Positions 1 to 64,000 of a stretch of 64,000 bases of DNA are shown piece after piece (the stretch's first letter is position 1; each line of letters starts with the position of its first letter). Made by a program: the position numbers and the translations under genes. The DNA lies in the NCBI GenBank assembly GCA_013177995.1, contig JABLXN010000006.1, positions 1 through 64,000 on the forward strand, read 5' to 3'. Source of the DNA: Brevinematales bacterium. Its GTDB lineage: Bacteria; Spirochaetota; Brevinematia; Brevinematales; Thermospiraceae. The notes beneath the pieces are model-generated. The model was not told the origin of the DNA. It saw only the letters and a list, made by a program, of their open reading frames with translations, and did not search any database.

Positions 1-31
1 TAGTCAAAGTGAAGGTGAATTCTTTACGCAT
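1..31 (-). CDS. 5' end of an unidentified minus-strand gene (partial)
   Basis: An ATG on the minus strand at 31 reads MRKEFTFTLT and runs off the left edge of the window. The start is supported by a strong ribosome binding site on the minus strand, AAGGAGG at 37-43, five bases before the ATG. Ten residues are too few to name a product. It diverges from the gene at 136, so the roughly 100 bases between them should hold two back-to-back promoters. Confidence 0.6.
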   Translation of the reverse strand, partial: MRKEFTFTLT

Positions 32-135
32 GGGTTCCTCCTTGTGTCCTATTATCGGCCAGGGAGGAACTTTTTTTGCTTTTCCTCATCTTCCCACTGC
101 AGGTCTCCTGAAAAAAACGTTACCACAGTAACTAT

Positions 136-1257
136 GTGAGTAACTACATGGACTATCAGAACGAAAAGGCCACCAATGAAAATTCCCTCAAGCGTTTTGA
201 AGTGGCCAAAAAACCATCCTCCTCTGTTCCTACTAATATGCTCATGACGCTTTATCAATTTCCTGTGGATAAACGCTATTCCATTGTGGAACTCATGATG
301 GGAGAATCAGCAAAATATGATTCCCTCTATCCCTATGCGGGATTTCTTGTCAAAAGCCGATATTTCCCTTCCTCGGAGATGTTCTGGGAACTTCTCTTTC
401 GATCTTTCTCTTACTCCTATTTCATTTGTGAGGATAAACTTTTCAAAGAAAGGATTGGGGTGCTGGTTTTTGAACCAAAAGAGACAAACCTCTATGCGAC
501 TTTACTGGAAAAATATGAACCTCAATTGGGAGAAAAAATCACCAATGTTTCCTACAAGACCCAGAAGGATATTGTCCAGGGGGCACTCTATCAAAGTTTT
601 ACCATGGAGAGTAATGCTATCTATATCTTCGTAGGAGAGAATACCTCCACCCATCATATTATTACCCTCAAAACCTATGACCTGAGTCTTTCCAATTTCT
701 TAGTCCTTTTCACCGACCAGTACAAAAACAAGGAACTCCTTGTCTATCCTGAGATGATGAGAGGGCTTGCGGTTCTTCCAGAGAATACGGGTTTCAGTCT
801 CCAGATGTTTGACTTTTATGTGGTGCCATGGGAGTACGCCAAAACCAGAAACAATGTATGGTGGGCGCGAAGTATGGTGGGACACTGGGATTATGAGATT
901 TTCTATGGAAATAGAAGTGGGGATTTTGTGAAGATAAGTCTTTTCGATCTCTTGTATCGGAAAAAGGCTGAACAGATTCACCGAAGTTTCAGAAAAGAAA
1001 AAGAGGATGCTTCTGCTGCTCTCTCCGTGTTTTACGGGATAGAGAATTTTGCGGTGAATTTTGGGGGAGATATCAAGGGATGGTACATGGATTTGAAAGA
1101 CCAGAACGAAATCAGTTTTGGTTTTGGATCTTTTATTGTGGCCGTCAATAGTTTTGAACCTAATGAAATGGATTTTTCTGATCTCCGTGCTATTGCTGAA
1201 AAACTGATTTACAAAAACGAAACCTCAACCAATACCCAGACCACAGAGGCTCAATAA
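136..1257 (+). CDS. uncharacterised protein, 373 aa
   Basis: I do not recognise this protein. It is soluble-looking, with no signal peptide or membrane segment, and is rich in aromatic residues (for example NNVWWARSMVGHWDYEIFYGNRS in its second half, given here only as a landmark region). The acidic and threonine-rich tail ends NETSTNTQTTEAQ. The start is uncertain: a GTG at 136 gives 373 residues, an ATG at 148 gives 369, and neither has a good Shine-Dalgarno sequence. An in-frame TGA at 109-111 excludes anything longer. It is a single-gene transcription unit closed by a strong hairpin at 1262. The next genes encode secretion or pilus parts, but the terminator between them argues against a shared operon. 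Confidence 0.7.
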   Translation: MSNYMDYQNEKATNENSLKRFEVAKKPSSSVPTNMLMTLYQFPVDKRYSIVELMMGESAKYDSLYPYAGFLVKSRYFPSSEMFWELLFRSFSYSYFICEDKLFKERIGVLVFEPKETNLYATLLEKYEPQLGEKITNVSYKTQKDIVQGALYQSFTMESNAIYIFVGENTSTHHIITLKTYDLSLSNFLVLFTDQYKNKELLVYPEMMRGLAVLPENTGFSLQMFDFYVVPWEYAKTRNNVWWARSMVGHWDYEIFYGNRSGDFVKISLFDLLYRKKAEQIHRSFRKEKEDASAALSVFYGIENFAVNFGGDIKGWYMDLKDQNEISFGFGSFIVAVNSFEPNEMDFSDLRAIAEKLIYKNETSTNTQTTEAQ

Positions 1258-1261
1258 ACCC

Positions 1262-1295
1262 AAGGGGCGTCTTCGGACGCCCCTTGCTCTTTCTT
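1262..1295 (+). terminator. rho-independent terminator after the 136-1257 gene
   Basis: A ten-base-pair stem, AAGGGGCGTC (1262-1271) with GACGCCCCTT (1276-1285), closes a TTCG tetraloop. It is followed by the T-rich run GCTCTTTCTT. The UUCG loop is unusually stable in RNA. Confidence 0.9.
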
Positions 1296-1322
1296 GAAAA
1301 AAAATTGTTTTCTCGGTATATT
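1294..1322 (+). promoter_or_regulatory. sigma-70-type promoter for the pilus/secretion ATPase gene
   Basis: TTGAAA at 1294-1299 and TATATT at 1317-1322 are separated by 17 bases. The promoter overlaps the tail of the preceding terminator, leaving a leader of about 18 bases before the ATG at 1347. Confidence 0.7.
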
Positions 1323-1346
1323 CAATGCAACGACAAAGGAGTGTTT

Positions 1347-2993
1347 ATGGCAAAAAACCTTGGAGATATGCTCATCCAGGAAGGTATTCTTGAACCCGCC
1401 ATTGTCAAAAAAGCCATTGAACTTCAAAAGAAAAACCACAAGAAGTTAGGGCATATTCTCATTGAGATGGGGGCTATACGCTCTGATCAGCTCTATCACA
1501 TTCTTGAAAAACAGCTTGGTTTTCCTTTTGTCCGCAGTATTGAAGAACCATACAGAGAAGAGGCCTTTCATCTCCTTGATATTGGCTTTTGTAGAAAACA
1601 TGCCATTGCCCCTGTTCTCACCCCTAAGGGCAGTCTCAGGGTCTATACTTCAGAACCTATGGCTCCTGGTCTTCTCAACCAGATCTCCTTTCGCACAGGA
1701 CAGAAGGTGGAAATAGCCTATGCTACCGACGAAGCCATTCAGGCCTATCTTTCCCATTATGAAGGGAGGCTTGCTCCTTCAGCCTCACCTTCTTCTTCTG
1801 AAGAATTTGTTGCTGAATCGGAAGAAACAGAAACCTCTTCTCCTGCGGTTCAGTTGCTTCAGCACTACCTTGAAGAGGCTATCAGAAGAAAAGCCTCAGA
1901 TGTTCATCTCGAACACCTCATTCAGGGGGTGCGTGTTCGTTTTCGTATTGATGGGGTTCTCTATGATATTGATCGTCCCTCTGAGGAGATTTATCCTGCG
2001 CTTATTTCTCGCTTGAAAATTCTTGCCGATCTGGATATCTCAGAAAAGCGTCTTCCTCAGGATGGACGTATTACCATTCCCTTTGAAGATCGACAGGTCG
2101 ATATTCGTGTTTCCATTATTCCCACCGTTAATGGAGAAAATGCGGTTCTTCGTATCTTGGATAAGGGCAAAGAGGTGCTTTCCTTAGATGAGATTGGTAT
2201 GCCTGAGTTTTTAGTGGATATGGTTAAGCAGGCAGCAGAACGCCCCTATGGTATGATCTTGGTGACGGGGCCTACAGGGAGTGGAAAAACCACCACACTG
2301 TATGGTGTGCTGAAACACATTGCCCGATTCAACAGAAAAATTCTCACTATAGAAGACCCTGTGGAATATCAGATGGAAGGGATCTCTCAGGTTCAGGCTC
2401 ATAGTGAAATTGGGCTCACCTTTGCAGCCGGGCTTCGCGCCTTTCTCAGGCATGACCCCGATGTCATCATGGTGGGAGAGATCCGGGACAAAGAAACCGC
2501 TGATATTGCCATTCGTGCGGCTCTGACGGGGCATCTTGTTCTTTCTACCATTCATACGAATGATGCCGCCAGCACCCTGACCCGCTTTGTGGATATGGAG
2601 ATTCCCCCCTATCTTCTCACCTCTACCATCAATCTTGTTCTGGCCCAGAGGCTTGTGAGGCGTCTCTGCCCCCATTGTGCTCAAAAAGCTACGCTTACCT
2701 CTTTAGAAAAACAGAGTCATCCATGGGTAGGTAATCTCTCTACTCACTGGAAACCATCCGGATGTAGTGAATGCCACCAGACGGGGTATAGTGGGCGTAT
2801 TCCTATCTTTGAATATATTGTCCTCAATGAGAAAATCAAAAAAGCTATTCTTAGTGGTCTTTCTTCCTTTGAACTCAAAGAGGTGGCTCGTTCTATGGGT
2901 ATGCTGACGCTTTTAGATCATGGAAGAACCCTTGTGGAAAAAGGGATAACCTCTATCGAAGAGGTTGAAAAAGTCACGATGTGGAGTGAGTAA
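1347..2993 (+). CDS. GspE/PilB-family secretion or pilus assembly ATPase
   Basis: This is a hexameric ATPase of the type II secretion/type IV pilus family, 548 residues. The N-terminus carries two MshEN-like repeats (NLGDMLIQEG and KLGHILIEMG), a fold that in some relatives binds cyclic di-GMP. The catalytic half has a Walker A motif GPTGSGKTTT near residue 308, the Asp-box region ILTIEDPVEYQ, a Walker B region DPDVIMVGEIRD and two CxxC pairs (CPHC and CSEC) of the zinc-binding insert. The ATG at 1347 follows AAAGGAG. The stop overlaps the start of the gspF-like gene by one base, so the two are translationally coupled. PilB or GspE cannot be told apart because no prepilin, secretin or PilM-Q genes lie nearby. 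A retraction ATPase (PilT) is unlikely, since those lack this N-terminal domain and zinc insert. Confidence 0.93.
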   Translation: MAKNLGDMLIQEGILEPAIVKKAIELQKKNHKKLGHILIEMGAIRSDQLYHILEKQLGFPFVRSIEEPYREEAFHLLDIGFCRKHAIAPVLTPKGSLRVYTSEPMAPGLLNQISFRTGQKVEIAYATDEAIQAYLSHYEGRLAPSASPSSSEEFVAESEETETSSPAVQLLQHYLEEAIRRKASDVHLEHLIQGVRVRFRIDGVLYDIDRPSEEIYPALISRLKILADLDISEKRLPQDGRITIPFEDRQVDIRVSIIPTVNGENAVLRILDKGKEVLSLDEIGMPEFLVDMVKQAAERPYGMILVTGPTGSGKTTTLYGVLKHIARFNRKILTIEDPVEYQMEGISQVQAHSEIGLTFAAGLRAFLRHDPDVIMVGEIRDKETADIAIRAALTGHLVLSTIHTNDAASTLTRFVDMEIPPYLLTSTINLVLAQRLVRRLCPHCAQKATLTSLEKQSHPWVGNLSTHWKPSGCSECHQTGYSGRIPIFEYIVLNEKIKKAILSGLSSFELKEVARSMGMLTLLDHGRTLVEKGITSIEEVEKVTMWSE

Positions 2994-4174
2994 TGATTTT
3001 CCAGTATGAGGCCTATTCTCCAGATGGAAGTCATCAAAGTGGCGTTATTGAGGCAAAAGACAGGCAAGAGGCCGCCCTCAAATTGTATCAGCGTGATCTC
3101 GTGGTTTTTCATTTGAGAGAACTGAGTACCAAAAAACAGTCTATTTCTCTCAAGGATCAGATTCTTTTTACTCGTCTTTTGTCCAATGCCCTCAGTGCCC
3201 ATATACCCCTGACGAAGGCTCTGGAAATTATCTCCCAGGAATTTCCTCAAAGACACCCCCTCAAAATGGTCACGTTAGACCTCATTCGTCGTATTCAGGG
3301 GGGAGAATCTCTTTCTGAGGCTATGGAACTTCATCCGGAGGCTTTTTCTCCCTTTGCTATAAGTATGGTGAAAGCAGGGGAGGAATCCGGGGAACTGCCA
3401 AAAACCGTAGAAGCCCTTCTTCATTATCTTTCCAAACGCCTCTCTATCTCTCAGAAGATCAGTTCTGCTCTTCTCTATCCGGTCTTTATTTTGCTGTTTG
3501 CTCTGGCGGTGCTTTTCTTTTTTGCTTTTGTCCTGATCCCCCAATTTGAACAGAACTATGCTCAGTTTGGGGCGGAACTGCCGCTGTTTACCCGCCTTCT
3601 CATCGGATTTACCCGTTCTCTCAGAGAGTGGTCATGGCTTTTAGGTCTTCTCATTGTTGCCGTTGGAGGAGGCTTTTTCTTGGTGAGAAACAGGTCATGG
3701 TTTCGAAGGGGAAGGGATGCCCTCCTTCTCTCTCTTCCTGTCCTTGGAGAACTGATCAATAAGGATATTCTTACCAAATTTTCTCGAACCCTTTCTGTTC
3801 TTTTAGGAAGTGATGTGGTTCTCTCTGAAGCTCTCGATCTCTGTCGTGGTGTGGTAGAAAATACCCTGTATGAAGAAATGATTTCCCGGGCTATTCAGGA
3901 TATTGCTCAGGGGAAAAAACTCACCGATTCTCTCAGACAAAATCGTTTTCTTCCCCCTACCTTTCTTCAGATGATGAGTATGGGAGAAGAAACCAGCAAA
4001 ATAGACCAGCTCAGTGAGTATCTTGCTGATTTCTATGAACGGGATGTTGATAATGCCGTCGAAAAGATTACCACGTTACTCACTCCTGTCTTGATTATCT
4101 TTATTGGGATTATTGTGGGGTTTATTATTGTTGCCCTTTTCCTTCCTATCTTTCAACTCAGCCAGGTCTTGTAA
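2993..4174 (+). CDS. GspF/PilC-family inner-membrane platform protein
   Basis: A 393-residue polytopic platform protein that, in this family, connects the assembly ATPase to the growing pilus or pseudopilus. It contains the usual two GspF repeats, each near a membrane segment: LLYPVFILLFALAVLFFFAF, then a segment beginning WSWLLGLLIVAVGG, and a C-terminal one beginning LIIFIGIIVGFIIVALF. The family motif GEESGELPKTVEALL is seen in the first repeat and MGEETSKIDQLSEYLADFY in the second. The start codon shares one base with the stop of the upstream ATPase gene, which is typical of this pair. It is the last gene before repeat copy A, and no terminator separates it from the repeat. Confidence 0.93.
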   Translation: MIFQYEAYSPDGSHQSGVIEAKDRQEAALKLYQRDLVVFHLRELSTKKQSISLKDQILFTRLLSNALSAHIPLTKALEIISQEFPQRHPLKMVTLDLIRRIQGGESLSEAMELHPEAFSPFAISMVKAGEESGELPKTVEALLHYLSKRLSISQKISSALLYPVFILLFALAVLFFFAFVLIPQFEQNYAQFGAELPLFTRLLIGFTRSLREWSWLLGLLIVAVGGGFFLVRNRSWFRRGRDALLLSLPVLGELINKDILTKFSRTLSVLLGSDVVLSEALDLCRGVVENTLYEEMISRAIQDIAQGKKLTDSLRQNRFLPPTFLQMMSMGEETSKIDQLSEYLADFYERDVDNAVEKITTLLTPVLIIFIGIIVGFIIVALFLPIFQLSQVL

Positions 4175-4226
4175 ATAAGCGTATGGTACAAAGGAGTTTT
4201 CGCTGTTTTTTGGCAAAAGAGATGGC

Positions 4227-4455
4227 GTTTGCTGAAATGATACCTTTGCACGAATGTGCGAAGGTATCAAAAAAGTAATAAAAAAATAAAAATAGTATAA
4301 AAATATTCCTTATCATAATAAATAATTCTACTTTTTTGAATAAAAAAGACAAATAGGCCCTTGTAAACAGAAAAAGCGGGGAAGAGGGGCGTAGCCCCTG
4401 ACCCAAACAGGGGAAGAAAACACCCGTGCAAGGGTCTCGAAATAAGGTGATAGCC
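4227..4455 (+). repeat. second-family short repeat, interrupted by copy A
   Basis: GTTTGCTGAAAT at 4227-4238 and AAGGTGATAGCC at 4444-4455 join into one 24-base motif once copy A and one target duplication are removed. It matches the intact motif at 61575-61598 at 22 of 24 positions and a more diverged one at 29384-29406. Confidence 0.7.
4239..4438 (+). mobile_element. hairpin-ended mobile repeat, copy A (200 bp)
   Basis: A full-length copy. The 5' hairpin at 4239-4268 has arms GATACCTTTGCAC and GTGCGAAGGTATC around loop GAAT. The right end reads GTGCAAGGGTCTC, ending at 4438. The flanks GAAAT at 4234-4238 and GAAAT at 4439-4443 are a perfect 5-bp target duplication. Compared with other copies, both arms carry a matching change (GAGACC to GATACC and GGTCTC to GGTATC) that keeps the pair. 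The body is an A/T-rich stretch followed by a GC-rich part with the hairpin AGGGGC-GTA-GCCCCT. Removing the element and one GAAAT restores a sequence that matches the DNA beside copy F at 22 of 24 positions. No transposase is encoded. Confidence 0.9.
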
Positions 4456-4583
4456 TTTTTCTTTTTAGGGTACAAAGTGATGGAGAGTTTTTTGTCAAAG
4501 AAGTGAAGGGGGAAAGGGAAAAGCACTTGATGAATTTTTTATATACTTTGCAAAGCAGAAATCACCAGAATTTTTTCAAAAAC

Positions 4584-4612
4584 TTTCCAAAGTCTCAAAA
4601 ATATGCTATAAT
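4584..4612 (+). promoter_or_regulatory. promoter of tRNA-Pro
   Basis: A perfect TATAAT at 4607-4612 lies 14 bases before the mature tRNA. The -35 is the weaker TTTCCA at 4584-4589, 17 bases upstream. Confidence 0.75.
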
Positions 4613-4626
4613 AAAGGTGAAGTTTT

Positions 4627-4701
4627 CGGGCCGTAGCGCAGTTTGGCTAGCGCGCTTGGTTCGGGTCCAAGAAGTCGGGGGTTCAAATCCCCCCGGCCCG
4701 A
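4627..4701 (+). tRNA. tRNA-Pro (anticodon CGG)
   Basis: The acceptor stem CGGGCCG (4627-4633) pairs with CGGCCCG (4694-4700), with A at 4701 as discriminator. The anticodon arm is CTTGG-TTCGGGT-CCAAG, giving CGG. The T arm is GGGGG-TTCAAAT-CCCCC. The 3' CCA is not encoded. Confidence 0.96.
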
Positions 4702-4772
4702 AGGGAAGGTTTTCTCAAAAGGAGAACTCTCCCTTCGCTTCTTGGAAAAGCCAGAAGAGAGTTTTTTCTGAC

Positions 4773-4801
4773 TTGACTTTTCTGCCAAAATATGCTATAC
4801 T
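4773..4801 (+). promoter_or_regulatory. promoter of tRNA-Tyr
   Basis: TTGACT at 4773-4778 and TATACT at 4796-4801 are separated by 17 bases, ending 16 bases before the tRNA. Confidence 0.85.
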
Positions 4802-4817
4802 ATACATCTCTTATGGC

Positions 4818-4900
4818 GGGCAGGTACCCGAGTGGCCAAAGGGGGCAGACTGTAAATCTGCTGGCACTTGCCTTCGTTGGTTCGAATCCAACCCTGCCCA
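4818..4900 (+). tRNA. tRNA-Tyr (anticodon GTA)
   Basis: The acceptor stem GGGCAGG (4818-4824) pairs with CCTGCCC (4893-4899), with A at 4900 as discriminator. The anticodon arm CAGA-CTGTAAA-TCTG gives GTA. A long variable arm, as expected for a bacterial tRNA-Tyr, precedes the T arm GTTGG-TTCGAAT-CCAAC. CCA is not encoded. Confidence 0.96.
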
Positions 4901-4904
4901 AAAA

Positions 4905-4935
4905 AGCCTCCCTGTGTTCAGGGAGGCTTTTTTAT
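4905..4935 (+). terminator. terminator of tRNA-Tyr
   Basis: AGCCTCCCTG (4905-4914) pairs with CAGGGAGGCT (4919-4928) around TGTT and is followed by TTTTTA. Confidence 0.93.
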
Positions 4936-4962
4936 TGTCTTTCATGACTTTGCTTATTCTAA

Positions 4963-4990
4963 AAAAAAGCGGGCCTTGTGGCCCGCTTTT
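4963..4990 (-). terminator. terminator of gapA (bidirectional form)
   Basis: GCGGGCC and GGCCCGC around TTGT are flanked by A runs on the left and T runs on the right, so it can act on both strands. It lies 17 bases past the gapA stop. Confidence 0.9.
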
Positions 4991-5006
4991 TTCTTCATAC
5001 GAAAGC

Positions 5007-6125
<1,119 letters not shown>

Positions 6126-6134
6126 TCAAAGAGT

Positions 6135-6163
6135 ATTATACAAAAAAATGAGAAAAACCGCAA
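6135..6163 (-). promoter_or_regulatory. promoter of gapA
   Basis: On the minus strand TTGCGG (6158-6163) and TATAAT (6135-6140) are 17 bases apart. The -10 is perfect and the -35 is weak. The leader would be about 50 bases. Confidence 0.65.
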
Positions 6164-6175
6164 ATAAAGTGCCAT

Positions 6176-7297
6176 TTAGATGTTACGAACCGGCATAACA
6201 AGATAAATAAAGTGCTCTTCACCCTTCAGCTTAAACTGCATGGCACTTTCAGCAGACTTTATTTCTAAAATAACCCGTTCGCTTTTGATAGTCCGGAGAA
6301 AATCCATCAAATGCCGGTAGTTCATAGCAAATTGAATTGGCTCATCGTTGTATTCTACCTCAAGAGTCGCTTTTGCTTCACCATACACCGTATGAGTACT
6401 GGAAAGATTCAAAACTCCCTTCTTGACATCAAACACAATCTTCTGAACGTCTCCTTCGCTCATTACGGACACATTTTCGAGTTGTTCACGAAACTCTTTT
6501 ACTGGTATCTCAATTCGGTATTGAATGGTGGATGGGAGAACATCGCGGTAGTTGGGGAACTTTCCCTCTAAAAGACCGGAGAAGAAATACACATTCCCGA
6601 TCTTGAAGAAAACATTTTGTCCTCTCACCGAGAGCCTCACCTCTCCTGTGGAAAGCGCTTTTTTGATAATCTTCAAAAAGGAAGAGGGGACAATCACATT
6701 CCAGGTTATCTCTCCCTTTTTCTCTTCGTATTCACGAGAGATCAGGGCAAGCCGGCGTCCGTCTGTGGTCACAAAAGACAACCATCCCTCGAGGCTTTCT
6801 TCCATGTAGACGCCTAAAAAGAAAACCTTGGCTGGTTCTTGGGCTGTAGCGTATTCGGTCATCTCAATAAGTTCGCGAAGGGTTTCCTGGCTGAGAGAGA
6901 TGTAGTTTTCCCATGTGTATTCTTGAAAGGTGGGGAAATTCTCGGCATGAGTTCCATGGAGTTTGTAGTAGATGCGCTTATTTTCTGGTGAGGTAATAAT
7001 AACCTCATAGGGATTATGTTCTTCTGTACTCAGGATAATACGGGAAGAAGAAATATGGGAAACCACGTCAAAAAGCTTTCTTGCATGGAGAAGGATAGTG
7101 CCGCTTTCTTCCACTTCGCCTGTCATCTCCAGCTTGATGCCATGTTCCCCGTTATATCCCTGCATGATAACAAGCCCATCTTCACTCACAGAAATATACA
7201 CGTTCACCAAGACAGCAAGTGGATTTCTTGGGGTTACCACCTCATTGGCCAAACTGAGAAGAGCATGAAACTCATCACGGTTGACGGTAAACCTCAT
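6176..7297 (-). CDS. dnaN: DNA polymerase III sliding clamp (beta subunit)
   Basis: The ring-shaped processivity clamp of DNA polymerase III, 373 residues, the family's usual length. The N-terminus MRFTVNRDEFHALLSLANEVV and the C-terminal pattern FKLKGEEHFIYLVMPVRNI (given as short landmark stretches) are typical of DnaN, and the three clamp folds occupy the full length. The open frame extends upstream to 7555, but the ATG at 7297 is chosen because AGGAGAGG precedes it and because clamps begin at this point. A promoter sits just upstream at 7343-7371. In many bacteria dnaN follows dnaA near the origin; here dnaA is absent and the neighbours are gapA and a divergent spiro-SPASM gene, so the window gives no sign of oriC. 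Confidence 0.96.
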   Translation of the reverse strand: MRFTVNRDEFHALLSLANEVVTPRNPLAVLVNVYISVSEDGLVIMQGYNGEHGIKLEMTGEVEESGTILLHARKLFDVVSHISSSRIILSTEEHNPYEVIITSPENKRIYYKLHGTHAENFPTFQEYTWENYISLSQETLRELIEMTEYATAQEPAKVFFLGVYMEESLEGWLSFVTTDGRRLALISREYEEKKGEITWNVIVPSSFLKIIKKALSTGEVRLSVRGQNVFFKIGNVYFFSGLLEGKFPNYRDVLPSTIQYRIEIPVKEFREQLENVSVMSEGDVQKIVFDVKKGVLNLSSTHTVYGEAKATLEVEYNDEPIQFAMNYRHLMDFLRTIKSERVILEIKSAESAMQFKLKGEEHFIYLVMPVRNI

Positions 7298-7342
7298 AGG
7301 CACCTCTCCTGGCCCTTCCAATTCAGAAGGTACATTTTCTTC

Positions 7343-7371
7343 ATTATAAAGCCAGGAAGAAAAAAAATCAA
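7343..7371 (-). promoter_or_regulatory. promoter of dnaN
   Basis: On the minus strand TTGATT (7366-7371) and TATAAT (7343-7348) are 17 bases apart, giving a leader of about 40 bases. Confidence 0.8.
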
Positions 7372-7423
7372 ATAGAAGAGAAAAATACCCGTGGTATGGT
7401 TTGAAACCCTCCTGTCGTTCCAC

Positions 7424-7452
7424 TTGTTTTTTTCCCTTCTTCTCCTTATGAT
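7424..7452 (+). promoter_or_regulatory. promoter of the spiro-SPASM gene
   Basis: TTGTTT (7424-7429) and TATGAT (7447-7452) are 17 bases apart. The leader would be very short, about 13 bases, and carries the AAAAGGAG ribosome binding site. Confidence 0.6.
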
Positions 7453-7471
7453 ATACGAAAAGGAGTTTTGC

Positions 7472-8932
7472 ATGAAAGAACAGAAAACCATTCTCCTTTT
7501 TCTCGATGGGCCTGTGTATAACAAAGCCGAAAAAGCACGCCAGTGGTTTGAACATACCCTCAAAAGATTACAGGGTTTTGCTGATGAGATGTTTCTTGTG
7601 GGTCAGAAGCCCGATATGGCACTTCCTATAGAAAGCTTTTCTTTTGCCAACGGGGAAGAGTTTCTCACCTGGGCGGAGGGTTTTCCTCTTCATACCCAGT
7701 TAGTTATCGTGCCAGCGTATGCTCCCCTTCTCCAGCGTTCTCTCTTAGAAGAAGCTCTTGCCAAGCATAGCCGTTACCTTTTCGATTATACCTATGCTGA
7801 ACTTCCCTATGGTCTGATGGGAGAGATTTTAGATAATGGAATTGTTCCCTTCATCAAAAAAGCTCTGCCGCAAGGGATGCCTCTTTTTCGTCGAAGCCTC
7901 AAGGAGTGGCTTGGTCAGGACCTTTCCTCTTATGATTGCAATATCGTTTTTACCGATATCCGGCTTTTGGAGTATCGCCTGAGTTTTGTGCCCGAAAATC
8001 ACTACCAGGCCTCTGTTTTAGAAGCCATGAGGCAGGATACAGCGTCTTTTGAGAGTTTACAGGAAATACAATCCTGGATAGTTTCTCACCCCGCAGTTCT
8101 TCGACAGGTTCCTACCTATGTTGAGATTGAACTTACCACCATCCATGAAACTGATGGGCCTTTTGCGGACGCTCTACCCAGGAATGGGGAGATGTTAGAC
8201 AAGGATCTCTCTTCTCTGTTGAGAGAGCTTGACGATTTTGCCCCTGATGCGGTTATCAGTTTTGGACTTTATGGAGAGGTTTTTGCCTATACCTACTGGG
8301 ATACCCTTATTGGTGAGGTGCAGAAACGACCTGAGAGACGCTTTCTTTTTGAGAGTCGGGGGATATTTCTTCCCCAAAAACGCCTTGAAGAAGTCCTCGC
8401 TTTGCCCAATGTAGAGGTCATTGTAGATATCAGTACGACTTCTCCTCAACTCTTTGAGAAGTGGAAAAAGCCGGATTCTTCTCTTTTCCCCTTTGAGGGT
8501 TTGAGTTGCCTTGAGTTTTTTCATAACCTTCCCTCAAAAGAACGTCTCTATCTTCAGATCACCAGAACTCACGAAAACGACAAAGAACTTATGCGTTTCT
8601 ATGAGGTGTGGAAAGATTTTTCTCCCCGTATCATCATTAAAAAACCGGATAGTTTTGGTGGCAAGCAACTTGGAAAACGAGTGGTTGACCTTTCGCCTAT
8701 CAAAAGAACCCCCTGTATTGCCCTTCAAAGGAATATGGTTATCTTTGTCGATGGAAGTGTACCCCTTTGTCGTCAGGACAAGAATGGGGACTATTTGGCG
8801 GGGAATGTCTTTAGAGATGGTATCATGACCTGCTGGGAAAACCTGGGCAAAGCCTATGAAAAACAGTTTGATGGGGGCATAAGTACACCCCTCTGTGTTT
8901 CCTGCGATGATTGGTGGATCTTCTCGTTTTAA
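7472..8932 (+). CDS. spiro-SPASM family protein
   Basis: 486 residues in three parts. The N-terminal 200 residues resemble a nucleotide-sugar transferase fold (KTILLFLDGPVYNK, then VIVPAYAPLL and DYTYAELPYGLMGEIL). The middle looks like a radical-SAM barrel that lacks the CxxxCxxC cluster motif. The C-terminus is a SPASM-type cysteine module: PCIALQRNMVIFVDG, then VPLCRQD, then a final CVSCDDWW. I match this to the spiro-SPASM proteins, known only from spirochaetes and of unknown role; the match is from memory of the family, not a search. The ATG at 7472 follows AAAAGGAG. It diverges from dnaN and is a single-gene unit. The likely chemistry is unknown, since a canonical SAM-binding cluster is missing while an auxiliary cluster is kept. 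Confidence 0.75.
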   Translation: MKEQKTILLFLDGPVYNKAEKARQWFEHTLKRLQGFADEMFLVGQKPDMALPIESFSFANGEEFLTWAEGFPLHTQLVIVPAYAPLLQRSLLEEALAKHSRYLFDYTYAELPYGLMGEILDNGIVPFIKKALPQGMPLFRRSLKEWLGQDLSSYDCNIVFTDIRLLEYRLSFVPENHYQASVLEAMRQDTASFESLQEIQSWIVSHPAVLRQVPTYVEIELTTIHETDGPFADALPRNGEMLDKDLSSLLRELDDFAPDAVISFGLYGEVFAYTYWDTLIGEVQKRPERRFLFESRGIFLPQKRLEEVLALPNVEVIVDISTTSPQLFEKWKKPDSSLFPFEGLSCLEFFHNLPSKERLYLQITRTHENDKELMRFYEVWKDFSPRIIIKKPDSFGGKQLGKRVVDLSPIKRTPCIALQRNMVIFVDGSVPLCRQDKNGDYLAGNVFRDGIMTCWENLGKAYEKQFDGGISTPLCVSCDDWWIFSF

Positions 8933-8983
8933 GGGCGGTTTTTCTCTTCTTGGGTAAGAAAAACAAAAATTTTTCGAAATACC

Positions 8984-9011
8984 TTTACTTTTTTTTTCCT
9001 CGCTTTATAAT
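8984..9011 (+). promoter_or_regulatory. promoter of the TrpB2 gene
   Basis: TTTACT (8984-8989) and a perfect TATAAT (9006-9011) are 16 bases apart, leaving a leader of about 30 bases. Confidence 0.7.
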
Positions 9012-9047
9012 ATGTTTCTGCAAAAAGAAACACCAAAGGAGTTTTGT

Positions 9048-10406
9048 ATGGAGATTCAGAAGATTGACCTCATGCAAAAAGACATGCCGCGAAAGTGGTA
9101 CAATATCCAGGCGGATCTACCCAAACCCCTTGATCCTCCTGTTGGGCCGGATGGCAAGCCTATTTCTCCTGATGCGTTGACGGCTATTTTTCCCAAGGCC
9201 CTCATTGAGCAGGAAATGTCCACGGAGAGATGTATTGATATCCCGGAAGAGGTGCTGGATGTCTATGCTCGTTGGCGTCCTACCCCTGTTTTTCGGGCTA
9301 TTCATCTTGAGCAATATCTGAAAACCCCGGCAAAGATATACTACAAGTATGAAGGAGCCTCACCGGCTGGTTCTCACAAGCCCAATACCGCTATAGCCCA
9401 GGCCTACTATAACAAAAAAGAAGGGATTACCCGTCTCACCACAGAAACAGGGGCCGGTCAATGGGGGAGTGCTCTTTCCTTAGCTGGGGCTCTCTTTGGT
9501 GTGCAGGTGCGGGTGTATATGGTGAAGAGTAGCTACAATATGAAACCTGCGCGTCGGCAGCTCATGGCTACATGGGGAGCCGAATGTATTGCCAGCCCGA
9601 GTAATCTCACCGAGTTTGGGCGAAAGATCCTTGCCGAAGATCCCTCCAATCCGGGGAGTCTTGGTATTGCAATTAGTGAGGCGGTGGAAGAAGCCGCGAA
9701 CAGAAATGATACCAATTATGCCCTTGGGAGTGTTCTCAATCATGTCCTCCTTCATCAAACGATCATTGGCCTGGAGGCCAAGGCTCAACTTGCCAGTGTG
9801 AACGCCTATCCCGATGTGGTTATTGGTTGTGTAGGGGGTGGAAGTAATTTTGGAGGCATTGCCTTTCCATTTTTGCATGATGTGATCAGAGAGGGCAAAA
9901 AGATCAAGGTGATTGCCGTGGAACCCAAGGCATGTCCAACCCTTACCAAAGGGCTTTATACGTATGATTACGGCGATACCGCAGGGATGACCCCTATCAT
10001 GAAGATGCATACCCTTGGTCATACCTTCATGCCACCGACAATCCATGCGGGAGGACTTCGCTACCATGGGATGGCACCATTAGTCAGTGCGGTTCTCAAC
10101 GAGGGGCTTATTGAGGCCCGTGCCTACTACCAGAAGGAGGTTTTTGAAGCCGGGGTTCTGTTTGCGAGAACTGAAGGGATGGTCCCCGCTCCAGAAACTA
10201 CTCACGCGATCAAGGCGGCTATTGATGAAGCCATACGGGCAAGAGAAGAAGCCACTCCGAGAACTATTCTCTTCAACTTTAGTGGGCATGGTTTCTTTGA
10301 CATGAGTTCCTATCAACTCTACTTTGAGGGTTCTATGGAGGACTACGAATATCCAGACAAGGCCATTCAGGAAGCCCTTCATCACCTTCCCCTTCAGGCA
10401 AAATAA
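9048..10406 (+). CDS. TrpB2-type tryptophan synthase beta chain
   Basis: A pyridoxal-phosphate enzyme that joins indole and serine to form tryptophan, 452 residues. The length and the N-terminal block [21 protein letters not shown] identify the TrpB2 subfamily, which is longer than TrpB1 and is known from archaea and thermophilic bacteria. The PLP lysine lies in [14 protein letters not shown], and the phosphate-binding glycine loop is [10 protein letters not shown]. The ATG at 9048 follows AAAGGAG. No trpA, trpC or other trp gene is near, so the enzyme may salvage free indole or act as a serine-using enzyme rather than as part of a full pathway. It forms a single-gene unit with its own promoter and terminator. 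Confidence 0.93.
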
Positions 10407-10415
10407 GAAAAAGAG

Positions 10416-10445
10416 CCGGGCTGTTTGAGACAGCCCGGTTTTTTG
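10416..10445 (+). terminator. terminator of the TrpB2 gene
   Basis: CCGGGCTGT (10416-10424) pairs with ACAGCCCGG (10430-10438) and is followed by TTTTTTTG. Confidence 0.93.
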
Positions 10446-10555
10446 TTTCTTTTTTCCTATAAACTCTTTTTTTTATTCATGCTCAGTGTGAAAAGAAGTG
10501 TTCTGTTTTGAGAGGGGAAAGTGACGCCTGAGGAGAGAAGAATTTCCTGTGAGAG

Positions 10556-10584
10556 TTGTTTTTTTTCTCTTTTTGTGCTATAGT
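10556..10584 (+). promoter_or_regulatory. promoter of the ECF sigma factor gene
   Basis: TTGTTT (10556-10561) and TATAGT (10579-10584) are 17 bases apart. This looks like a housekeeping promoter, not an obvious autoregulated ECF type. Confidence 0.6.
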
Positions 10585-10638
10585 AAATGGAGAGAAAAGT
10601 ATCGTGGTATCAAAACAATCTGTACGAAAGGAAAGAGA

Positions 10639-11229
10639 ATGGATATCAAAGCCCTTTCCGATGAAGAGATTGTAGCCTCGCTGCAAAAAGTGGCAAAGGA
10701 TGGAGATACCTTTGCGCCGGAGGCACTTCCCTACCTTGAGGTTTTGTATGATCGGTATTTTGATAGGGTTATCCAGTGGGCACAAACGGCAGGAGTGAAG
10801 AAGCAAGAAGCCATTGATGTGGCCCAGGAAGCCTTTATTCGACTGTATTATCGTTGTAGGAGTTATGATCCTTCTCGGCCGTTTCGGTTCTGGTTTTTCA
10901 AGTTGGTTTACAACCTTTCCATGACCTATCTCAAACAACAACAAAAACCTCTTTCGTTTGAGGAACATTTTTCGTTTGACGAATTGCCAGAGGATGAGGA
11001 AAAAAATTTTTCAGAAAAATTTCAATTTTGGGACACTTTTTATGGTATATTGTATGAAATGCCAGAGAAGATTCGAGTGGTGCTGATGTGGCATCTCTTA
11101 GAAGACATGAGTTTTGATGAAATTGCGCAGATACTTAATATTTCCTCCCGTCAAGTAAGAAATCGGTATGACAAAGCCTTGGAGTGGGCGAGAGAACGAC
11201 TTGGGAGGGACAACAGCGATGAAAGGTAA
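10639..11229 (+). CDS. ECF-type RNA polymerase sigma factor
   Basis: A 196-residue sigma factor with region 2 (AIDVAQEAFIRLYYRCRSYDPSRPFRFWFFKLVYN) described by its landmark ends AIDVAQEAF and FRFWFFKLVYN, and a region 4 helix-turn-helix (MSFDEIAQILNISSRQVRNRYDKALEWAR, recognisable by DEIAQILNISS and QVRNRYDKAL). Region 1.1 and region 3 are absent, as expected for the extracytoplasmic-function group. The ATG at 10639 follows GAAAGGAAAGAG. Its end overlaps the FecR-like gene by 11 bases, so the two should be co-translated and act as a sigma/anti-sigma or sigma/sensor pair. Confidence 0.92.
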   Translation: MDIKALSDEEIVASLQKVAKDGDTFAPEALPYLEVLYDRYFDRVIQWAQTAGVKKQEAIDVAQEAFIRLYYRCRSYDPSRPFRFWFFKLVYNLSMTYLKQQQKPLSFEEHFSFDELPEDEEKNFSEKFQFWDTFYGILYEMPEKIRVVLMWHLLEDMSFDEIAQILNISSRQVRNRYDKALEWARERLGRDNSDER

Positions 11230-12085
11230 GGGGCAGGAAAGAAGATTTAAGGGGCAACGAGAGAAAGAAGCCTTGATAAAGGGGCTTCTTCTCTCCTTTC
11301 GTGAGGTGATGAAGGTGGAAAAACCACCTTTCGCCCAGTTTGTGCGCCAGTGCGAAAAACGCATGGCGTTTACGAGGGAAGCACGCAGGCTGGCCGCGAG
11401 GAGATGGGGTATGACTCTTCGCTGGGGGTTAGCGCTGGCAAGCGTGCTTATCCTGGGTGTCTTCGTTGGTCGTGGATTTTTCTTTCTTTCGGCGAAGAAG
11501 GACTTTGTGGCTACCCAGATGGGCAGAGTGGAGATGGCCAAGGGATCGAGTCTCCATGTTTCTCGGTACAAGAGGGATTCTTTGACGGTGATCCATTTTG
11601 TGCTTTCTTCGGGTGAGGCAAAATTTGAGCCTGAGAAACTTCCCGGGGATGTGCGCTATGTGGTAGAAACCCCTCATCTCTATATTCGTGTGGTGGGAAC
11701 GGTATTTCGGGTTCGGGTAGAGGCTGAGGCTACCGTGGTCCAGGTCGAAGAGGGGAAGGTATGGTGCTATCCACGAGCTGAAGGGCACACCTTAGACACC
11801 GTTTTGCAGGGGGAGAGCCCCAATAAGGGTGTGGCTATTTTGAGTGGTGGGGGAGAACATATCTGGAAAGAAAAGAAAGAAACTGAGAGAGTGACAAAAG
11901 AGGTCATAGCAGAAAGGGAAAAAGTGGTTTCTCAACAAATGAATATAACTCAAAAGGACCAAACGAGAGCTTTTTTAACTGATGGGGAGAAGGCGAGTCT
12001 TCTTTTCTACCAGGAATACAAAAATTATCGGGTGAGGTTAACGGCTTCTCAGCGACTGGAGATTGTGTCTCTTGCTGAGAAATGA
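11219..12085 (+). CDS. FecR-domain membrane protein, probable sigma regulator
   Basis: 288 residues. A cytoplasmic N-terminus of about 65 residues is followed by a single membrane helix (MTLRWGLALASVLILGVFVG) and a periplasmic FecR domain seen in FVATQMGRVEMAKGSSL and VVETPHLYIRVVGTVFRVRV. In the family, such proteins either hold a sigma factor inactive or scaffold signalling. The tail after residue 215 is charged and of low complexity. The start at 11219 is inside the sigma factor gene and is preceded by GGGAGGG. The stop overlaps an ATG in another frame (ATGA at 12082-12085), but the next gene appears to be read in a third frame. Confidence 0.85.
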   Translation: MKGKGQERRFKGQREKEALIKGLLLSFREVMKVEKPPFAQFVRQCEKRMAFTREARRLAARRWGMTLRWGLALASVLILGVFVGRGFFFLSAKKDFVATQMGRVEMAKGSSLHVSRYKRDSLTVIHFVLSSGEAKFEPEKLPGDVRYVVETPHLYIRVVGTVFRVRVEAEATVVQVEEGKVWCYPRAEGHTLDTVLQGESPNKGVAILSGGGEHIWKEKKETERVTKEVIAEREKVVSQQMNITQKDQTRAFLTDGEKASLLFYQEYKNYRVRLTASQRLEIVSLAEK

Positions 12086-12929
12086 GAAAAAAGAGGCATC
12101 CATTGATCTTTCTTCATGGGCGAAAAGCTGGTTTATGCCGGTACTTTTACCGGATTCTGTGGTGGTGGTGTCTCATACGGGGATTATTCTTCGTTTTCGT
12201 TATGATGGCAAGATTCTTTTCAAGCTTCGTCCTGTGGACGGAAAAGTGGTGGGAGAACCCTTAGTCACAGGGCGTGGGGTTGTTCTCATGCAAACCCATG
12301 GCTTAACGGTGTGTCTGTGGGAGGGGACATTCTGGACTCTTCCTGCTGAGGCTACTTTCCTCTCACGAAGCAAGCCGTACTATGATGAGGAGCGGGATGT
12401 TCTTGTCTATGCGAATGAGGCGGGGAGTATTGCAGGTTATAGTATGGCTAAAAGAGAAATACTCTGGACGCACCGATTGGTGAGGGAATTTGTAGGAGCC
12501 CCTATCATTGGAAAAGAGGGGGTCGCCTATCTTTATGGAGGAAATGGAAATACCCTCATTGCCGTCGATGTGAGGGATGGGCATTTTGTCTGGAGCACTT
12601 CTCTGGAGGCACCTCTTCAAAAGATGGACATTGTAGGAGAGAGACTGGCACTGGTACTTGCCTCTTCAAAGGGGAGCCATATCCAGTTGTTTTCTCTTCG
12701 GGAAGGGGAGAAGGTTGTTACCTTTGTACTTTCGAGTGGGATTAAAACTTCTCTCAGGGAGAAGAGGATGTGGTATCTTCTCACCGAAGAGGGGGAGGTC
12801 TATCGCCTTGATACCGAGGAGGGAAGACTTCATCTGGTGACAAAAGTTCAGGATGTGACGGGGCTTACCTTTATAAGTAACCGTTTAGCCACCGTAGGGG
12901 CCTCTGGTCTTCGGTTTATTGAGAAGTAA
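12072..12929 (+). CDS. beta-propeller (PQQ/WD-like) repeat protein
   Basis: About 285 residues built of repeated blades: IILRFRYDGKILFKLRP, YANEAGSIAGYSMAKREILW, AVDVRDGHFVW, YRLDTEEGRLHLV. This pattern is typical of PQQ-like or WD-type propellers, which bind partners rather than catalyse. No signal peptide is visible, which is odd for a family usually found outside the membrane. The start is uncertain. A TTG at 12072 lies ten bases after GGAG (12058-12061), and an ATG at 12135 would give a shorter protein. The ATGA at 12082 reads another frame, stops early, and gives no propeller sequence. It overlaps the FecR gene and converges with the next gene by 14 bases. Confidence 0.7.
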   Translation: MLRNEKKEASIDLSSWAKSWFMPVLLPDSVVVVSHTGIILRFRYDGKILFKLRPVDGKVVGEPLVTGRGVVLMQTHGLTVCLWEGTFWTLPAEATFLSRSKPYYDEERDVLVYANEAGSIAGYSMAKREILWTHRLVREFVGAPIIGKEGVAYLYGGNGNTLIAVDVRDGHFVWSTSLEAPLQKMDIVGERLALVLASSKGSHIQLFSLREGEKVVTFVLSSGIKTSLREKRMWYLLTEEGEVYRLDTEEGRLHLVTKVQDVTGLTFISNRLATVGASGLRFIEK

Positions 12930-14874
12930 GGGTCAAAGGGTAAAAATTCAGGTTGGAGAGGATTCGGTAGTCTCCTCCCATATTCCAGAAGGTATATCCT
13001 GAACCGCCGCCATCCCATGTTCCTGAAATCTCACGCTGTACATAGCTTTCGTTGTAGTATTTTCTATCATAATTCACCCCTATTTTGAAGGCCTGAACGT
13101 AAGGGCGTATGAGGGAGTGTTTTTTGGCGATCCAGTGATTGCGTTTACTTCCGTAAAAGTAAATCCGATAGGGTCTTTCTTCGGCCGGTTCATAAGCCAT
13201 AAAACCCTGGTCAAAGTGAGAAGGATAGTACATGGGACAGAACGTGTCCACGAAAGAGGAGAGAAGGTCTATCTCCTGATAGGTTCTGAGGCTTGTTCTG
13301 TACCAGCCGTTAGCCCCATAGATATCCATACTGATGGGAACATCAAGGTTTTTGCGCATATATCTGAAAAAGGAATAGAGGAGTGACTCGGGGGTCATAC
13401 CAGGGGCTTTTGCCAGGTAAAAGAGGTGGGAGAGATTCTCTCCATCGGTGGGGAAACGTACATAGTCAAACTGTATCTCGTCAAACCCTAAGGCAACGGC
13501 TTCTTGAGCAATGGCAAGATTGTATTGCCAGACGAGGCGGTGGTAGGCATCGACCCAGTATTCCTGGATCTCTTTTTTGGTTTCTCCCGTCGTCTTTATG
13601 CCTTGCCATGGTTTAGAAAAATTTTTGTCCCAGGCAGCAAGCATAAAGTTACTGCTACTATAGAGCACTCTATCCTGGAATAGCACAATTCTGGCAATAA
13701 GATACCATCCCCTTTTTTTGGCTTCTTCGATAAAAGATGAGAGGGGGAGGGGGCGTGAATGACCCAGCTGCTTGAGGAGGGGGGTTTTGGGAGAAAACCT
13801 GAGGTTTCCCCAGTCGTCTTTGAGGTCTATCACAAGAGCGTTGGCTTTTTTTTCTTCCATGAGGGAGAGAATAGGTTTGAAACGGGATGGTTTGGAGACA
13901 ATGGAAGGGGGGAGATAAAAGGCCACCTTATTTTTTGCTTTCTCCTGTCGCGGGGAGAGAAGAGGGGGCTGAAAAGCCCACAGGTCAGAGAGAACAACAC
14001 CATCGATCCAGAGACAGGACACAGTTCCCTGTTTTTTCTCTCTGAAAAGCTGGCAAAGAGTGGCAACCTGGTGGTGTTTTTCCCATGGTTTTAGCTTTAT
14101 GCCATCGAAAACCATAATACCCTGGTCGCTTGTGAGAAGAAGCCCTTCTTCAGAAAGAGTAAGCCCGGAAACAAAACCGTCATCTAAAGCCAATTTTTGT
14201 ACCTTTTCCCATCGTTTGTTTGTATAAGAATAGAGGTGGGGGAAAAAGTTGTTCACTGCCCAGATGCCCTTCCATTTTCCAGAGGAAACAACAAGAAGAG
14301 ATGATATTTCTTCGTTGTAAAGGGTATCAGCAAAAAGACCACGGCTCTCTCTTTTCCAGTTTCCTTCATAGCGAAAGATACCATTCAGGGCATGTCCTGC
14401 CCAGAGAGTCAGGCGCGGGGTAGCCCTGATGGCTACACTCAGCCATCCCCGGTAAGTGGGAGAGCCTAAAGAGATCCAGCTCTGGCCGGCGTTGGTGGAA
14501 AGATAGACAGTACTTTTTGAACAGGTGGCCCATACGGAGGGGTTATCCGGGGCGATAGCCACGTCCATGAGAGGTTCTGTATCGGGAAAGTAGTGAACGC
14601 CATTTTCGGAGAGGTCTTGAATAAGCCAGGTATGAAGGCCTGTATTTTTTGGGCTTATTTCCCCTGAGGTGGGGTCAAAAAAGAAAAGCCCATGGGAGGT
14701 TCGAAGAAGGATAGCTGAAGGGGCAGAAAGTATTTCCCATATGCTTCCATTGGTCCAGATAGGCAAAAAGTCTTTGTTTGTATAGACAAAAAAACCTTTG
14801 TCTGAACCGATGTAAATGGTGCTATAAAGAAGAGAGGGGATTATCAGGAAAAAAAGAGAGAAAGCCTTGTTCAT
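12916..14874 (-). CDS. exported propeller plus DUF4015-type glycoside hydrolase-like protein
   Basis: 652 residues. A signal peptide (MNKAFSLFFLIIPSLLYS) is followed by about 280 residues of BNR/photosystem-style propeller (for example STNAGQSWISLG, which carries the Asp-box-like SxNxGxxW). The rest is a TIM-barrel domain of the DUF4015 (putative glycoside hydrolase) type: ALVIDLKDDWGNLRF, FDEIQFDYVRFP, PISMDIYGANGW and CPMYYPSHF. The acidic residues in FDEIQFDYVRFP are the likely catalytic site, by analogy only. The protein is predicted to be exported and may act on cell-envelope or external polysaccharide. It overlaps the PHP gene by four bases (ATGA) and so belongs to the minus-strand operon from smc. 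Confidence 0.85.
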   Translation of the reverse strand: MNKAFSLFFLIIPSLLYSTIYIGSDKGFFVYTNKDFLPIWTNGSIWEILSAPSAILLRTSHGLFFFDPTSGEISPKNTGLHTWLIQDLSENGVHYFPDTEPLMDVAIAPDNPSVWATCSKSTVYLSTNAGQSWISLGSPTYRGWLSVAIRATPRLTLWAGHALNGIFRYEGNWKRESRGLFADTLYNEEISSLLVVSSGKWKGIWAVNNFFPHLYSYTNKRWEKVQKLALDDGFVSGLTLSEEGLLLTSDQGIMVFDGIKLKPWEKHHQVATLCQLFREKKQGTVSCLWIDGVVLSDLWAFQPPLLSPRQEKAKNKVAFYLPPSIVSKPSRFKPILSLMEEKKANALVIDLKDDWGNLRFSPKTPLLKQLGHSRPLPLSSFIEEAKKRGWYLIARIVLFQDRVLYSSSNFMLAAWDKNFSKPWQGIKTTGETKKEIQEYWVDAYHRLVWQYNLAIAQEAVALGFDEIQFDYVRFPTDGENLSHLFYLAKAPGMTPESLLYSFFRYMRKNLDVPISMDIYGANGWYRTSLRTYQEIDLLSSFVDTFCPMYYPSHFDQGFMAYEPAEERPYRIYFYGSKRNHWIAKKHSLIRPYVQAFKIGVNYDRKYYNESYVQREISGTWDGGGSGYTFWNMGGDYRILSNLNFYPLTLTSQ

Positions 14875-15623
14875 AAGACCTCCAGAGGGTGAAAGACATG
14901 CTTTTTGTAATAGCCGGGGGTGAGGGAAAGTTCCCGGGCAAGGATGAGAGCCTTTTCTATTCCTTCTCCCACCTCTTCTGGCCGGTGAGCGTCTGATCCG
15001 AGAATAACCTTCTTGCCACCTTTTTGGGCGTATCGTGTGAGAATGTGGATATCTGGCATACTGAAGGGCAGGCCTTTTCTCCAGAGGGAGGTGTTGATCT
15101 CTAGAGCTATATCTTTTTCTATAATAAGGGAGAGAATGCTATCCACCATATCCCATGGAATATGATAGGAAGCAAGGTATCTTCTCGGAAAATCCATATG
15201 GGCAACGGCATCAATGTCGGTGGTTTCTACCATGCGACGAACCTCTGAAAAATAGGCTTCATAAACTGTTTCATCGGGAACATTGTGCGTGGCGAAAGGT
15301 CCGAATACCTTACCGGCGACATGGATAGAACCTAAGAAAAGGTCAAAGGGCAGGTCTTTCCATTGTTGAAGAAGAGAAGGGTTATTCTGGATTTCTCCTA
15401 TCTCGACACCGATGAGAAGACCGGGAAATTGCTTTTGTTTATTGGTTAGAAAAAGGCATCGGCTTTCCACATCGAACGTGTACTCTTTGTCTTCCCATAC
15501 CTGATAGTGGTCAGCGATGGTAAAAAAATCCAGCCCTTTTTTTTGCGCGGTAATGGCAATCTCCTCTATAGAGGAGGAGGAATCAGGGGAAAAAAAGCTA
15601 TGAATGTGCGAATCAGCCAGCAC
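14871..15623 (-). CDS. PHP-domain phosphoesterase (histidinol-phosphatase-like)
   Basis: 250 residues with the PHP metal motifs: DSHIHSFFSPD at the N-terminus, TIADHYQ, the H in GSIHVAG, DAVAHMDFPRRY and GSDAHRPEEVG at the C-terminus. Histidinol phosphatases of the HisJ type have this length and order. No his genes are near, so a role in histidine synthesis is only possible; the broader family also includes nucleotide phosphoesterases. It starts two bases after the smc stop and overlaps the downstream DUF4015-type gene, so it is probably expressed with both. Confidence 0.85.
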   Translation of the reverse strand: MLADSHIHSFFSPDSSSSIEEIAITAQKKGLDFFTIADHYQVWEDKEYTFDVESRCLFLTNKQKQFPGLLIGVEIGEIQNNPSLLQQWKDLPFDLFLGSIHVAGKVFGPFATHNVPDETVYEAYFSEVRRMVETTDIDAVAHMDFPRRYLASYHIPWDMVDSILSLIIEKDIALEINTSLWRKGLPFSMPDIHILTRYAQKGGKKVILGSDAHRPEEVGEGIEKALILARELSLTPGYYKKHVFHPLEVL

Positions 15624-15625
15624 AA

Positions 15626-18600
15626 CTATGCCTCCTCTTCCTCTCGGATGAAAAGGGATGCGGCTTCATCGAAGGCTACGCTGACAACCTTGGAAACACC
15701 CTGTTCTTCCATGGTGACACCATAAAGGGCATCACAGATCTCAAGGGTTGACTTTGAGTGAGAAACAATCAAGAACTGAGAGACTTCCTTGAAGTCAAGG
15801 AGAAGTCTTTTGAAGCGTTCAATATTGTCGTCATCGAGGGGGGCGTCCATTTCGTCTAACACAACAAAGGGGGTGGGTTTCAGGTGGAGAATGGCAAAGA
15901 TCACCGAGATGGCGACAAGAGCCCTTTCTCCTCCGGAGAGAAGAGAGATTGATTGAAACTTTTTTCCTGGTGGTTCTGCCATGATGTTGATACCGGAGTT
16001 AAGGACATCATTTTCATCAACTAAGATGAGATCAGCCCTTCCTCCATCAAACATTCGGGCAAAGATTTTTCGGAAAGATTTTCGGATAGCCTCAAAGGAG
16101 GAGACAAAGAGTTCTCTTGACTTTTCATTGGTTTCTTCAATGAGATTCACAATATCCTGCATGGCTTTTTCACTGTCTTGCTTTTGTTGTTCGAGGTAGT
16201 CCCGACGTTCCCTTGCATTTCGGTACTCCTCGATAGCAAGGAGGTTCACATCCCCTAACTGGGTGAGATCCTGGCGGAGTTTGGTTATGGTTTTGTGAAG
16301 AGAGTCAATGGTGTCTCCCTCCTGGAGGGGAACATCGGAAGGCGAGCAGTTATAGATTTCCTGGATACGGCTGATAATAGCCTGCTGGTTTGCCTGACGT
16401 TCCTGGATGGCGTTTTCGAGTCCTCCGATGCGTTTTTCGAGGGTCTGGATGTCGATTTCGATCTCTTTTCTGAGAGATTCCAGGGACTTTCGCTGCTTGA
16501 GAATGGATTCCACCTGGGAACGAATATCGGTGAGATTTTTCTGGTAGTGGTCTAAATCACGGGAGAGGAGGGAGAGTTTCTCTTCAGCTTCTTCAATGAG
16601 GCTTTCTAATTGCTCGACAATCTGCTCTGAATTGTCAATATCCCGGGTGTAATTGGTTCTGGTTCTCTCGATCTCTTCAATCTGATGACCGATACGCTGG
16701 ATTTCTGTGGCTAATGACTTGTACTGCTCGTCAATGCGTACACTTTCTACACGCTGATTGTTGAGTTTTTCAAGCTCTTTGTTGAGTTCGGTTTTTTTGT
16801 CGGCGACATCGGCTTCATATTCTTCGATAATCTGCATGATGTTTTCGAGCTGGCTTTGTTTTTGAAGAATACGGTCCCCGTATTGAGCAAGAGTATTCTG
16901 GATCTGGGCGTATGTTTCTTCTGAATTATGGTGTTCTCGTTCAAGTTTTTTGATCTCTTCTTCAAGCGAATGTACCTCGTACTCAGCGCGGGTATAGGAG
17001 GCCTGGATGTTTTCTCGCAGGGTCTGGAGTTCTCGAAGACGTTCCTGGAGGGCTTCGATCTTCAGACGGTTGTCTTCGATGACCGACGAAATTTCTTCGA
17101 TGTTTTCCTGGATGCGTTCTTTCTGGGTATAGGTGCCCTCTTCGCTGTAAAGGATACCAAGGATACTTTCGTAAGAGGACTGGATTTCTTTGAAGAGATT
17201 TTTGAGACTACTGAGATACTCTTTGCTCTGTTCGAGATGGCTGTTGGCAAGAGACGATTCTATTTTGGTGAAGAGATCGGCAAGTTTGGCCTCTAAAAGG
17301 GGCCTTCTCTGGGAGAAGGCTTTGATTTCTGTGGCCTGTTTTTCGAGGGACTCGATGATGATTTTGTCCACTGACTTGAGTTTTTGTTGAAGATTCTGGA
17401 TACTCTGCAAAAGGCTCTGGTTTTCTTTTTTGAGGTCGGATTCCTCTTTGCTGTTTTGTTGCATCTGGGTGGTGATATCCTGAACCTCGAGGGCAATGCG
17501 GTCACGTTTTTGTTTGAGTTCTGTGAGAAGGTTTTGTTTTTCCTCCCATTGACTTGAGAGGGCTTGTTTCTGATGAAAGATTTCCTCGAGTTTTTTCTGC
17601 AGGCTATCTCTCTGGAATTCTAAGGTGAGAATATCCTTCTTGAGAGCATCCACATGGTCACGGGTCACGGTTTGAGAGAAGCCCAAGTTTCTTGACTTTT
17701 CGAGAAGGGCTTGATTGAGGAGTTTCATGCTCTCGTGGAGGTTGTCGATGGTTCTCTGGATATCAGAGAGTTTTTCTTTGGCATTTTCCCTGAGCTCTTC
17801 AATCGAAGAGAGGGCTTCCTGTTTTTTCTGGTATTCTTCACGGAGGGCTTTTTCTCTTTCAGCCCCTTCTGAAAGACGCTGGGAGAGACTCTCTATTTGT
17901 TTTTCAAGGAAGGCTTTTCGTTCACGGTTGGATTTGATCTGAGTCTGGAGTTCAGTGATGTTTTTTTCTAAGGAAGTGATTTTCTCACGCCATTCGTTTT
18001 GCTGGCTTTCTTTCTGGGAAAGTTCTTCATCGAGGGTGATGAGGCTCTCTTCGATTTCGGAGAGTTTGGCCTGTTTCTGGGTGAGCTGGGTTTCTATTTT
18101 TTGTTTGTCGGCTATTTTGGCCTCGATTTCTTCCTGCATGTTTTTGACACGGAGAACCTCAAAGCGAAGTTCGCAGGAGGTGAGTTCGGCTTTTATTTCG
18201 TTGTATCTTCGGGCATTTTCCGCCTGTTTTTCGAGTTTGATGAGTTCTTTTTCAAGTTCGATAATCACATCCTGTACACGTTCAAGGTTGGCTCGTGCTG
18301 CTTCAAGTTTTTTCTCTGCCTCTTCTTTGCGAAACTTGAATTTGGAAATACCTGCAAATTCCTCGAAAAGCAGTCGTCTCTCCTCGGGGCTTTCCGAGAG
18401 AAGCCGGTCAATTTTCCCCTGTTCAAAGATAGCGTAACTATCCCTTCCTATGCCTGTATCGAGAAAGATTTCTACAATATCCTTGAGTCGAACACGAGAT
18501 TTGTTGATAAAGTACTGTCCCTCTCCTGAGCGGAAAATGCGTCTTCCAATACTTACCTCATTGAAGTCTAAAGGAAGCCAGTGGTTTTCGTTGGAAAAGG

Positions 18601-18853
18601 TGAGGGTGACCTCAGCCATTCCTTTTGGGGAACGGTTCTGGGTTCCGTTGAAAATGACGTCTTCCATTTTCTCACCACGCAAACTCTTGGCGCTTTGTTC
18701 ACCAAGCACCCATTTGATGGCCTCGACAATGTTGGATTTTCCTGACCCATTGGCCCCCACAATGCCAGTGATGCCATCTACGCACTCCAAGGTGGTTTTG
18801 ACAGCAAACGACTTGAATCCGTCAAGCTCGATGGTTTTGAGATACCGTGCCAT
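15626..18853 (-). CDS. smc: SMC chromosome-segregation ATPase, hinge not recognisable
   Basis: 1075 residues. The head is canonical: Walker A GANGSGKSNIVEAIKWVLGE, signature SLLSGGERALVAISV and Walker B PFVVLDEMDAPLDD. Two long coiled-coil arms lie between. Canonical bacterial SMC is about 1180 residues with a globular hinge of about 150 residues containing conserved glycines. Here the middle (roughly residues 480-600) reads as predicted helix with only a short loop near SILGILYSEEGTYTQ, and no hinge motif. The protein is about 110 residues short, in keeping with a reduced or replaced hinge. The ATG at 18853 is preceded by AAGGAG. scpA and scpB are not in the window. It leads the minus-strand operon with the PHP and DUF4015-type genes. 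Confidence 0.92.
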   Translation of the reverse strand: MARYLKTIELDGFKSFAVKTTLECVDGITGIVGANGSGKSNIVEAIKWVLGEQSAKSLRGEKMEDVIFNGTQNRSPKGMAEVTLTFSNENHWLPLDFNEVSIGRRIFRSGEGQYFINKSRVRLKDIVEIFLDTGIGRDSYAIFEQGKIDRLLSESPEERRLLFEEFAGISKFKFRKEEAEKKLEAARANLERVQDVIIELEKELIKLEKQAENARRYNEIKAELTSCELRFEVLRVKNMQEEIEAKIADKQKIETQLTQKQAKLSEIEESLITLDEELSQKESQQNEWREKITSLEKNITELQTQIKSNRERKAFLEKQIESLSQRLSEGAEREKALREEYQKKQEALSSIEELRENAKEKLSDIQRTIDNLHESMKLLNQALLEKSRNLGFSQTVTRDHVDALKKDILTLEFQRDSLQKKLEEIFHQKQALSSQWEEKQNLLTELKQKRDRIALEVQDITTQMQQNSKEESDLKKENQSLLQSIQNLQQKLKSVDKIIIESLEKQATEIKAFSQRRPLLEAKLADLFTKIESSLANSHLEQSKEYLSSLKNLFKEIQSSYESILGILYSEEGTYTQKERIQENIEEISSVIEDNRLKIEALQERLRELQTLRENIQASYTRAEYEVHSLEEEIKKLEREHHNSEETYAQIQNTLAQYGDRILQKQSQLENIMQIIEEYEADVADKKTELNKELEKLNNQRVESVRIDEQYKSLATEIQRIGHQIEEIERTRTNYTRDIDNSEQIVEQLESLIEEAEEKLSLLSRDLDHYQKNLTDIRSQVESILKQRKSLESLRKEIEIDIQTLEKRIGGLENAIQERQANQQAIISRIQEIYNCSPSDVPLQEGDTIDSLHKTITKLRQDLTQLGDVNLLAIEEYRNARERRDYLEQQKQDSEKAMQDIVNLIEETNEKSRELFVSSFEAIRKSFRKIFARMFDGGRADLILVDENDVLNSGINIMAEPPGKKFQSISLLSGGERALVAISVIFAILHLKPTPFVVLDEMDAPLDDDNIERFKRLLLDFKEVSQFLIVSHSKSTLEICDALYGVTMEEQGVSKVVSVAFDEAASLFIREEEEA

Positions 18854-18879
18854 GGATACTCCTTCTGAAAGAGCCTTTT

Positions 18880-18908
18880 ATTATAGGATGGTTTTTCTTT
18901 CTTGGCAA
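18880..18908 (-). promoter_or_regulatory. promoter of smc
   Basis: On the minus strand TTGCCA (18903-18908) and TATAAT (18880-18885) are 17 bases apart. Confidence 0.8.
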
Positions 18909-18921
18909 CTTTTGGGCTCAG

Positions 18922-18961
18922 AAAAAAAGAGGGGATATCCATATCCGTCGGACATCCCCTT
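18922..18961 (-). terminator. terminator of tRNA-Arg
   Basis: On the minus strand AGGGGATGTCC and GGATATCCCCT form a stem around GACGGATAT with one mismatched pair (T-G wobble in RNA) and are followed by CTTTTTTTC. It directly follows the tRNA. Confidence 0.85.
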
Positions 18962-18962
18962 T

Positions 18963-19036
<74 letters not shown>

Positions 19037-19049
19037 ATTATAATGTATT

Positions 19050-19078
19050 ATTGTAGGCAAAAAGTGGGTTTTTGTCAA
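19050..19078 (-). promoter_or_regulatory. promoter of tRNA-Arg
   Basis: On the minus strand a perfect TTGACA (19073-19078) and TACAAT (19050-19055) are 17 bases apart. Confidence 0.8.
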
Positions 19079-19086
19079 TTTTTGCT

Positions 19087-20007
19087 TTAGCCACTATAGA
19101 CACGGTGATAAGGCATAACTAACCGAAAACTTTTTTTGAAGGAAGGGAAAAAAAGTGAGGTGAGATGAAAGCTATAACGAGCGTTATGAGAGGTATAGAG
19201 TTGATAAAAAAAGGAAATGGGCTTAAGAAGGGAACCATCATCTAAAAGGGAAGAGGCCGGGGCAATCACATGGCGTGTTCCCTGGGAGAGGGTATGAGCG
19301 GCTATAGATTGGGAGGAAAAGAGTATTTCGCAGGAGTGAAAAAAGGCCAGATCCTCAGCCAAAACAGGAAGGCCGGAAATGAGTTGGTTATTGAGGAGAA
19401 GGGAACCTTTCTTGCCGTGGGCAATGACATGGAGAGAGGTATAGACAGAGTCCCATACCACCGAAAAGAGAAACTCACCTGCCACAAGGGTAGCAGGGGC
19501 AAGGGAGAGAAGAGTTTTTATCTCTTGTTCTGCGCCGGCAAGAGAATCATCTGAAATTACCAAACGTTTCTGGTTTCCTGAGAGGGATTTGGGACTCCCA
19601 ATAGGCAGAAAAAATTCCCAGAGGGTGTTTTCTTTGTGGGCGGGGAAGATCCAGAGGGGAAGATCTCCGTGGGAATAGAGTTGTACCCACGAGGTGTTGA
19701 GCATGGCGAAAGGAATATGAAAGGCCTCACAGAAAAGTTCAAAAGCCTCTTCACAGGTATGTTCGGTAGGAGGGGAAGAAGAGAGAAAAAGGCTGAGTTT
19801 GTGGGAAAGAAGAAGCCATTCTTCCCAGGGGAGGTAGGATTCATAAAGCAGGTCATCGCGGGAGATCTGTAAACGAAGGTAGGTGGACTTTTTTTGGTAA
19901 AATAAAAGACGAAGAGGGGGAGAGGTTATTTTCTTGTGGAGAAGGTGATGATGGGGTGAGAGAGACGATGAGGAGGGCTCCCACCAGCAAGGGTTCTCTT
20001 GTTCCAT
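19087..20007 (-). CDS. stand-alone CHAT-domain (caspase-like) protein
   Basis: 306 residues. The C-terminal half carries the two landmarks of CHAT proteases of the caspase/separase clan: a histidine in LHVIAHGKKG (H197) and a cysteine in FFHSCEILFS (C226), each after a hydrophobic strand, followed by the conserved small-residue stretch GTRHVIAPASSLLDDG. The N-terminal 100 residues are of unknown fold and contain no TPR repeats, which often accompany CHAT. No signal peptide is present, so it should be cytoplasmic. It lies nine bases downstream of an exported-protein gene and is the last gene of that pair. Identification is by motif only; an inactive CHAT relative is possible. Confidence 0.65.
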   Translation of the reverse strand: MEQENPCWWEPSSSSLSPHHHLLHKKITSPPLRLLFYQKKSTYLRLQISRDDLLYESYLPWEEWLLLSHKLSLFLSSSPPTEHTCEEAFELFCEAFHIPFAMLNTSWVQLYSHGDLPLWIFPAHKENTLWEFFLPIGSPKSLSGNQKRLVISDDSLAGAEQEIKTLLSLAPATLVAGEFLFSVVWDSVYTSLHVIAHGKKGSLLLNNQLISGLPVLAEDLAFFHSCEILFSSQSIAAHTLSQGTRHVIAPASSLLDDGSLLKPISFFYQLYTSHNARYSFHLTSLFFPSFKKSFRLVMPYHRVYSG

Positions 20008-20016
20008 AGCGTTTTC

Positions 20017-20880
20017 CTATGGATTGGGTTTTACCACCACAACCCGGCCTGTTTTGAGGGCTTCGTGGGTTCGGGCATTGGCCAAAAGTTTTTTGGCGTC
20101 TTTGCGGCTTATAACGACTTCGGTGGGGTTTCTGCCACGGACGGCTAAAGGAACGACATAAAAGATTTTTGTACCAAGTCGACGGCTTTGAAAAGCTGCT
20201 CCAAGACTGGCCACATACTCACAAACTCCCTGGTTGAAAAGAACATTCTCCTCAACGACTTCAGGACCATAGATGAGGTTATTGTCTTCGTCGTATATTC
20301 TGAAGTAGAGGGAGGGGAGAAACTGAGTGTAGAGAAAAACATCCACAATGACGCCATCATACCAGGCAAGGTCTCGCTGCTTTTGAATATAAGAGGTGAG
20401 AGATACCTTGCTGATGTCCCGAAAGAAGAGAGGGGCAATTCCTTTGGGACCAAAAAAATCCAGCTCGGCTATGCCCTTGACAAAATTTCCTTCGTGCACA
20501 AGGGGGTAATAAAAGGCTTCGTTGACGCGTTCAAGAAGTTCGCTACGGATCTGGCTCTGAAGGGAATAGTAGTCCCGGAGAAGAAAGAGATCTGAGATTT
20601 GAATATATCCCATGGTTTTCACAAGTTTTTCCCTGAGTTCACTTCTCACTTCGCTTTCTATTTGCGCTCGTGTTTTTCCTATATTGGGAGAGGTATTGGC
20701 AGAAAAGGGAAGACGTACCTCACACCGGATTTTCCCCTGAGTCCAGTTGATGGTACTCTGGTAGGCCGGGAGAGATTGAACCACCTCGGTTGTTTTGGCT
20801 TTTTCGATATCCCAGAAAAAATCAATAGCCCACAGGGGGTATGCCAAGAGCCCGACAAAAAGCATCATCTTTTTCATCAT
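20017..20880 (-). CDS. exported protein of unknown function, LPP20/FlgT-like
   Basis: 287 residues with a typical signal peptide (MMKKMMLFVGLLAYPLWA). The mature part has alternating charged and aromatic strands, including GKTRAQIESEVRSELREKLVKTMG, a feature of the LPP20 or FlgT-N type domains of outer-membrane or flagellar proteins, and ends VVISRKDAKKLL followed by GRVVVVKPNP. The absence of a lipobox cysteine argues against a lipoprotein. The ATG at 20880 follows AAGGGAGATC. It precedes the CHAT-like gene by nine bases, so the two form an operon with the exported protein first. Confidence 0.6.
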   Translation of the reverse strand: MMKKMMLFVGLLAYPLWAIDFFWDIEKAKTTEVVQSLPAYQSTINWTQGKIRCEVRLPFSANTSPNIGKTRAQIESEVRSELREKLVKTMGYIQISDLFLLRDYYSLQSQIRSELLERVNEAFYYPLVHEGNFVKGIAELDFFGPKGIAPLFFRDISKVSLTSYIQKQRDLAWYDGVIVDVFLYTQFLPSLYFRIYDEDNNLIYGPEVVEENVLFNQGVCEYVASLGAAFQSRRLGTKIFYVVPLAVRGRNPTEVVISRKDAKKLLANARTHEALKTGRVVVVKPNP

Positions 20881-21049
20881 GATCTCCCTTTCCAGGATAG
20901 TTTATTGTAACTGAGTGATGAGAAAAAGACAAGTTTTCAGAGAGAAAGAGTGAGCGAAGTGGGGCTGGTAGAGATCGTTTTCTTTGTGAGAAAGCTATTC
21001 CCTTGTTTCAACCTATCTCCCTTTTTGCTGAAACATCGATAGAACTCTT

Positions 21050-21250
21050 GAGACCTTTGCACGAATGTGCGAAGGTCTCAAGAAAGTAATAAAAAACAAA
21101 AAATAATATAAAAATATTTCTTCTCGTAATCAATAATCCTATTTTTTTGAATAGAAAAGACAAATAAGCCCCTGTAAACAGAAAAAGCGGGGTTTCAGGG
21201 GTGTAGCCCCTGGCCCAGACAGGGGAAGAAAACACCCGTGCAAAGGTCGC
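21050..21250 (+). mobile_element. hairpin-ended mobile repeat, copy B (201 bp)
   Basis: The 5' hairpin at 21050-21079 has arms GAGACCTTTGCAC and GTGCGAAGGTCTC around loop GAAT. The right end is degraded, reading GTGCAAAGGTCGC at 21238-21250. The body carries the CAGGGG-type module (GGGGTTTCAGGGGTG then TAGCCCCTG). No target duplication is visible (CTCTT on the left, TATAT on the right), in keeping with the decayed right end. The right end supplies the last base of the stop codon of the EamA transporter gene on the other strand. Confidence 0.85.
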
Positions 21251-22155
21251 TATATGGTCTTTTCCTGGTTTTGAGAAGCCCGTTCAAAGGCAAAAATTCC
21301 CACAAAGAGAAGCATAATCCCTATCCATTTGAAAAAAGAGACGGTTTCTTGAAAAAAAAGAAAGCCAAAAGCCGTAGCAAAGACAGGAGAGGCAAGCTCT
21401 AACGCGGCAGCCTGGGCGGTTTTCAGTCGTTTAAGTCCTTCGTAATAGAAGAAATATCCAATGCCGATGAGTGCCCCAAAGAGAAGAGACGGCCAGGAGA
21501 GCACGAGAGAGCGACTCACAACAAGAGCAAGAAGACCATACAAAGGGGTGGCTACCGCAAACCTTCCCATGGTGATAAGAGAAGAGGGGAGATCCTGGAG
21601 ATACTTTTTGGCTAAAAGTCCTGAAAGAGCCCAGAAGAGGGTGGCAAGAAGAACCAGGAGATCCCCTGTGTTGCCAAAGCGAAGCCCAAGAAGATTGGAG
21701 AGACTCCCGCTCATGACGAGTATGGCGGACAAAAGCATGGCCATGATTCCTCCGTAATCCCAGAGAGAGAATTTCCCCTCATGGAAAAGGAAATGACCGA
21801 ATAACACAAGGAAGACAGGCTGCAGGTGGGCAATGAGAACCGCGTTCACCACAGGGGTTTTGAAAAAGAGAATGGCCACAAAATACAAAAGGTCAGAGAC
21901 AAAACTGCCCAAAAAACCGATAAGAAAAAGAGCCCGAAGATGAGCGACGTGGATTTTAGAGGGAGAAACTTCTTTTTTGTCCAGAAGGGTTTGACGAACA
22001 AAGAAAAAGAAAAGAGACACCACCACACATCCCAAAGCCCTTGAAAAGAGTAAATGATCAAAAGAGACCTCTGTTCCGATGAGACGGGCAATGATGGGTT
22101 CTAAAGCCCAGATGGCTGCCGCTCCCAAGACAGCCGCGATACCGACAAGTCGCAT
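21250..22155 (-). CDS. EamA/DMT-family membrane transporter
   Basis: 301 residues with about ten membrane segments and the two-fold EamA repeat: LVGIAAVLGAAAIWALEP at the start of the first half and LLVLLATLFWALSGLLAKKY at the start of the second. The family exports or imports small metabolites, and the substrate cannot be read from sequence. The ATG at 22155 follows AAAGGAG; an upstream in-frame start at 22248 is unlikely. The stop codon TAG has its last base in the end of repeat copy B, so the C-terminus (SQNQEKTI) may have been set by that insertion. The gene has its own promoter at 22250-22278. Confidence 0.88.
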   Translation of the reverse strand: MRLVGIAAVLGAAAIWALEPIIARLIGTEVSFDHLLFSRALGCVVVSLFFFFVRQTLLDKKEVSPSKIHVAHLRALFLIGFLGSFVSDLLYFVAILFFKTPVVNAVLIAHLQPVFLVLFGHFLFHEGKFSLWDYGGIMAMLLSAILVMSGSLSNLLGLRFGNTGDLLVLLATLFWALSGLLAKKYLQDLPSSLITMGRFAVATPLYGLLALVVSRSLVLSWPSLLFGALIGIGYFFYYEGLKRLKTAQAAALELASPVFATAFGFLFFQETVSFFKWIGIMLLFVGIFAFERASQNQEKTI

Positions 22156-22181
22156 ACGTTCTCCTTTTGAGATGATCAGAA

Positions 22182-22207
22182 GGCTGTCCTCTATAGAAAG
22201 GACAGCC
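22182..22207 (-). promoter_or_regulatory. inverted repeat in the leader of the transporter gene
   Basis: GGCTGTCC (22182-22189) and GGACAGCC (22200-22207) form an eight-base-pair hairpin in the predicted leader, without a T run, 26 bases before the start codon. It could be a repressor site or a leader structure. Confidence 0.5.
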
Positions 22208-22249
22208 AGAAGGGTTATTCCCTGTTTTTTCCTGTGGAAAAGTCCCAAA

Positions 22250-22278
22250 AGTATAAAGCAAATGAGAGAAAAAGTCTA
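22250..22278 (-). promoter_or_regulatory. promoter of the transporter gene
   Basis: On the minus strand TAGACT (22273-22278) and TATACT (22250-22255) are 17 bases apart. Confidence 0.6.
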
Positions 22279-22311
22279 TGGGGGAAACGGAAAAATTTTT
22301 TAGGAAAGTCC

Positions 22312-23364
22312 TTAAAAACACTTTCCCGTTTTGACCTTTTGACAGTTCGAGGGGTCCTGGCCGCATCGATAACAGATTTCATTGGTAAGGGGCTTCCCGT
22401 CAATGAAATCCTTGATATTCTGGAGGGTGGTACGGGCAATGTTATCAATAGCCTCACGGGTGAAAAAGGCCTGGTGAGAGGTGACAATCACATTATTGAA
22501 GGTAAGAAGTCTCGCTAACACATCATCATCCAGGACCTCTGTGGAATAATCCTCAAAGAAGTAGTCTCCCTCTTCCTCATAGACATCCAGCCCGGCGTAT
22601 CCTACCTTTCGGCTTTTTAAGCCCTCAATCAGAGCCTTGGTATCAATGAGTTTCCCGCGGCTGGTGTTGATAATCATGACCCCATCTTTCATCTTGGCAA
22701 TAGCCTCGGCATTGATCATGTATTCTGTGGAGGGCAGAAGGGGGCAGTGAAGGGTGATGATATCCGATTCCCGGTAAAGGGTATCTAAGTCCACGTAGGT
22801 AAATCCAAGATTCTGGGCAATATCCTGTTTAGGGAAGGCGTCGTAAGCCAAAACCCGCATCCCCAACCCTTTCAGGATCTGGATCATGATCTGACCAATC
22901 TGTCCTGTGCCAATAACCCCCACCGTTTTGCCATGCATATCAAAGCCCATCAACCCCTGGATGGTAAAGTTTTTGTCAAGGACACGGGTGTAGGCCTTGT
23001 GGATTTTGCGGTTGAGGGTCATCATGAGGGCAAGGGCATGTTCCGCCACAGCATAGGGAGAGTAGGCCGGTACACGAACGACGTGGATACGGTTATAGGC
23101 GGCCTTGAGATCCACATTGTTGTAGCCTGCACATCGCATCGCGATGAGTTTGACATCCATGGCCACGAGTTGATCAACGACATAGGAGGTGACCTCATCA
23201 TTCACAAAAAGACATACTGCATCATATCCCTTGGCCATGAAAACCGTATCATCAGAGAGTTTCTCTTTGAAGTACCGAAGTTCAAACCCATAGTCGGTAT
23301 TGAAACGGTCAAAACTCTCCATGTCATAAGGTTTGGAATCAAAGAAGGCTATCTTGAAACTCAT
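22312..23364 (-). CDS. D-lactate dehydrogenase (D-2-hydroxyacid dehydrogenase family)
   Basis: 350 residues. The NAD-binding motif is VGVIGTGQIGQIM. The catalytic triad is Arg in INTSRGKLID, Glu in GLDVYEEEGDYF and His in VTSHQAFFT. The closest family is fermentative D-lactate dehydrogenase (LdhA), which reduces pyruvate to D-lactate; other 2-hydroxyacids remain possible. An unusual tail after about residue 325 holds four cysteines (ICYRCG, then NC, then KC), suggesting a metal site or redox switch absent from usual LdhA enzymes. It is the last gene of the DUF1858-DUF438-PAS operon, starting 11 bases after the PAS gene, which links it to redox or nitrosative stress. Confidence 0.9.
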   Translation of the reverse strand: MSFKIAFFDSKPYDMESFDRFNTDYGFELRYFKEKLSDDTVFMAKGYDAVCLFVNDEVTSYVVDQLVAMDVKLIAMRCAGYNNVDLKAAYNRIHVVRVPAYSPYAVAEHALALMMTLNRKIHKAYTRVLDKNFTIQGLMGFDMHGKTVGVIGTGQIGQIMIQILKGLGMRVLAYDAFPKQDIAQNLGFTYVDLDTLYRESDIITLHCPLLPSTEYMINAEAIAKMKDGVMIINTSRGKLIDTKALIEGLKSRKVGYAGLDVYEEEGDYFFEDYSTEVLDDDVLARLLTFNNVIVTSHQAFFTREAIDNIARTTLQNIKDFIDGKPLTNEICYRCGQDPSNCQKVKTGKCF

Positions 23365-23375
23365 ACCTCTCCTCG

Positions 23376-23783
23376 CTATTTGAAATTTTCCTCATCAAGA
23401 AGGCGTTTTTCTCCCCGCAGGGCTTGAATATCGGTGATATCTCTTGTGACCTCAAGAGTCCCTAAATAGGCGCCACTCTCATCCCGAACCGGAAAATACT
23501 CAATCAGAATCTTTCGATCATGAAGGTCAATCCAGAAGCGAGCCTCCTGGCGACTTCCATCCCTGAAACCATTCAAGATTTTTTCAACTAAGGGAAGACT
23601 TTTTGGGGGATGGCAGTTCTGTACCTTTCGGTTCAGGTCCATTTTGGTACGGGGGAATATTCTTCCATGTTTGGGGGTGTTAAAAAACTTCACCCTGTCC
23701 TCTGCATCCACAAACGACACATCTACCGGCAAAGCATCCATAATAGCCTCAATGGTCTCAATGGAAAGTTCTTTCAGATTCAT
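23376..23783 (-). CDS. small PAS-domain protein
   Basis: 135 residues holding little but one PAS domain: ALPVDVSFVDAEDRVKFFNTPKH at the start of the fold, HPPKSLPLVEKIL in the middle and YLGTLEVTRDITDIQAL at the end. This form, with the H-P-P motif, is the one normally found at the C-terminus of DUF438-hemerythrin proteins. Here it is a separate gene with its own AGGAGG site, 29 bases downstream of the DUF438-hemerythrin gene. It probably binds the larger protein and senses a ligand or haem; no output domain is present. Confidence 0.88.
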   Translation of the reverse strand: MNLKELSIETIEAIMDALPVDVSFVDAEDRVKFFNTPKHGRIFPRTKMDLNRKVQNCHPPKSLPLVEKILNGFRDGSRQEARFWIDLHDRKILIEYFPVRDESGAYLGTLEVTRDITDIQALRGEKRLLDEENFK

Positions 23784-23812
23784 CTTTTTCCTCCTATTAT
23801 TTCGTCTATAGT

Positions 23813-24601
23813 TTACTTCTTTTCCTCAGAAAGAGCAAAAAAACCAACTTCTTCTGTGGCTTCTTTGACATTTAACCAGTCTTGTTGTGAAAGAACCTCC
23901 AAAGCCACCTTGTAGAGAATATTCTGTTCCTTCTGTGTGTGCAACAAAAACTTTTCGTAAAGTCTCATGGAAAGGGTATACATTTGATTAACCCATAAAG
24001 TAAAATCCATCTCTTTTGCCTTCTCGAAGAGAAGGAGAAGGGCCTTTTTATCCTGACGCATTTCAGTATGTTCTTGCCACATAATAGCGGGAGGTTTTTC
24101 TATGCCTTTTTGTTCGAGAGCGGGAAAAAGAGCGCTTTCCTGCCGGACATTGTGGTTTTCAGCTTCCATCAATTTTTCTAAAAGGAACTTCACTTTGGCG
24201 AGATGGGATTCCACCTCGTTCCAGTTATCGTAATTGGCTATTTCTTTGATAGTTTCCCGGAGTTTGTCCATCCAGGACAGAATAACACGATGGTCCTCCT
24301 GAAATCTTGCAATAGGATGATCCTCCGGTACTTTGAGATCAGGGTTCTGGATCTTCTCGCGGAAAAGTTCAAGGTGGATGTCGCATACGGCTAAAAATTC
24401 ATTCATACTCATCCCTTCTTGAGCCAGATCCTGTTCTGCCATGGCAATCACCACTGGGTCAGCCTGATCGAGCAGAGTTTTGAAAGAGGCTTTTAGTTTT
24501 TCAATTTCTTTTGGTGTAGTCTCTGCTTTTATCTGTCGCATTATAGATTTGAGTTTTTCTCGAAGATCCGTCTGAGCCGGTGAGAGAAGAATATCTGCCA
24601 T
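23813..24601 (-). CDS. DUF438 plus hemerythrin-like protein
   Basis: 262 residues. An N-terminal DUF438 region (to about residue 85) is followed by a hemerythrin/HHE four-helix bundle with the di-iron ligand pattern HPIARFQEDH, ENHNVRQESALFPALE, QEHTEMR and LLHTQKEQNILY. In this family the bundle binds a di-iron centre and is linked to oxygen, nitric oxide or iron-sulphur stress. The usual C-terminal PAS domain is missing and lies in the next gene. The ATG at 24601 follows AAGGAGG. The upstream DUF1858/DUF2249 gene ends two bases before it. Confidence 0.9.
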   Translation of the reverse strand: MADILLSPAQTDLREKLKSIMRQIKAETTPKEIEKLKASFKTLLDQADPVVIAMAEQDLAQEGMSMNEFLAVCDIHLELFREKIQNPDLKVPEDHPIARFQEDHRVILSWMDKLRETIKEIANYDNWNEVESHLAKVKFLLEKLMEAENHNVRQESALFPALEQKGIEKPPAIMWQEHTEMRQDKKALLLLFEKAKEMDFTLWVNQMYTLSMRLYEKFLLHTQKEQNILYKVALEVLSQQDWLNVKEATEEVGFFALSEEKK

Positions 24602-24602
24602 A

Positions 24603-25145
24603 TCAGGCCTCCTTTTTGTAGAATCCCACTATTACAGTGGAATCTTTGGTTTCGTAAAACACCTCATATTGCTGAGTTTTCAGATAATCAATTAACGGAT
24701 ACGGAACAAACTCCTGAAGAACTAAAAGACCTTCTCCAGGTTGTAATCTTTTGACTGCAATGGTAATTTCTTCGAAGGGATGAGATTTTCCACGTACATC
24801 TAAAATATGGAAAGGAGTTTTTTGATCCCACCAGGGAGGTTTTTCTGTTGGCCGGTAAATGTCTGGATTCATTGACAGATTTGCTGTGGAAGACTTTTCT
24901 TGTTGGAGATACTCTTCTCCCAATCCGATGGCATCATTAAGTTGATAAAGCATCTCTCGCAGATATATGTTGCCCATAGCGGCGGCTTTTTTGACAGTGG
25001 TGAGTCTTGCCACTGTTTGGAAAAGTGCTGGATTATTCAAATTCTGATAACGGGGAGAAATTTCTAAAAGTCGCTGTTTAACCTCTGGATAACGGGTGAC
25101 AATGTCATAGATGGTATCATCAGGAGTGATAAGCTTCTTTTCCAT
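24603..25145 (-). CDS. DUF1858 plus DUF2249 protein
   Basis: 180 residues. The N-terminal 70 residues match DUF1858 (TIYDIVTRYPEVKQRLLEI, then PALFQTVARLTTVKKAAA), the helical fold of ScdA/RIC N-termini. The C-terminal 75 residues match DUF2249 (HILDVRGKSHPFEEITIAVKRL, then EGLLVLQEFVPYPLIDYL). Proteins with both are often beside hemerythrin genes in anaerobes and are linked to iron-sulphur repair or nitric oxide defence; the exact role is not known. It is the first gene of the operon, has an AAAAGGAGG site, and lies below a strong promoter with a repeated operator-like motif. Confidence 0.88.
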   Translation of the reverse strand: MEKKLITPDDTIYDIVTRYPEVKQRLLEISPRYQNLNNPALFQTVARLTTVKKAAAMGNIYLREMLYQLNDAIGLGEEYLQQEKSSTANLSMNPDIYRPTEKPPWWDQKTPFHILDVRGKSHPFEEITIAVKRLQPGEGLLVLQEFVPYPLIDYLKTQQYEVFYETKDSTVIVGFYKKEA

Positions 25146-25164
25146 ATAACCTCCTTTTCCTACA

Positions 25165-25210
25165 ATTTTAGTATACTTTTTGAAAAAGAAAAAGTCAAGT
25201 ATTTTAGTAT
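25165..25210 (-). promoter_or_regulatory. possible operator: repeated ATACTAAAAT around the operon promoter
   Basis: On the minus strand ATACTAAAAT occurs at 25165-25174 and again at 25201-25210, 36 bases apart. One copy overlaps the -10 and the other lies just upstream of the -35. A repeated motif placed like this suggests a regulator that binds both, with nitric oxide or oxygen as candidate signals because of the genes controlled. Confidence 0.5.
25170..25198 (-). promoter_or_regulatory. promoter of the DUF1858-DUF438-PAS-ldh operon
   Basis: On the minus strand TTGACT (25193-25198) and TATACT (25170-25175) are 17 bases apart, leaving a leader of about 18 bases. Confidence 0.85.
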
Positions 25211-25336
25211 GTTTTTAAAACTTTTTTCTTTTTTTATTTCACAAAAAATCAGAAAATAATCCTTTTAAGGACTCGAATTCTCTGGACTGGTTTTTGGAGG
25301 GAGAATCTCTTTGCTAAGGATTAAGGGAGTATTTTT

Positions 25337-25411
25337 ATGAGAGAGATATTATTTTTTCTTTGTTCTATATCTTTTATGGTGGCCAACCAAAAAACTTCCC
25401 AAACCCATTGA
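25337..25411 (+). CDS. possible 24-residue small protein
   Basis: ATG at 25337 follows AAGGGAG and encodes MREILFFLCSISFMVANQKT followed by SQTH and a stop. The first 17 residues are hydrophobic, like a membrane peptide or a truncated signal sequence. It ends at the -35 of the LacI promoter. No promoter was seen for it, and it could be chance or the relic of a longer gene. Confidence 0.3.
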   Translation: MREILFFLCSISFMVANQKTSQTH

Positions 25412-25436
25412 CAGGAAACTAAGAGAGATTTATAAT
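25408..25436 (+). promoter_or_regulatory. consensus promoter of the LacI-family gene
   Basis: A perfect TTGACA (25408-25413) and a perfect TATAAT (25431-25436) are 17 bases apart. Such a full-consensus promoter would normally need repression, consistent with autoregulation by the LacI-type product. Confidence 0.9.
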
Positions 25437-25468
25437 AAACGTAATAAACTTTTAGAGATGAGGGTATC

Positions 25469-26485
25469 ATGGGTCAAAACCACAAGCGAGTGACCATTTA
25501 CGATGTGGCAAAAAAGGCGGGGGTTACTGCTGCCACCGTATCTCGTGTGATTAACGGCAAGACAAACGTTGCCCATGAAACAAAAGAACGTGTACTCAAG
25601 GCTATTGAGGAACTCAACTATTACCCATCGCCCCTTGCGGCTGGTCTCCACTCTCATCAGTCCAATCAGATAGGGATTCTTGTGCCTTTCTTTTTCGGGG
25701 AGTTTTTTTACAAGGTTCTTTCTCATATCTCGCAGGTGATTCCTTTTCCCTATGAACTGGTCCTGTATGATGCCGCAACCCCTGAAATCAAAAGCCGTAC
25801 TATTCAGAAGATATTTGGGGAGAAAAAACTCAATGGCCTTATTGTGATTTCCCTTCCGCTTTTGAAAGAGGAGGCCTTTCTTGCGATGCAATCTGAACTT
25901 CCCCTTGTTTTGCTTGACAATGTCCATCCCAGCTTTCCTTCTGTCTATTTTGATAACGTGATGGGTATGTTTCATGCCACTCAGCATCTCACCAAGATGG
26001 GACACAAGCGGATTGCTCTTATCAATGGGGCTCATGAGGATCCCTTTCATTTAGCTGTGGCCAAGAATCGTCATGAGGGATATCGTCTAGCCCTTGATAT
26101 GGCCAAGATTCCTTTTGATCCTGATCTTGTCTTTGTCAATGACTGGTCAAGGCAAGGGGCGAGGTTTTTGACCCACAAGATTCTCAAGATGAAGAATCGT
26201 CCTACCGCCATTATGGCTACCAGTGATCTTCAGGCCGTGGGAGTGCTTGAGGCCTGTCAGGAAGCTGGGGTAGCTGTTCCCGATGAGATATCGGTGGTGG
26301 GGTACGATGATATGGACTTTGCTGACTTTTTTGGTCTCACGACGGTTCAACAGTCGTTTCAGACCATTGCCCGTATTGCCCTTGATATGCTTGTTCAGGC
26401 CATGAATCATCCAGGAAGCAAACCAGAACAGGTGGCGCTTATACCAACGGTTGTGGTGCGGAAGACGACCAAGGCCTTAGAGTAA
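25469..26485 (+). CDS. LacI-family transcriptional regulator
   Basis: 338 residues. The N-terminal helix-turn-helix is TIYDVAKKAGVTAATVSRVING with the usual hinge KAIEELNYYPSPLAAGL, followed by a periplasmic-binding-protein-like effector domain that ends near VVVRKTTKALE. It should repress sugar or nucleotide-sugar genes and respond to a small ligand. No classical sugar transporter or catabolic genes are near; the two downstream genes make a nucleotide sugar, so its target may be these or remote. The spacing of 21 bases to the next gene allows co-transcription. No operator palindrome was found at its own promoter. Confidence 0.95.
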   Translation: MGQNHKRVTIYDVAKKAGVTAATVSRVINGKTNVAHETKERVLKAIEELNYYPSPLAAGLHSHQSNQIGILVPFFFGEFFYKVLSHISQVIPFPYELVLYDAATPEIKSRTIQKIFGEKKLNGLIVISLPLLKEEAFLAMQSELPLVLLDNVHPSFPSVYFDNVMGMFHATQHLTKMGHKRIALINGAHEDPFHLAVAKNRHEGYRLALDMAKIPFDPDLVFVNDWSRQGARFLTHKILKMKNRPTAIMATSDLQAVGVLEACQEAGVAVPDEISVVGYDDMDFADFFGLTTVQQSFQTIARIALDMLVQAMNHPGSKPEQVALIPTVVVRKTTKALE

Positions 26486-26506
26486 GATTTTTTGTGGGGA
26501 AGTGAC

Positions 26507-27901
26507 ATGCGAAAACTGCTTATTATTGGGGCAGGAAGTGCGGGACAGAGCCTTGCACGGGAGATTCTTGCCCATCGAAGTGATAGATATGATATTGTTG
26601 GTTTTCTTGATGATCAGCCATTTCACAGTGAGTTTTTTGGAAAGCCTGTGTTGGGTCGGCTTGATGAGGCGAGGGATATCATCTTTCGCTACGAGATTGA
26701 TGAGGTTTTGATAGCTATTCCTTCAGCAAGTCGGCAGACCATGCGCAGGATATTTCAGGCCCTGGCCTATACACCTGTTCATATCAAGGTAGTGCCTGGT
26801 CTATTGGAGATTATTGAGGGGACGGTTTCCCTGAGTCAGGTGCGGCAAATAGAACCTGTTGATCTTTTAGGGAGGGAAGAGGTTACCTTGGATCCAGAAA
26901 GGCTTCGGCCTCTTTATGAGGACAAGGTGGTTCTTGTGACGGGCGGGGGAGGTTCTATAGGCTCTGAACTGGTGCGTCAACTTCTTTCTCTTCCTATTCA
27001 AAGGGTGGTGGCGGTAGGGAGAGGGGAAAACTCTCTCTATGAACTTCTTCAGTCGGTGAGGGACAATCGTCTCAGCTATCGGATTGCCGATATCAGGGAC
27101 AGGGATCTGATGAGGCATGAGTTTCTTTCCCTTCGTCCCCATGTGGTTTTTCATGCGGCGGCCCACAAGCATGTGCCTTTTATGGAAGAGTTTCCCCATG
27201 AGGCAGTGATGAATAACATCTTAGGGACATGGCATGTCTATCAGGCGGCAAAGGAAGCGGGGGCGCAGAGGTTTGTGATGATATCCACGGACAAGGCGGT
27301 CCATCCCACCTCAGTGATGGGGGCTACCAAACGGTTGGCAGAACTTCTTGTTCTCAGTGCGGGAAGAGAGGATGGCATCCGGGTTTCTGCTGTTCGATTT
27401 GGCAATGTCCTTGGGTCGAGAGGGAGTGTGCTTCCGCTTTTTATTCGACAGATTCAGCAGGGGGGACCGGTGACCATCACCCACCCGGACATGAAGCGCT
27501 ATTTTATGTCTATTCGTGAAGCGGCGAGGCTTGTGATTCAATCAGCGACTCTTTTGGAGGGGGATATCCATATTCTGGACATGGGAGAACCTATTTCTAT
27601 TTTAGATATGGCAAAGACCCTGATAGCCCTTTATGGACATAGGCCTGAGGAGATAGAGATTGTGTTTACAGGTCTCAGGCCGGGGGAGAAGCTTACCGAG
27701 GAACTTGTCGAGAATCCACAAAAACTTCATCCATCAACTTTCAAAAAGCTTTTTTATACGGAGGAGGAAACTTTCTGGTCTTCTGAAAAGCGAGAGAGGT
27801 TTCTTGCAGAGGCCGAGGAGGCTATAAAGACCTACAACGCGGAAAAGGTGAGACAGTTTTTGAAGAGGTGGCTTACCGATTATCAGGGGGTATCCCTATG
27901 A
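26507..27901 (+). CDS. nucleotide-sugar 4,6-dehydratase (FlaA1/PglF-like, soluble form)
   Basis: 464 residues in two Rossmann-type parts. The first (LLIIGAGSAGQSLAREIL to about residue 125) is a CoA-binding or redox-sensing-like domain. The second has the extended short-chain dehydrogenase fold VVLVTGGGGSIGSELVRQL with FHAAAHKHVPFMEEFP and the SMISTDKAVHPTSVMGATKR region, where the usual YxxxK is replaced by a MGATK motif as in FlaA1, PglF and CapD. These convert UDP-GlcNAc to a 4-keto-6-deoxy sugar. The N-terminal membrane helices of CapD/PglF are missing, so it should be soluble. The ATG at 26507 follows GGGGAAG. It overlaps the aminotransferase gene by four bases, which supports a shared pathway. 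Confidence 0.88.
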   Translation: MRKLLIIGAGSAGQSLAREILAHRSDRYDIVGFLDDQPFHSEFFGKPVLGRLDEARDIIFRYEIDEVLIAIPSASRQTMRRIFQALAYTPVHIKVVPGLLEIIEGTVSLSQVRQIEPVDLLGREEVTLDPERLRPLYEDKVVLVTGGGGSIGSELVRQLLSLPIQRVVAVGRGENSLYELLQSVRDNRLSYRIADIRDRDLMRHEFLSLRPHVVFHAAAHKHVPFMEEFPHEAVMNNILGTWHVYQAAKEAGAQRFVMISTDKAVHPTSVMGATKRLAELLVLSAGREDGIRVSAVRFGNVLGSRGSVLPLFIRQIQQGGPVTITHPDMKRYFMSIREAARLVIQSATLLEGDIHILDMGEPISILDMAKTLIALYGHRPEEIEIVFTGLRPGEKLTEELVENPQKLHPSTFKKLFYTEEETFWSSEKRERFLAEAEEAIKTYNAEKVRQFLKRWLTDYQGVSL

Positions 27902-29097
27902 GAAAGGTTTCTTTTTCCCCGCCGGACATTACCGAAGCAGAAATTCAGGCGGTTACCGAGGTACTTCGTTCTGGGTGGATTACCACAGGGCCTGTGACAA
28001 AGGCTTTTGAAGAGGAGTTGGCTCGTTTTCTTGGGGTTTCCCGGGTGGTGTGTATGAATTCGGCAACCGCTGGTATGGAAATGGTCCTTCGGCTCTGGGG
28101 AATAGGCCAGGGGGATGAGGTGATAACGACGCCTTTGACATTTGCCGCCACGGTGAATGTGATTCTTCATGTGGGGGCAAAGCCTGTGTTAGTGGATATT
28201 GAACCGGGGACCTATCATATCAATCCTTCTTTGGTGGCAAAGGCTATTACAAGGCGCACCAAGGCTATTTTGGCTGTGGATTATGGGGGGTGGAGTGCCG
28301 ACTATGAGAGGCTTCTGGAGATAGCGGAGGGGTCAAAAAACTTGTTTCGTCCTCGCAAAAACACCCCCCAGGAGTGGATAGGGAGAATTCTTGTGATGGC
28401 TGATGCGGCTCATAGTCTTGGGGCTACCTACAAGGGGAAACGGGTTGGAGCGGTGGCCGATGTGAGTGTGTTTTCTTTCCATGCGGTGAAAAATCTCACC
28501 ACGGCTGAGGGGGGGTGTGTCTCCTGGTCTGAGAGATTGAGACCCTATGATGAAGCGCTTGAGAGAGGACTTCGACTTCTGATGCTCCATGGGCAGAACA
28601 AGGATGCACGACAGAAGTATGAGGGGGGTGGTTGGCAGTATGCTATAGAGCTCCCCGGCTATAAATGTAATCTCACCGACATTGCTTCCGCTATTGGGCT
28701 TTCTCAATTGAAACGGTATGAGAGTATGCTTGCGAAGCGCAAGGCCCATGTAGAGGCTTACAATAAGCATTTAAGCCGGTTTTCTTCTCTTATTATCCCC
28801 CACAATCCCCCCTGGGAAGGGGAGCCGTCGTACCATCTGTATCCTCTCAGGGTTCCTCCTTTGTGGAGGGATACTCTTATCAAAGAACTTGCAGCCGCTG
28901 GGATTCAGGCGAATGTGCATTTTATTCCTTTGTACTATCACCCGGCGTATCGTTTTCTTCGTTATCGAGCGGACGATTTTCCGGTGACAGAAGCCTTTTA
29001 TCAGGGAGAAATCAGTCTTCCTCTTTCTTCTGCTCATACCGAGGAAGAGAGGGAAACGGTGATTCGGGTTCTTGGTGAGATAGTATCTTCAAAGTAA
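27898..29097 (+). CDS. DegT/DnrJ/EryC1-family sugar aminotransferase
   Basis: 399 residues, the usual family length. The PLP-binding lysine is in VFSFHAVKNLTTAEGG; the N-terminal motif SGWITTGPVTKAFEEEL and the region MNSATAGMEMVLR are typical. Enzymes of this family transfer an amino group to the 4-keto sugar made by FlaA1/PglF-type dehydratases, giving amino-dideoxy sugars used in glycans, surface polysaccharide or flagellin glycosylation. The ATG at 27898 shares bases with the upstream stop (ATGA). No acetyltransferase or glycosyltransferase follows, so the pathway is incomplete here. It is followed 15 bases later by repeat copy C. Confidence 0.92.
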   Translation: MRKVSFSPPDITEAEIQAVTEVLRSGWITTGPVTKAFEEELARFLGVSRVVCMNSATAGMEMVLRLWGIGQGDEVITTPLTFAATVNVILHVGAKPVLVDIEPGTYHINPSLVAKAITRRTKAILAVDYGGWSADYERLLEIAEGSKNLFRPRKNTPQEWIGRILVMADAAHSLGATYKGKRVGAVADVSVFSFHAVKNLTTAEGGCVSWSERLRPYDEALERGLRLLMLHGQNKDARQKYEGGGWQYAIELPGYKCNLTDIASAIGLSQLKRYESMLAKRKAHVEAYNKHLSRFSSLIIPHNPPWEGEPSYHLYPLRVPPLWRDTLIKELAAAGIQANVHFIPLYYHPAYRFLRYRADDFPVTEAFYQGEISLPLSSAHTEEERETVIRVLGEIVSSK

Positions 29098-29112
29098 GGG
29101 GATAAGAAAAAC

Positions 29113-29315
29113 GAGACCTTTGCACATTCGTGCAAAGGTCTCGAAAAAGTAATAAAAAGCAAAAATCAAGTTAAATGTGTTTCTTTATGTAATAAATAAT
29201 CCTATTTTTTGGAATAAAAAAGGCAAATAAGCCCTTGTAAACAGAAAAATCGGGGTTTCAGGGGCGTAGCCCCTGACCCAGACAGGGAGAGAAAACACAC
29301 CCGTGCAAGGGTTTC
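29113..29315 (+). mobile_element. hairpin-ended mobile repeat, copy C (203 bp)
   Basis: The 5' hairpin at 29113-29142 has arms GAGACCTTTGCAC and GTGCAAAGGTCTC around loop ATTC, the reverse complement of the GAAT loop in copies A, B and E. The right end is GTGCAAGGGTTTC with one changed base, ending at 29315. The flanks AAAAC at 29108-29112 and AAAAC at 29316-29320 are a perfect 5-bp duplication. The body has the CAGGGGCGTAGCCCCTG module. Confidence 0.9.
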
Positions 29316-29500
29316 AAAACAGGGATTTTTCTTATTCAAAAGACAACTTCCAGAGAAAAACTTTCAACTATAGCCTCATCCTCTTGGCTGAAACATGGTG
29401 AGAGCCATCTTTCACGGTCTCCAAGACTCGCTTTCTCCTCAACTGGTAGATTTTTTTTCTTTTTGGCTTTATAATAATTCGCTTATGAGAGGAGGATGGG
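29316..29500. other. non-coding stretch after repeat C
   Basis: No gene is seen. It holds the right target duplication, a diverged copy of the second-family motif at 29384-29406 (TTGGCTGAAACATGG then TGAGAGCC), and a TATAAT at 29470-29475 that may serve the 29501 gene without a clear -35. Confidence 0.6.
29384..29406 (+). repeat. second-family short repeat, diverged copy
   Basis: Matches the motif at 61576-61598 at 19 of 23 positions (TTGGCTGAAAC, then ATGGTGAGAGCC). It lies 69 bases past the end of repeat copy C. Confidence 0.5.
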
Positions 29501-29707
29501 ATGAAAAAAGAGTTACTTTTGTATATTCTGATTCTTGCTATCGAGGGACTCTCTTTTTTTATGGGAATAGGCTTTGTTTTGGTCATGTATAGAGTGTTTG
29601 GACCTCTTGTGCGGTATCTTTGGCTTATCGGCCTTGGGTGGGTTGCACTTTTCAGTTTAGTTTCTTTTGTTCCGATTCGAGAAATCCTGAATAAAATAAA
29701 ATCGTAG
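29501..29707 (+). CDS. small two-helix membrane protein, 68 aa
   Basis: MKKELLLYILILAIEGL opens the first membrane helix, which runs to about residue 30, and YLWLIGLGWVALFSLVSF is the second. A short charged tail ends EILNKIKS. The ribosome binding site GAGAGGAGG precedes the ATG. It ends 12 bases before the 658-residue membrane-anchored protein, so the two are probably co-expressed. I do not recognise a family. Confidence 0.7.
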   Translation: MKKELLLYILILAIEGLSFFMGIGFVLVMYRVFGPLVRYLWLIGLGWVALFSLVSFVPIREILNKIKS

Positions 29708-29719
29708 CGGGAGTATGCC

Positions 29720-31696
29720 ATGAAACGATTTGTCTCTTTTGTATCCTGGTTTTTTCTCTCTCTCATGATTCTTTTTCTTCTGGTAGGAAATCTCTTTTAT
29801 AAAATATGGCAACCCTTGGCGAAGGAATATCTTTCCAATGTGCTTCCCTCTTCGGAGGAACTTCCTGAGCCTTCTTCACATCGGTATGAGATGAGTATCA
29901 GTCTGAGTAAAAGTCTTTTTTCTCGATATGAGCCCGTTTCCTTTTCTGTGGTGGTGAGACAGAGAAAAACTTCCGCCATAGTCTCCAATGCTTTTGTGCG
30001 TCTTCGGGCTGTGGATAAAGAGGGGAATGTTCTTCTTGATATTCGAGGGCAAGATGAGATCTGGGTTTCTTATGATCCGGAAAAACGGAGCTGGAATGGG
30101 ATATGGTATCCAGATCTGAATAATCGAAGTGAAACAGTTCGTCTTGTTTTCAGCGTACAATTTGAGAGTCCGCTTGAACCTCTTGTAGAGGAGAGAGAGA
30201 TTACGCTCAAACAAACCCCTGTTTTTCGTTCTTCTTCGCAGGGGCTTTCTTTTCTCTTTATTGAAGAGATGGAGAGCCTTTCAAGACGAAGTCTTCTTGC
30301 CCTGGATAATGAAGAACGTGACTGGAATGTGCTTCCCCAATGGATAAACTTTCTCAATGTGGATGGGGTTTTGGTTATGGGAGGGGTCACCCGTTTCATG
30401 GAGGATTATTCCTTGCAGGATCCCTGGAATAACCAGAAGATGCAGGAAGCCCTTACGATTGCCCGATGGGCAGCAGGGCAGGGAAGGCAGGCGGGAGTGT
30501 GGGTCAAGGCCTTTCGAGGAGATGGAAATCTTCTCAGTGGGACAGGGTATGAATCATCGTGGTATCAGAAGGATAATCAGTGGCTACAGGATGTCAGCAC
30601 GATTTCTTTTGCTTCTGAATCACGGTATCGGGTGCTTGCTTCTCTTCTTGGGAGTCTCAGTCAGCAGGATTCCCTTGCCTATGTAGGGATTTCGGATTAT
30701 CTTCTTCCTGATAATTATGGCATGGAACTGGCTATTCCCTTTGTTGAAACGGTGGTTTCAAGACTTCCCCAGGACTGGACCAATCGTAGCTTTGAACAAA
30801 AGTTTGCCTTTGCCCGCAACTATCTTGAGAATTCTCAGAATTATCAGGCCTTTTTGCAGTGGAAGCGCTACTATGTAGTGGGGAAACTTCGGGAGATGAT
30901 ACGCTCTGTGCGTAAGCCTGTTTTTTATGTATTGAACTGGGAAGAACTGGAATCTCAGAGGGATCTCCTTGACACGTTGGCGTCGGCGGGATGTGATTTT
31001 TTTGTGATTCAGCTCAAGATGTCCTATCGTGATTTCATGGATATGGGGAGAAAACTTTTAGAGCATCCTTTGATTCGTCCCTATCTTTCGAGAATTGTAT
31101 GGGTGAATCAGATTCAGTATCAAAATTTTTATTTTTCCTCTGATATGCCTTTTAGCATTGAGGGTTTTGTGGCCATGAATGAAGCGGTGGTGAAAAACGC
31201 CATTTCTTCTCAGCCGGCTTTTGGGCTTGGGGTGAATTTCTACAAAGCCATGTATGGTAACCGTGGGCCATACAATCCGATAGAATGGCTTATGGGAGCA
31301 GGAGAGAGTTTTGCGAGGGTACGAAGGATTCGCAGTCATATTCCCTTAGATGTGGATGTGGTGGTGCCTCGTTCGGTGGGGGGAAATTCCTTTCAGATTC
31401 GTGTGAGGGTTCAGAACAAAACGCTTATGCCGATTGAAAAGCTTGCGCTTGAGCATATTCCTACCCGGATGATACGTATCAACGGGGCACCAAAAGTGGA
31501 ATGGAATACCCTTTCTCCAGGAGAGATTAGTGAGGCAGTTGTTGGGTTTTCCATCGATCAGGCGTCTGATAAGTTTGTGCGAAGCGATGGGATCCTTGCT
31601 TTCAGGGTGTTCTGGACCTATGGAGGAAAACAGGACTCCTTTATTCTCATGCGAACGGTGACTATTCAGCCTTCTGAACAGACCACAAATCAGTAG
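29720..31696 (+). CDS. membrane-anchored protein with a probable TIM-barrel-like domain
   Basis: 658 residues. An N-terminal membrane helix (FVSFVSWFFLSLMILFLLVG) anchors a large extracytoplasmic part. Residues of about 60-150 look like a beta-sandwich with strands such as SRYEPVSFSVVVRQ. Residues of about 180-510 have features of glycosidase-like or radical-independent TIM barrels, including VDGVLVMGGVTRF, GRQAGVWVKAFRG, YVGISDYLLPDN and PVFYVLNWEEL. The last 120 residues are a second beta-sandwich with VVPRSVGGNSFQIRVRVQNK. A catalytic site cannot be named. It follows a small membrane protein gene and ends eight bases before the NfnA-like gene. It may act in cell-envelope or exopolysaccharide processing, which is inference. 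Confidence 0.65.
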   Translation: MKRFVSFVSWFFLSLMILFLLVGNLFYKIWQPLAKEYLSNVLPSSEELPEPSSHRYEMSISLSKSLFSRYEPVSFSVVVRQRKTSAIVSNAFVRLRAVDKEGNVLLDIRGQDEIWVSYDPEKRSWNGIWYPDLNNRSETVRLVFSVQFESPLEPLVEEREITLKQTPVFRSSSQGLSFLFIEEMESLSRRSLLALDNEERDWNVLPQWINFLNVDGVLVMGGVTRFMEDYSLQDPWNNQKMQEALTIARWAAGQGRQAGVWVKAFRGDGNLLSGTGYESSWYQKDNQWLQDVSTISFASESRYRVLASLLGSLSQQDSLAYVGISDYLLPDNYGMELAIPFVETVVSRLPQDWTNRSFEQKFAFARNYLENSQNYQAFLQWKRYYVVGKLREMIRSVRKPVFYVLNWEELESQRDLLDTLASAGCDFFVIQLKMSYRDFMDMGRKLLEHPLIRPYLSRIVWVNQIQYQNFYFSSDMPFSIEGFVAMNEAVVKNAISSQPAFGLGVNFYKAMYGNRGPYNPIEWLMGAGESFARVRRIRSHIPLDVDVVVPRSVGGNSFQIRVRVQNKTLMPIEKLALEHIPTRMIRINGAPKVEWNTLSPGEISEAVVGFSIDQASDKFVRSDGILAFRVFWTYGGKQDSFILMRTVTIQPSEQTTNQ

Positions 31697-31703
31697 GAAA
31701 GCC

Positions 31704-32552
31704 ATGAGAGCCTTTGAGATAGTGTCTCATGAGTTCTTGGCGCCGGGAGTGTTTCGCCTTGCTTTGTATGCCCCTCTGGTGGCTTCGCACGCGAAAACAG
31801 GGCAGTTTGTGGTGCTTATTCCTGTGGCGACAGGGGAGAGGATTCCTCTCACCATCAATCGTGCCGATCCTGAGAGGGGACTTATCACCGTGGTGTATCA
31901 GGTGGTTGGCAAGACGACACATCTTCTTTCTACCATGAAGGTGGGGGAAGCGCTTTTTTCTGTTCTTGGACCTCTGGGACGACCATCTCATATAGAAAAA
32001 ACAGAAAAGACCGTTGTCCTGGTTTCAGGTGGACTTGGGGCGGCTATTATTTTGCCGGAAATGTATGCCTTTCGAAGTGTGGGGACTCCTGTGGTTTCTG
32101 TCATTGGAGCAAGAACGGAGAGTCTTCTTCTTTTTCGAGATGAGTTTGAAAGGTATTCTGATAGGGTACTCATTGCCACCAATGATGGTTCATGTGGAGT
32201 GAAGGGATTTGTCACCGATGCATTGGCGGAGTATCTCGCAAGCGAATCTTCACAGGTGGCTTTTGTGAAGGCTATAGGTCCCAATCGAATGATGGAAGCG
32301 GTGAGCAAGTTGGCCTCGTCCTATGGAATTCCGACCTATGTGAGCCTTACCTCTATTATGGTGGATGGCACAGGGATGTGTGGGTCCTGCCGGGTTTCCA
32401 TTCACGGGGAGATCAAGCATGTGTGTGTGGATGGGCCTGAGTTTTTAGCCGATGGGATTGATTTCCAGGAGCTTGAGCATCGGAATGCCCGTTTTCAGCG
32501 CCTTGAGAAAGAGGCCTTTGCTTCCTGTGGCTGTCATCCAGAGCGCAGGTAA
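31704..32552 (+). CDS. NfnA-like ferredoxin-NADP reductase subunit (PyrK/SudB family)
   Basis: 282 residues. A flavin-reductase fold (KTGQFVVLIPVATGERIPLTIN) with an NAD(P)-binding part (VLVSGGLGAAIILPEMYAF) and a C-terminal [2Fe-2S] site, in which MCGSC and the later HVCVDGPEF give cysteines in the pattern of NfnA/SudB/PyrK. NfnA works with the FAD- and 4Fe-4S-containing NfnB in electron-bifurcating NADPH production. NfnB is normally adjacent but is absent here, and the next gene is recG on the other strand. The ending CGCHPERR holds two further cysteines. Its 3' end overlaps the end of recG by 19 bases. Confidence 0.85.
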   Translation: MRAFEIVSHEFLAPGVFRLALYAPLVASHAKTGQFVVLIPVATGERIPLTINRADPERGLITVVYQVVGKTTHLLSTMKVGEALFSVLGPLGRPSHIEKTEKTVVLVSGGLGAAIILPEMYAFRSVGTPVVSVIGARTESLLLFRDEFERYSDRVLIATNDGSCGVKGFVTDALAEYLASESSQVAFVKAIGPNRMMEAVSKLASSYGIPTYVSLTSIMVDGTGMCGSCRVSIHGEIKHVCVDGPEFLADGIDFQELEHRNARFQRLEKEAFASCGCHPERR

Positions 32553-34597
32553 TCCAGTGGCAGGAATTTGAGTATTCCTTCAACAATGCAGCGGTGTTTG
32601 GGAAGGGAAAGTTCCGGATCATAAGCGATAATCCGACGGGTATCTTCCATACACATGGCCACGAAACGGTGATCACAGAGATCGGCAACCTTGAGTTCCG
32701 GAAGGCCTGATTGCCTGACCCCCAAGATCTCACCAGGTCCTCGTTGTTTGAAGTCAGCCTCAGCAATAGCGAAACCGTCATCTGTCTCACAGAGGATCTT
32801 CATCCGTTCTTTTGCCTCTTCTGAGATCTCTTCTTCTGTGACAAGAAAACAATAACTTTGATGACTTCCTCGGCCTACGCGGCCCCTGAGTTGATGAAGT
32901 TGAGAAAGCCCGAATCGATCCGCGGCTTCGATGACCATGACGGTGGCATTCGGGACATCAATACCCACTTCGATGACAAGCGTGGAAACAAGGACATGGG
33001 CTTTTTGAGAGCGGAAACGGTCCAAAGCTTCAGTCTTCTCTTCTGAAGACATGCGTCCATGGAGCCACACGACTTCAAAGGGGGAGAGTTTCTCCTGGAT
33101 CTGTCTGTGATAATGTTCTAAGCTTTTGAGTTCTAATTTTTCGGAGGCTTCTATGACGGGATACACAAAGAAAGCCTGACGACCATTTTCAAGTTCTTTT
33201 TTGATAAAAGCAAGCATCTTGGAGTATTCTGAGGTGGTAATCCAGTGGGTCTTGATGGGAAGTCTATTCTGGGGTTTCTCCCGGATGATGGAGATATCGA
33301 GGTCTCCATAGAGGGTGAGAGAGATGGTTCTGGGGATAGGGGTGGCTGTCATTACCAAGAGATCGGGGTGATTGCCCTTTTTTGAGAGGGCAAGCCTTTG
33401 TTCTACCCCGAACTTGTGCTGTTCATCAAAAACCACAAGGGCAAGATCCGAAAAAACTACATCGGGTTGGAGAAGAGCGTGGGTGCCCACAACAAGGCAT
33501 GGTTCTTTTGTTTGAAGCTTTTCCAGGATGTCTTTTCGATCTTTGGGAGGGGTGCTGGAAGTGAGAAGAGCGACGAAAAACGCTTCTTTTACCAGATTTT
33601 TGAGGCTGTGGTAATGCTGAAAGGCAAGAGATTCCGTGGGGACAAGCAGCGCCGTCTGGTGGTTATTTTCAGCCGCCACAAGCATGGCAAAAAAAGCGAC
33701 GAGGGTTTTTCCTGCACCCACGTCTCCCTGGAGGAGTCGATGCATGGGCTGAGAGGAGAAGAGGTCTTCTTCTATCTCTTTCATGGTCTTTTGCTGGTCT
33801 GTGGTGAGGGGAAAGGGAAGTGTGCTGAGCATCTTCCAGGCCCGTGAGGCGGAGAGGTAGCGGCCGTCTTTGGCAAAAGAGGAGAGAGCCTTCCTTCGGA
33901 GTTGTACGGCTATTTGAATCCCAAAAACTTCTTCGTAGGCAATACGGATACGAGCCTTTCGAAGACGAGAGAAATCAGTAGGGAAATGGATCTCCTGGTA
34001 GGCTTCGGTCTTGGAGAGGAGTTTATGGCCGGTGACAGCATAAACGGGGATTTCATCTTCTATCCGAGAAAGATAGGTGTCTAAAAGTTTCTGCATAATC
34101 CCCTGAAACTCTTTTGGGTAGAGTTCTGAAGGGAGACGATACACCGGGAGGATTTTTCCAAAATGTTTTGGTATGGCTTTTTCTTCGTATGGTTCGAACT
34201 CAAAAGAAGTGGCCTGAATCTCATTGTACTTCATAAAAAATTGGGCATAGAGCCAGTAGGTGTTGCCAATACGAAGGTTTTTGAAAAGATAGGGTCTATG
34301 GAATCCCACAAGAGCGGCCCGCATCTTGTTGTCCTGAACAATAATCTTGGGGTGTTTTTTATTTTGAAAAAAAATAGATTCGTGGTCTATCACCCGTACG
34401 ATGGTGGTCACAGGTTTTTTGGTGAGAAGGCTGGTTTCAATGGAGGAGATCTCTTTTCTGTCTTCGTATCTGAAGGGGAAATAGGTGAGGATATCATACA
34501 CCGTTTCAAGCCCGATTTTCTTCAGGGCCTTCTTTTGCTTTGGGGTAAGAAAGGGGAGATTTTCTATCGAAAGAGAGCGTAGATCAGCAAGGTACAT
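32534..34597 (-). CDS. recG: ATP-dependent DNA helicase RecG
   Basis: 687 residues, close to the usual 690. The N-terminal wedge domain holds the OB-fold. Helicase motif I is QGDVGAGKTLVAF, motif II is VVFDEQHKFGVEQR, motif III VMTATPIPRTISL and motif VI QLRGRVGRGSHQSYC. RecG reverses stalled replication forks and branches recombination intermediates. It begins one base after the preceding gene (34598-36058) and may be co-transcribed with it. The overlap with the plus-strand nfnA end is in convergent orientation. It is chromosome housekeeping, with nothing unusual in the motifs. Confidence 0.97.
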   Translation of the reverse strand: MYLADLRSLSIENLPFLTPKQKKALKKIGLETVYDILTYFPFRYEDRKEISSIETSLLTKKPVTTIVRVIDHESIFFQNKKHPKIIVQDNKMRAALVGFHRPYLFKNLRIGNTYWLYAQFFMKYNEIQATSFEFEPYEEKAIPKHFGKILPVYRLPSELYPKEFQGIMQKLLDTYLSRIEDEIPVYAVTGHKLLSKTEAYQEIHFPTDFSRLRKARIRIAYEEVFGIQIAVQLRRKALSSFAKDGRYLSASRAWKMLSTLPFPLTTDQQKTMKEIEEDLFSSQPMHRLLQGDVGAGKTLVAFFAMLVAAENNHQTALLVPTESLAFQHYHSLKNLVKEAFFVALLTSSTPPKDRKDILEKLQTKEPCLVVGTHALLQPDVVFSDLALVVFDEQHKFGVEQRLALSKKGNHPDLLVMTATPIPRTISLTLYGDLDISIIREKPQNRLPIKTHWITTSEYSKMLAFIKKELENGRQAFFVYPVIEASEKLELKSLEHYHRQIQEKLSPFEVVWLHGRMSSEEKTEALDRFRSQKAHVLVSTLVIEVGIDVPNATVMVIEAADRFGLSQLHQLRGRVGRGSHQSYCFLVTEEEISEEAKERMKILCETDDGFAIAEADFKQRGPGEILGVRQSGLPELKVADLCDHRFVAMCMEDTRRIIAYDPELSLPKHRCIVEGILKFLPLDYLRSG

Positions 34598-36058
34598 TTA
34601 CTTTCCCTGAGACATCCGATAACTCATCTCATTCTTGTAGAGTTTATCATAGTAGTAACCACGTTTGCTGAGTTCTTCTTTGAGTTTGTCGGGGAAGGGG
34701 ACATAACGCCAGAAGATGAATCGGACATCATTGTCGGCTAATTTCTGGATACCTTCGCATTCCTTGGTCATCCAGAGGATATAGTCATTGATGAAGTGCA
34801 GTTTGATGTCCCCTTTGATTTTGTTCGAGGAGATATATTCGTAGTATTTTCCGGAGAGACCTTCGTCCATCCAGTGATAACCGGCCAATTCCTTGGCCAC
34901 CTGCCAGCGGAAATCCCCCATGGCCATCACAATAGAGAACATGGGATTTTTGGCAAAAACTGGTACGGCCACTCTTCCTTTACTTGTCGCCTTGTTGTAA
35001 CGATCATAGGGTTCCCAGCACATACCGTAGGTACCGTATCCAGGGACAAGAATCACATAGGGAGGGACACGGTTGGTGTGCTGGCGGAAGGTGCGCTGGA
35101 AGATGGTGAAATCCAGTTCTTCCACCTGCCGGAGTCTCTCAAGAACACGCATCTTGAAGTTGAAATCACGTGTTTCTCTGGGGAGGAAAGAACTGGAGAG
35201 AACGGGGAAGTGATTTCCCTGTCTTCCAACGGTCATCTTTATCATCTGGCGAATGGCGTTGAGTTCGTTTTCGGCGGTGTGTTTGTCCACGGAATAGGTG
35301 ATTTTTTCTGCTGATTCCATGTTGAGTTCTTGCTGAACCTTTTCAAACTCTTCGTAATGTTTATCGTAGGAATTTTTGGTGACAGTGAGTTCTTTATCCA
35401 CCTTTTTGAGGTCCCTGACGAGATCTAAGAGTTCATCAAGGTTTTTCTGTTGCGATTCGGTGTAGGTATCGGGGAGGTTAAGCAGGGGTTCGGTCGTATG
35501 CTGGGTGATTTGCGCTACAAGGGATTGGAGGTTTTCTTCGAGGATTCTCCGCCGCTCCAGGGCCGCCATATACACATTCCGTTCAGCATCTAAGGCACCG
35601 CTCATTCTTTCATATTTGGCCCTGAGAGCATCGTCTTTTTTTTCGGAGGAGGTTTTGGGTCTTTCGTCTGTCATACTTGGCTTGATGTTTCCGGAGAGGA
35701 TTTCAATGAGCCACTCGTCCACATAAAAGACGGAATTGTCCGGGTCGTGTTCTTCGAAGGGCTGGGAGAGGATCATCTTCTGATCTTCTGGTTGGAGGTA
35801 TCTGAGATCTAAAATACCATAACGGATAAAAAGTCGCTTCTCTTTGGCCATATTTGGGCTCATTTTCTGCCCGATAGCGTAGTAGAGATTCCACACGGCA
35901 TTGGCAAAACGGTCACGAAAAATAGCCTTTCGTTCTTTGTCGGTTTCTTTTTCATACTGGTTTTTGAGAGAGAGAAGATTTTCGACAAGCTCGCTATCCT
36001 CTCCACTCAGTACCTTTTTCAGGAAGCTGTCCGGCAAACTCTCATAAAGTCTACCCAT
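34598..36058 (-). CDS. uncharacterised cytoplasmic protein, 486 aa
   Basis: I do not recognise this protein. It looks cytoplasmic. The first 130 residues are helical (SLPDSFLKKVLSGEDSELVENLLSLKNQ, with landmark ends SLPDSF and LLSLKNQ). Residues of about 150-270 form a predicted coiled coil with heptads such as LDELLDLVRDLKKVDKELT. The last 200 residues are aromatic and basic with VILVPGYGTYGMCWEPYDRYN and MAMGDFRWQVAKELAGYHWMDEGL. It is likely one of the large spirochaete-restricted proteins of unknown function, which is inference. It is the first gene before recG (one base apart). The start at 36058 is preceded by AGGAGAAGGGT. Confidence 0.65.
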   Translation of the reverse strand: MGRLYESLPDSFLKKVLSGEDSELVENLLSLKNQYEKETDKERKAIFRDRFANAVWNLYYAIGQKMSPNMAKEKRLFIRYGILDLRYLQPEDQKMILSQPFEEHDPDNSVFYVDEWLIEILSGNIKPSMTDERPKTSSEKKDDALRAKYERMSGALDAERNVYMAALERRRILEENLQSLVAQITQHTTEPLLNLPDTYTESQQKNLDELLDLVRDLKKVDKELTVTKNSYDKHYEEFEKVQQELNMESAEKITYSVDKHTAENELNAIRQMIKMTVGRQGNHFPVLSSSFLPRETRDFNFKMRVLERLRQVEELDFTIFQRTFRQHTNRVPPYVILVPGYGTYGMCWEPYDRYNKATSKGRVAVPVFAKNPMFSIVMAMGDFRWQVAKELAGYHWMDEGLSGKYYEYISSNKIKGDIKLHFINDYILWMTKECEGIQKLADNDVRFIFWRYVPFPDKLKEELSKRGYYYDKLYKNEMSYRMSQGK

Positions 36059-36125
36059 ACCCTTCTCCTGTTTTTCTCTTTGCCCCTGATAGTATATCCC
36101 ATCTTGAAGAAAATGTCAATACTTT

Positions 36126-36155
36126 GAGACCTTTGCACATTCGTGCAAAGGTCTC
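36126..36155 (+). mobile_element. solo 30-bp hairpin, copy D of the mobile repeat
   Basis: Arms GAGACCTTTGCAC and GTGCAAAGGTCTC surround loop ATTC and make a perfect 13-base-pair stem. The hairpin is flanked by ACTTT at 36121-36125 and ACTTT at 36156-36160, a perfect 5-bp duplication. Nothing of the body or a separate right end is present. The simplest origin is deletion between the two direct copies of the inner arm (5' hairpin and right end) in a full element. Confidence 0.9.
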
Positions 36156-36267
36156 ACTTTTCTCCTCGGGAAAAGGCTTTTCCAATGTAATTTTTTCCGG
36201 AACAACTTTTCAAAAGACCCATAACGAAGACGTACAGAAAAGAGAAACCCCCAAGAAACAGAATTTT

Positions 36268-36558
36268 TCACTTCTCCTTTTGTTCCAAATACCCTTCAAT
36301 GAGGGCTTTGCTGATGTTCTCGGCCAACTTGTCGATGGCGAAGCGGATGTAATTGGGATCATGGATCTTTTGGCGAAGAATCTGCATTCTCTCTTCTGAG
36401 AGAGAACTCGAATTGGTCTTGACAATGAGCCGGTGAAAATTCTTGCGCTTCTGTGTCTTGAGAATCACCTCCTCAAGACCGGGAAGCGTCTCTGTCGGTT
36501 CTACACGAACTCTTTCTGGTGTCTCAGTTGGACACTGTTCTTGCTTCGTATGAGCCAT
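36268..36558 (-). CDS. FlgM-like anti-sigma-28 protein
   Basis: 96 residues. The C-terminal 35 residues fit the FlgM pattern (SSLSEERMQILRQKIHDPNYI, then RFAIDKLAENISKALIEG), where FlgM holds sigma-28 (FliA) until the hook is finished. The first half is basic and disordered, as expected. The ATG at 36558 overlaps the yraN gene by 58 bases in another frame, an unusually long overlap, and is preceded by GGTGGATGT. A sigma-28 gene is not in the window. The call rests on a short motif. Confidence 0.5.
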   Translation of the reverse strand: MAHTKQEQCPTETPERVRVEPTETLPGLEEVILKTQKRKNFHRLIVKTNSSSLSEERMQILRQKIHDPNYIRFAIDKLAENISKALIEGYLEQKEK

Positions 36559-36863
36559 ATTACATCCACCCGCATCTCTTGAAATAGGATTTTGTTTTCT
36601 TCTATATATCTTTCGGCTGTTTTCAAAATTCGTTTAATTTTTTTGGGAGAGATAGCGACCTCGCACCAGTGGCTTTGGGTGGCTTTGCGACACTTGACCT
36701 CTACGAGAACAAGTGTGCTTCCCTCAAGGGCGATAATATCTATTTCTCCCTCTTTTGTCCGATAGTTTTTGGTTAATATGGTTATCCCGTGACTTTCAAG
36801 GTAAGAAGTCGCCTGTTCTTCAGCCCATTTTCCGATAGCGGAGGTACTATGGTGTTGAGTCAT
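36501..36863 (-). CDS. yraN: YraN-family endonuclease-like protein
   Basis: 120 residues, the usual length. The PD-(D/E)xK nuclease core is seen as YLESHGITILTKNYRTKEGEIDIIALEGSTLVLVEVKCRKA in landmark order: E in GEIDII, then D, then E and K in VEVKCRK. The family is of unknown role but common in chromosomal clusters beside rnhB and flhB2-type genes. It overlaps the HD-GYP gene by 17 bases and the FlgM-like gene by 58 bases. Confidence 0.9.
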   Translation of the reverse strand: MTQHHSTSAIGKWAEEQATSYLESHGITILTKNYRTKEGEIDIIALEGSTLVLVEVKCRKATQSHWCEVAISPKKIKRILKTAERYIEENKILFQEMRVDVIWLIRSKNSVQLRHQKEFV

Positions 36864-38034
36864 TGGGGCCTGATTGTATCTCGTTAGAGTATACCACCTT
36901 CACAATGTAGAGATCAGGTTCTTTGGAAAGGCGGATGATTTCTCCGTTTTCTACCGTGTCCCCGAACTCATCCCGTACGATTTTGACGGTAGGCCTGAAG
37001 GGGGAAACACTGTCCGAAGCCACCACACGAGCGATGCATTTATTGTTCAGTTGAACGTAGCTTCCTACAGGATATACCGACATGAGGGAAAGAAATACCT
37101 TGAGAATATCGGGGTCAAATTTTCTGGAACCCTCTCCTAAAATGAGACGCATGGCGTCGTAAGACTCCTTTTTTTCTCGATAAGACCTGTTTTTGGTTAC
37201 CGCTTCGTAGGTATCAACAATGGCCATGATTCGACTCATCTCAGAGATTTCCTGACCTTTCAAACGTCTCGGATATCCTGTGCCGTCAAAGCGCTCGTGG
37301 TGTTCCAGTCCTACCCTGGCAATCTCCACAGGGAGATTGAGTTCCCTGGAAATCACCTGATAACTGTAGATAGGATGGGTTTTGATCTGGTTGAACTCCT
37401 CGGGAGTGAGTTTTTCCTCTTTCTCCACAATGTAGGTGGGGACTTTGAGCATGCCTATGTCAAAAAGAAGGGCGGCCATTGCCAGATTGATGAGTTTCAC
37501 AGCGGAATATCCAAGCTTTTTGCCTAAAAGAAGGGCAAGGATGGTGGTGTTCACAATGTGAAGTGAGAGATAGTCTCCCCTTCCTGCGGCATTGATGAGG
37601 TTGATCCAGACCTCGATCTTTTTTTCTCCCATGATGGTATTGACAAACTCGTGGGCTAATTGCTGGAACTGGTTGGCATCAAGGCTTTCTCCCCGTTTGT
37701 ATTTTTGATAGAGGGCATTGACCTTGGCTATAGCATTCTTGTAAAACTCAATATGCTTGGCGGCCTCTTTGTCAATAACCACCTTTTTGTGGGGGTCTGT
37801 TTCTGTGGAGGGTTGGGGCTGAGAGGCTTTTATTTTCGATTCGTCAACCACCTCTACAATCTCTCCTGCGGTCTGGACTTCAGAAAGTCCCCTGTTGTAA
37901 AGCATACCAAGGGTGGCCCTATCAAGTGGTTTTCTTGCCGGAAGCACAATATTGTAATTGTTGTCAAAGAGAGATTTGTCAAAAACCATTCCAGGACGCA
38001 GATCAGAGAGGGGAATACGTTTCATCTCCGGCAT
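36847..38034 (-). CDS. HD-GYP-domain protein with a degenerate HD motif
   Basis: 395 residues. The N-terminal 130 residues hold a PilZ-less helical region that starts MKRIPLSDLRPGMVFDKSLF. The HD-GYP domain follows, with GLEHHERFDGTGYP (HH at 245-246, GYP at 253-255) intact. The metal-binding HD motif reads FDIGM at 191-195 where active members have HDIGK, so the first metal histidine and the lysine are lost; an H is retained at 159. The protein is probably a poor or inactive cyclic di-GMP phosphodiesterase and may bind the nucleotide as a receptor. It lies between yraN and the FlhB2 gene in a flagellum-linked operon, consistent with a role in motility control. Confidence 0.9.
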   Translation of the reverse strand: MPEMKRIPLSDLRPGMVFDKSLFDNNYNIVLPARKPLDRATLGMLYNRGLSEVQTAGEIVEVVDESKIKASQPQPSTETDPHKKVVIDKEAAKHIEFYKNAIAKVNALYQKYKRGESLDANQFQQLAHEFVNTIMGEKKIEVWINLINAAGRGDYLSLHIVNTTILALLLGKKLGYSAVKLINLAMAALLFDIGMLKVPTYIVEKEEKLTPEEFNQIKTHPIYSYQVISRELNLPVEIARVGLEHHERFDGTGYPRRLKGQEISEMSRIMAIVDTYEAVTKNRSYREKKESYDAMRLILGEGSRKFDPDILKVFLSLMSVYPVGSYVQLNNKCIARVVASDSVSPFRPTVKIVRDEFGDTVENGEIIRLSKEPDLYIVKVVYSNEIQSGPNDSTP

Positions 38035-38051
38035 AGATGATCCCTTGTGTT

Positions 38052-38303
38052 TTATTTTTTGCTTCTTAAAGCATACACAAAACTGAAAATTTCTGCAACT
38101 ATTTGGTAGAGTTCTGGTGGAATTTCCTGGTTTTGTTTGAGTCTGTAAAGGGATTCCAGGAGTTTCTCATTCTTGTAGATAGGGACCTGATTTTTCTGGG
38201 CAAGTTCAAGGATGTATCTTCCCACTTCTCCTTCACCTTTGGCTAAAATGCGGGGTGCCTGATCTAACTCAGGTTCATATTTCAGGGCAACGGTTTTATT
38301 CAT
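38052..38303 (-). CDS. FlhB C-terminal domain protein (FlhB2)
   Basis: 83 residues that match the cytoplasmic switch domain of FlhB/YscU: VALKYEPELDQAPRILAKGEG, then YILELAQKNQVPIYKNEKLLESLYRL. The membrane part and the NPTH autocleavage site are absent; ALKY stands where NPTH is expected to end. Short FlhB2 proteins are found in spirochaetes, epsilonproteobacteria and Bacillus (YlqH). Their role is not settled. It sits 17 bases upstream of the HD-GYP gene and just after the FliK/YlqG-position gene, in an order like ylqG-ylqH of Bacillus subtilis. Confidence 0.9.
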   Translation of the reverse strand: MNKTVALKYEPELDQAPRILAKGEGEVGRYILELAQKNQVPIYKNEKLLESLYRLKQNQEIPPELYQIVAEIFSFVYALRSKK

Positions 38304-38324
38304 TTTTTCCTCCTTGTGGATTCT

Positions 38325-39305
38325 TTAGGCATACAGGTTGATACCTCGCCATGGCATATTTTCTTCTTCTGGGAGAAAAAATTGCCAGGGGTTTTCCCAG
38401 GGATGGACATGGACAATAACCTCCTGCTGAAAATGTGTCTTCCAGCGTTTCTGAGAGTCTGTAGCCCAGGTCTGGATGTCTTTTTGCCATTTTTCCCAGA
38501 TAGCCGGGTCCATGGAGACGACAATCGTGAGCTGGTGGAGTGACCATTCGAGGATGATATGCCATCGTCCTGTGATATCATCCTCGAAAAGTATATGGAT
38601 CTGGTTTTGTTTTTCCCCCTTTTTGGCCAAGACAAGGGCCTCCTCTTCTCTCCACAAGGAAAGGAGATGGTGAGTCCAGGAGAGAGTGGAAAGCACCTCT
38701 CCAATCCAGGGAGGAAAGTGGGCCATGGTTTCCATCCTTTGCCGGATCTCCTGGGCAGAGGATGACTTTTTTTCCGCTGGAAGGGATGCCTCTATCCAGG
38801 AAGTGAGATGCCGCAAAAAGTGGGTGGTCTCCTCACTCAGAGGGAAACCCTCTTTGAGGACAAAGAGAAACCATTCCATGGTGTGTTTGTCATACCTCCG
38901 GGAAAGACGCAAGACCATCTCCAGTAACTCCTTGGAAAGAGGAAGCCCTCGTTTGGCAAGGGCATATCCCCACGGCAGGGCGTCTTCTATCGAAGGCATG
39001 CCTAAAAGTATCAATTGGTCGATCACCATGGCAAGAAGGCTTCTTTCCTGGTGCAGGGAAAGCCTTTCACTACTTGCCCATTCTAAAGGGGTCAGCTTGA
39101 TGGTGAAATGACCATCCTTTTTCTGGACCTCGGCCAAGGCTAAAAACTCCGATGGTACGTCTTCAGTAGCCCTCGCGATGGTCTCCACCTGGTTGATGCG
39201 AAGGCGCAAGGTATCTCCCCTTCGTTCTATCACCTCTACCTGTACAATACGGCTTTCGATGGCCGTTTCCCTTAATGGGGCGGTAATGTGTCCTATCGTT
39301 ATCAT
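38325..39305 (-). CDS. FliK/YlqG-position protein, uncharacterised, 326 aa
   Basis: I see no certain domain. It starts MITIGHITAPLRETAIESRIVQVEVIERRGD, has a central helical part, and ends with a beta-rich part rich in tryptophan (IHILFEDDITGRWHIILEWSLHQL, landmark ends IHILFEDD and ILEWSLHQL) and ENPWQFFLPEEENMPWRG. By position before FlhB2 it resembles YlqG of Bacillus, and the C-terminal strand pattern resembles the FliK C-terminal domain (hook-length control). This is inference from gene order and weak composition. It begins the minus-strand cluster that ends in the FlgM-like gene. Confidence 0.6.
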   Translation of the reverse strand: MITIGHITAPLRETAIESRIVQVEVIERRGDTLRLRINQVETIARATEDVPSEFLALAEVQKKDGHFTIKLTPLEWASSERLSLHQERSLLAMVIDQLILLGMPSIEDALPWGYALAKRGLPLSKELLEMVLRLSRRYDKHTMEWFLFVLKEGFPLSEETTHFLRHLTSWIEASLPAEKKSSSAQEIRQRMETMAHFPPWIGEVLSTLSWTHHLLSLWREEEALVLAKKGEKQNQIHILFEDDITGRWHIILEWSLHQLTIVVSMDPAIWEKWQKDIQTWATDSQKRWKTHFQQEVIVHVHPWENPWQFFLPEEENMPWRGINLYA

Positions 39306-39403
39306 ACTTCTCTTGTAGAAAAATATCGGTATTTTTTTTCAAAAGATGAGGAGAAGAGGGTCTCGGAGAAAAAGAGATGGCTATAAGGAGAAGAAGTCAA
39401 GAG

Positions 39404-39432
39404 TTGATTTTTTTCTTTTCTTCCTCTATAAT
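39404..39432 (+). promoter_or_regulatory. promoter of the TPR-PfkB-GreA gene cluster
   Basis: TTGATT (39404-39409) and a perfect TATAAT (39427-39432) are 17 bases apart. It leads toward a long plus-strand run of closely spaced genes. Confidence 0.85.
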
Positions 39433-39450
39433 ATTGAAATGTTATAGGAT

Positions 39451-40458
39451 ATGGTGAGAATGGGGATGGTGGAGTTAGTAGAGGCGAAGCACAGATTGTA
39501 TCAGCTTCTGAGCGAAGGGAAACTCGATGAGGTTCAAAATGAAGCTCTGGAGTTGATGAGTGCATATCCCCAGGACAAAGATCTGGAAGAGATTCTTGCC
39601 ACGGTTCGTTTCTGGAAACATCGGCAGGAGTATTTTCTCCTGCAGGATGAGGCAACAGGTGGGGAGGAACTCTTTCAGGAATGGTGGAAGTATGAGCATT
39701 TTCGTCGGGAAAATCACTATACCAACCTGAAAGTTTACCAGTCTATTCGGTATTTTGTGTTTTCCCGGTTAGTAGAGATCCTGATTGAGCTTTATCAACT
39801 TTCACCTGTGCCAAGAAGGGATATCCTGGTGATGTTGGGAGAGGTTTTTCTCTCTCTTGGCATGGTGGACAGGGCCATAGAGACACTGGAGTATGCCCTG
39901 AGTTTGGGCAAAAGTGAGGATGATGTCTCTCTCTATGTGCTTCTTGGCAATGCCTACGGAGAGGCCGGACAGGAGGAGATGGCCTCGGTGATGTATAATG
40001 ATGCCCTGTATATCAATCCACCCATGGTGGAGGTGGAAAAGATTACCTACCCCCCTCTCCAGAAATTAGCGGAGATGATTGCTTCTCACGGGGTGAAAAG
40101 GGAGCTGGTTGGAGAGTGGCTTCCTGTGTATGCCTTTGTTCATGGGACACTCAAGCACAAACGGGAGCTCTCTTCGAGAGCCCACTATGAACTCAGGCAG
40201 AGGATTACCATGCTGGAGCAAACCATCAAGTACGATAAAAAGGCTATTGACGTGCTGGTGCCCCGTTTGGTTAATGCCTATCTGTGGATGTTAGACTATT
40301 ACCTCTACCAGGCGAAGGCAAAGAATAATGCTAGAGCCTTAGCAAACAAGATTGTAGAGGTAGTGGACAAGGGGACCGGGGTGGTTCAGGTGAGAGACCA
40401 TCTCCTTGAGAAATTCAGGCATGTTTTTGCCCAGATGGAAAAAATGTTGGCGAGGTAA
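39451..40458 (+). CDS. tetratricopeptide-repeat protein
   Basis: 335 residues, with TPR-like helix pairs around VMLGEVFLSLGMVDRAIETLEYAL and VLLGNAYGEAGQEEMASVMYNDAL (landmark ends given), and more helices toward both ends. TPR proteins act as scaffolds. The exact start is open because ATGs at 39451, 39460 and 39466 are all in frame and none has a strong Shine-Dalgarno sequence. It ends three bases before the PfkB-type kinase gene, and together with greA the genes are probably one operon. Confidence 0.78.
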   Translation: MVRMGMVELVEAKHRLYQLLSEGKLDEVQNEALELMSAYPQDKDLEEILATVRFWKHRQEYFLLQDEATGGEELFQEWWKYEHFRRENHYTNLKVYQSIRYFVFSRLVEILIELYQLSPVPRRDILVMLGEVFLSLGMVDRAIETLEYALSLGKSEDDVSLYVLLGNAYGEAGQEEMASVMYNDALYINPPMVEVEKITYPPLQKLAEMIASHGVKRELVGEWLPVYAFVHGTLKHKRELSSRAHYELRQRITMLEQTIKYDKKAIDVLVPRLVNAYLWMLDYYLYQAKAKNNARALANKIVEVVDKGTGVVQVRDHLLEKFRHVFAQMEKMLAR

Positions 40459-40461
40459 AAG

Positions 40462-41367
40462 ATGGCTATAGTGGTGGTCGGTTCTTTGGCCTATGATAGT
40501 GTGGAAACTCCTGCAGGAAAAAGGGAACGGATGTTAGGTGGGTCTGTGACCCATTTTTCCAATGCGGCGAGCTATCTCTCACGCCCCTATATTGTGGGAG
40601 TGGTTGGTCAGGATTTTGCCGAAACAAGCTGGGAGTTTCTCAGGCAAAAGACAAAATCTCATCAAGGAGTTTTGGTTCGACCGGGCAAGACCTTTTTCTG
40701 GGCCGGGGCGTATAGTGGCGATATGAATGAGGCAAAAACCAAGACCACCGAACTCGGGGTTTTTGCTGATTTTCAGCCCTACATTCCTGCTAAATATCCC
40801 AAACGAGGGCTTCTCTTTCTTGCCAATATTGATCCTGTGATTCAGAAAGAGGTGGCCCAGCAAATGTCCGGGATGAGATGGAAGTTTTTGGACACCATGA
40901 ACTTCTGGATTACGAGTAAGCCAAAGGAATTAGATGAGGTGCTTCAGTTAGTCAATGGGCTTATTGTGAATGAGGGAGAAGCCATGCTTCTTTCCGGGAA
41001 AAAGCATCCTTTAGAGGCGTTAGAGGCTCTTTATCGTCCCCATTTTGAGATTTTGATTATGAAACGGGGATCCAATGGGGTTATCATTCAGGGGAAAGAC
41101 TTTCGGGTGATTCTCCCTGCGTATCCTACTTCTCAGGTGGTTGATCCCACGGGAGCAGGGGATAGTTTTGCCGGAGCGTTTTGTAGCTATCTGGATGCCC
41201 ATCATGTGAGACGTCTTACCCCTCGTGTGGTAAAAAAAGCGGCTTCTTATGCCACGGTTGTCGCGTCGTTTTGCGTGGAGGATTTTGGTGTTGATGGTAT
41301 TGCCAAACACAGCTGGAAAGATATCCAGAAACGATGGTCTACCTACCGTCGGATGGTATTTTTATAA
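40462..41367 (+). CDS. PfkB-family carbohydrate/nucleoside kinase
   Basis: 301 residues. The N-terminal PfkB motif is VVVGSLAYDSVETPAGKRERMLGGSV (landmark ends GSLAYDSV and LGGSV). The C-terminal signature is VVDPTGAGDSFAGAFC with the catalytic aspartate in GAGDSF. The family phosphorylates sugars or nucleosides; the substrate cannot be set, although adenosine-kinase-like members have similar length and N-terminus. The ATG at 40462 follows GAGGTAAAAG. It sits between a TPR gene and the greA fusion gene. Confidence 0.92.
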   Translation: MAIVVVGSLAYDSVETPAGKRERMLGGSVTHFSNAASYLSRPYIVGVVGQDFAETSWEFLRQKTKSHQGVLVRPGKTFFWAGAYSGDMNEAKTKTTELGVFADFQPYIPAKYPKRGLLFLANIDPVIQKEVAQQMSGMRWKFLDTMNFWITSKPKELDEVLQLVNGLIVNEGEAMLLSGKKHPLEALEALYRPHFEILIMKRGSNGVIIQGKDFRVILPAYPTSQVVDPTGAGDSFAGAFCSYLDAHHVRRLTPRVVKKAASYATVVASFCVEDFGVDGIAKHSWKDIQKRWSTYRRMVFL

Positions 41368-41400
41368 AACCTACGAAGAGAAAATCGAGGAGGAGATCCC

Positions 41401-44115
41401 ATGACTGATATCCAGAAAAAAGAGGATATTCTCAAAAGCCTCAGGGAGCGTATCAAGGAGGAGCAGTGGACCCAGACGGCTATAAACGAATACTCTGTGA
41501 AAATGTTTGTGGAACTCGATAATATTATCCATATTGCTGTGGAAGAGGGTTTTCAGGATGAACTAAAAGAACTCTGCAATGAAGCCCTTGCCAGTAAACA
41601 GAATAGTGTGATCGCTTCTTATATTCTTGGAATGCTTCCCTTTGAGGAAAATTCCGTTGGAAATAATCTTATCCCGGATCTGATTCGTCGCTTTCTGGAA
41701 AACAAGAAGTATAAGATTACAGAATATCTCTGTGAAAAGCTCCTTGGCTACCGTGAGGATCAGGAGGCCCTTCGTGCCCTTGAGATCATCTATGAGAGTC
41801 AGGGAAACCAGGAAGAGCTTCTCAATATTCGCCGCCGGTTGGTGTTAGTCGATGCCAAAAATGCAGCCACAGCCAAGTACTTAGGGGAATATTATGAGGC
41901 TCAGGGAGACAAGGACCAGGCAGCGTTTTATTATCGTTTGGCGTTTGAGCGGTATATCAAGCTCAAGACCATCCGTACCCTTGAGGAACTCTGGGGAAAG
42001 ATGGTGAAGCTTTTTCATGATGATAGTAATCTGGTGCTCATGTTTGCCAGAAAACTTCGTGAGGTTCAGGGGGATGCCCGTGTGGCGGAAACTGTGTACA
42101 ATGACTATGTGCATCCTCTCATGAAAGCAGGCAAGTACGAAGAAGCCCTCAAGGTTTTGAAGGTTATTGTGGAGTGGAGGCCTGATGATAAACAGATCAG
42201 AAAGGCTCTTGAGGATTGTTATCGGGCTATCTACCAGGATCATTCCCAGCTTGACAAGTATCTGAAACTCTCAAATATTGGACAGACCTGGAAACCCTAT
42301 CGAGATGCTATCCGTATCTTTGAGAGCCATATTGCGTTCGATGTGGGCAAGTATGTTCATCACAAGAGCTGGGGGTTTGGGCAGGTCAAGGCCATGGAAG
42401 ACGAAAATGTGGTGATAGATTTTGAGAATAAACCAGGCCACAAGATGTCTCTTGAGATTGCTCTTCGGGCTCTTGTGGTTCTCGATGATGATCACATCCT
42501 TCTGTGGAAGAAAAAACGACCGGAAGAACTCAAGAAGATGATTCAGGATGATCCTCTCAAGGTGGTGGAAATTATTCTGAAAAGCCTGGGGGGAAGTGCT
42601 TCAGCTACCCAGATAAAAGAATGGCTTGTTCCTGATATTCTCTCTGAATCGGGATGGAGCAAGTGGTGGATTGTGACACGCAAGAGAATTGAAAGCAGCA
42701 ATACCATTGTGCCCAGTCTCACCAAGAAGAATGTTTTTGACCTCCGAAATGCGGAGGTTTCTGTTCTTGATGAACTGGTGAGCAAATTCAAAAAATCAGG
42801 GACAATGGAAACCAAAATTAAGTATATTATGGACTACAAGCTTCGAGGGGGAACCTTTGGGGATGCTTCTTCCTCAGCGATGACAGCCTACTTTGAGGAT
42901 ATTCTCAAGTCCTCTACGGAAACCCAGGAGCGAAAACTTCTTGCCTTTTTGGTGCTTAAGTTTGTTCGAGGAAGTGCCCTCTCTGATGATCTTCTTGATC
43001 AGAGCTGGCTCTATGGGCTCAAGAACATGGGAGAATTCTACGCTGATCTGGACATTGAACTCAAAAAGGAATTTCTTGCTCTTCTTCGTCAGAGAGTCAA
43101 GGAATGGCCTACCAAATATGTGGATCTTGCGGTAAAAACGCCCATCAACCGTCTCTCTAACTTTATGTTAGAGGAGTTGCTTACTCAGGGGGAGTGGAAC
43201 GCCATTCAGGAGATTATGGAGGTGGCTTTTTCCAGTTATGCGGAGAAACCAGAACTCTATATCTGGTTTGTTCAGCGAGTGATTGAAGAGCCAGAGATTT
43301 CTCAGAGGTTTGGGCTCAAAGAGAGCGAGATGGTTTTCCGTCTTTTAGATATTTATGAGAGTCTGAATCAGGAGATAGAAGACAAGGTGAATGTCTCTCT
43401 CAATAAGCGTCTCTGTGGGATGATAGAGGGTCTCTTGTTTGAGAAGGGGCTACTTGACAAGGTAATGCAGCATATCGAACCATCGACGGCTCTTTCTCTC
43501 TATGCTCAGTTAGACATGTCAACCTATTTCCCTGAAGGATACAAGAAAAAATACCTTGAGGAACTCCTTGGGAAGTATCCTGATCTCGCCAGCAAAGAGA
43601 TGCAGGAGAAAACCAAGCAGGGTGCCAAGATTCGTCCTCCTCTTCTGGTGACAAAGAAGAGTCTTGAGGCGAAACGCTCAGAACTCAACCGGCTTGTGAC
43701 GGTGGAGATCCCTGAAAATAGCCGGGCTATTGGAGAGGCTATGGAGAAGGGAGACCTCAGAGAGAATGCCGAATACAAGGCGGCTCTGGAGAAGCAGGAC
43801 CAGCTCAAGGCGGCTGTAGCCCGTCTCGAATCTGAACTTGCCAAGGCGAAGATTATTGAAAAGTCTATGGTAGATACCTCTCTTGTGGATGTGGGAACCA
43901 AGGTGACGCTCAAGACTGAGGATGGGAAAAAGGTGACCTATCAGATTCTTGGTCAGTGGGATGTGGATTTTGAGAAAAATATTATCTCCTACCTCTCTCC
44001 CCTTGGGGCAGCTCTTCTTGATAAACAGGTAGGGGATGTAGTGGAGTTTACCTTTGGCAATGAACGGAAGGTGTATACCATTGAGTCCATAGAAATGGCT
44101 GATTTTGAGGATTGA
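41401..44115 (+). CDS. greA: GreA transcription elongation factor with a large N-terminal extension
   Basis: 904 residues. The last 155 residues are GreA: a coiled coil with the tip motif AMEKGDLRENAEYKAALEKQ (acidic residues of the secondary-channel finger) and a C-terminal FKBP-like domain (VDVGTKVTLKTEDGKKVTYQIL, then SPLGAALLDKQVGDVVEF). GreA rescues backtracked RNA polymerase by stimulating transcript cleavage. The first 750 residues contain TPR-like helices (EYLGEYYEAQGDKDQAAFYYRLAFE as a region) and a KOW- or Tudor-like part VHHKSWGFGQVKAMEDENVVIDF. Such long GreA forms are established in Borrelia and Treponema. The ATG at 41401 follows GAGGAGGAG. Confidence 0.95.
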   Translation: MTDIQKKEDILKSLRERIKEEQWTQTAINEYSVKMFVELDNIIHIAVEEGFQDELKELCNEALASKQNSVIASYILGMLPFEENSVGNNLIPDLIRRFLENKKYKITEYLCEKLLGYREDQEALRALEIIYESQGNQEELLNIRRRLVLVDAKNAATAKYLGEYYEAQGDKDQAAFYYRLAFERYIKLKTIRTLEELWGKMVKLFHDDSNLVLMFARKLREVQGDARVAETVYNDYVHPLMKAGKYEEALKVLKVIVEWRPDDKQIRKALEDCYRAIYQDHSQLDKYLKLSNIGQTWKPYRDAIRIFESHIAFDVGKYVHHKSWGFGQVKAMEDENVVIDFENKPGHKMSLEIALRALVVLDDDHILLWKKKRPEELKKMIQDDPLKVVEIILKSLGGSASATQIKEWLVPDILSESGWSKWWIVTRKRIESSNTIVPSLTKKNVFDLRNAEVSVLDELVSKFKKSGTMETKIKYIMDYKLRGGTFGDASSSAMTAYFEDILKSSTETQERKLLAFLVLKFVRGSALSDDLLDQSWLYGLKNMGEFYADLDIELKKEFLALLRQRVKEWPTKYVDLAVKTPINRLSNFMLEELLTQGEWNAIQEIMEVAFSSYAEKPELYIWFVQRVIEEPEISQRFGLKESEMVFRLLDIYESLNQEIEDKVNVSLNKRLCGMIEGLLFEKGLLDKVMQHIEPSTALSLYAQLDMSTYFPEGYKKKYLEELLGKYPDLASKEMQEKTKQGAKIRPPLLVTKKSLEAKRSELNRLVTVEIPENSRAIGEAMEKGDLRENAEYKAALEKQDQLKAAVARLESELAKAKIIEKSMVDTSLVDVGTKVTLKTEDGKKVTYQILGQWDVDFEKNIISYLSPLGAALLDKQVGDVVEFTFGNERKVYTIESIEMADFED

Positions 44116-44125
44116 GGGGGAGACC

Positions 44126-45811
44126 ATGGAAAAAACGATGGAGAGAGGACAAAAAGCCTCAAAAAGTCTCTTTGAGAAGATTTATCCATGGGGATATACC
44201 CCTTACCGACTTCAATGGTTTGATTATGTGCTGGCTTTTCTTGTGTTTCTTGTGGCTTTTGTAGGGTATATCAAGACACTTACCCCTTCCATTGGAGCGG
44301 GTGATAGTGGGGAACTCACGACGACCCTCTACAATATGGGGGCAAGCCATGCTCCTGGATATCCCCTCTATGGCATTTTAGGGAAACTTTTTACCTATCT
44401 TGCCTTTGGGGATATCGGGTATAGGGTCAATATCTATACAGCCACCACGGCAGCCGGAGCTGTGCTTTTTCTCTTTCTCACGCTCGTGAAGCTTCTTGGG
44501 CTGAATCGAAGTGTTCCCATCTCTTCCAAAAAGCCACAGGCCCTTTTGAGTGTTCATATTCCTGCGTTAGCGGCTTCGTTAGCTTTTGCCTTTGCTTCTG
44601 ATCACTGGCAACAGGCGGTTGGGGGAGAGGTGTATTCTCTCAATGTGTTTCTTGTCTCGATGATGATCTTTGTGATGGTATGGTGGTATGAAGAGCTTCT
44701 GGATAATCGGAATCGGGAAGAGATAGATTTTGCCTATAGAAAATCTCTTTTGCTTGCCTATGTGATGGGGCTTTCGTTGACAGACCATCAGCTTCCTCTC
44801 TGGTATATTGTGGCCTTTTTTCTTGTGATGTTCCCCCTCACCTTTTTTGCCCTTTTTGCCAACAAGGTGGAGGATACCAAGCATGTGAAAATGTCTTCGA
44901 CGTTTTCCATCTGGTGGCTGGTACTTTTGGCCCCGTTTGTCTCCCTTGTGGTCATGCAGATAAGTGGACGGTTGGGCTTAGCGTTTCTTCTTTTTGGTGC
45001 TTTGGCGGCGTATTCCTTTTTTGGGATTTTGCTTTCTCACCTCAAAAAAGAATATGCAGAGGCTTTTCAGAATCGTTTGCCCTATGTGCTCACTATGGCT
45101 GTGTTAGCCGTGATAAGTGTGGCGATTTTTCTTGTCAAGGCCTATCTTGCGAGACTTATTTATCCTCAGGATGTGGGACTCATTCTTTTCTCTATTTTCC
45201 TTGTGCCAGCCTATCTTTTGGGTTATACGATTGTGGTGAAACTCATGGGGCTTAAGGGCAACTGGGTTGATAGGGTGATGGAGATTATGGGATTTGGCTC
45301 ACTTCTCTTTATTTTTGCTATGACGATTTATTTGTACATGATGGTAAGGGCAAAGGCTCTTGCCGATCTTCCTGATCCAAAACCTCTCAGCTGGGGGGAT
45401 ACGAGAAGCCTTGAGGTGCTTTTCAACCAGATGCTTCGAAAACAGTATGGAGGGCGTGCCGCCAGTGGAGGGATCAACTATTTCTGGGGACAATTAGCAT
45501 GGGTAGGGAAATTTCTTGTGAATCAGTTTGGACTGGTGAATGTCCTCATTGGCGTGGCAGGTTTTCTTTTCATGCTTCTTCGGGAGAAGATCTGGGCTAC
45601 TTATCTTTTGTGGGCCATGACCCTTCTCACGGTGTCGCTTATCAAGTTTGTCAATCCTGAGGTAGATGCCTGGACCCAGAGTTTTCAGGTGGTGATGCAT
45701 ATTCAGAATTTCTGGGTGTATGCGATTTTTATTGGTTTTGGGTATCAGGCTCTTCTTGATCTTTTCTCTGGCCAGTGGAAACGGTCTATGGCGATGGAGG
45801 AAAAGAATTGA
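44126..45811 (+). CDS. DUF2723-family multi-pass membrane protein
   Basis: 561 residues with about 12-14 membrane segments. The N-terminal part has the DUF2723 pattern GYIKTLTPSIGAGDSGELTTTLYNMGASHAPGYPLYGILGKLF (landmarks TPSIGAGDSGE and HAPGYPLYGILG), found in TMEM260-type protein O-mannosyltransferases. The acidic-basic loop GAGDSGE is the likely sugar-donor site in the family. A role in protein or lipid glycosylation is probable. The ATG at 44126 follows GAGGGGGAGACC. It directly precedes, by a one-base overlap, an FkbM methyltransferase, which could modify the glycan made here. Confidence 0.8.
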   Translation: MEKTMERGQKASKSLFEKIYPWGYTPYRLQWFDYVLAFLVFLVAFVGYIKTLTPSIGAGDSGELTTTLYNMGASHAPGYPLYGILGKLFTYLAFGDIGYRVNIYTATTAAGAVLFLFLTLVKLLGLNRSVPISSKKPQALLSVHIPALAASLAFAFASDHWQQAVGGEVYSLNVFLVSMMIFVMVWWYEELLDNRNREEIDFAYRKSLLLAYVMGLSLTDHQLPLWYIVAFFLVMFPLTFFALFANKVEDTKHVKMSSTFSIWWLVLLAPFVSLVVMQISGRLGLAFLLFGALAAYSFFGILLSHLKKEYAEAFQNRLPYVLTMAVLAVISVAIFLVKAYLARLIYPQDVGLILFSIFLVPAYLLGYTIVVKLMGLKGNWVDRVMEIMGFGSLLFIFAMTIYLYMMVRAKALADLPDPKPLSWGDTRSLEVLFNQMLRKQYGGRAASGGINYFWGQLAWVGKFLVNQFGLVNVLIGVAGFLFMLLREKIWATYLLWAMTLLTVSLIKFVNPEVDAWTQSFQVVMHIQNFWVYAIFIGFGYQALLDLFSGQWKRSMAMEEKN

Positions 45812-46626
45812 TGGGATGGTATCAGATTCTCCGTCGGTTCTATCATGCACTACCAGAAGGGCCAATCAAGCGTTTTCTTGTAAGTTTAGGATATAGGGTT
45901 TTGTATTTTTCTACTCTTAAGTCTTATGCCTATGAGAGAAAAAGAGGGTGCTGGAAGGTGGTGACAAGAGATGGGGTGACTCTTTTTTCTTTTCGAGATT
46001 TTGATCCTGCGCCTTTAAGCGATCCTGGACTTCGCTCTCTCACTTCTGGGCAGAATGTGCTTGATCTTGGGGGAAATATTGGCATGGTAGCTCTCTACAT
46101 GGCGCACAAGGTGGGGCCATCAGGGCATGTATGGGTCTATGAACCGGATCAGAAAAACCAGAGACTTCTCCAGGCGCATATTGAACTCAATGGGGTAACA
46201 AATGTTACTCTTGTGCCTGCTGGTGTGTGGGAGGAGAGTGGGACGCTTACGTTTTATGAGGGTGGGACCTACACCTCTTCTTTTGTGAAGACCAACTATA
46301 TAAGCGAAAATCCCGCTCAATACAAAGAGACCTCTGTTCCAGTAGTTTCCTTGGATGATGAATACGAGAAATACCAGTGGAAAAGGCTTGATTTTATCAA
46401 GATGGATATAGAGGGCAGCGAGACCAAGGCTCTTTTGGGGGCAAAGAGGCTTCTTTCCGAACTTTCTCCTGTGCTTCTCATTGAAACCCACGAGAGTGAA
46501 GGAAAGAGTACCGCTGGTGAGGTGAGAGATTTTCTTGTCTCCCTTGGCTATACCGTTGAGGAAAAAAAACGGGAAAAGTATCCCACCCTTATGGCTCATA
46601 AGACTTCGCTGAGGAGGATATCATGA
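45811..46626 (+). CDS. FkbM-family methyltransferase
   Basis: 271 residues. The SAM-binding motif is VLDLGGNIGMVALYMAHKVG, followed by VWVYEPDQKNQRLLQAHIELNG and the FkbM motif DFIKMDIEGSETKALLGAK. FkbM enzymes transfer a methyl group to hydroxyl groups of sugars or polyketides. The ATG at 45811 overlaps the upstream stop by one base and follows GGAGG; the context (DUF2723 glycosyltransferase-like gene) suggests a glycan target. A short membrane protein gene overlaps its end by four bases. Confidence 0.88.
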   Translation: MGWYQILRRFYHALPEGPIKRFLVSLGYRVLYFSTLKSYAYERKRGCWKVVTRDGVTLFSFRDFDPAPLSDPGLRSLTSGQNVLDLGGNIGMVALYMAHKVGPSGHVWVYEPDQKNQRLLQAHIELNGVTNVTLVPAGVWEESGTLTFYEGGTYTSSFVKTNYISENPAQYKETSVPVVSLDDEYEKYQWKRLDFIKMDIEGSETKALLGAKRLLSELSPVLLIETHESEGKSTAGEVRDFLVSLGYTVEEKKREKYPTLMAHKTSLRRIS

Positions 46627-46901
46627 ACTGGATAAAGCTGTTAGCTATCGGCATCCAGATTTTTATTGGTTTTGCGGTGGCCTTTTTCTATGTGCGCATC
46701 CTTAAACGCCGTTTTCTGGGGATGCTCTGGGGTGCCACGGTGGTTGGTATTATTGGTAGTGTGCTTGGTGGTTTTTTCCTCAATGATATCTTTGCCTGGA
46801 TGGTCAATAATATCACGACGGTGAACTATGTAGCCACCATCAGTGGGGCTCTTTTTCTGATCTGGGGATTCTCCAAGATGACCCACGATGGAAGAGATTA
46901 A
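46623..46901 (+). CDS. small membrane protein with three helices, 92 aa
   Basis: WIKLLAIGIQIFIGFAVAFF, MLWGATVVGIIGSVLGGFF and YVATISGALFLIWGF are predicted membrane segments, and the tail ends KMTHDGRD. It has the glycine-rich look of small membrane proteins related to YeaQ/GlsB, but I cannot fix the family. It is coupled to the FkbM gene (ATGA) and precedes a CBS-domain gene by 23 bases. Confidence 0.7.
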   Translation: MNWIKLLAIGIQIFIGFAVAFFYVRILKRRFLGMLWGATVVGIIGSVLGGFFLNDIFAWMVNNITTVNYVATISGALFLIWGFSKMTHDGRD

Positions 46902-46924
46902 AAGAACAAGAGGAGAGGTGTTCT

Positions 46925-47326
46925 ATGAACGAACTTGATGAAGTCAAGGTTGGGGTAATAGGCCGAAAGGTGCCATTTACGGTAACGGAGGATATGCCCA
47001 TTACCAAGGCGGCGGACAAAATGCTTCGGGAAAAGGTTCACTCCCTGATTGTGATCGATGCCAAGGGGAAGCCAGTGGGTATTCTTGATAGCTGGGATGT
47101 GATGAAGGTGACCTTTATGGGGGAAAGTGGCAAGGATATGCCTGTGAGTAAGGTTTTGGATAAAAAGAAGTTTTTCTTTGTGTATGAAGAGGTGAGTCTT
47201 CGGGATGCGTTGAATCTCATGCTTGACAAAGGGGTGAGAGCCCTTCCGGTACTGGATGATAATGACAACCTTGTGGGAAAGATCTCGCTCACGGATATAG
47301 CCCAGTTTGTTCGTGAAAAGCTCTAA
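46925..47326 (+). CDS. CBS-domain-pair protein
   Basis: 133 residues comprising two CBS domains (VPFTVTEDMPITKAADKMLREKV and FVYEEVSLRDALNLMLDKGVRALPVLDD, with landmark ends VPFTVTED, DKMLREKV and VLDD) and nothing else. Stand-alone CBS pairs bind adenine nucleotides and regulate partners; the partner is unknown here. The ATG at 46925 follows GAGGAGAGG. It is followed 23 bases later by metG. Confidence 0.9.
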   Translation: MNELDEVKVGVIGRKVPFTVTEDMPITKAADKMLREKVHSLIVIDAKGKPVGILDSWDVMKVTFMGESGKDMPVSKVLDKKKFFFVYEEVSLRDALNLMLDKGVRALPVLDDNDNLVGKISLTDIAQFVREKL

Positions 47327-47349
47327 AAAGGCCTGGCAAGGAGAGAAAT

Positions 47350-49395
47350 ATGGCCCGTTATCTCGTGACCTCGGCCCTTCCGTATGCGAATGGTCCCATT
47401 CATCTTGGTCATTTAGCAGGGGCATATTTGCCCGCGGATATCTATGTGCGCTACCTGAAACTCAATGGGGATGAGGTGGTGTATGTATGTGGAACAGACG
47501 AACATGGGGTGCCCATTACTCTCCGGGCTGAACAGGAAGGGGTAAGCCCGGCAGAGGTAGTAGCCCGCTATCATAACCAGATTAAAGAGAGTTTTGCGGG
47601 CATGCGGATTGATTTTGATAACTTCTCTGGTACCAGTCGTCCCCATCACTATCGTCTTTCTCAGCAGTTTTTTCTGGATCTCTACCAGAATGGCTATATC
47701 AAAAAGCATAAAGAGAAGCAGTTTTACGATGAAGAGAAGAAGCGATTTTTGGCCGATCGTTATATAGAGGGAACATGTCCCCACTGTGGATATGAAAGGG
47801 CGAGAGGTGATCAGTGTGATAAATGTGGCAAACTCTTGAACCCAGATCAGCTCATTAGTCCCCGAAGTGTTCTCTCGAACACCACCCCCGTTCAGAAGGA
47901 AACAGAACACTGGTACCTTGATTTAGCCGCTTTCAGTGAGCGTTTAGAGAAGTGGATATCTTCAAAAACTAACTGGAAAGACAATGTCCGTAATTTTGTG
48001 CTTGGCTGGATTCAAAAAGAGGGCCTCAAGGAAAGGGCAATTACCCGCGATCTGGATTGGGGAGTTCCTGTTCCTTTAGACGAGGCAAAGGGAAAGGTAC
48101 TCTACGTGTGGTTTGATGCGCCTATTGGGTATATCTCTTCTACCATCGAGTGGGCAGAAAAGATTGGCAAACCCGAGGAGTGGAAGAAGTACTGGCTTTC
48201 ACCGGATACGAGGCTTGTGCATTTTATTGGCAAGGACAATATTCCCTTTCATGCGATCATCTGGCCTGCGATGATTATGGGGCAGAATACCCCTTATGTG
48301 CTTCCGTATGATATACCGGCCAATGAGTATCTGACTCTCGAGGGGGAGAAGTTTTCTACTTCTATGAACTGGGCAGTGTGGGTGGATGAATACCTTGAGC
48401 ATTTTCCACCTGATCCTTTGCGATACTATCTTGCAGCCAATGCCCCGGAAAACAAAGATGCTGATTTTGCCTGGAAAGCCTTTCAAGAGCGAAATAATGA
48501 GGAACTGGCCAATATTTTGGGGAATTTTATTAATCGTACCCTGAGTTTTGTCAAAAACTATGCCGCAGGGGAAGTAAAGGCCGTTGTCTGGACAAAGGAA
48601 GACGAGGCATTCTGGAAAGAGGTGAAAGAAAAGACCCTTGCCTATGCGGATCTTCTCTCCCGTTTTCAGGTTCGTGAGGCGACCAAAACCATGATGGACA
48701 TCGCAAGGCTTGGGAATCGTTACTATGACGAACAAAAGCCCTGGATCCTTCGCAAGGAGAATCCGGAGAGACTTGCGCAGGTACTTTCTGTATGTGTGCA
48801 TCTCTGTCGTCTTTTAGCGGTGGTGATGTACCCGATTATGCCGGACTCTTCTCAAAAACTCTGGCGAATGGTGGGTGAAACGGGCGATATTCTTCATGAG
48901 AGATGGAATACCGTTGCTGAGTATCGTCTTCCCACCAGAAAGATTGGAGACGTGGAGATATTGTTTGTGAAATATGATGATGAACTCATCCAGAAACAGA
49001 TCGAGAGACTCATCCAGAAATCCAAAAAACATCAGGAGAAGCCTATGGACAATGCTATGGAATCGACCATGGTTACCATTGATGATTTTAAGCGCTTTGA
49101 TCTTCGGGTTGCTGAGATCCTTGAGGTCATAGATATGCCAAAGTCCAATAAACTCTACAAGCTCAGGGTAAAGGTAGGGGATGTAGAGAAACAGATTCTT
49201 GCGGGTATCAAGCAGCACTATACCCCGGAAGAGCTTACAGGGAGAAAGATTGTGATTATCAACAACCTTCAGCCGGCGAAGCTTATGGGAGAGGTTTCCG
49301 AAGGAATGCTTCTTGCCGCCAGTGATGAAGGGAAGACAAAGGTGATCTTTCTCACCCCGGAAAAGGATATTGAAAGTGGCGCGAAAATCAGCTAA
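47350..49395 (+). CDS. metG: methionyl-tRNA synthetase
   Basis: 681 residues. Class I synthetase motif HIGH reads as HLGHLAG (near residue 18), the zinc-binding cysteines are in CPHCGYERARGDQCDKCGK, and the KMSKS-type loop appears as KFSTSMNW. A C-terminal tRNA-binding (OB-fold, EMAP-like) domain begins near residue 590 (DFKRFDLRVAEILEV). It charges initiator and elongator methionine tRNAs. The ATG at 47350 follows AAGGAGAG. The KFSTS form of the KMSKS loop is a slight departure from consensus but is seen in active enzymes. It is followed closely by ackA. Confidence 0.97.
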   Translation: MARYLVTSALPYANGPIHLGHLAGAYLPADIYVRYLKLNGDEVVYVCGTDEHGVPITLRAEQEGVSPAEVVARYHNQIKESFAGMRIDFDNFSGTSRPHHYRLSQQFFLDLYQNGYIKKHKEKQFYDEEKKRFLADRYIEGTCPHCGYERARGDQCDKCGKLLNPDQLISPRSVLSNTTPVQKETEHWYLDLAAFSERLEKWISSKTNWKDNVRNFVLGWIQKEGLKERAITRDLDWGVPVPLDEAKGKVLYVWFDAPIGYISSTIEWAEKIGKPEEWKKYWLSPDTRLVHFIGKDNIPFHAIIWPAMIMGQNTPYVLPYDIPANEYLTLEGEKFSTSMNWAVWVDEYLEHFPPDPLRYYLAANAPENKDADFAWKAFQERNNEELANILGNFINRTLSFVKNYAAGEVKAVVWTKEDEAFWKEVKEKTLAYADLLSRFQVREATKTMMDIARLGNRYYDEQKPWILRKENPERLAQVLSVCVHLCRLLAVVMYPIMPDSSQKLWRMVGETGDILHERWNTVAEYRLPTRKIGDVEILFVKYDDELIQKQIERLIQKSKKHQEKPMDNAMESTMVTIDDFKRFDLRVAEILEVIDMPKSNKLYKLRVKVGDVEKQILAGIKQHYTPEELTGRKIVIINNLQPAKLMGEVSEGMLLAASDEGKTKVIFLTPEKDIESGAKIS

Positions 49396-49404
49396 GGAGT
49401 AGGT

Positions 49405-50610
49405 ATGAAGGTTCTTGTGGTGAATTGTGGAAGTTCGTCGCTCAAGTATCAGCTCATTGAAACCAAAACCTCAGAAGTTCTCGCCAAGGGGCTTGTGGAA
49501 CGTATTGGTCTTGGTGAAGTGGAGTATTCCTTTACCCATGGGCAAAAGCCCAAAACCAAGATAGGTATTCAGGCAAAAAATCACACCGAGGCTCTCAAAG
49601 AGGTTTTAGGTAAGTTAGTTTCCCCCGACCATGGGGTGCTCACCTCCCTTGATGAGATTGGGGCCATTGGTCATCGTGTGGTCCATGGGGGTGAGTCGTT
49701 CTATCATTCTGCCCTTATTACCGATGAGGTGATTAAGGCGATTGAAGCTAATGGTGAACTGGCCCCTCTTCACAATCCCCCCAATCTTCAGGGTATTTTG
49801 GCCTGCAAGGAGGTGCTTCCCTCCAAAAAACAGGTGGCTGTCTTTGATACCGCTTTTCATCAGACCATGCCTGAGCGAAGCTATATGTATGCTCTTCCCT
49901 ATGAGTATTATGAGAAGTACAAGATTCGCCGTTATGGATTTCATGGTACCTCGCACCGCTATGTGGCGATGAAAGCTGCCGAGTTTCTGGGTAAACCCCT
50001 TGAGAGTATCAATCTGATTACCTGCCATCTGGGGAATGGTTCCAGTATCACAGCCATAGCGGGAGGCAAATCCATGGACACCTCCATGGGTTTTACCCCT
50101 CTTGAGGGAGTGGTGATGGGTACCCGTTCTGGTTCTCTTGATCCTGCCGTGCTTCTTTATATCATGGAAAAGGAAAATCTCACCCCCAAACAGATGTCTG
50201 ATCTTTTGAATAAAAAGTCTGGAATTTTAGGACTTTCCGGGATTTCTAACGATATGCGTGAGATTAATGATGCGGCTGACAAGGGAAATCATCGGGCAAA
50301 ACTTACCCTTGAGGTACTTGTCCATTCTATTCGCCGTTATATTGGGGGGTATATGGTGGAGCTGGGTCGTGTGGATGCCATTGTCTTCACTGCCGGCATA
50401 GGGGAGAACGACTGGGTAGTGCGAGAGATGTGTATGGCCAACATGGAAAACTGGGGGTTTGTCCTTGACAAGGAGAAAAACCGTACCACCCGAGGGACAC
50501 TGACGGATATTAGTCTCTCTTCGTCAAAAGGGAAAATTCTTGTGGTGCCTACTAATGAGGAACTCATGATAGCTCTGGAAACCCAGTGGGTGCTTGAGGG
50601 GAAGGAGTAA
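49405..50610 (+). CDS. ackA: acetate kinase
   Basis: 401 residues, the usual length. The signatures are VLVVNCGSSSLKYQ at the N-terminus, GHRVVHGGESF, DTAFHQTMPERSYMYALP, HLGNGSSITAIAGG and VFTAGIGEND. It converts acetyl phosphate and ADP to acetate and ATP, the last step of acetate fermentation, which fits an anaerobic, sugar-fermenting spirochaete. The ATG at 49405 follows AAGGAG. No pta gene is next to it. A weak terminator-like hairpin follows. Confidence 0.97.
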   Translation: MKVLVVNCGSSSLKYQLIETKTSEVLAKGLVERIGLGEVEYSFTHGQKPKTKIGIQAKNHTEALKEVLGKLVSPDHGVLTSLDEIGAIGHRVVHGGESFYHSALITDEVIKAIEANGELAPLHNPPNLQGILACKEVLPSKKQVAVFDTAFHQTMPERSYMYALPYEYYEKYKIRRYGFHGTSHRYVAMKAAEFLGKPLESINLITCHLGNGSSITAIAGGKSMDTSMGFTPLEGVVMGTRSGSLDPAVLLYIMEKENLTPKQMSDLLNKKSGILGLSGISNDMREINDAADKGNHRAKLTLEVLVHSIRRYIGGYMVELGRVDAIVFTAGIGENDWVVREMCMANMENWGFVLDKEKNRTTRGTLTDISLSSSKGKILVVPTNEELMIALETQWVLEGKE

Positions 50611-50619
50611 GAGAAAAAA

Positions 50620-50655
50620 GGGTACTTGCCTGGATGGGCGGTGCCCTTTCTCTCT
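50620..50655 (+). terminator. possible weak terminator of ackA
   Basis: GGGTACTTGCC (50620-50630) can pair imperfectly with GGCGGTGCCC (50637-50646) around TGGATG, with a bulge and a G-T pair, followed by TTTCTCTCTC. It would be a weak stop. Confidence 0.4.
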
Positions 50656-50767
50656 CATAAAAGGGAGAGATATATTGGACTAGGAGAAAAGGCTTAAAAA
50701 GCGACTGTTTCTAAAAAGGTGATGGAGAGAAACGACGAGAGAACAGTTTTTTATTGCCTTTTCTTTT

Positions 50768-50796
50768 TTGAAGTTTTTGAGAAGTATCAGTAAAAT
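50768..50796 (+). promoter_or_regulatory. promoter of the SNF2-family gene
   Basis: TTGAAG (50768-50773) and TAAAAT (50791-50796) are 17 bases apart, ending 17 bases before the ATG. Confidence 0.7.
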
Positions 50797-50812
50797 GGTA
50801 GTGGGGTGAGGG

Positions 50813-53800
50813 ATGGATCAGGATCGTTTATTTGCTTTTGATGATGAAGAAGATGGAGTGGATGCATTTCATAAAAGGGCCAGGGGATATATCCCGTTTT
50901 TTGTTCTATTTCATAGCGCCTTTGGGTATGTGGCAGGCTGGGCTTTTCATCCTATTCCTCAGTGTGAGATTTATTTGGGGTTTGTATCGAAATCTCTGCT
51001 TGAACAAGTGTTCTCTATTGAGATAACTTCTCTGAGTATGGCACAAAAAACTTTGTCGAAGTTTTTCTCTAAATTTTCGCCTTGGGTATGGTATACAGAC
51101 AAGGTTATTCTCTCTTTAAGTGAGAGTTTTCATCAAAGAATATCAAAGGCGATAAAAGAAATGGTCTTATTAGATGAGACAAAAAAGAAAAACCTGGAAA
51201 AAATGTGTATCCAAATAGCAGAAAAGAAGGAGAACCTGTTTTTGTCATTTTCTCAGATACAACAGATGGGGATTCCTGTGTTTATAGAGGATTGGAAGAA
51301 TGGTTATTATTTATTGCAGTGGTCTTCTGAAGAGGCAATGGCACGTTTCTCTCTTTTATTGGGGGAAAAGTTTTTTACTGCAGATGTGGAGATTACTCTT
51401 AAAAAGAAGACGTATGCCCTTTCAAGGCGAGATCTGATGGGTTTTGTTGGGGAACAGGGGGTTTGGGCAATTTGTGATCATACTTTGCTCAGGGTTGGGA
51501 ATACGGAAATCTTTGAGAATATTCCTTTGGTTCAAAGAAAACTTTCTTTTGATGATTTGAAAGATTTTTTTCTTCTTCATTATCAAAAGCATAGCAATAC
51601 CCCATATTTTGAAACCAATATTGGAGAAGTTGTTCTGATAGAAGAAGAACCAACGGAGTTTGCTCTTCGGTTAGAAGGACGGAGGGATACAAATCACGAT
51701 ACACCAATTATTCTAAGAATTATTCCTTATGCTGTTTATGATAACTATTTTCTTCCTATTCCTCTTCGAGGCAACATGCCTCTCTATGAGCTGTATAGCC
51801 CGAGGCGTAAAAAAGGCGAGAACAAGAAAACACTGGTGATCATCAAAAGGCAAATACAAAAAGAAAAAGATTTTAGAAAAAAGCTTCGCCAATTGTCATC
51901 GGTGAGGGAGGCAGAGGAGGAAAAGAATCAAAAAAACAGGATGTCTCCTGGAGCATTGATGAGGCGGGACTTTCTTTCCCTCTTCCGGAAAGAAAATATT
52001 GAGCGATTTATCGAACAGGATATTCCTCTCCTTCTTCAGGCGGGTGTATCTCTTTATGGAGATGCTGATCTGCTGACAAAGCGAAAATATACACCTTCTC
52101 TGTCTCTCAGTATCTTCAAGAATAATAGTCTTTTTTCTTTTGAGGGGAAAGTGCGTTTTGGGGATTATGCTGTAGAACTTGAGAAGTTTTATGAACTTCT
52201 GAAAAAAAACGAAGAGGAATATATTCCGCTTTCTCCAACAGAGAGGCTTCATGTTTCTCCAGTTCTGCGGCGAAAGTTATTACGTTTCTTTGGATTATGT
52301 GAAGAAAAGAATGGTCGTTTTTCTCTTCATGTGTCTCAGGCTGGACTTGTCGAGGATATATTTTCTCTCTCAAAGGATGTTTCTACAGCTCCTGAGGTAT
52401 CGGAATTTCTTCATCGACTCAAGTCGTTTGAAAAAATCGTTTCTCAACCACTTCCGGTAGCCTTTCAGGGGCATCTTCGGCCTTATCAGGAGGCAGGGTA
52501 TCACTGGCTCTGGTTTCTCTATGAGTATGGCTTTGGGGGTATCCTTGCTGATGATATGGGACTTGGAAAGACTGTCCAGACGTTGGTTTTTCTCCTTTCG
52601 CTGAAAGAAAAGGGGCTTTTGCAGAAACCAGCTCTCATAGTTGTTCCGAGAAGTCTCCTTTTCAACTGGCTACGGGAAGCAGAACTTTTCACTCCCTCTC
52701 TTCGTTTGCATGTGTTTTCTGAGGTGAACAGGAAAAAGGAAAAAGAACTTTTTGATTCTTACGATGCTATTTTGACTACCTATGGGATTGTCCAGAGGGA
52801 CAAGGATTTTCTGAAGGATTACCCTTTTATGTATATTATTCTTGATGAGGCTCAGGCGATCAAAAATCCTCTTTCCCAGCGAGCAAAAGCCATCCGAAGT
52901 TTGTCTGCTTCTCACAGGCTCTGTCTCACAGGGACTCCAATTGAGAATACCCCATTGGAACTCTGGTCTCTTTTTCATTTTCTGATGCCTGGTTTTTTGG
53001 GTGGGATAGAATATTTTAAACGGCATTTTGTATTGCCCCTTGCCAGCGATGGACCTGAGGCAGATGAGGCTAAAACTACACTTATTCGTATGGTATACCC
53101 ATTTATCCTTCGTCGAACCAAGGAACAGGTGGCAAAGGATCTTCCACCGCGAGTAGAAGAGGTGCTTTACCTTGAGATGAAGAGTTCTCAGCGAGATTTT
53201 TATGAAAAAGTGAGAGAGCTGTACAGGCAGCGGTTGGAAGGGCTCTGGGATATGGAAGAGAGAGACGCGAGGATGCTTTTTTTGGAAGGTCTTCTCAGAC
53301 TTCGTCAGGCCTCTATTCATCCTCTTTTGATTGACAAATCGTATACAGGGTCTTCTGTGAAAATAGAGGGTCTTCTTGAGACCTTAAGCCTTTTGAAGGA
53401 GGAGAACCATAAGGTGCTGGTGTTTTCCCAGTTTGTTGAGGTGTTGCAGATAGTGAGAAGTGAACTGGATAAAATAGGCATAGGGTATGCCTATTTAGAT
53501 GGTTCCACTAAAAAGAGGGAAGAGGAGGTAGATCGTTTTCAAAAGGATCCGACGATTTCTGTTTTCCTTATCAGTCTCAAAGCCGGTGGTGTTGGGCTTA
53601 ATCTGACAGCGGCGGATTATGTGATTATCCTTGATCCCTGGTGGAATCCAGCTGTGGAAAGGCAGGCCATGGATAGAGCTCATCGTATTGGGCAGAAAAA
53701 GACGGTTTTTGTGTATAAGTATGTGGTGAAGGATAGTGTGGAGGAGAAAATTCTCTCTCTTCAGCAACAGAAAAGGCTCCTTGCGGAGAGTATTATTGCT

Positions 53801-53866
53801 GCGGATGAGAGTTTTTTCAAAAGTCTTTCAAAAGAGGATATGCTACGTTTGTTTGAAAAAGTGTAA
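50813..53866 (+). CDS. SNF2/SWI2-family DNA-dependent ATPase
   Basis: 1017 residues. The C-terminal half is a complete SNF2 helicase core: motif I ILADDMGLGKTVQTLVFLL, motif II YIILDEAQAIKNP, motif III LTGTPIENTPLELW and motif V-VI SLKAGGVGLNLTAADYVIILDPWWNPAVERQAMDRAHRIGQ (landmarks GLGKT, DEAQ, GTPIEN, RIGQ). The N-terminal 500 residues do not resemble the SWIM or HepA N-termini I know and are very rich in Phe and Lys. Bacterial SNF2 proteins act on chromatin-like or transcription complexes. The region and the bio operon have lower GC by hand count, about 40 percent, compared with about half in metG. It is a single-gene unit with its own promoter and ends 30 bases before repeat copy E. Confidence 0.93.
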   Translation: MDQDRLFAFDDEEDGVDAFHKRARGYIPFFVLFHSAFGYVAGWAFHPIPQCEIYLGFVSKSLLEQVFSIEITSLSMAQKTLSKFFSKFSPWVWYTDKVILSLSESFHQRISKAIKEMVLLDETKKKNLEKMCIQIAEKKENLFLSFSQIQQMGIPVFIEDWKNGYYLLQWSSEEAMARFSLLLGEKFFTADVEITLKKKTYALSRRDLMGFVGEQGVWAICDHTLLRVGNTEIFENIPLVQRKLSFDDLKDFFLLHYQKHSNTPYFETNIGEVVLIEEEPTEFALRLEGRRDTNHDTPIILRIIPYAVYDNYFLPIPLRGNMPLYELYSPRRKKGENKKTLVIIKRQIQKEKDFRKKLRQLSSVREAEEEKNQKNRMSPGALMRRDFLSLFRKENIERFIEQDIPLLLQAGVSLYGDADLLTKRKYTPSLSLSIFKNNSLFSFEGKVRFGDYAVELEKFYELLKKNEEEYIPLSPTERLHVSPVLRRKLLRFFGLCEEKNGRFSLHVSQAGLVEDIFSLSKDVSTAPEVSEFLHRLKSFEKIVSQPLPVAFQGHLRPYQEAGYHWLWFLYEYGFGGILADDMGLGKTVQTLVFLLSLKEKGLLQKPALIVVPRSLLFNWLREAELFTPSLRLHVFSEVNRKKEKELFDSYDAILTTYGIVQRDKDFLKDYPFMYIILDEAQAIKNPLSQRAKAIRSLSASHRLCLTGTPIENTPLELWSLFHFLMPGFLGGIEYFKRHFVLPLASDGPEADEAKTTLIRMVYPFILRRTKEQVAKDLPPRVEEVLYLEMKSSQRDFYEKVRELYRQRLEGLWDMEERDARMLFLEGLLRLRQASIHPLLIDKSYTGSSVKIEGLLETLSLLKEENHKVLVFSQFVEVLQIVRSELDKIGIGYAYLDGSTKKREEEVDRFQKDPTISVFLISLKAGGVGLNLTAADYVIILDPWWNPAVERQAMDRAHRIGQKKTVFVYKYVVKDSVEEKILSLQQQKRLLAESIIAADESFFKSLSKEDMLRLFEKV

Positions 53867-53896
53867 GTACAGTGAGTTTTTCAGGGAAAAGATTCT

Positions 53897-54098
53897 GAGA
53901 CCTTTGCACGAATGTGCGAAGGTCTCAAAAAAGTAATAAAAAACAAAAAATAGTATAAAAATATTTCTTTTCGTAATTAATAATCCTATTTTTTTGAATA
54001 AAAAAGACAAATAAGCCCCTGTTAAACAGACAAAACGGGGTTTCAGGGGCATAGCCCCTGACCTAAAAAGGACAAGAAAGCCCCTGTGCAAGGGTCTC
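53897..54098 (+). mobile_element. hairpin-ended mobile repeat, copy E (202 bp)
   Basis: The 5' hairpin at 53897-53926 has arms GAGACCTTTGCAC and GTGCGAAGGTCTC around loop GAAT. The right end is GTGCAAGGGTCTC ending at 54098. The flanks ATTCT at 53892-53896 and ATTCT at 54099-54103 are a perfect 5-bp duplication. It lies between the convergent ends of the SNF2 gene and bioA, five bases past its own right duplication start before the bioA stop. The body has the CAGGGGCATAGCCCCTG module with a shortened right part. Confidence 0.9.
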
Positions 54099-54107
54099 AT
54101 TCTGTCA

Positions 54108-55457
54108 TTAGGAAAAGAAAAATTTTTCCATGGCTTCTATAGATTTATCAACCATAAATTCTATTTCTTTTGGAGATATAACATAAGGTGGCATAAAATA
54201 CAAAACATCTCCTAAGGGACGAAGAAGAAGACCAAGTTCCAGTGCTTTGCGATATATCTGATATCCAGTACGTTGTTGCCATGGGAAAGGTTTTTTTGTT
54301 TTTTTGTCGGCTACAAGCTCTATAGCTCCTATCATTCCTACTTGTCGATATTCTCCCACCATTGGAAGATCCAGCAGACCAGAAGATGCAACCTTATTGG
54401 ATAAAAAGAAAGCTTTTTCTTTATTTACACGAAGGGCCTGTGTTTTTTCAAAGAGGTCAAGCGTGGCAAGAGCAGCAGCGCAGGCAAGAGGATTGCCTGT
54501 ATAGCTATGGCTATGCATGAAGGCTTTTTGTTTTTCGTATTCAGCATAAAAAGCCTGGTATATGTCTTCTGTGGTAAGGGTGAGTCCAAGGGGTAAAAAC
54601 CCCCCCGTGATTCCCTTTGAAAGGCAAAGAAAATCTGGGGATATTTCCGCCTGTTCACAGGCAAAAAAGGTTCCAGTTCTTCCAAAGCCTACTGCTACTT
54701 CATCGGCAATGAGGTGAATGTTGTAGGTTTCGGTTATTTTTCTGAGTTTTTTGAGGTAAAGAGGAGGATATATTTTCATACCAGCGGCAGCCTGAACTAA
54801 CGGCTCTATGATAACAGCTGCTATCTGGTTGTGGGAGGAGAGGATAGTTTTTTCCATCTTTTCGAAACATTCAGCTTGACATGTCTCTCTGTGTTGCTGA
54901 TATGGACAACGAAAACAATCAGGGCCTTCTACGGTAAGAGTTGGAAAAAGCAAAGGATGAAATATTTTTTTGTAGAGGTCAAGGTCACTGGTTGAGAGTG
55001 CCCCTATGGTTTCACCGTGATAAGCATCCTTCAGTTTCACAAAAAGTTTTTTTTGATTCTGTCCCTGTTGTTGATGATACTGGAAAGACATCTTCAAAGC
55101 CACTTCGATAGCAGTGGAACCATTATCTGAGAAAAAAACCTTTCGCAGGCCCGGAGGGGCTTTCTCTACTATTCTTTCGGCGAGTTTTATAGCGGGAATG
55201 TGCGAGAAATGAGAAAAGATAACGTGTTCAAGTTTTTTTGCGTGGTGTGATATAGCTTTTACAATTTCTCCTCTTGTATGTCCAAAAATATTTACCCACC
55301 AACTGGAAATAGCATCAAGATATTTCTTTCCCGATGTATCATACAGCCAAACACCTTTTCCTTTTTGAATAACAATGGGAGGATAGATTTCATGATCTTT
55401 CATTTGTGTGCACGGATGCCAGATAACACGGACATCTCGCTCATGCCAGGAATTCAT
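54108..55457 (-). CDS. bioA: adenosylmethionine-8-amino-7-oxononanoate aminotransferase
   Basis: 449 residues, the usual length. It converts 8-amino-7-oxononanoate to 7,8-diaminononanoate with SAM as amino donor, using PLP. The N-terminal IWHPCTQMKDH and LDAISSWWVNIFGH are typical of BioA. The PLP lysine is in LCLSKGITGGFLPLGLTL, and the aspartate that holds the cofactor is in LIADEVAVGFGRTG. It is the last gene of the bio operon and overlaps bioC by 17 bases. No terminator is seen between its stop and repeat copy E. Confidence 0.96.
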   Translation of the reverse strand: MNSWHERDVRVIWHPCTQMKDHEIYPPIVIQKGKGVWLYDTSGKKYLDAISSWWVNIFGHTRGEIVKAISHHAKKLEHVIFSHFSHIPAIKLAERIVEKAPPGLRKVFFSDNGSTAIEVALKMSFQYHQQQGQNQKKLFVKLKDAYHGETIGALSTSDLDLYKKIFHPLLFPTLTVEGPDCFRCPYQQHRETCQAECFEKMEKTILSSHNQIAAVIIEPLVQAAAGMKIYPPLYLKKLRKITETYNIHLIADEVAVGFGRTGTFFACEQAEISPDFLCLSKGITGGFLPLGLTLTTEDIYQAFYAEYEKQKAFMHSHSYTGNPLACAAALATLDLFEKTQALRVNKEKAFFLSNKVASSGLLDLPMVGEYRQVGMIGAIELVADKKTKKPFPWQQRTGYQIYRKALELGLLLRPLGDVLYFMPPYVISPKEIEFMVDKSIEAMEKFFFS

Positions 55458-56253
55458 CCTTTAACCTCCTTATACCTGCGTAAAGTATCTCGTATTCAGC
55501 TGGCAGTCCATGAGGAGTGTGATAATGTTCTTCATAGAAATTTTTCAGATGTTTGAGAAAAACAGCTGAGGCCTGTTCCCCATATTGACCTGAGGCCCCA
55601 ATTTTAGAAAAGGCGTGGATGAGAGAATGAAAATCTGGATAGAACGGAGTCAAACATTCTTTTGTTAGAAGGAATGGTTTTTCTTTGAAAGTATTTTCCA
55701 GGGCTTGTTTTATATCATGATATGTGGGGAGTGTGACTCCCTGAACTTTTTTTCTTGTGCCGTAAAGGAGAAAAGAAACTTCCTGATAGGCATGTCGGAG
55801 GGAAGAAAGTGTTCCAGACAAAAAGAGAGAAAAAAGCAATACCCCGCCTGGCTTTAGCAAGTTGTAAAGTTTTTGAAAGAACGATGGTAAATCTTCGATC
55901 CATTGAAAGGTGGCATTGGAAATAATGAGATCAAATTTCTGGTTTGTTTGGAGTTTCTCCGCATCCATACAGCGAAAAGTAATCGGTAGTCCATGACATC
56001 TTTGCTGAGCGACCTTAATCATTCCTTCGGCTATGTCTATAGCGAGGATGGAGCTATTCGGAAAACGTTGGGCTATCTTTTCTGTGAGTCGGCCTGTCCC
56101 ACACCCAATTTCAAGAAGAGATGATTTTGTTTCGAGATGAGAAGGGCAGAAGGAAAGAAGTTTCTGAGCCATATTCCATTGGATGGTGGCGTATTTATCA
56201 TAGTGAAAAGCATGAAGAGAAAATCGTTTTGCCATAAGATTCTTATCTATCAT
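55441..56253 (-). CDS. bioC: malonyl-ACP O-methyltransferase BioC
   Basis: 270 residues. The SAM motif is LLEIGCGTGRLTEKIAQRFP, followed by ILAIDIAEGMIKVAQQRC and the acidic pocket region CMDAEKLQ. BioC methylates malonyl-ACP so that the fatty acid pathway can build pimeloyl-ACP methyl ester. It overlaps bioH by 11 bases and bioA by 17 bases, with a BioC-typical length. Its pairing with a BioH-type hydrolase two genes along supports the call over a generic methyltransferase. Confidence 0.92.
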   Translation of the reverse strand: MIDKNLMAKRFSLHAFHYDKYATIQWNMAQKLLSFCPSHLETKSSLLEIGCGTGRLTEKIAQRFPNSSILAIDIAEGMIKVAQQRCHGLPITFRCMDAEKLQTNQKFDLIISNATFQWIEDLPSFFQKLYNLLKPGGVLLFSLFLSGTLSSLRHAYQEVSFLLYGTRKKVQGVTLPTYHDIKQALENTFKEKPFLLTKECLTPFYPDFHSLIHAFSKIGASGQYGEQASAVFLKHLKNFYEEHYHTPHGLPAEYEILYAGIRRLKDEFLA

Positions 56254-56974
56254 ATCTTTCTCCTATATGATGCCATATCTCTTGCCAGTCTTTTTGAAAT
56301 TGTGGGTGAGATAAAAAAAGCAAATGTCCTGCGCCTTCGTATTTTTTTATTTTTGAATGGGATACAAGAGTCATAATTTCTTGACTCATGATAACAGGAC
56401 AAATTTTATCGGAGGTACCACTCAAAATCCATACTCTTCCTTTGATGTGAGAGAGAAGGTTTCTTTTGTCCCATATCTTCAGGGCCTCTAAGCCAGAATG
56501 AAGAAAGGGAGTGAATGGTGAGAGAAACACTTGCTTTTTTCTGGCAAGAAGGTATTTTGCAATATCTTTTTCTTCTGGTGCGATACATTGCCAGAGAAAA
56601 TCTTCTAACACGGTATAGGGAGCATAGAGAAGTTTTTTTTGCATTCTGTCCAATATCCTTGAGGAAAATCCTGTTTTGTCTTCTCTGGTAAAACGAGCTG
56701 TAGGAGATATCAAGACGATATCCGAAATAGATGGAAAATGAGCAGCAAGGTCTAAAGCAAGTAAACTCCCCAGAGAATAGCCACAAACTATTGATGCTCT
56801 GGACGATAAAAAAGCATGATAAACCTGCTTTTCTATAGTTTCTGGAGAATGACAATCCCATATCATAGGAATATACCACTCCCATGGGGAAAGAAAAAGG
56901 GTTTTGTATATCTTTTCAGAAAACCCCCAACCAGGAAGAAAGAAGACTTTTCTCAGAGAGATTTGTTTTTCCAT
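56243..56974 (-). CDS. bioH: BioH-type pimeloyl-ACP methyl ester esterase
   Basis: 243 residues of alpha/beta hydrolase fold. The nucleophile serine is in VCGYSLGSLLALDLAAHFP, the acid in LSGTSDKICPV, and the histidine in EGAGHLLFLSHPQF. In this operon position it should demethylate pimeloyl-ACP methyl ester to end the BioC cycle. BioG, BioK or another isozyme would do the same job and cannot be fully excluded. It overlaps bioF by 22 bases. Confidence 0.88.
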   Translation of the reverse strand: MEKQISLRKVFFLPGWGFSEKIYKTLFLSPWEWYIPMIWDCHSPETIEKQVYHAFLSSRASIVCGYSLGSLLALDLAAHFPSISDIVLISPTARFTREDKTGFSSRILDRMQKKLLYAPYTVLEDFLWQCIAPEEKDIAKYLLARKKQVFLSPFTPFLHSGLEALKIWDKRNLLSHIKGRVWILSGTSDKICPVIMSQEIMTLVSHSKIKKYEGAGHLLFLSHPQFQKDWQEIWHHIGERYDR

Positions 56975-58116
56975 GCATCCAACTCCTCTACAAGCCGATC
57001 GAGGTCTTCTTCTGTATGAGTAGCCATCAAAGAAATACGGAGACGACTTTGTTTTACAGCAGGGGGACGTATAGCAGGGACAAAGATGCCTTTTTCTCGA
57101 AGAAAGGAAGCAAGATCAAGGGCTTCTTGTGGGCTTGATAAAAGAAGGGGTATGATCGGAGTGATGTCATCAAATACTTTCCACCCTCTTATCTTTAACC
57201 TCTGACGCAACTTTTGAGAGAGAGTGAGGAGTTTTTCCCGTCTCCAGGGTTCTTTTTGGCTGATTTCAATGGCTTTCAAAGAAATAGCTGCTACGTGTGG
57301 AGGTAGAGCAGTAGAGAACATGAATCCTCTGGCCATATGTCTGAGATACTCAATGATAGGTTTGCGGGCAGCCACAAATCCTCCCTCACTGGCAAAGGCT
57401 TTTGAGAATGTTCCCATTTCAATGTCTATGAGACCCTTTACACACCAGAATGAAGAACTGCCACCTCCATCATCTCCGAGAATGCCAGTACCATGGGCAT
57501 CATCTACCATTGTTAGAAAACCATATTTATGAGCGATCTCAACAATATGATGAAGTGGGGCTATGTCTCCATCCATACTGAACACACCATCGGTAATAAT
57601 GATGCCTTTTTGACCTGAAAATTTCTTGGCCTTTTCTTCGAGATCGTTCATGTCTATGTGTTTATAGAGGATTATTTTAGCCCCGGAGAACCGGATACCA
57701 TCAAGTAAGGAAGCATGGTTCAACCTATCACAAAAGACAATCCATTCGTTATTCAAGATGGCGTTCAATACGGATACATTGGTTTGAAAACCACTGGGGA
57801 ATACCAAGGCATCTTCCTGACCCTTGAGAGAAGCTATTTTTCTTTCTAATTCCTCATGAATGGAATAATTCCCTGTGATGAGACGGGAACCCCCACTACC
57901 TGTACCCCATTTTTGGAGAGCCTTCCTACCGCTTTTGAGAAGTTGGGGGTGTTGGGCGATTCCTAAATAACTATTAGAACCAAAAGAAAGATACTTTTTC
58001 TTATGAAAGAAGAGAAATTTATCTTGTGGTGAATCTACTGTGATGAGTTTTCTTCGGAGATGTTTCGTTTCAAGGGAGTTGAGGTGTGAGGCAAACATTT
58101 CATCATAGGGGAACAT
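56953..58116 (-). CDS. bioF: 8-amino-7-oxononanoate synthase
   Basis: 387 residues. The PLP enzyme that condenses pimeloyl-ACP with alanine. Landmarks are NSYLGIAQHPQLLKSG, VDDAHGTGILGDDGGG and the lysine in MGTFSKAFASEGGFVA. The frame opens to 58155, but the ATG at 58116 (reading MFPYDEMFASHL) is chosen because GGGAGGAAA precedes it and because the longer start falls inside bioD. It overlaps bioD by 14 bases and bioH by 22 bases. Confidence 0.95.
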   Translation of the reverse strand: MFPYDEMFASHLNSLETKHLRRKLITVDSPQDKFLFFHKKKYLSFGSNSYLGIAQHPQLLKSGRKALQKWGTGSGGSRLITGNYSIHEELERKIASLKGQEDALVFPSGFQTNVSVLNAILNNEWIVFCDRLNHASLLDGIRFSGAKIILYKHIDMNDLEEKAKKFSGQKGIIITDGVFSMDGDIAPLHHIVEIAHKYGFLTMVDDAHGTGILGDDGGGSSSFWCVKGLIDIEMGTFSKAFASEGGFVAARKPIIEYLRHMARGFMFSTALPPHVAAISLKAIEISQKEPWRREKLLTLSQKLRQRLKIRGWKVFDDITPIIPLLLSSPQEALDLASFLREKGIFVPAIRPPAVKQSRLRISLMATHTEEDLDRLVEELDAWKNKSL

Positions 58117-58801
58117 AGATTTCCTCCCTTTCCAGCGAACTGACGATGTTTTCAAATATACCTGCGTTTTCTTGCATAACTTGTTGAGCTTTCAACGGTG
58201 TATTGGCGTCAGGATAAAAAGGAAGAATGCCTGATACCGGAATTTTACTTAAATGCTGGATTATTTGCTGGTTTTCTTCTTCTATCTCTGTCTTTTTCCC
58301 CATGTTGAGGACAATACACCGAACATTGATGGTATGGCTTTTCAAAAAATGAATGGAAAGGAGGGAGTGATTTATGGTGCCAAGTCCCGCCATACCTACC
58401 AGAATAGTAGGGAGATTTATTTTTTGTATTACATCAACCATGAGAGTTCCTGCATCATCTATAGGAACAGCTACTCCACCAGATCCTTCTACTACGAGAA
58501 AATCGTATTGTTTTGTTAGCGTTTCAAAATACGCGAGAATTGGTTCAAGGAGGATTGGTTTCTTTTCTTTTTTTGCGGCAAGATGGGGAGAAACAGGGTT
58601 TTTGAAGAGGTAGCAATTGTGGACTAAAGAGGCATCCCCAAGTATTTGAGCTACATATAACATGTCTCCGTTTCCACCTGTGGCAATGGGTTTAAAATAT
58701 CCCGCGCGTATATGCTTTTTTTGTAAATGATAAAGGATTCCTGCTGCAATAAAAGTCTTTCCTACATCGGTACCTGTGCCTGTTATAAAAACTCCTTTCA
58801 T
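58103..58801 (-). CDS. bioD: dethiobiotin synthase
   Basis: 232 residues. It makes dethiobiotin from diaminononanoate, CO2 and ATP. The P-loop is FITGTGTDVGKTFIAAGIL; the conserved lysine and acidic ligands are in YFKPIATGG and VVEGSGGVAVP. The ATG at 58801 shares four bases with bioB, with which it is translationally coupled. Nothing unusual is seen. Confidence 0.96.
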   Translation of the reverse strand: MKGVFITGTGTDVGKTFIAAGILYHLQKKHIRAGYFKPIATGGNGDMLYVAQILGDASLVHNCYLFKNPVSPHLAAKKEKKPILLEPILAYFETLTKQYDFLVVEGSGGVAVPIDDAGTLMVDVIQKINLPTILVGMAGLGTINHSLLSIHFLKSHTINVRCIVLNMGKKTEIEEENQQIIQHLSKIPVSGILPFYPDANTPLKAQQVMQENAGIFENIVSSLEREEIYVPL

Positions 58802-59757
58802 GGTGTAATCTCCAGACCTGCTTTCAAAATGAGAGATTTTTCTTCTTCTATGCTTGTTCCTACCGTGGTGAGGAGATTTCCGACAAGCGCAGCATTGATG
58901 CCGAGGTGGTAAACTTTTCCCTTTTCTAAGCGCAGACTTCCTCCCGCTATGCGAAGATGAGCTTTTGGGAAAATAAATCTATAAATAGCCATCGTACGAT
59001 AGATTTCTTCTTCGGAGAGGAGGGGGGTATTTTCTAATGGGGTCCCTTTAATGGGGACGAGAATATTAATGGGTATAGACGTTATCCCAAGTGAACGAAG
59101 AACGAAGGCCATTTCTATTCTATCTTCCCGGCTTTCTCCCATGCCTAAAATGCCCCCGCTACACACCTCTAATCCTGCTTTCTTGGCTGCCTCAATGGTT
59201 TTTATTCTTTCTTCAAAGGTATGAGTTGAGCAAATGCGGGGAAAAAATTGAGGGCTTGTTTCTATATTGTGGTGATACATACTGACGCCTGCTTTTTTGA
59301 GCGCTTTGAGTTCTTCATAGGAGAGACAACCTAACGAGGCGCACAGGGCGAGGGAGGTTTTCTCCCGAAGAAGAGAATAGATGGTGAGAATTTTTTCAAA
59401 ATCTTGTCCCGAGAGGGCATAGCCACTTGTTACGAGGGAAAAACGATGAATATTTGCTTTCTCATGCTCTAATGCAGAAAAAAGAGCTTGTTCACTCTCT
59501 ATGAGAGGATATTCTTTGATACCTGTGAAATAATGACCTGATTGGGCACAGTAGGCACAATTTTCTTCGCATTTTCCACTTTTCGCATTGAGAATAGAGC
59601 AGAGGGAAACTTTTTTGCCACATGCCTTCTCACGGATATGGTTGGCCGTTTGAAATAAGATGTCCTTTTCAATTTCGTAGAGTTCCAGAGCTTCATTCAA
59701 GGAAATCTGATAACCAGAAAGTACTTTTTCAGCTAATGTGGAAAGCCAGTGGTGCAT
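58798..59757 (-). CDS. bioB: biotin synthase
   Basis: 319 residues. A radical SAM enzyme that inserts sulphur into dethiobiotin. The cluster motif is KCEENCAYCAQSGHY, with the CxxxCxxC cysteines; the second [2Fe-2S] ligands lie further on, including LCASLGC and VCSGGILGMGE. The frame opens further upstream, but the ATG at 59757 is preceded by AAGGAGAGAG and gives the usual length. It is the first gene of the operon, under the BirA-like operator and promoter. Confidence 0.96.
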   Translation of the reverse strand: MHHWLSTLAEKVLSGYQISLNEALELYEIEKDILFQTANHIREKACGKKVSLCSILNAKSGKCEENCAYCAQSGHYFTGIKEYPLIESEQALFSALEHEKANIHRFSLVTSGYALSGQDFEKILTIYSLLREKTSLALCASLGCLSYEELKALKKAGVSMYHHNIETSPQFFPRICSTHTFEERIKTIEAAKKAGLEVCSGGILGMGESREDRIEMAFVLRSLGITSIPINILVPIKGTPLENTPLLSEEEIYRTMAIYRFIFPKAHLRIAGGSLRLEKGKVYHLGINAALVGNLLTTVGTSIEEEKSLILKAGLEITP

Positions 59758-59783
59758 GCTTCTCTCTCCTTGATTTGGAATAG

Positions 59784-59812
59784 AGTATAAAGACAAAGAG
59801 AAAATAAGTCAA
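59784..59812 (-). promoter_or_regulatory. promoter of the bio operon
   Basis: On the minus strand TTGACT (59807-59812) and TATACT (59784-59789) are 17 bases apart, giving a leader of about 20 bases. The -35 lies inside the left half of the BirA-like operator. Confidence 0.85.
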
Positions 59813-59836
59813 CTTTTTTATTTTTTGGTTTACATA
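59805..59836 (-). promoter_or_regulatory. BirA-like operator overlapping the bio promoter
   Basis: TAAGTCAAC (59805-59813) and GTTTACATA (59828-59836) form an inverted repeat with a 14-base spacer. The half-sites fit the BirA pattern TGTNAAC with GTTNACA, and the spacer fits Bacillus-type sites. A bound BirA-biotinyl-AMP dimer would cover the -35 and repress. birA is not in the window. Confidence 0.7.
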
Positions 59837-60069
59837 TATTTTTTGATTTGTTCACCCCTATCCTTGAATATGTCTCTCCACGGGGAGAGAAAAGAAGGGT
59901 TGTCTGGGGATAAGTTTCTTTGAAAAAGAGAGGCTATGGGTGATTTTTTTTCAAAGTGTCTTGGTGATGAATGGCTGTGACTTTGTTTCAGCTCAAGGAG
60001 GCTTTTGGGGGAGAAGGGATCTTCCCTTCCGGCGTGTGATGTAGAGAGTACAAAATATCTCCTATCTAC
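59837..60069. other. non-coding stretch between bio operon and DUF996 genes
   Basis: No gene or clear regulatory element was found. It contains a weak inverted match to the second-family motif on the minus strand near 59960-59995 (GCTGAAAC then GTCACAGCC) and several short repeats, none convincing. Confidence 0.55.
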
Positions 60070-60097
60070 TTGACAAAAGAAAATCTCCTTTTATACT
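60070..60097 (+). promoter_or_regulatory. promoter of the DUF996 gene pair
   Basis: A perfect TTGACA (60070-60075) and TATACT (60092-60097) are 16 bases apart, leaving a leader of about 25 bases. Confidence 0.85.
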
Positions 60098-60128
60098 ATG
60101 CGTGAGGAAAGTGTTAAGGAGGGTTTAT

Positions 60129-60851
60129 GTGAAAAAGAGGGTGTCAATAGTCGCTGGAATAGCCGGTCTCTTGTTTGTTCTCCAGAGGGTAGGGGTGGAT
60201 ATTTTTACGGTTGTCATGGGTTTTATCTTTGGACGTTTTGTTTCTGAAACCATAAATGTTTTTTCTAGTGATATAGATATGTGGCTTAATCAGGTGGCTT
60301 TGTGGTGGGAAAAGATAAAGGTTCCTTTTTTGAGTGTGAATGTATTTCTCTGGGTCCTTTTGTTCGTTGCTTTTATCTTGTTTTTGATTGGCATAGCCCT
60401 CTTGGCAAAGAGATACAAAGATGAGTTTATCTTTGAGCGAGCCTGGATGCTTTTTTTAGTTCCTCTTATTGGATGGGGGATATTCGGGGGGTGGTTTGTC
60501 GTTTTGTTTGTGCTTTTTTCGCTTTTCCTGGGGTTAGGGATAAGTATGGAATCCGATATGCAGATGTTTTTTGTGTCTTTGGCGTATCCTTTCTCTGCCT
60601 TTGGGATGATAATAGCCCTTTTGGTGGTTGTGGCCATTGCGGTTATTCCTATGTGGCAGATGAGAAAGATTTCTGAGAGTCTTTCTTCTCACACAGGAGT
60701 TTCTCTTTTCAAGGTGGCAGGAAAATGGTTTTTCTGGGGAGGATGGCTTAGCCTTTTGCCCTTTGTTGGAGAGATAGTCATGATGGTAGGATGGATTCTC
60801 TTTTCTCTTGGGTCTTTTCAGAAGATAACTTCAGAAGGGGAAGGGAAGTAA
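60129..60851 (+). CDS. DUF996-like multi-pass membrane protein (first of two)
   Basis: 240 residues with about seven membrane segments. The C-terminal part LFKVAGKWFFWGGWLSLLPFVG then MVGWILFSLGSF fits the DUF996 pattern and matches the next protein. A GTG start at 60129 is chosen because AAGGAGG (60116-60122) lies six bases before it; the frame opens at an earlier GTG at 60102 without such a site. DUF996 proteins are best known from archaea and have no known function. It is 48 bases before its paralogue. Confidence 0.7.
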   Translation: MKKRVSIVAGIAGLLFVLQRVGVDIFTVVMGFIFGRFVSETINVFSSDIDMWLNQVALWWEKIKVPFLSVNVFLWVLLFVAFILFLIGIALLAKRYKDEFIFERAWMLFLVPLIGWGIFGGWFVVLFVLFSLFLGLGISMESDMQMFFVSLAYPFSAFGMIIALLVVVAIAVIPMWQMRKISESLSSHTGVSLFKVAGKWFFWGGWLSLLPFVGEIVMMVGWILFSLGSFQKITSEGEGK

Positions 60852-60899
60852 AAGAATTGGGTTGTGAGAAAAGGTGAAAACCTGAAAAGGAGGTAAAGA

Positions 60900-61484
60900 A
60901 TGAAAAGTAACACAAAGATGATGTTAGCCGTGGGGAGCTTGTTGATTCTTCTTGCCGTTGTTCCGGGTGTCAGGTGGGTAGGGATTGTAGGTGTTGTGCT
61001 TTTTTTGATCGGGATGTATCAGCTCTCTCAGGAGAAATCGGATGCCACTCTTTTCAATGAGGCGCTCTGGGCGTTTCTTATCCCTATCATTGGTGGAGTG
61101 CTGCTGAGTGTCATCGGAGGAGTATTGGGAATTGCCTGGATGGGTACGGTATGGGGAACGTTAGGTATGGGAATGGGAAGAGGCATGGGTCCAAGGGGAA
61201 TAGATACTCTTTTTTCTCTTCTCTCTACAGGAAGTGGTATAGTTTTTGTTCTCCTGGTTATCCTTTTCTTGTTGGCTGGATGGGCACTCGCTGTTGTCTA
61301 TGGAGTCAGAATGCAAAAGGTGTCTCTTTTCCTTGAAAGTCACGCGGGAAATGCCTCGTTCAAGACGGCTGGTGTTCTTTTCTTCTGGGGAGGATGGCTT
61401 GCCATTATTGGTGTGGGGATCCTGCTTGCCTGGATAGGGTGGCTTCTCTATACCATTGCGTTTTTCTCTCTTCCAGGGGAGTAG
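60900..61484 (+). CDS. DUF996-like multi-pass membrane protein (second of two)
   Basis: 194 residues with about five membrane segments, shorter than its upstream neighbour. A glycine- and methionine-rich loop (TLGMGMGRGMGPRGI) separates the second and third segments. The C-terminal FKTAGVLFFWGGWLAIIGVG then IGWLLYTIAFFSLPGE is a clear DUF996 signature and resembles the paralogue. The ATG at 60900 follows AAGGAGG. The pair probably forms an operon with a strong terminator at 61501. Confidence 0.75.
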   Translation: MKSNTKMMLAVGSLLILLAVVPGVRWVGIVGVVLFLIGMYQLSQEKSDATLFNEALWAFLIPIIGGVLLSVIGGVLGIAWMGTVWGTLGMGMGRGMGPRGIDTLFSLLSTGSGIVFVLLVILFLLAGWALAVVYGVRMQKVSLFLESHAGNASFKTAGVLFFWGGWLAIIGVGILLAWIGWLLYTIAFFSLPGE

Positions 61485-61500
61485 AAGAGAAGACTCTTCA

Positions 61501-61536
61501 AGTCTCCATATCCGAAGGGATATGGAGACTTTTTTG
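61501..61536 (+). terminator. terminator of the DUF996 gene pair
   Basis: AGTCTCCATATCC (61501-61513) pairs perfectly with GGATATGGAGACT (61518-61530) around GAAG, giving a 13-base-pair stem followed by TTTTTTG. Confidence 0.95.
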
Positions 61537-61552
61537 TAACCAAAAGGGAGCG

Positions 61553-61598
61553 GGTTATCACCTTGTTTCAGCCGGTTTGCTGAAAGAGGGTGATAGCC
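61553..61598 (+). repeat. second-family repeat, intact copy with long hairpin
   Basis: GGTTATCACC and GGTGATAGCC pair as outer arms, and TTTCAGC and GCTGAAA pair as inner arms, making an imperfect 46-base hairpin. Its right 24 bases (61575-61598) match the site broken by copy A at 22 positions. It lies 72 bases before copy F. No T run follows, so it is not a terminator. Confidence 0.7.
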
Positions 61599-61669
61599 AA
61601 CGATTTTTGGAAAGAGAGACGAAAAGAGAACTTTTGAGAGGTATCAAACAGAAGGAAGCATCTCAACGT

Positions 61670-61869
61670 GAGACCTTTGCACATTCGTGCAAAGGTCTCA
61701 TAAAAGTAATAAAAAACGAAAAATAGTATAAAAATATTCCTTGCTATAATAAATGATACTTTCTTGTTGAATAAAAAAGACAAATGAGCCCTTGTAAACA
61801 GAAAAAACGGGGAAGAGGGGCGCAGCCCCTGACCCAAACAGGGGAAGAAAACACTTGTGCAGGGGTCTC
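61670..61869 (+). mobile_element. hairpin-ended mobile repeat, copy F (200 bp)
   Basis: The 5' hairpin at 61670-61699 has arms GAGACCTTTGCAC and GTGCAAAGGTCTC around loop ATTC. The right end reads GTGCAGGGGTCTC, ending at 61869. Flanks are AACGT at 61665-61669 and AACTT at 61870-61874, a 4/5 match. The body shares with copy A the variant GGGGAAGAGGGGCG and the segment CCCAAACAGGGGAAG, so A and F form one body sub-family even though their loops differ. Confidence 0.88.
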
Positions 61870-61911
61870 AACTTTTTTTTGTTTTTTCCGACAAGAAAAA
61901 AGGGAGGCGTT

Positions 61912-62406
61912 ATGGCTATTCGTACCTTTGAGGAGTATCGTGATATTACCTATGAGGCTGTGGAACTTTACCACAAAAAAAAGTACAAACAGGCACTCAA
62001 AAAATTTTTAGCCTTGGCAGAGACCAACCCTACGAATCTCAAGGTGCATGAGATGCTCACCTATGTATATCTCCAACTCGGGGAATATGAAAAGGCAGAT
62101 GAAGAGTATCAGATATATCTCAAGCTTCTTTTTGAACAGTATCCAGAGATGCGCAGACCGCGAACCTTTGAGGAGATTGTTCAGGATGCGGGAGAATACG
62201 AGGAGGCAAAAAAATCCTATGAAAATATGATAGCCCACCCTATGAACTATGACATGTTTGAGGGGATGGCCATTGCGAGTCGTTTATCTATCCATCATAT
62301 GGCCCGTGGGGAATATGAAAAAGCAGAGGAGGTTCTCCTTGCCTATCAACAGATCTTCTATCCAGAAACAGTGGAAACCCCGGTGGGTGCTTATCACGGG
62401 GAGTAG
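61912..62406 (+). CDS. tetratricopeptide-repeat protein
   Basis: 164 residues with TPR helices (AVELYHKKKYKQALKKFLALAE, then VYLQLGEYEKADEEYQIYLKLL as regions) covering most of its length. No signal peptide or membrane segment. The ATG at 61912 follows AGGGAGGCG. No promoter was found between it and repeat copy F, whose right end lies 42 bases upstream, so transcription might start in or pass through the repeat. The next gene overlaps its 3' end. Confidence 0.78.
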   Translation: MAIRTFEEYRDITYEAVELYHKKKYKQALKKFLALAETNPTNLKVHEMLTYVYLQLGEYEKADEEYQIYLKLLFEQYPEMRRPRTFEEIVQDAGEYEEAKKSYENMIAHPMNYDMFEGMAIASRLSIHHMARGEYEKAEEVLLAYQQIFYPETVETPVGAYHGE

Positions 62407-63166
62407 TCAGGGACTTGGCAAGGCCCTAGCTTTTGAGTGTGCAAAAAGAGGGCTTTCCCTTGTTCTTGCCGCAAGACGCAAAGAGATTTTAGATGAGATG
62501 GCCCATTCTCTTCGAGAGACCTACCAGGTGGATGTTCATACGATTGCCGTGGATCTCTCTAAGCCTGAAGGAGTTGATACTCTCTGGCAATGGTGCAAGA
62601 GAGAACAACTCTGGCCGGACATTCTTATCAATAATGCAGGGAGAGGACTTTTTGGGTGTTTTGAGCATCAGTCTGAAATGGATATTCATCATCTTCTCTA
62701 TCTGAATATAGAAGCGCTCACCCTTCTCTGTCATCGCTTTGGACCAAAAATGCAGCAGGGGATCATTGTAAATGTGAGCTCCCTTGTTGGTATGATACCC
62801 ACCCCCTATTTTTCCGTTTATAGTGCCACCAAGAGTTATGTGCTCCACTTTTCAAGGGCTCTCTTTCGAGAGTGGAAACACAAGGGAATCACGGTGATTT
62901 GCCTTCTTCCTGGCTATATGCGAACAGGCTTTGATACAGGAGCGGGGATAGGGAATGAACGCTACCTCAAGATTTCTGCCTCTCTTGGGCTTGAGGTGGA
63001 GAAGGTGGCTTCGTATGTGCTTCCCCGTATCTTGAAACGGAAGCCTATTATCTATGCGAGTAGTGGAAATAGCTTTTTGGCCTTTCTTCTTGGACTTGTG
63101 CCAGCGGGTTGGCGGTCAGGGATAGCCAAACTCTTTTTGAAGCCTTTTGCAGAGCAGAACCCATGA
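62339..63166 (+). CDS. short-chain dehydrogenase/reductase
   Basis: 275 residues from the chosen start. The NAD(P) motif is VLITGSSQGLGKALAFECAKRG, followed by NNAGRGLFG, the catalytic serine in VNVSSLVGMIP and the tyrosine and lysine in YSATKSYVLHFSRAL. The C-terminal part has a hydrophobic stretch SFLAFLLGLVPAGW, suggesting membrane association as in retinol or steroid-like reductases. The start is uncertain: a TTG at 62339 has an excellent AGAGGAGG six bases upstream, an ATG at 62315 and a GTG at 62387 are alternatives. It overlaps the TPR gene and is coupled to the histidine kinase (ATGA). Confidence 0.88.
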   Translation: MPINRSSIQKQWKPRWVLITGSSQGLGKALAFECAKRGLSLVLAARRKEILDEMAHSLRETYQVDVHTIAVDLSKPEGVDTLWQWCKREQLWPDILINNAGRGLFGCFEHQSEMDIHHLLYLNIEALTLLCHRFGPKMQQGIIVNVSSLVGMIPTPYFSVYSATKSYVLHFSRALFREWKHKGITVICLLPGYMRTGFDTGAGIGNERYLKISASLGLEVEKVASYVLPRILKRKPIIYASSGNSFLAFLLGLVPAGWRSGIAKLFLKPFAEQNP

Positions 63167-64000
63167 GCCTTTTCTGGTGGTTTTTTTTGGGCTGGCTTGG
63201 ACAGGGTGCCAGTGTAGCCTTGTGTGTGCTTTTCGGCTTGATAAGCCCCCTGGCTTTTTTGGTTCTGATACTTATCCAGACACTCTGGACGGCTGGATTT
63301 TTCTTTTTGTTTCGGTCGGTTTTGAAAGAAGGATCAGGAAAAAAAGAAGGCTGGCTTCGTGAGTTTGATGAAGAGATTTTTGCCTGGAAAAATCTTCTTC
63401 GAGAGGCGGCAAGAACCCAGGCTTCTCTTCAAAAAGAACTTGAAAAGTGGCATGAGATTATTGAGGCTCTTCCTTTTCCTGTGATGCTCACCGATACTCA
63501 TGGGAAACTTTTCTTCACCAATACGGCGTTTCAGAAAAATTTTGAGGCCAAGGGATTTTGCTGGGAGATTCCATCCTATCCTTTGATGAGAGCGTTGGAA
63601 CATCTTTTGCAACAGGGAGAGGGACAGAGTGAGCCAATTCCTATTCGGGAGAGGTACTATAGCCTTTTTGTTTCCCCCCTGATGGAAAATCGGTTCTTGG
63701 TCATGTTTCTTGAGAGGACAGAGGAAATCAAAAGAGAAGAGAGAGAGAAAGAGTTTATTGCCTATGCGGCCCATGAACTCAAAACGCCTCTTACGGCCAT
63801 TCAAGGGTATTTAGAACTCATGGAGCCTACTCTTACGGAGAAACAGAGAAGAGGCTTTGAGATTATTGCTCAGCATGTTTCCCGTTTAGTGAGGCTTTCT
63901 CAGGATCTGCTTTCTCTCAATCGTTTTGAGCTGGGGCCTCTCTCTTTGGAAAAATGCCATGTGAAGGATATCGTGAGAAGGATTCAGGCTATTTTTTCTC
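63163..64000 (+). CDS. sensor histidine kinase (PhoR-like), 3' end outside window
   Basis: The first 279 residues are visible. Two membrane segments (FLGWLGQGASVALCVLFGLI and LAFLVLILIQTLWTAGFFFL) are joined without a large periplasmic loop, so it is probably a membrane-proximal or cytoplasmic sensor. A PAS domain follows (IIEALPFPVMLTDTHGKLFF, then NTAFQKNF). The HisKA phospho-acceptor helix reads FIAYAAHELKTPLTAIQGYLE, with the H-box histidine. The ATP-binding domain is beyond the window. The start at 63163 overlaps the upstream dehydrogenase stop (ATGA). The response regulator is not seen and is probably beyond the edge. Confidence 0.93.
   Translation, partial: MSLFWWFFLGWLGQGASVALCVLFGLISPLAFLVLILIQTLWTAGFFFLFRSVLKEGSGKKEGWLREFDEEIFAWKNLLREAARTQASLQKELEKWHEIIEALPFPVMLTDTHGKLFFTNTAFQKNFEAKGFCWEIPSYPLMRALEHLLQQGEGQSEPIPIRERYYSLFVSPLMENRFLVMFLERTEEIKREEREKEFIAYAAHELKTPLTAIQGYLELMEPTLTEKQRRGFEIIAQHVSRLVRLSQDLLSLNRFELGPLSLEKCHVKDIVRRIQAIFS

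Follow-up and report, generated by a model that had tools for sequence, protein, structure and literature searches.

The window is the whole 64,000-nt stretch of DNA that was analysed (C54:1-64000), taken from a Brevinematales genome (G000) of 2.38 Mb in 57 contigs. At positions 36126-36155 it holds a 30-bp palindrome, called D here and assigned to neither strand, which reads GAGACCTTTGCAC-ATTC-GTGCAAAGGTCTC and forms a perfect 13-bp stem from an outer left arm (36126-36138), the loop ATTC (36139-36142) and a right arm (36143-36155). Both arms are directly abutted by ACTTT on the + strand (36121-36125 and 36156-36160), the two copies of a 5-bp target site duplication (TSD); the perfect hairpin between two ACTTT copies given in the preliminary description is therefore exact at 36121-36160. 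By chance, 5-bp flanks would match in 0.1% of cases at random sites and in 1.8% when flanks are exchanged at random between elements, and the arm motif was found 19 times in the window compared with 3.3 expected when up to 2 mismatches are allowed. Beside D lies a promoter on the - strand (36091-36119), consisting of TTGACA at 36119-36114, a 17-nt spacer and TATACT at 36096-36091. It matches the consensus at 11 of 12 positions, is kept in both congeners (G001 and G002) and serves the gene at 34598-36058 (- strand, 486 aa). No Pfam or NCBIfam match was obtained for this gene. Its orthologues in the two congeners share 96% and 89% identity with it, and all genomes of the order and class that were searched contain it.

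D is not a chance palindrome, since 159 such palindromes (up to 3 mismatches) are present in the genome and none in nine relatives, both congeners included; a control with the reversed pattern also gave 0. From the absence in these nine relatives it follows that the family spread in the host lineage or its close kin. The sequence of D is that of the left-end hairpin of a MITE, to which most of these palindromes belong. For the catalogue of this family, we sampled about 800 kb taken in stretches, and added the surroundings of most of the remaining perfect copies. It contains 130 palindromes, of which 100 belong to full elements, 16 to partial ones (about half of these at contig ends) and 14 had no body detected by BLAST with the body sequence. 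A full element is laid out as hairpin, AT-rich body and right end, with a length of about 201 bp and 5-bp target duplications. Among the 96 well-bounded full copies, lengths range from 191 to 208 bp, mostly 198-204 bp. The element is thus short, non-coding and multicopy (96 full copies measured, 159 palindromes), it is bounded by 13-bp terminal inverted repeats, with exact 5-bp TSDs in 53 of the 96 copies and an empty site at D in the congeners, and it shares its ends with an autonomous partner in the same genome, the 1366-bp insertion sequence (IS) described below. Contig ends lie at or near MITE copies in C6, C9, C26, C27, C29, C30, C46 and C51 of the genome, which indicates that the assembly was interrupted by this element.

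The five other copies in the window are all full elements of about 200-203 bp on the + strand, with right end GTGCAAGGGTCTC or a variant of it. They are located at 4239-4438 (200 bp, TSD GAAAT), 21050-21250 (201 bp, no TSD), 29113-29315 (203 bp, TSD AAAAC, loop ATTC), 53897-54098 (202 bp, TSD ATTCT) and 61670-61869 (200 bp, loop ATTC, with a TSD agreeing at 4 of 5 bases, AACGT/AACTT). Across the 96 full copies the inner arm of the hairpin (GTGCA/GAAGGTCTC) and the right end (GTGCAAGGGTCTC in 52 of them and close variants of it in the others) are direct repeats, as had been proposed from the window. The proposal that the element ends at the arm edges is borne out by exact 5-bp TSDs in 53 of these 96 copies and in 6 of the 14 solo palindromes, that is, those without a body.

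The partner IS is located at G000:C27:24319-25684, has perfect GAGACCCTTGCAC ends (the right one being GTGCAAGGGTCTC) and was the sole full copy found. Its left end matches the MITE right end exactly over 17 bases. The transposase is an intact DDE enzyme of the IS5 family and matches NF033581 (transpos_IS5_4) with 283 bits against a cut-off of 140, as well as DDE_Tnp_1 and DUF772 in Pfam. The flanks of this single copy agree at 4 of 5 bases, while the MITE makes a 5-bp TSD; for the ISPg elements of Porphyromonas gingivalis, TSDs of 2-9 bp are given in the published description (PMC4596501). Judging by the matching ends, the IS is the likely helper that mobilises the MITE. Two other DDE_Tnp_1 matches (C38 and C36) were considered as partners and rejected because no element with these ends surrounds them, and a TSD-flanked candidate of 1417 bp on C23 turned out to enclose an ordinary gene between ends paired by chance. 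In addition, 96 bp of partner IS sequence (G000:C12:73955-74050; 3' end of the transposase, 91% identical) directly abut a MITE copy; this is perhaps the relic of an older IS copy that was hit by a MITE.

Near-identical ends have been published for IS5-family MITEs of P. gingivalis and for ISNme1, as described in PMC4596501. According to that description, the BrickBuilt MITE of P. gingivalis, with ISPg1/ISPg9, has the ends GAGACCTTTGCA / TGCAAAGGTCTC, and it resembles the present element in having an IS5-family partner and in being intergenic and non-coding. BrickBuilt contains internal 23-nt tandem repeats, and about 19 copies of it are reported there (PMC4596501). Unlike BrickBuilt, the present MITE has a left-end hairpin and is represented by about 160 palindromes; its TSD is consistently 5 bp long, and it has solo derivatives of 30 bp. 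ISNme1, an IS5-family element of Neisseria meningitidis, is cited in PMC4596501 with the similar ends GAGACCTTTGCAAAA. The ATR element was assigned to ISNme1 by its ends, as was done for the MITE here, a likeness that holds by the cited description (PMC4596501). Both differ from our case in the host, and the account of them cited there (PMC4596501) speaks of no solo hairpin.

Alignment of the D site showed that the palindrome is missing from both congeners. At the homologous place there is a single AAAGT (ACTTT reversed) in G002 and AAATT in G001, directly before the TTGACA of the -35 box. The 96-residue gene on the other side of D is also kept in G002, and the flank upstream of D aligns poorly with the congeners, the spacer being of different length. 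Since the site is unoccupied in both congeners, D is an insertion derived in the host lineage. The comparison with relatives suggested in the preliminary description therefore settled that D was inserted; contrary to the meaning given to it there, it does not separate the insertion of a solo palindrome from that of a full copy followed by deletion. Similar flank searches for the solos C10:26909 and C8:2049 matched the neighbouring sequence, and the site itself was not recovered. On the other hand, D abuts a near-consensus - strand promoter and scores terminator-like on the + strand, as would suit a palindrome that serves the host as a regulatory site or terminator and has nothing to do with mobility. 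Such an origin is scarcely credible for a palindrome that is identical to the MITE left-end hairpin, is flanked by a TSD and is missing at the same promoter in both congeners.

We then consider the solo palindromes as a class. The check for solo copies elsewhere that had been proposed for D gave 14 among the 130 catalogued palindromes, of which about 11 are clean. Three were set aside: C56:72535 with a probable body stub, the nested C18 L023:2094, and L108:2453 with 30-bp flanking repeats. The last of these (L108:2453-2482; G000:C36:12995-13024) comprises the palindrome and six body bases, and lies in frame within a glycosidase-like gene between 30-bp direct repeats instead of 5-bp ones (FVILNSSGST-RPLHECAKVSKK-FVILNSSGST). 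Six clean solos (D, C8:2049, C1:32353, C16:16298, C10:26909 and C21:~5321) have an exact 5-bp TSD, for which the chance probability, computed on all 14 solos, is about 8e-8. In the sample of about 800 kb, the TSD-marked elements are 30 bp or 198-203 bp long, plus one of 138 bp; of the five 30-bp rows listed, one (C56:80209) belongs to a full copy as its hairpin. These lengths fit breakpoints at the direct repeats.

The two repeats can be distinguished by arm position 7. In the full copies this base is G in 92 of 96 right ends, and in the inner arms it is A in 96/96 and G in 0/96. Four of the 11 clean solos (C8:2049, C8:114742, C16:16298 and C21:~5321) carry G, which differs from the 0/96 of the inner arms with a Fisher p of 6e-5. 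The test is conservative, because on the unsampled contigs the listing took in exact palindromes alone, and G-bearing solos were thereby under-counted there. Moreover, the loop of C16:16298 is ACCC, a sequence that stands before the right end in full copies (AAACACCC in 48 of the 96), so its crossover lies upstream of the loop with the register unchanged. With several solos containing right-end sequence at exactly 30 bp and with the TSD kept, the internal deletion between inner arm and right end that had been suggested for D is supported. D itself has A at position 7, the inner-arm base, and so has C10:26909, a solo identical to D with TSD AAACT; their crossover would thus fall beyond position 7. 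For D this base is compatible with deletion and is not diagnostic, as the insertion of a lone hairpin would look identical.

A lone insertion is the other origin raised in the preliminary description, in which the 30-bp hairpin, bearing both transposase-binding ends, was itself mobilised into the D site as a minimal transposon. The two perfect ends and the exact 5-bp TSD of D agree with it, and so does the identical solo at C10:26909 with its own TSD. However, the hairpin that is most frequent among the full copies has the sequence of D and C10:26909, so no private ancestry is shown by their identity, and right-end sequence in 4 of the 11 clean solos is not expected of a free hairpin. Two transposase-bound ends just 4 bp apart are also sterically unlikely. 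No positive evidence was gained for the minimal unit, and we regard this origin of D as unlikely. That an IS5-type transposase moves the 30-bp hairpin besides its arising through deletion is likewise quite doubtful; if true, the hairpin would be among the smallest TSD-making mobile units known. The deletion could alternatively be made by the transposase, with cleavage of both inner arm and right end and rejoining of the flanks that leaves hairpin and TSD intact. Inner arm and right end are nearly the same sequence in the same orientation, so the enzyme could cut each of them at its 3' edge, and the perfect inner-arm sequence is kept in D and C10:26909. But this process gives no solos with a right-end base in the arm or a right-end loop, which at least one third of the clean solos have, and it is highly improbable.

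We therefore consider that D is most likely the remnant of a MITE of about 200 bp and IS5 type that lost its body between direct repeats. A full element, moved by an IS5-family transposase recognising the GAGACCYTTGCAC ends, would have entered just upstream of the promoter and duplicated the 5-bp target ACTTT; the insertion is apparent from the empty sites, and the helper is deduced from its ends. Such an element has two directly oriented copies of one 13-base sequence, about 172 bp apart: the inner hairpin arm and the right end. In-register replication slippage or recombination between these repeats would remove the body and one repeat. The product would be a palindrome of 30 bp, made up of the left arm, the loop and a fused right arm, with an intact TSD, as is seen in the solo class and presumed for D. 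Pairing of the left arm is possible with each of the two repeats, and for this reason the hairpin probably promotes the switch. A literature search on bacterial MITE hairpins that are solo or have lost internal sequence, and on slippage at palindromes, returned nothing close.

The hairpins of full copies vary in two further respects. When the loops are oriented on the body, GAAT is found in 77 and the inverted ATTC in 12 of the 96 full copies. A tree of the bodies that includes 10 ATTC copies requires 10 changes, and no two of these copies appear to share an origin, most forks being weak; shuffled loop labels need 9.6 changes, so the tree shows a lack of clustering and not a bias. Inner-arm position 5 is A, the perfect-stem form, in all 12 ATTC copies, and G in 34 of the 77 GAAT copies (p=0.003). 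These observations suggest repeated template-switch inversion of the loop. Several stem changes were also found on both arms and not at the right end, for example GATACC/GGTATC in the copy at window 4239 and GAGAAC/GTTCTC at C8:27131. Paired-arm changes with the right end unchanged where checked were noted at window 4239-4268 and at C8:27131, C56:79043, C56:54560 and C16:98739 of G000. The arms behave as if they were self-correcting. Paired stem changes are a signature of template switching in hairpins (PMC8794818), and the MITE hairpins resemble that mutation in both loop inversion and paired changes; the published case concerns hairpins of rRNA genes (PMC8794818), whereas here the hairpin is the end of a mobile element. 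Template switching could also restore a perfect stem after deletion, giving an alternative route to the perfect D.

The fate of D is neat but ordinary for such an element. It illustrates a decay route for a MITE that has one of its ends duplicated inside its own hairpin: body loss leaves a TSD-flanked palindrome, and the crossover position is recorded in the solos by one diagnostic base. A remnant of this kind could be confused with a regulatory site or with a minimal transposon. The genome offers more than 100 copies of one hairpin, in which events of slippage, loop inversion and stem correction can be tallied under natural conditions.
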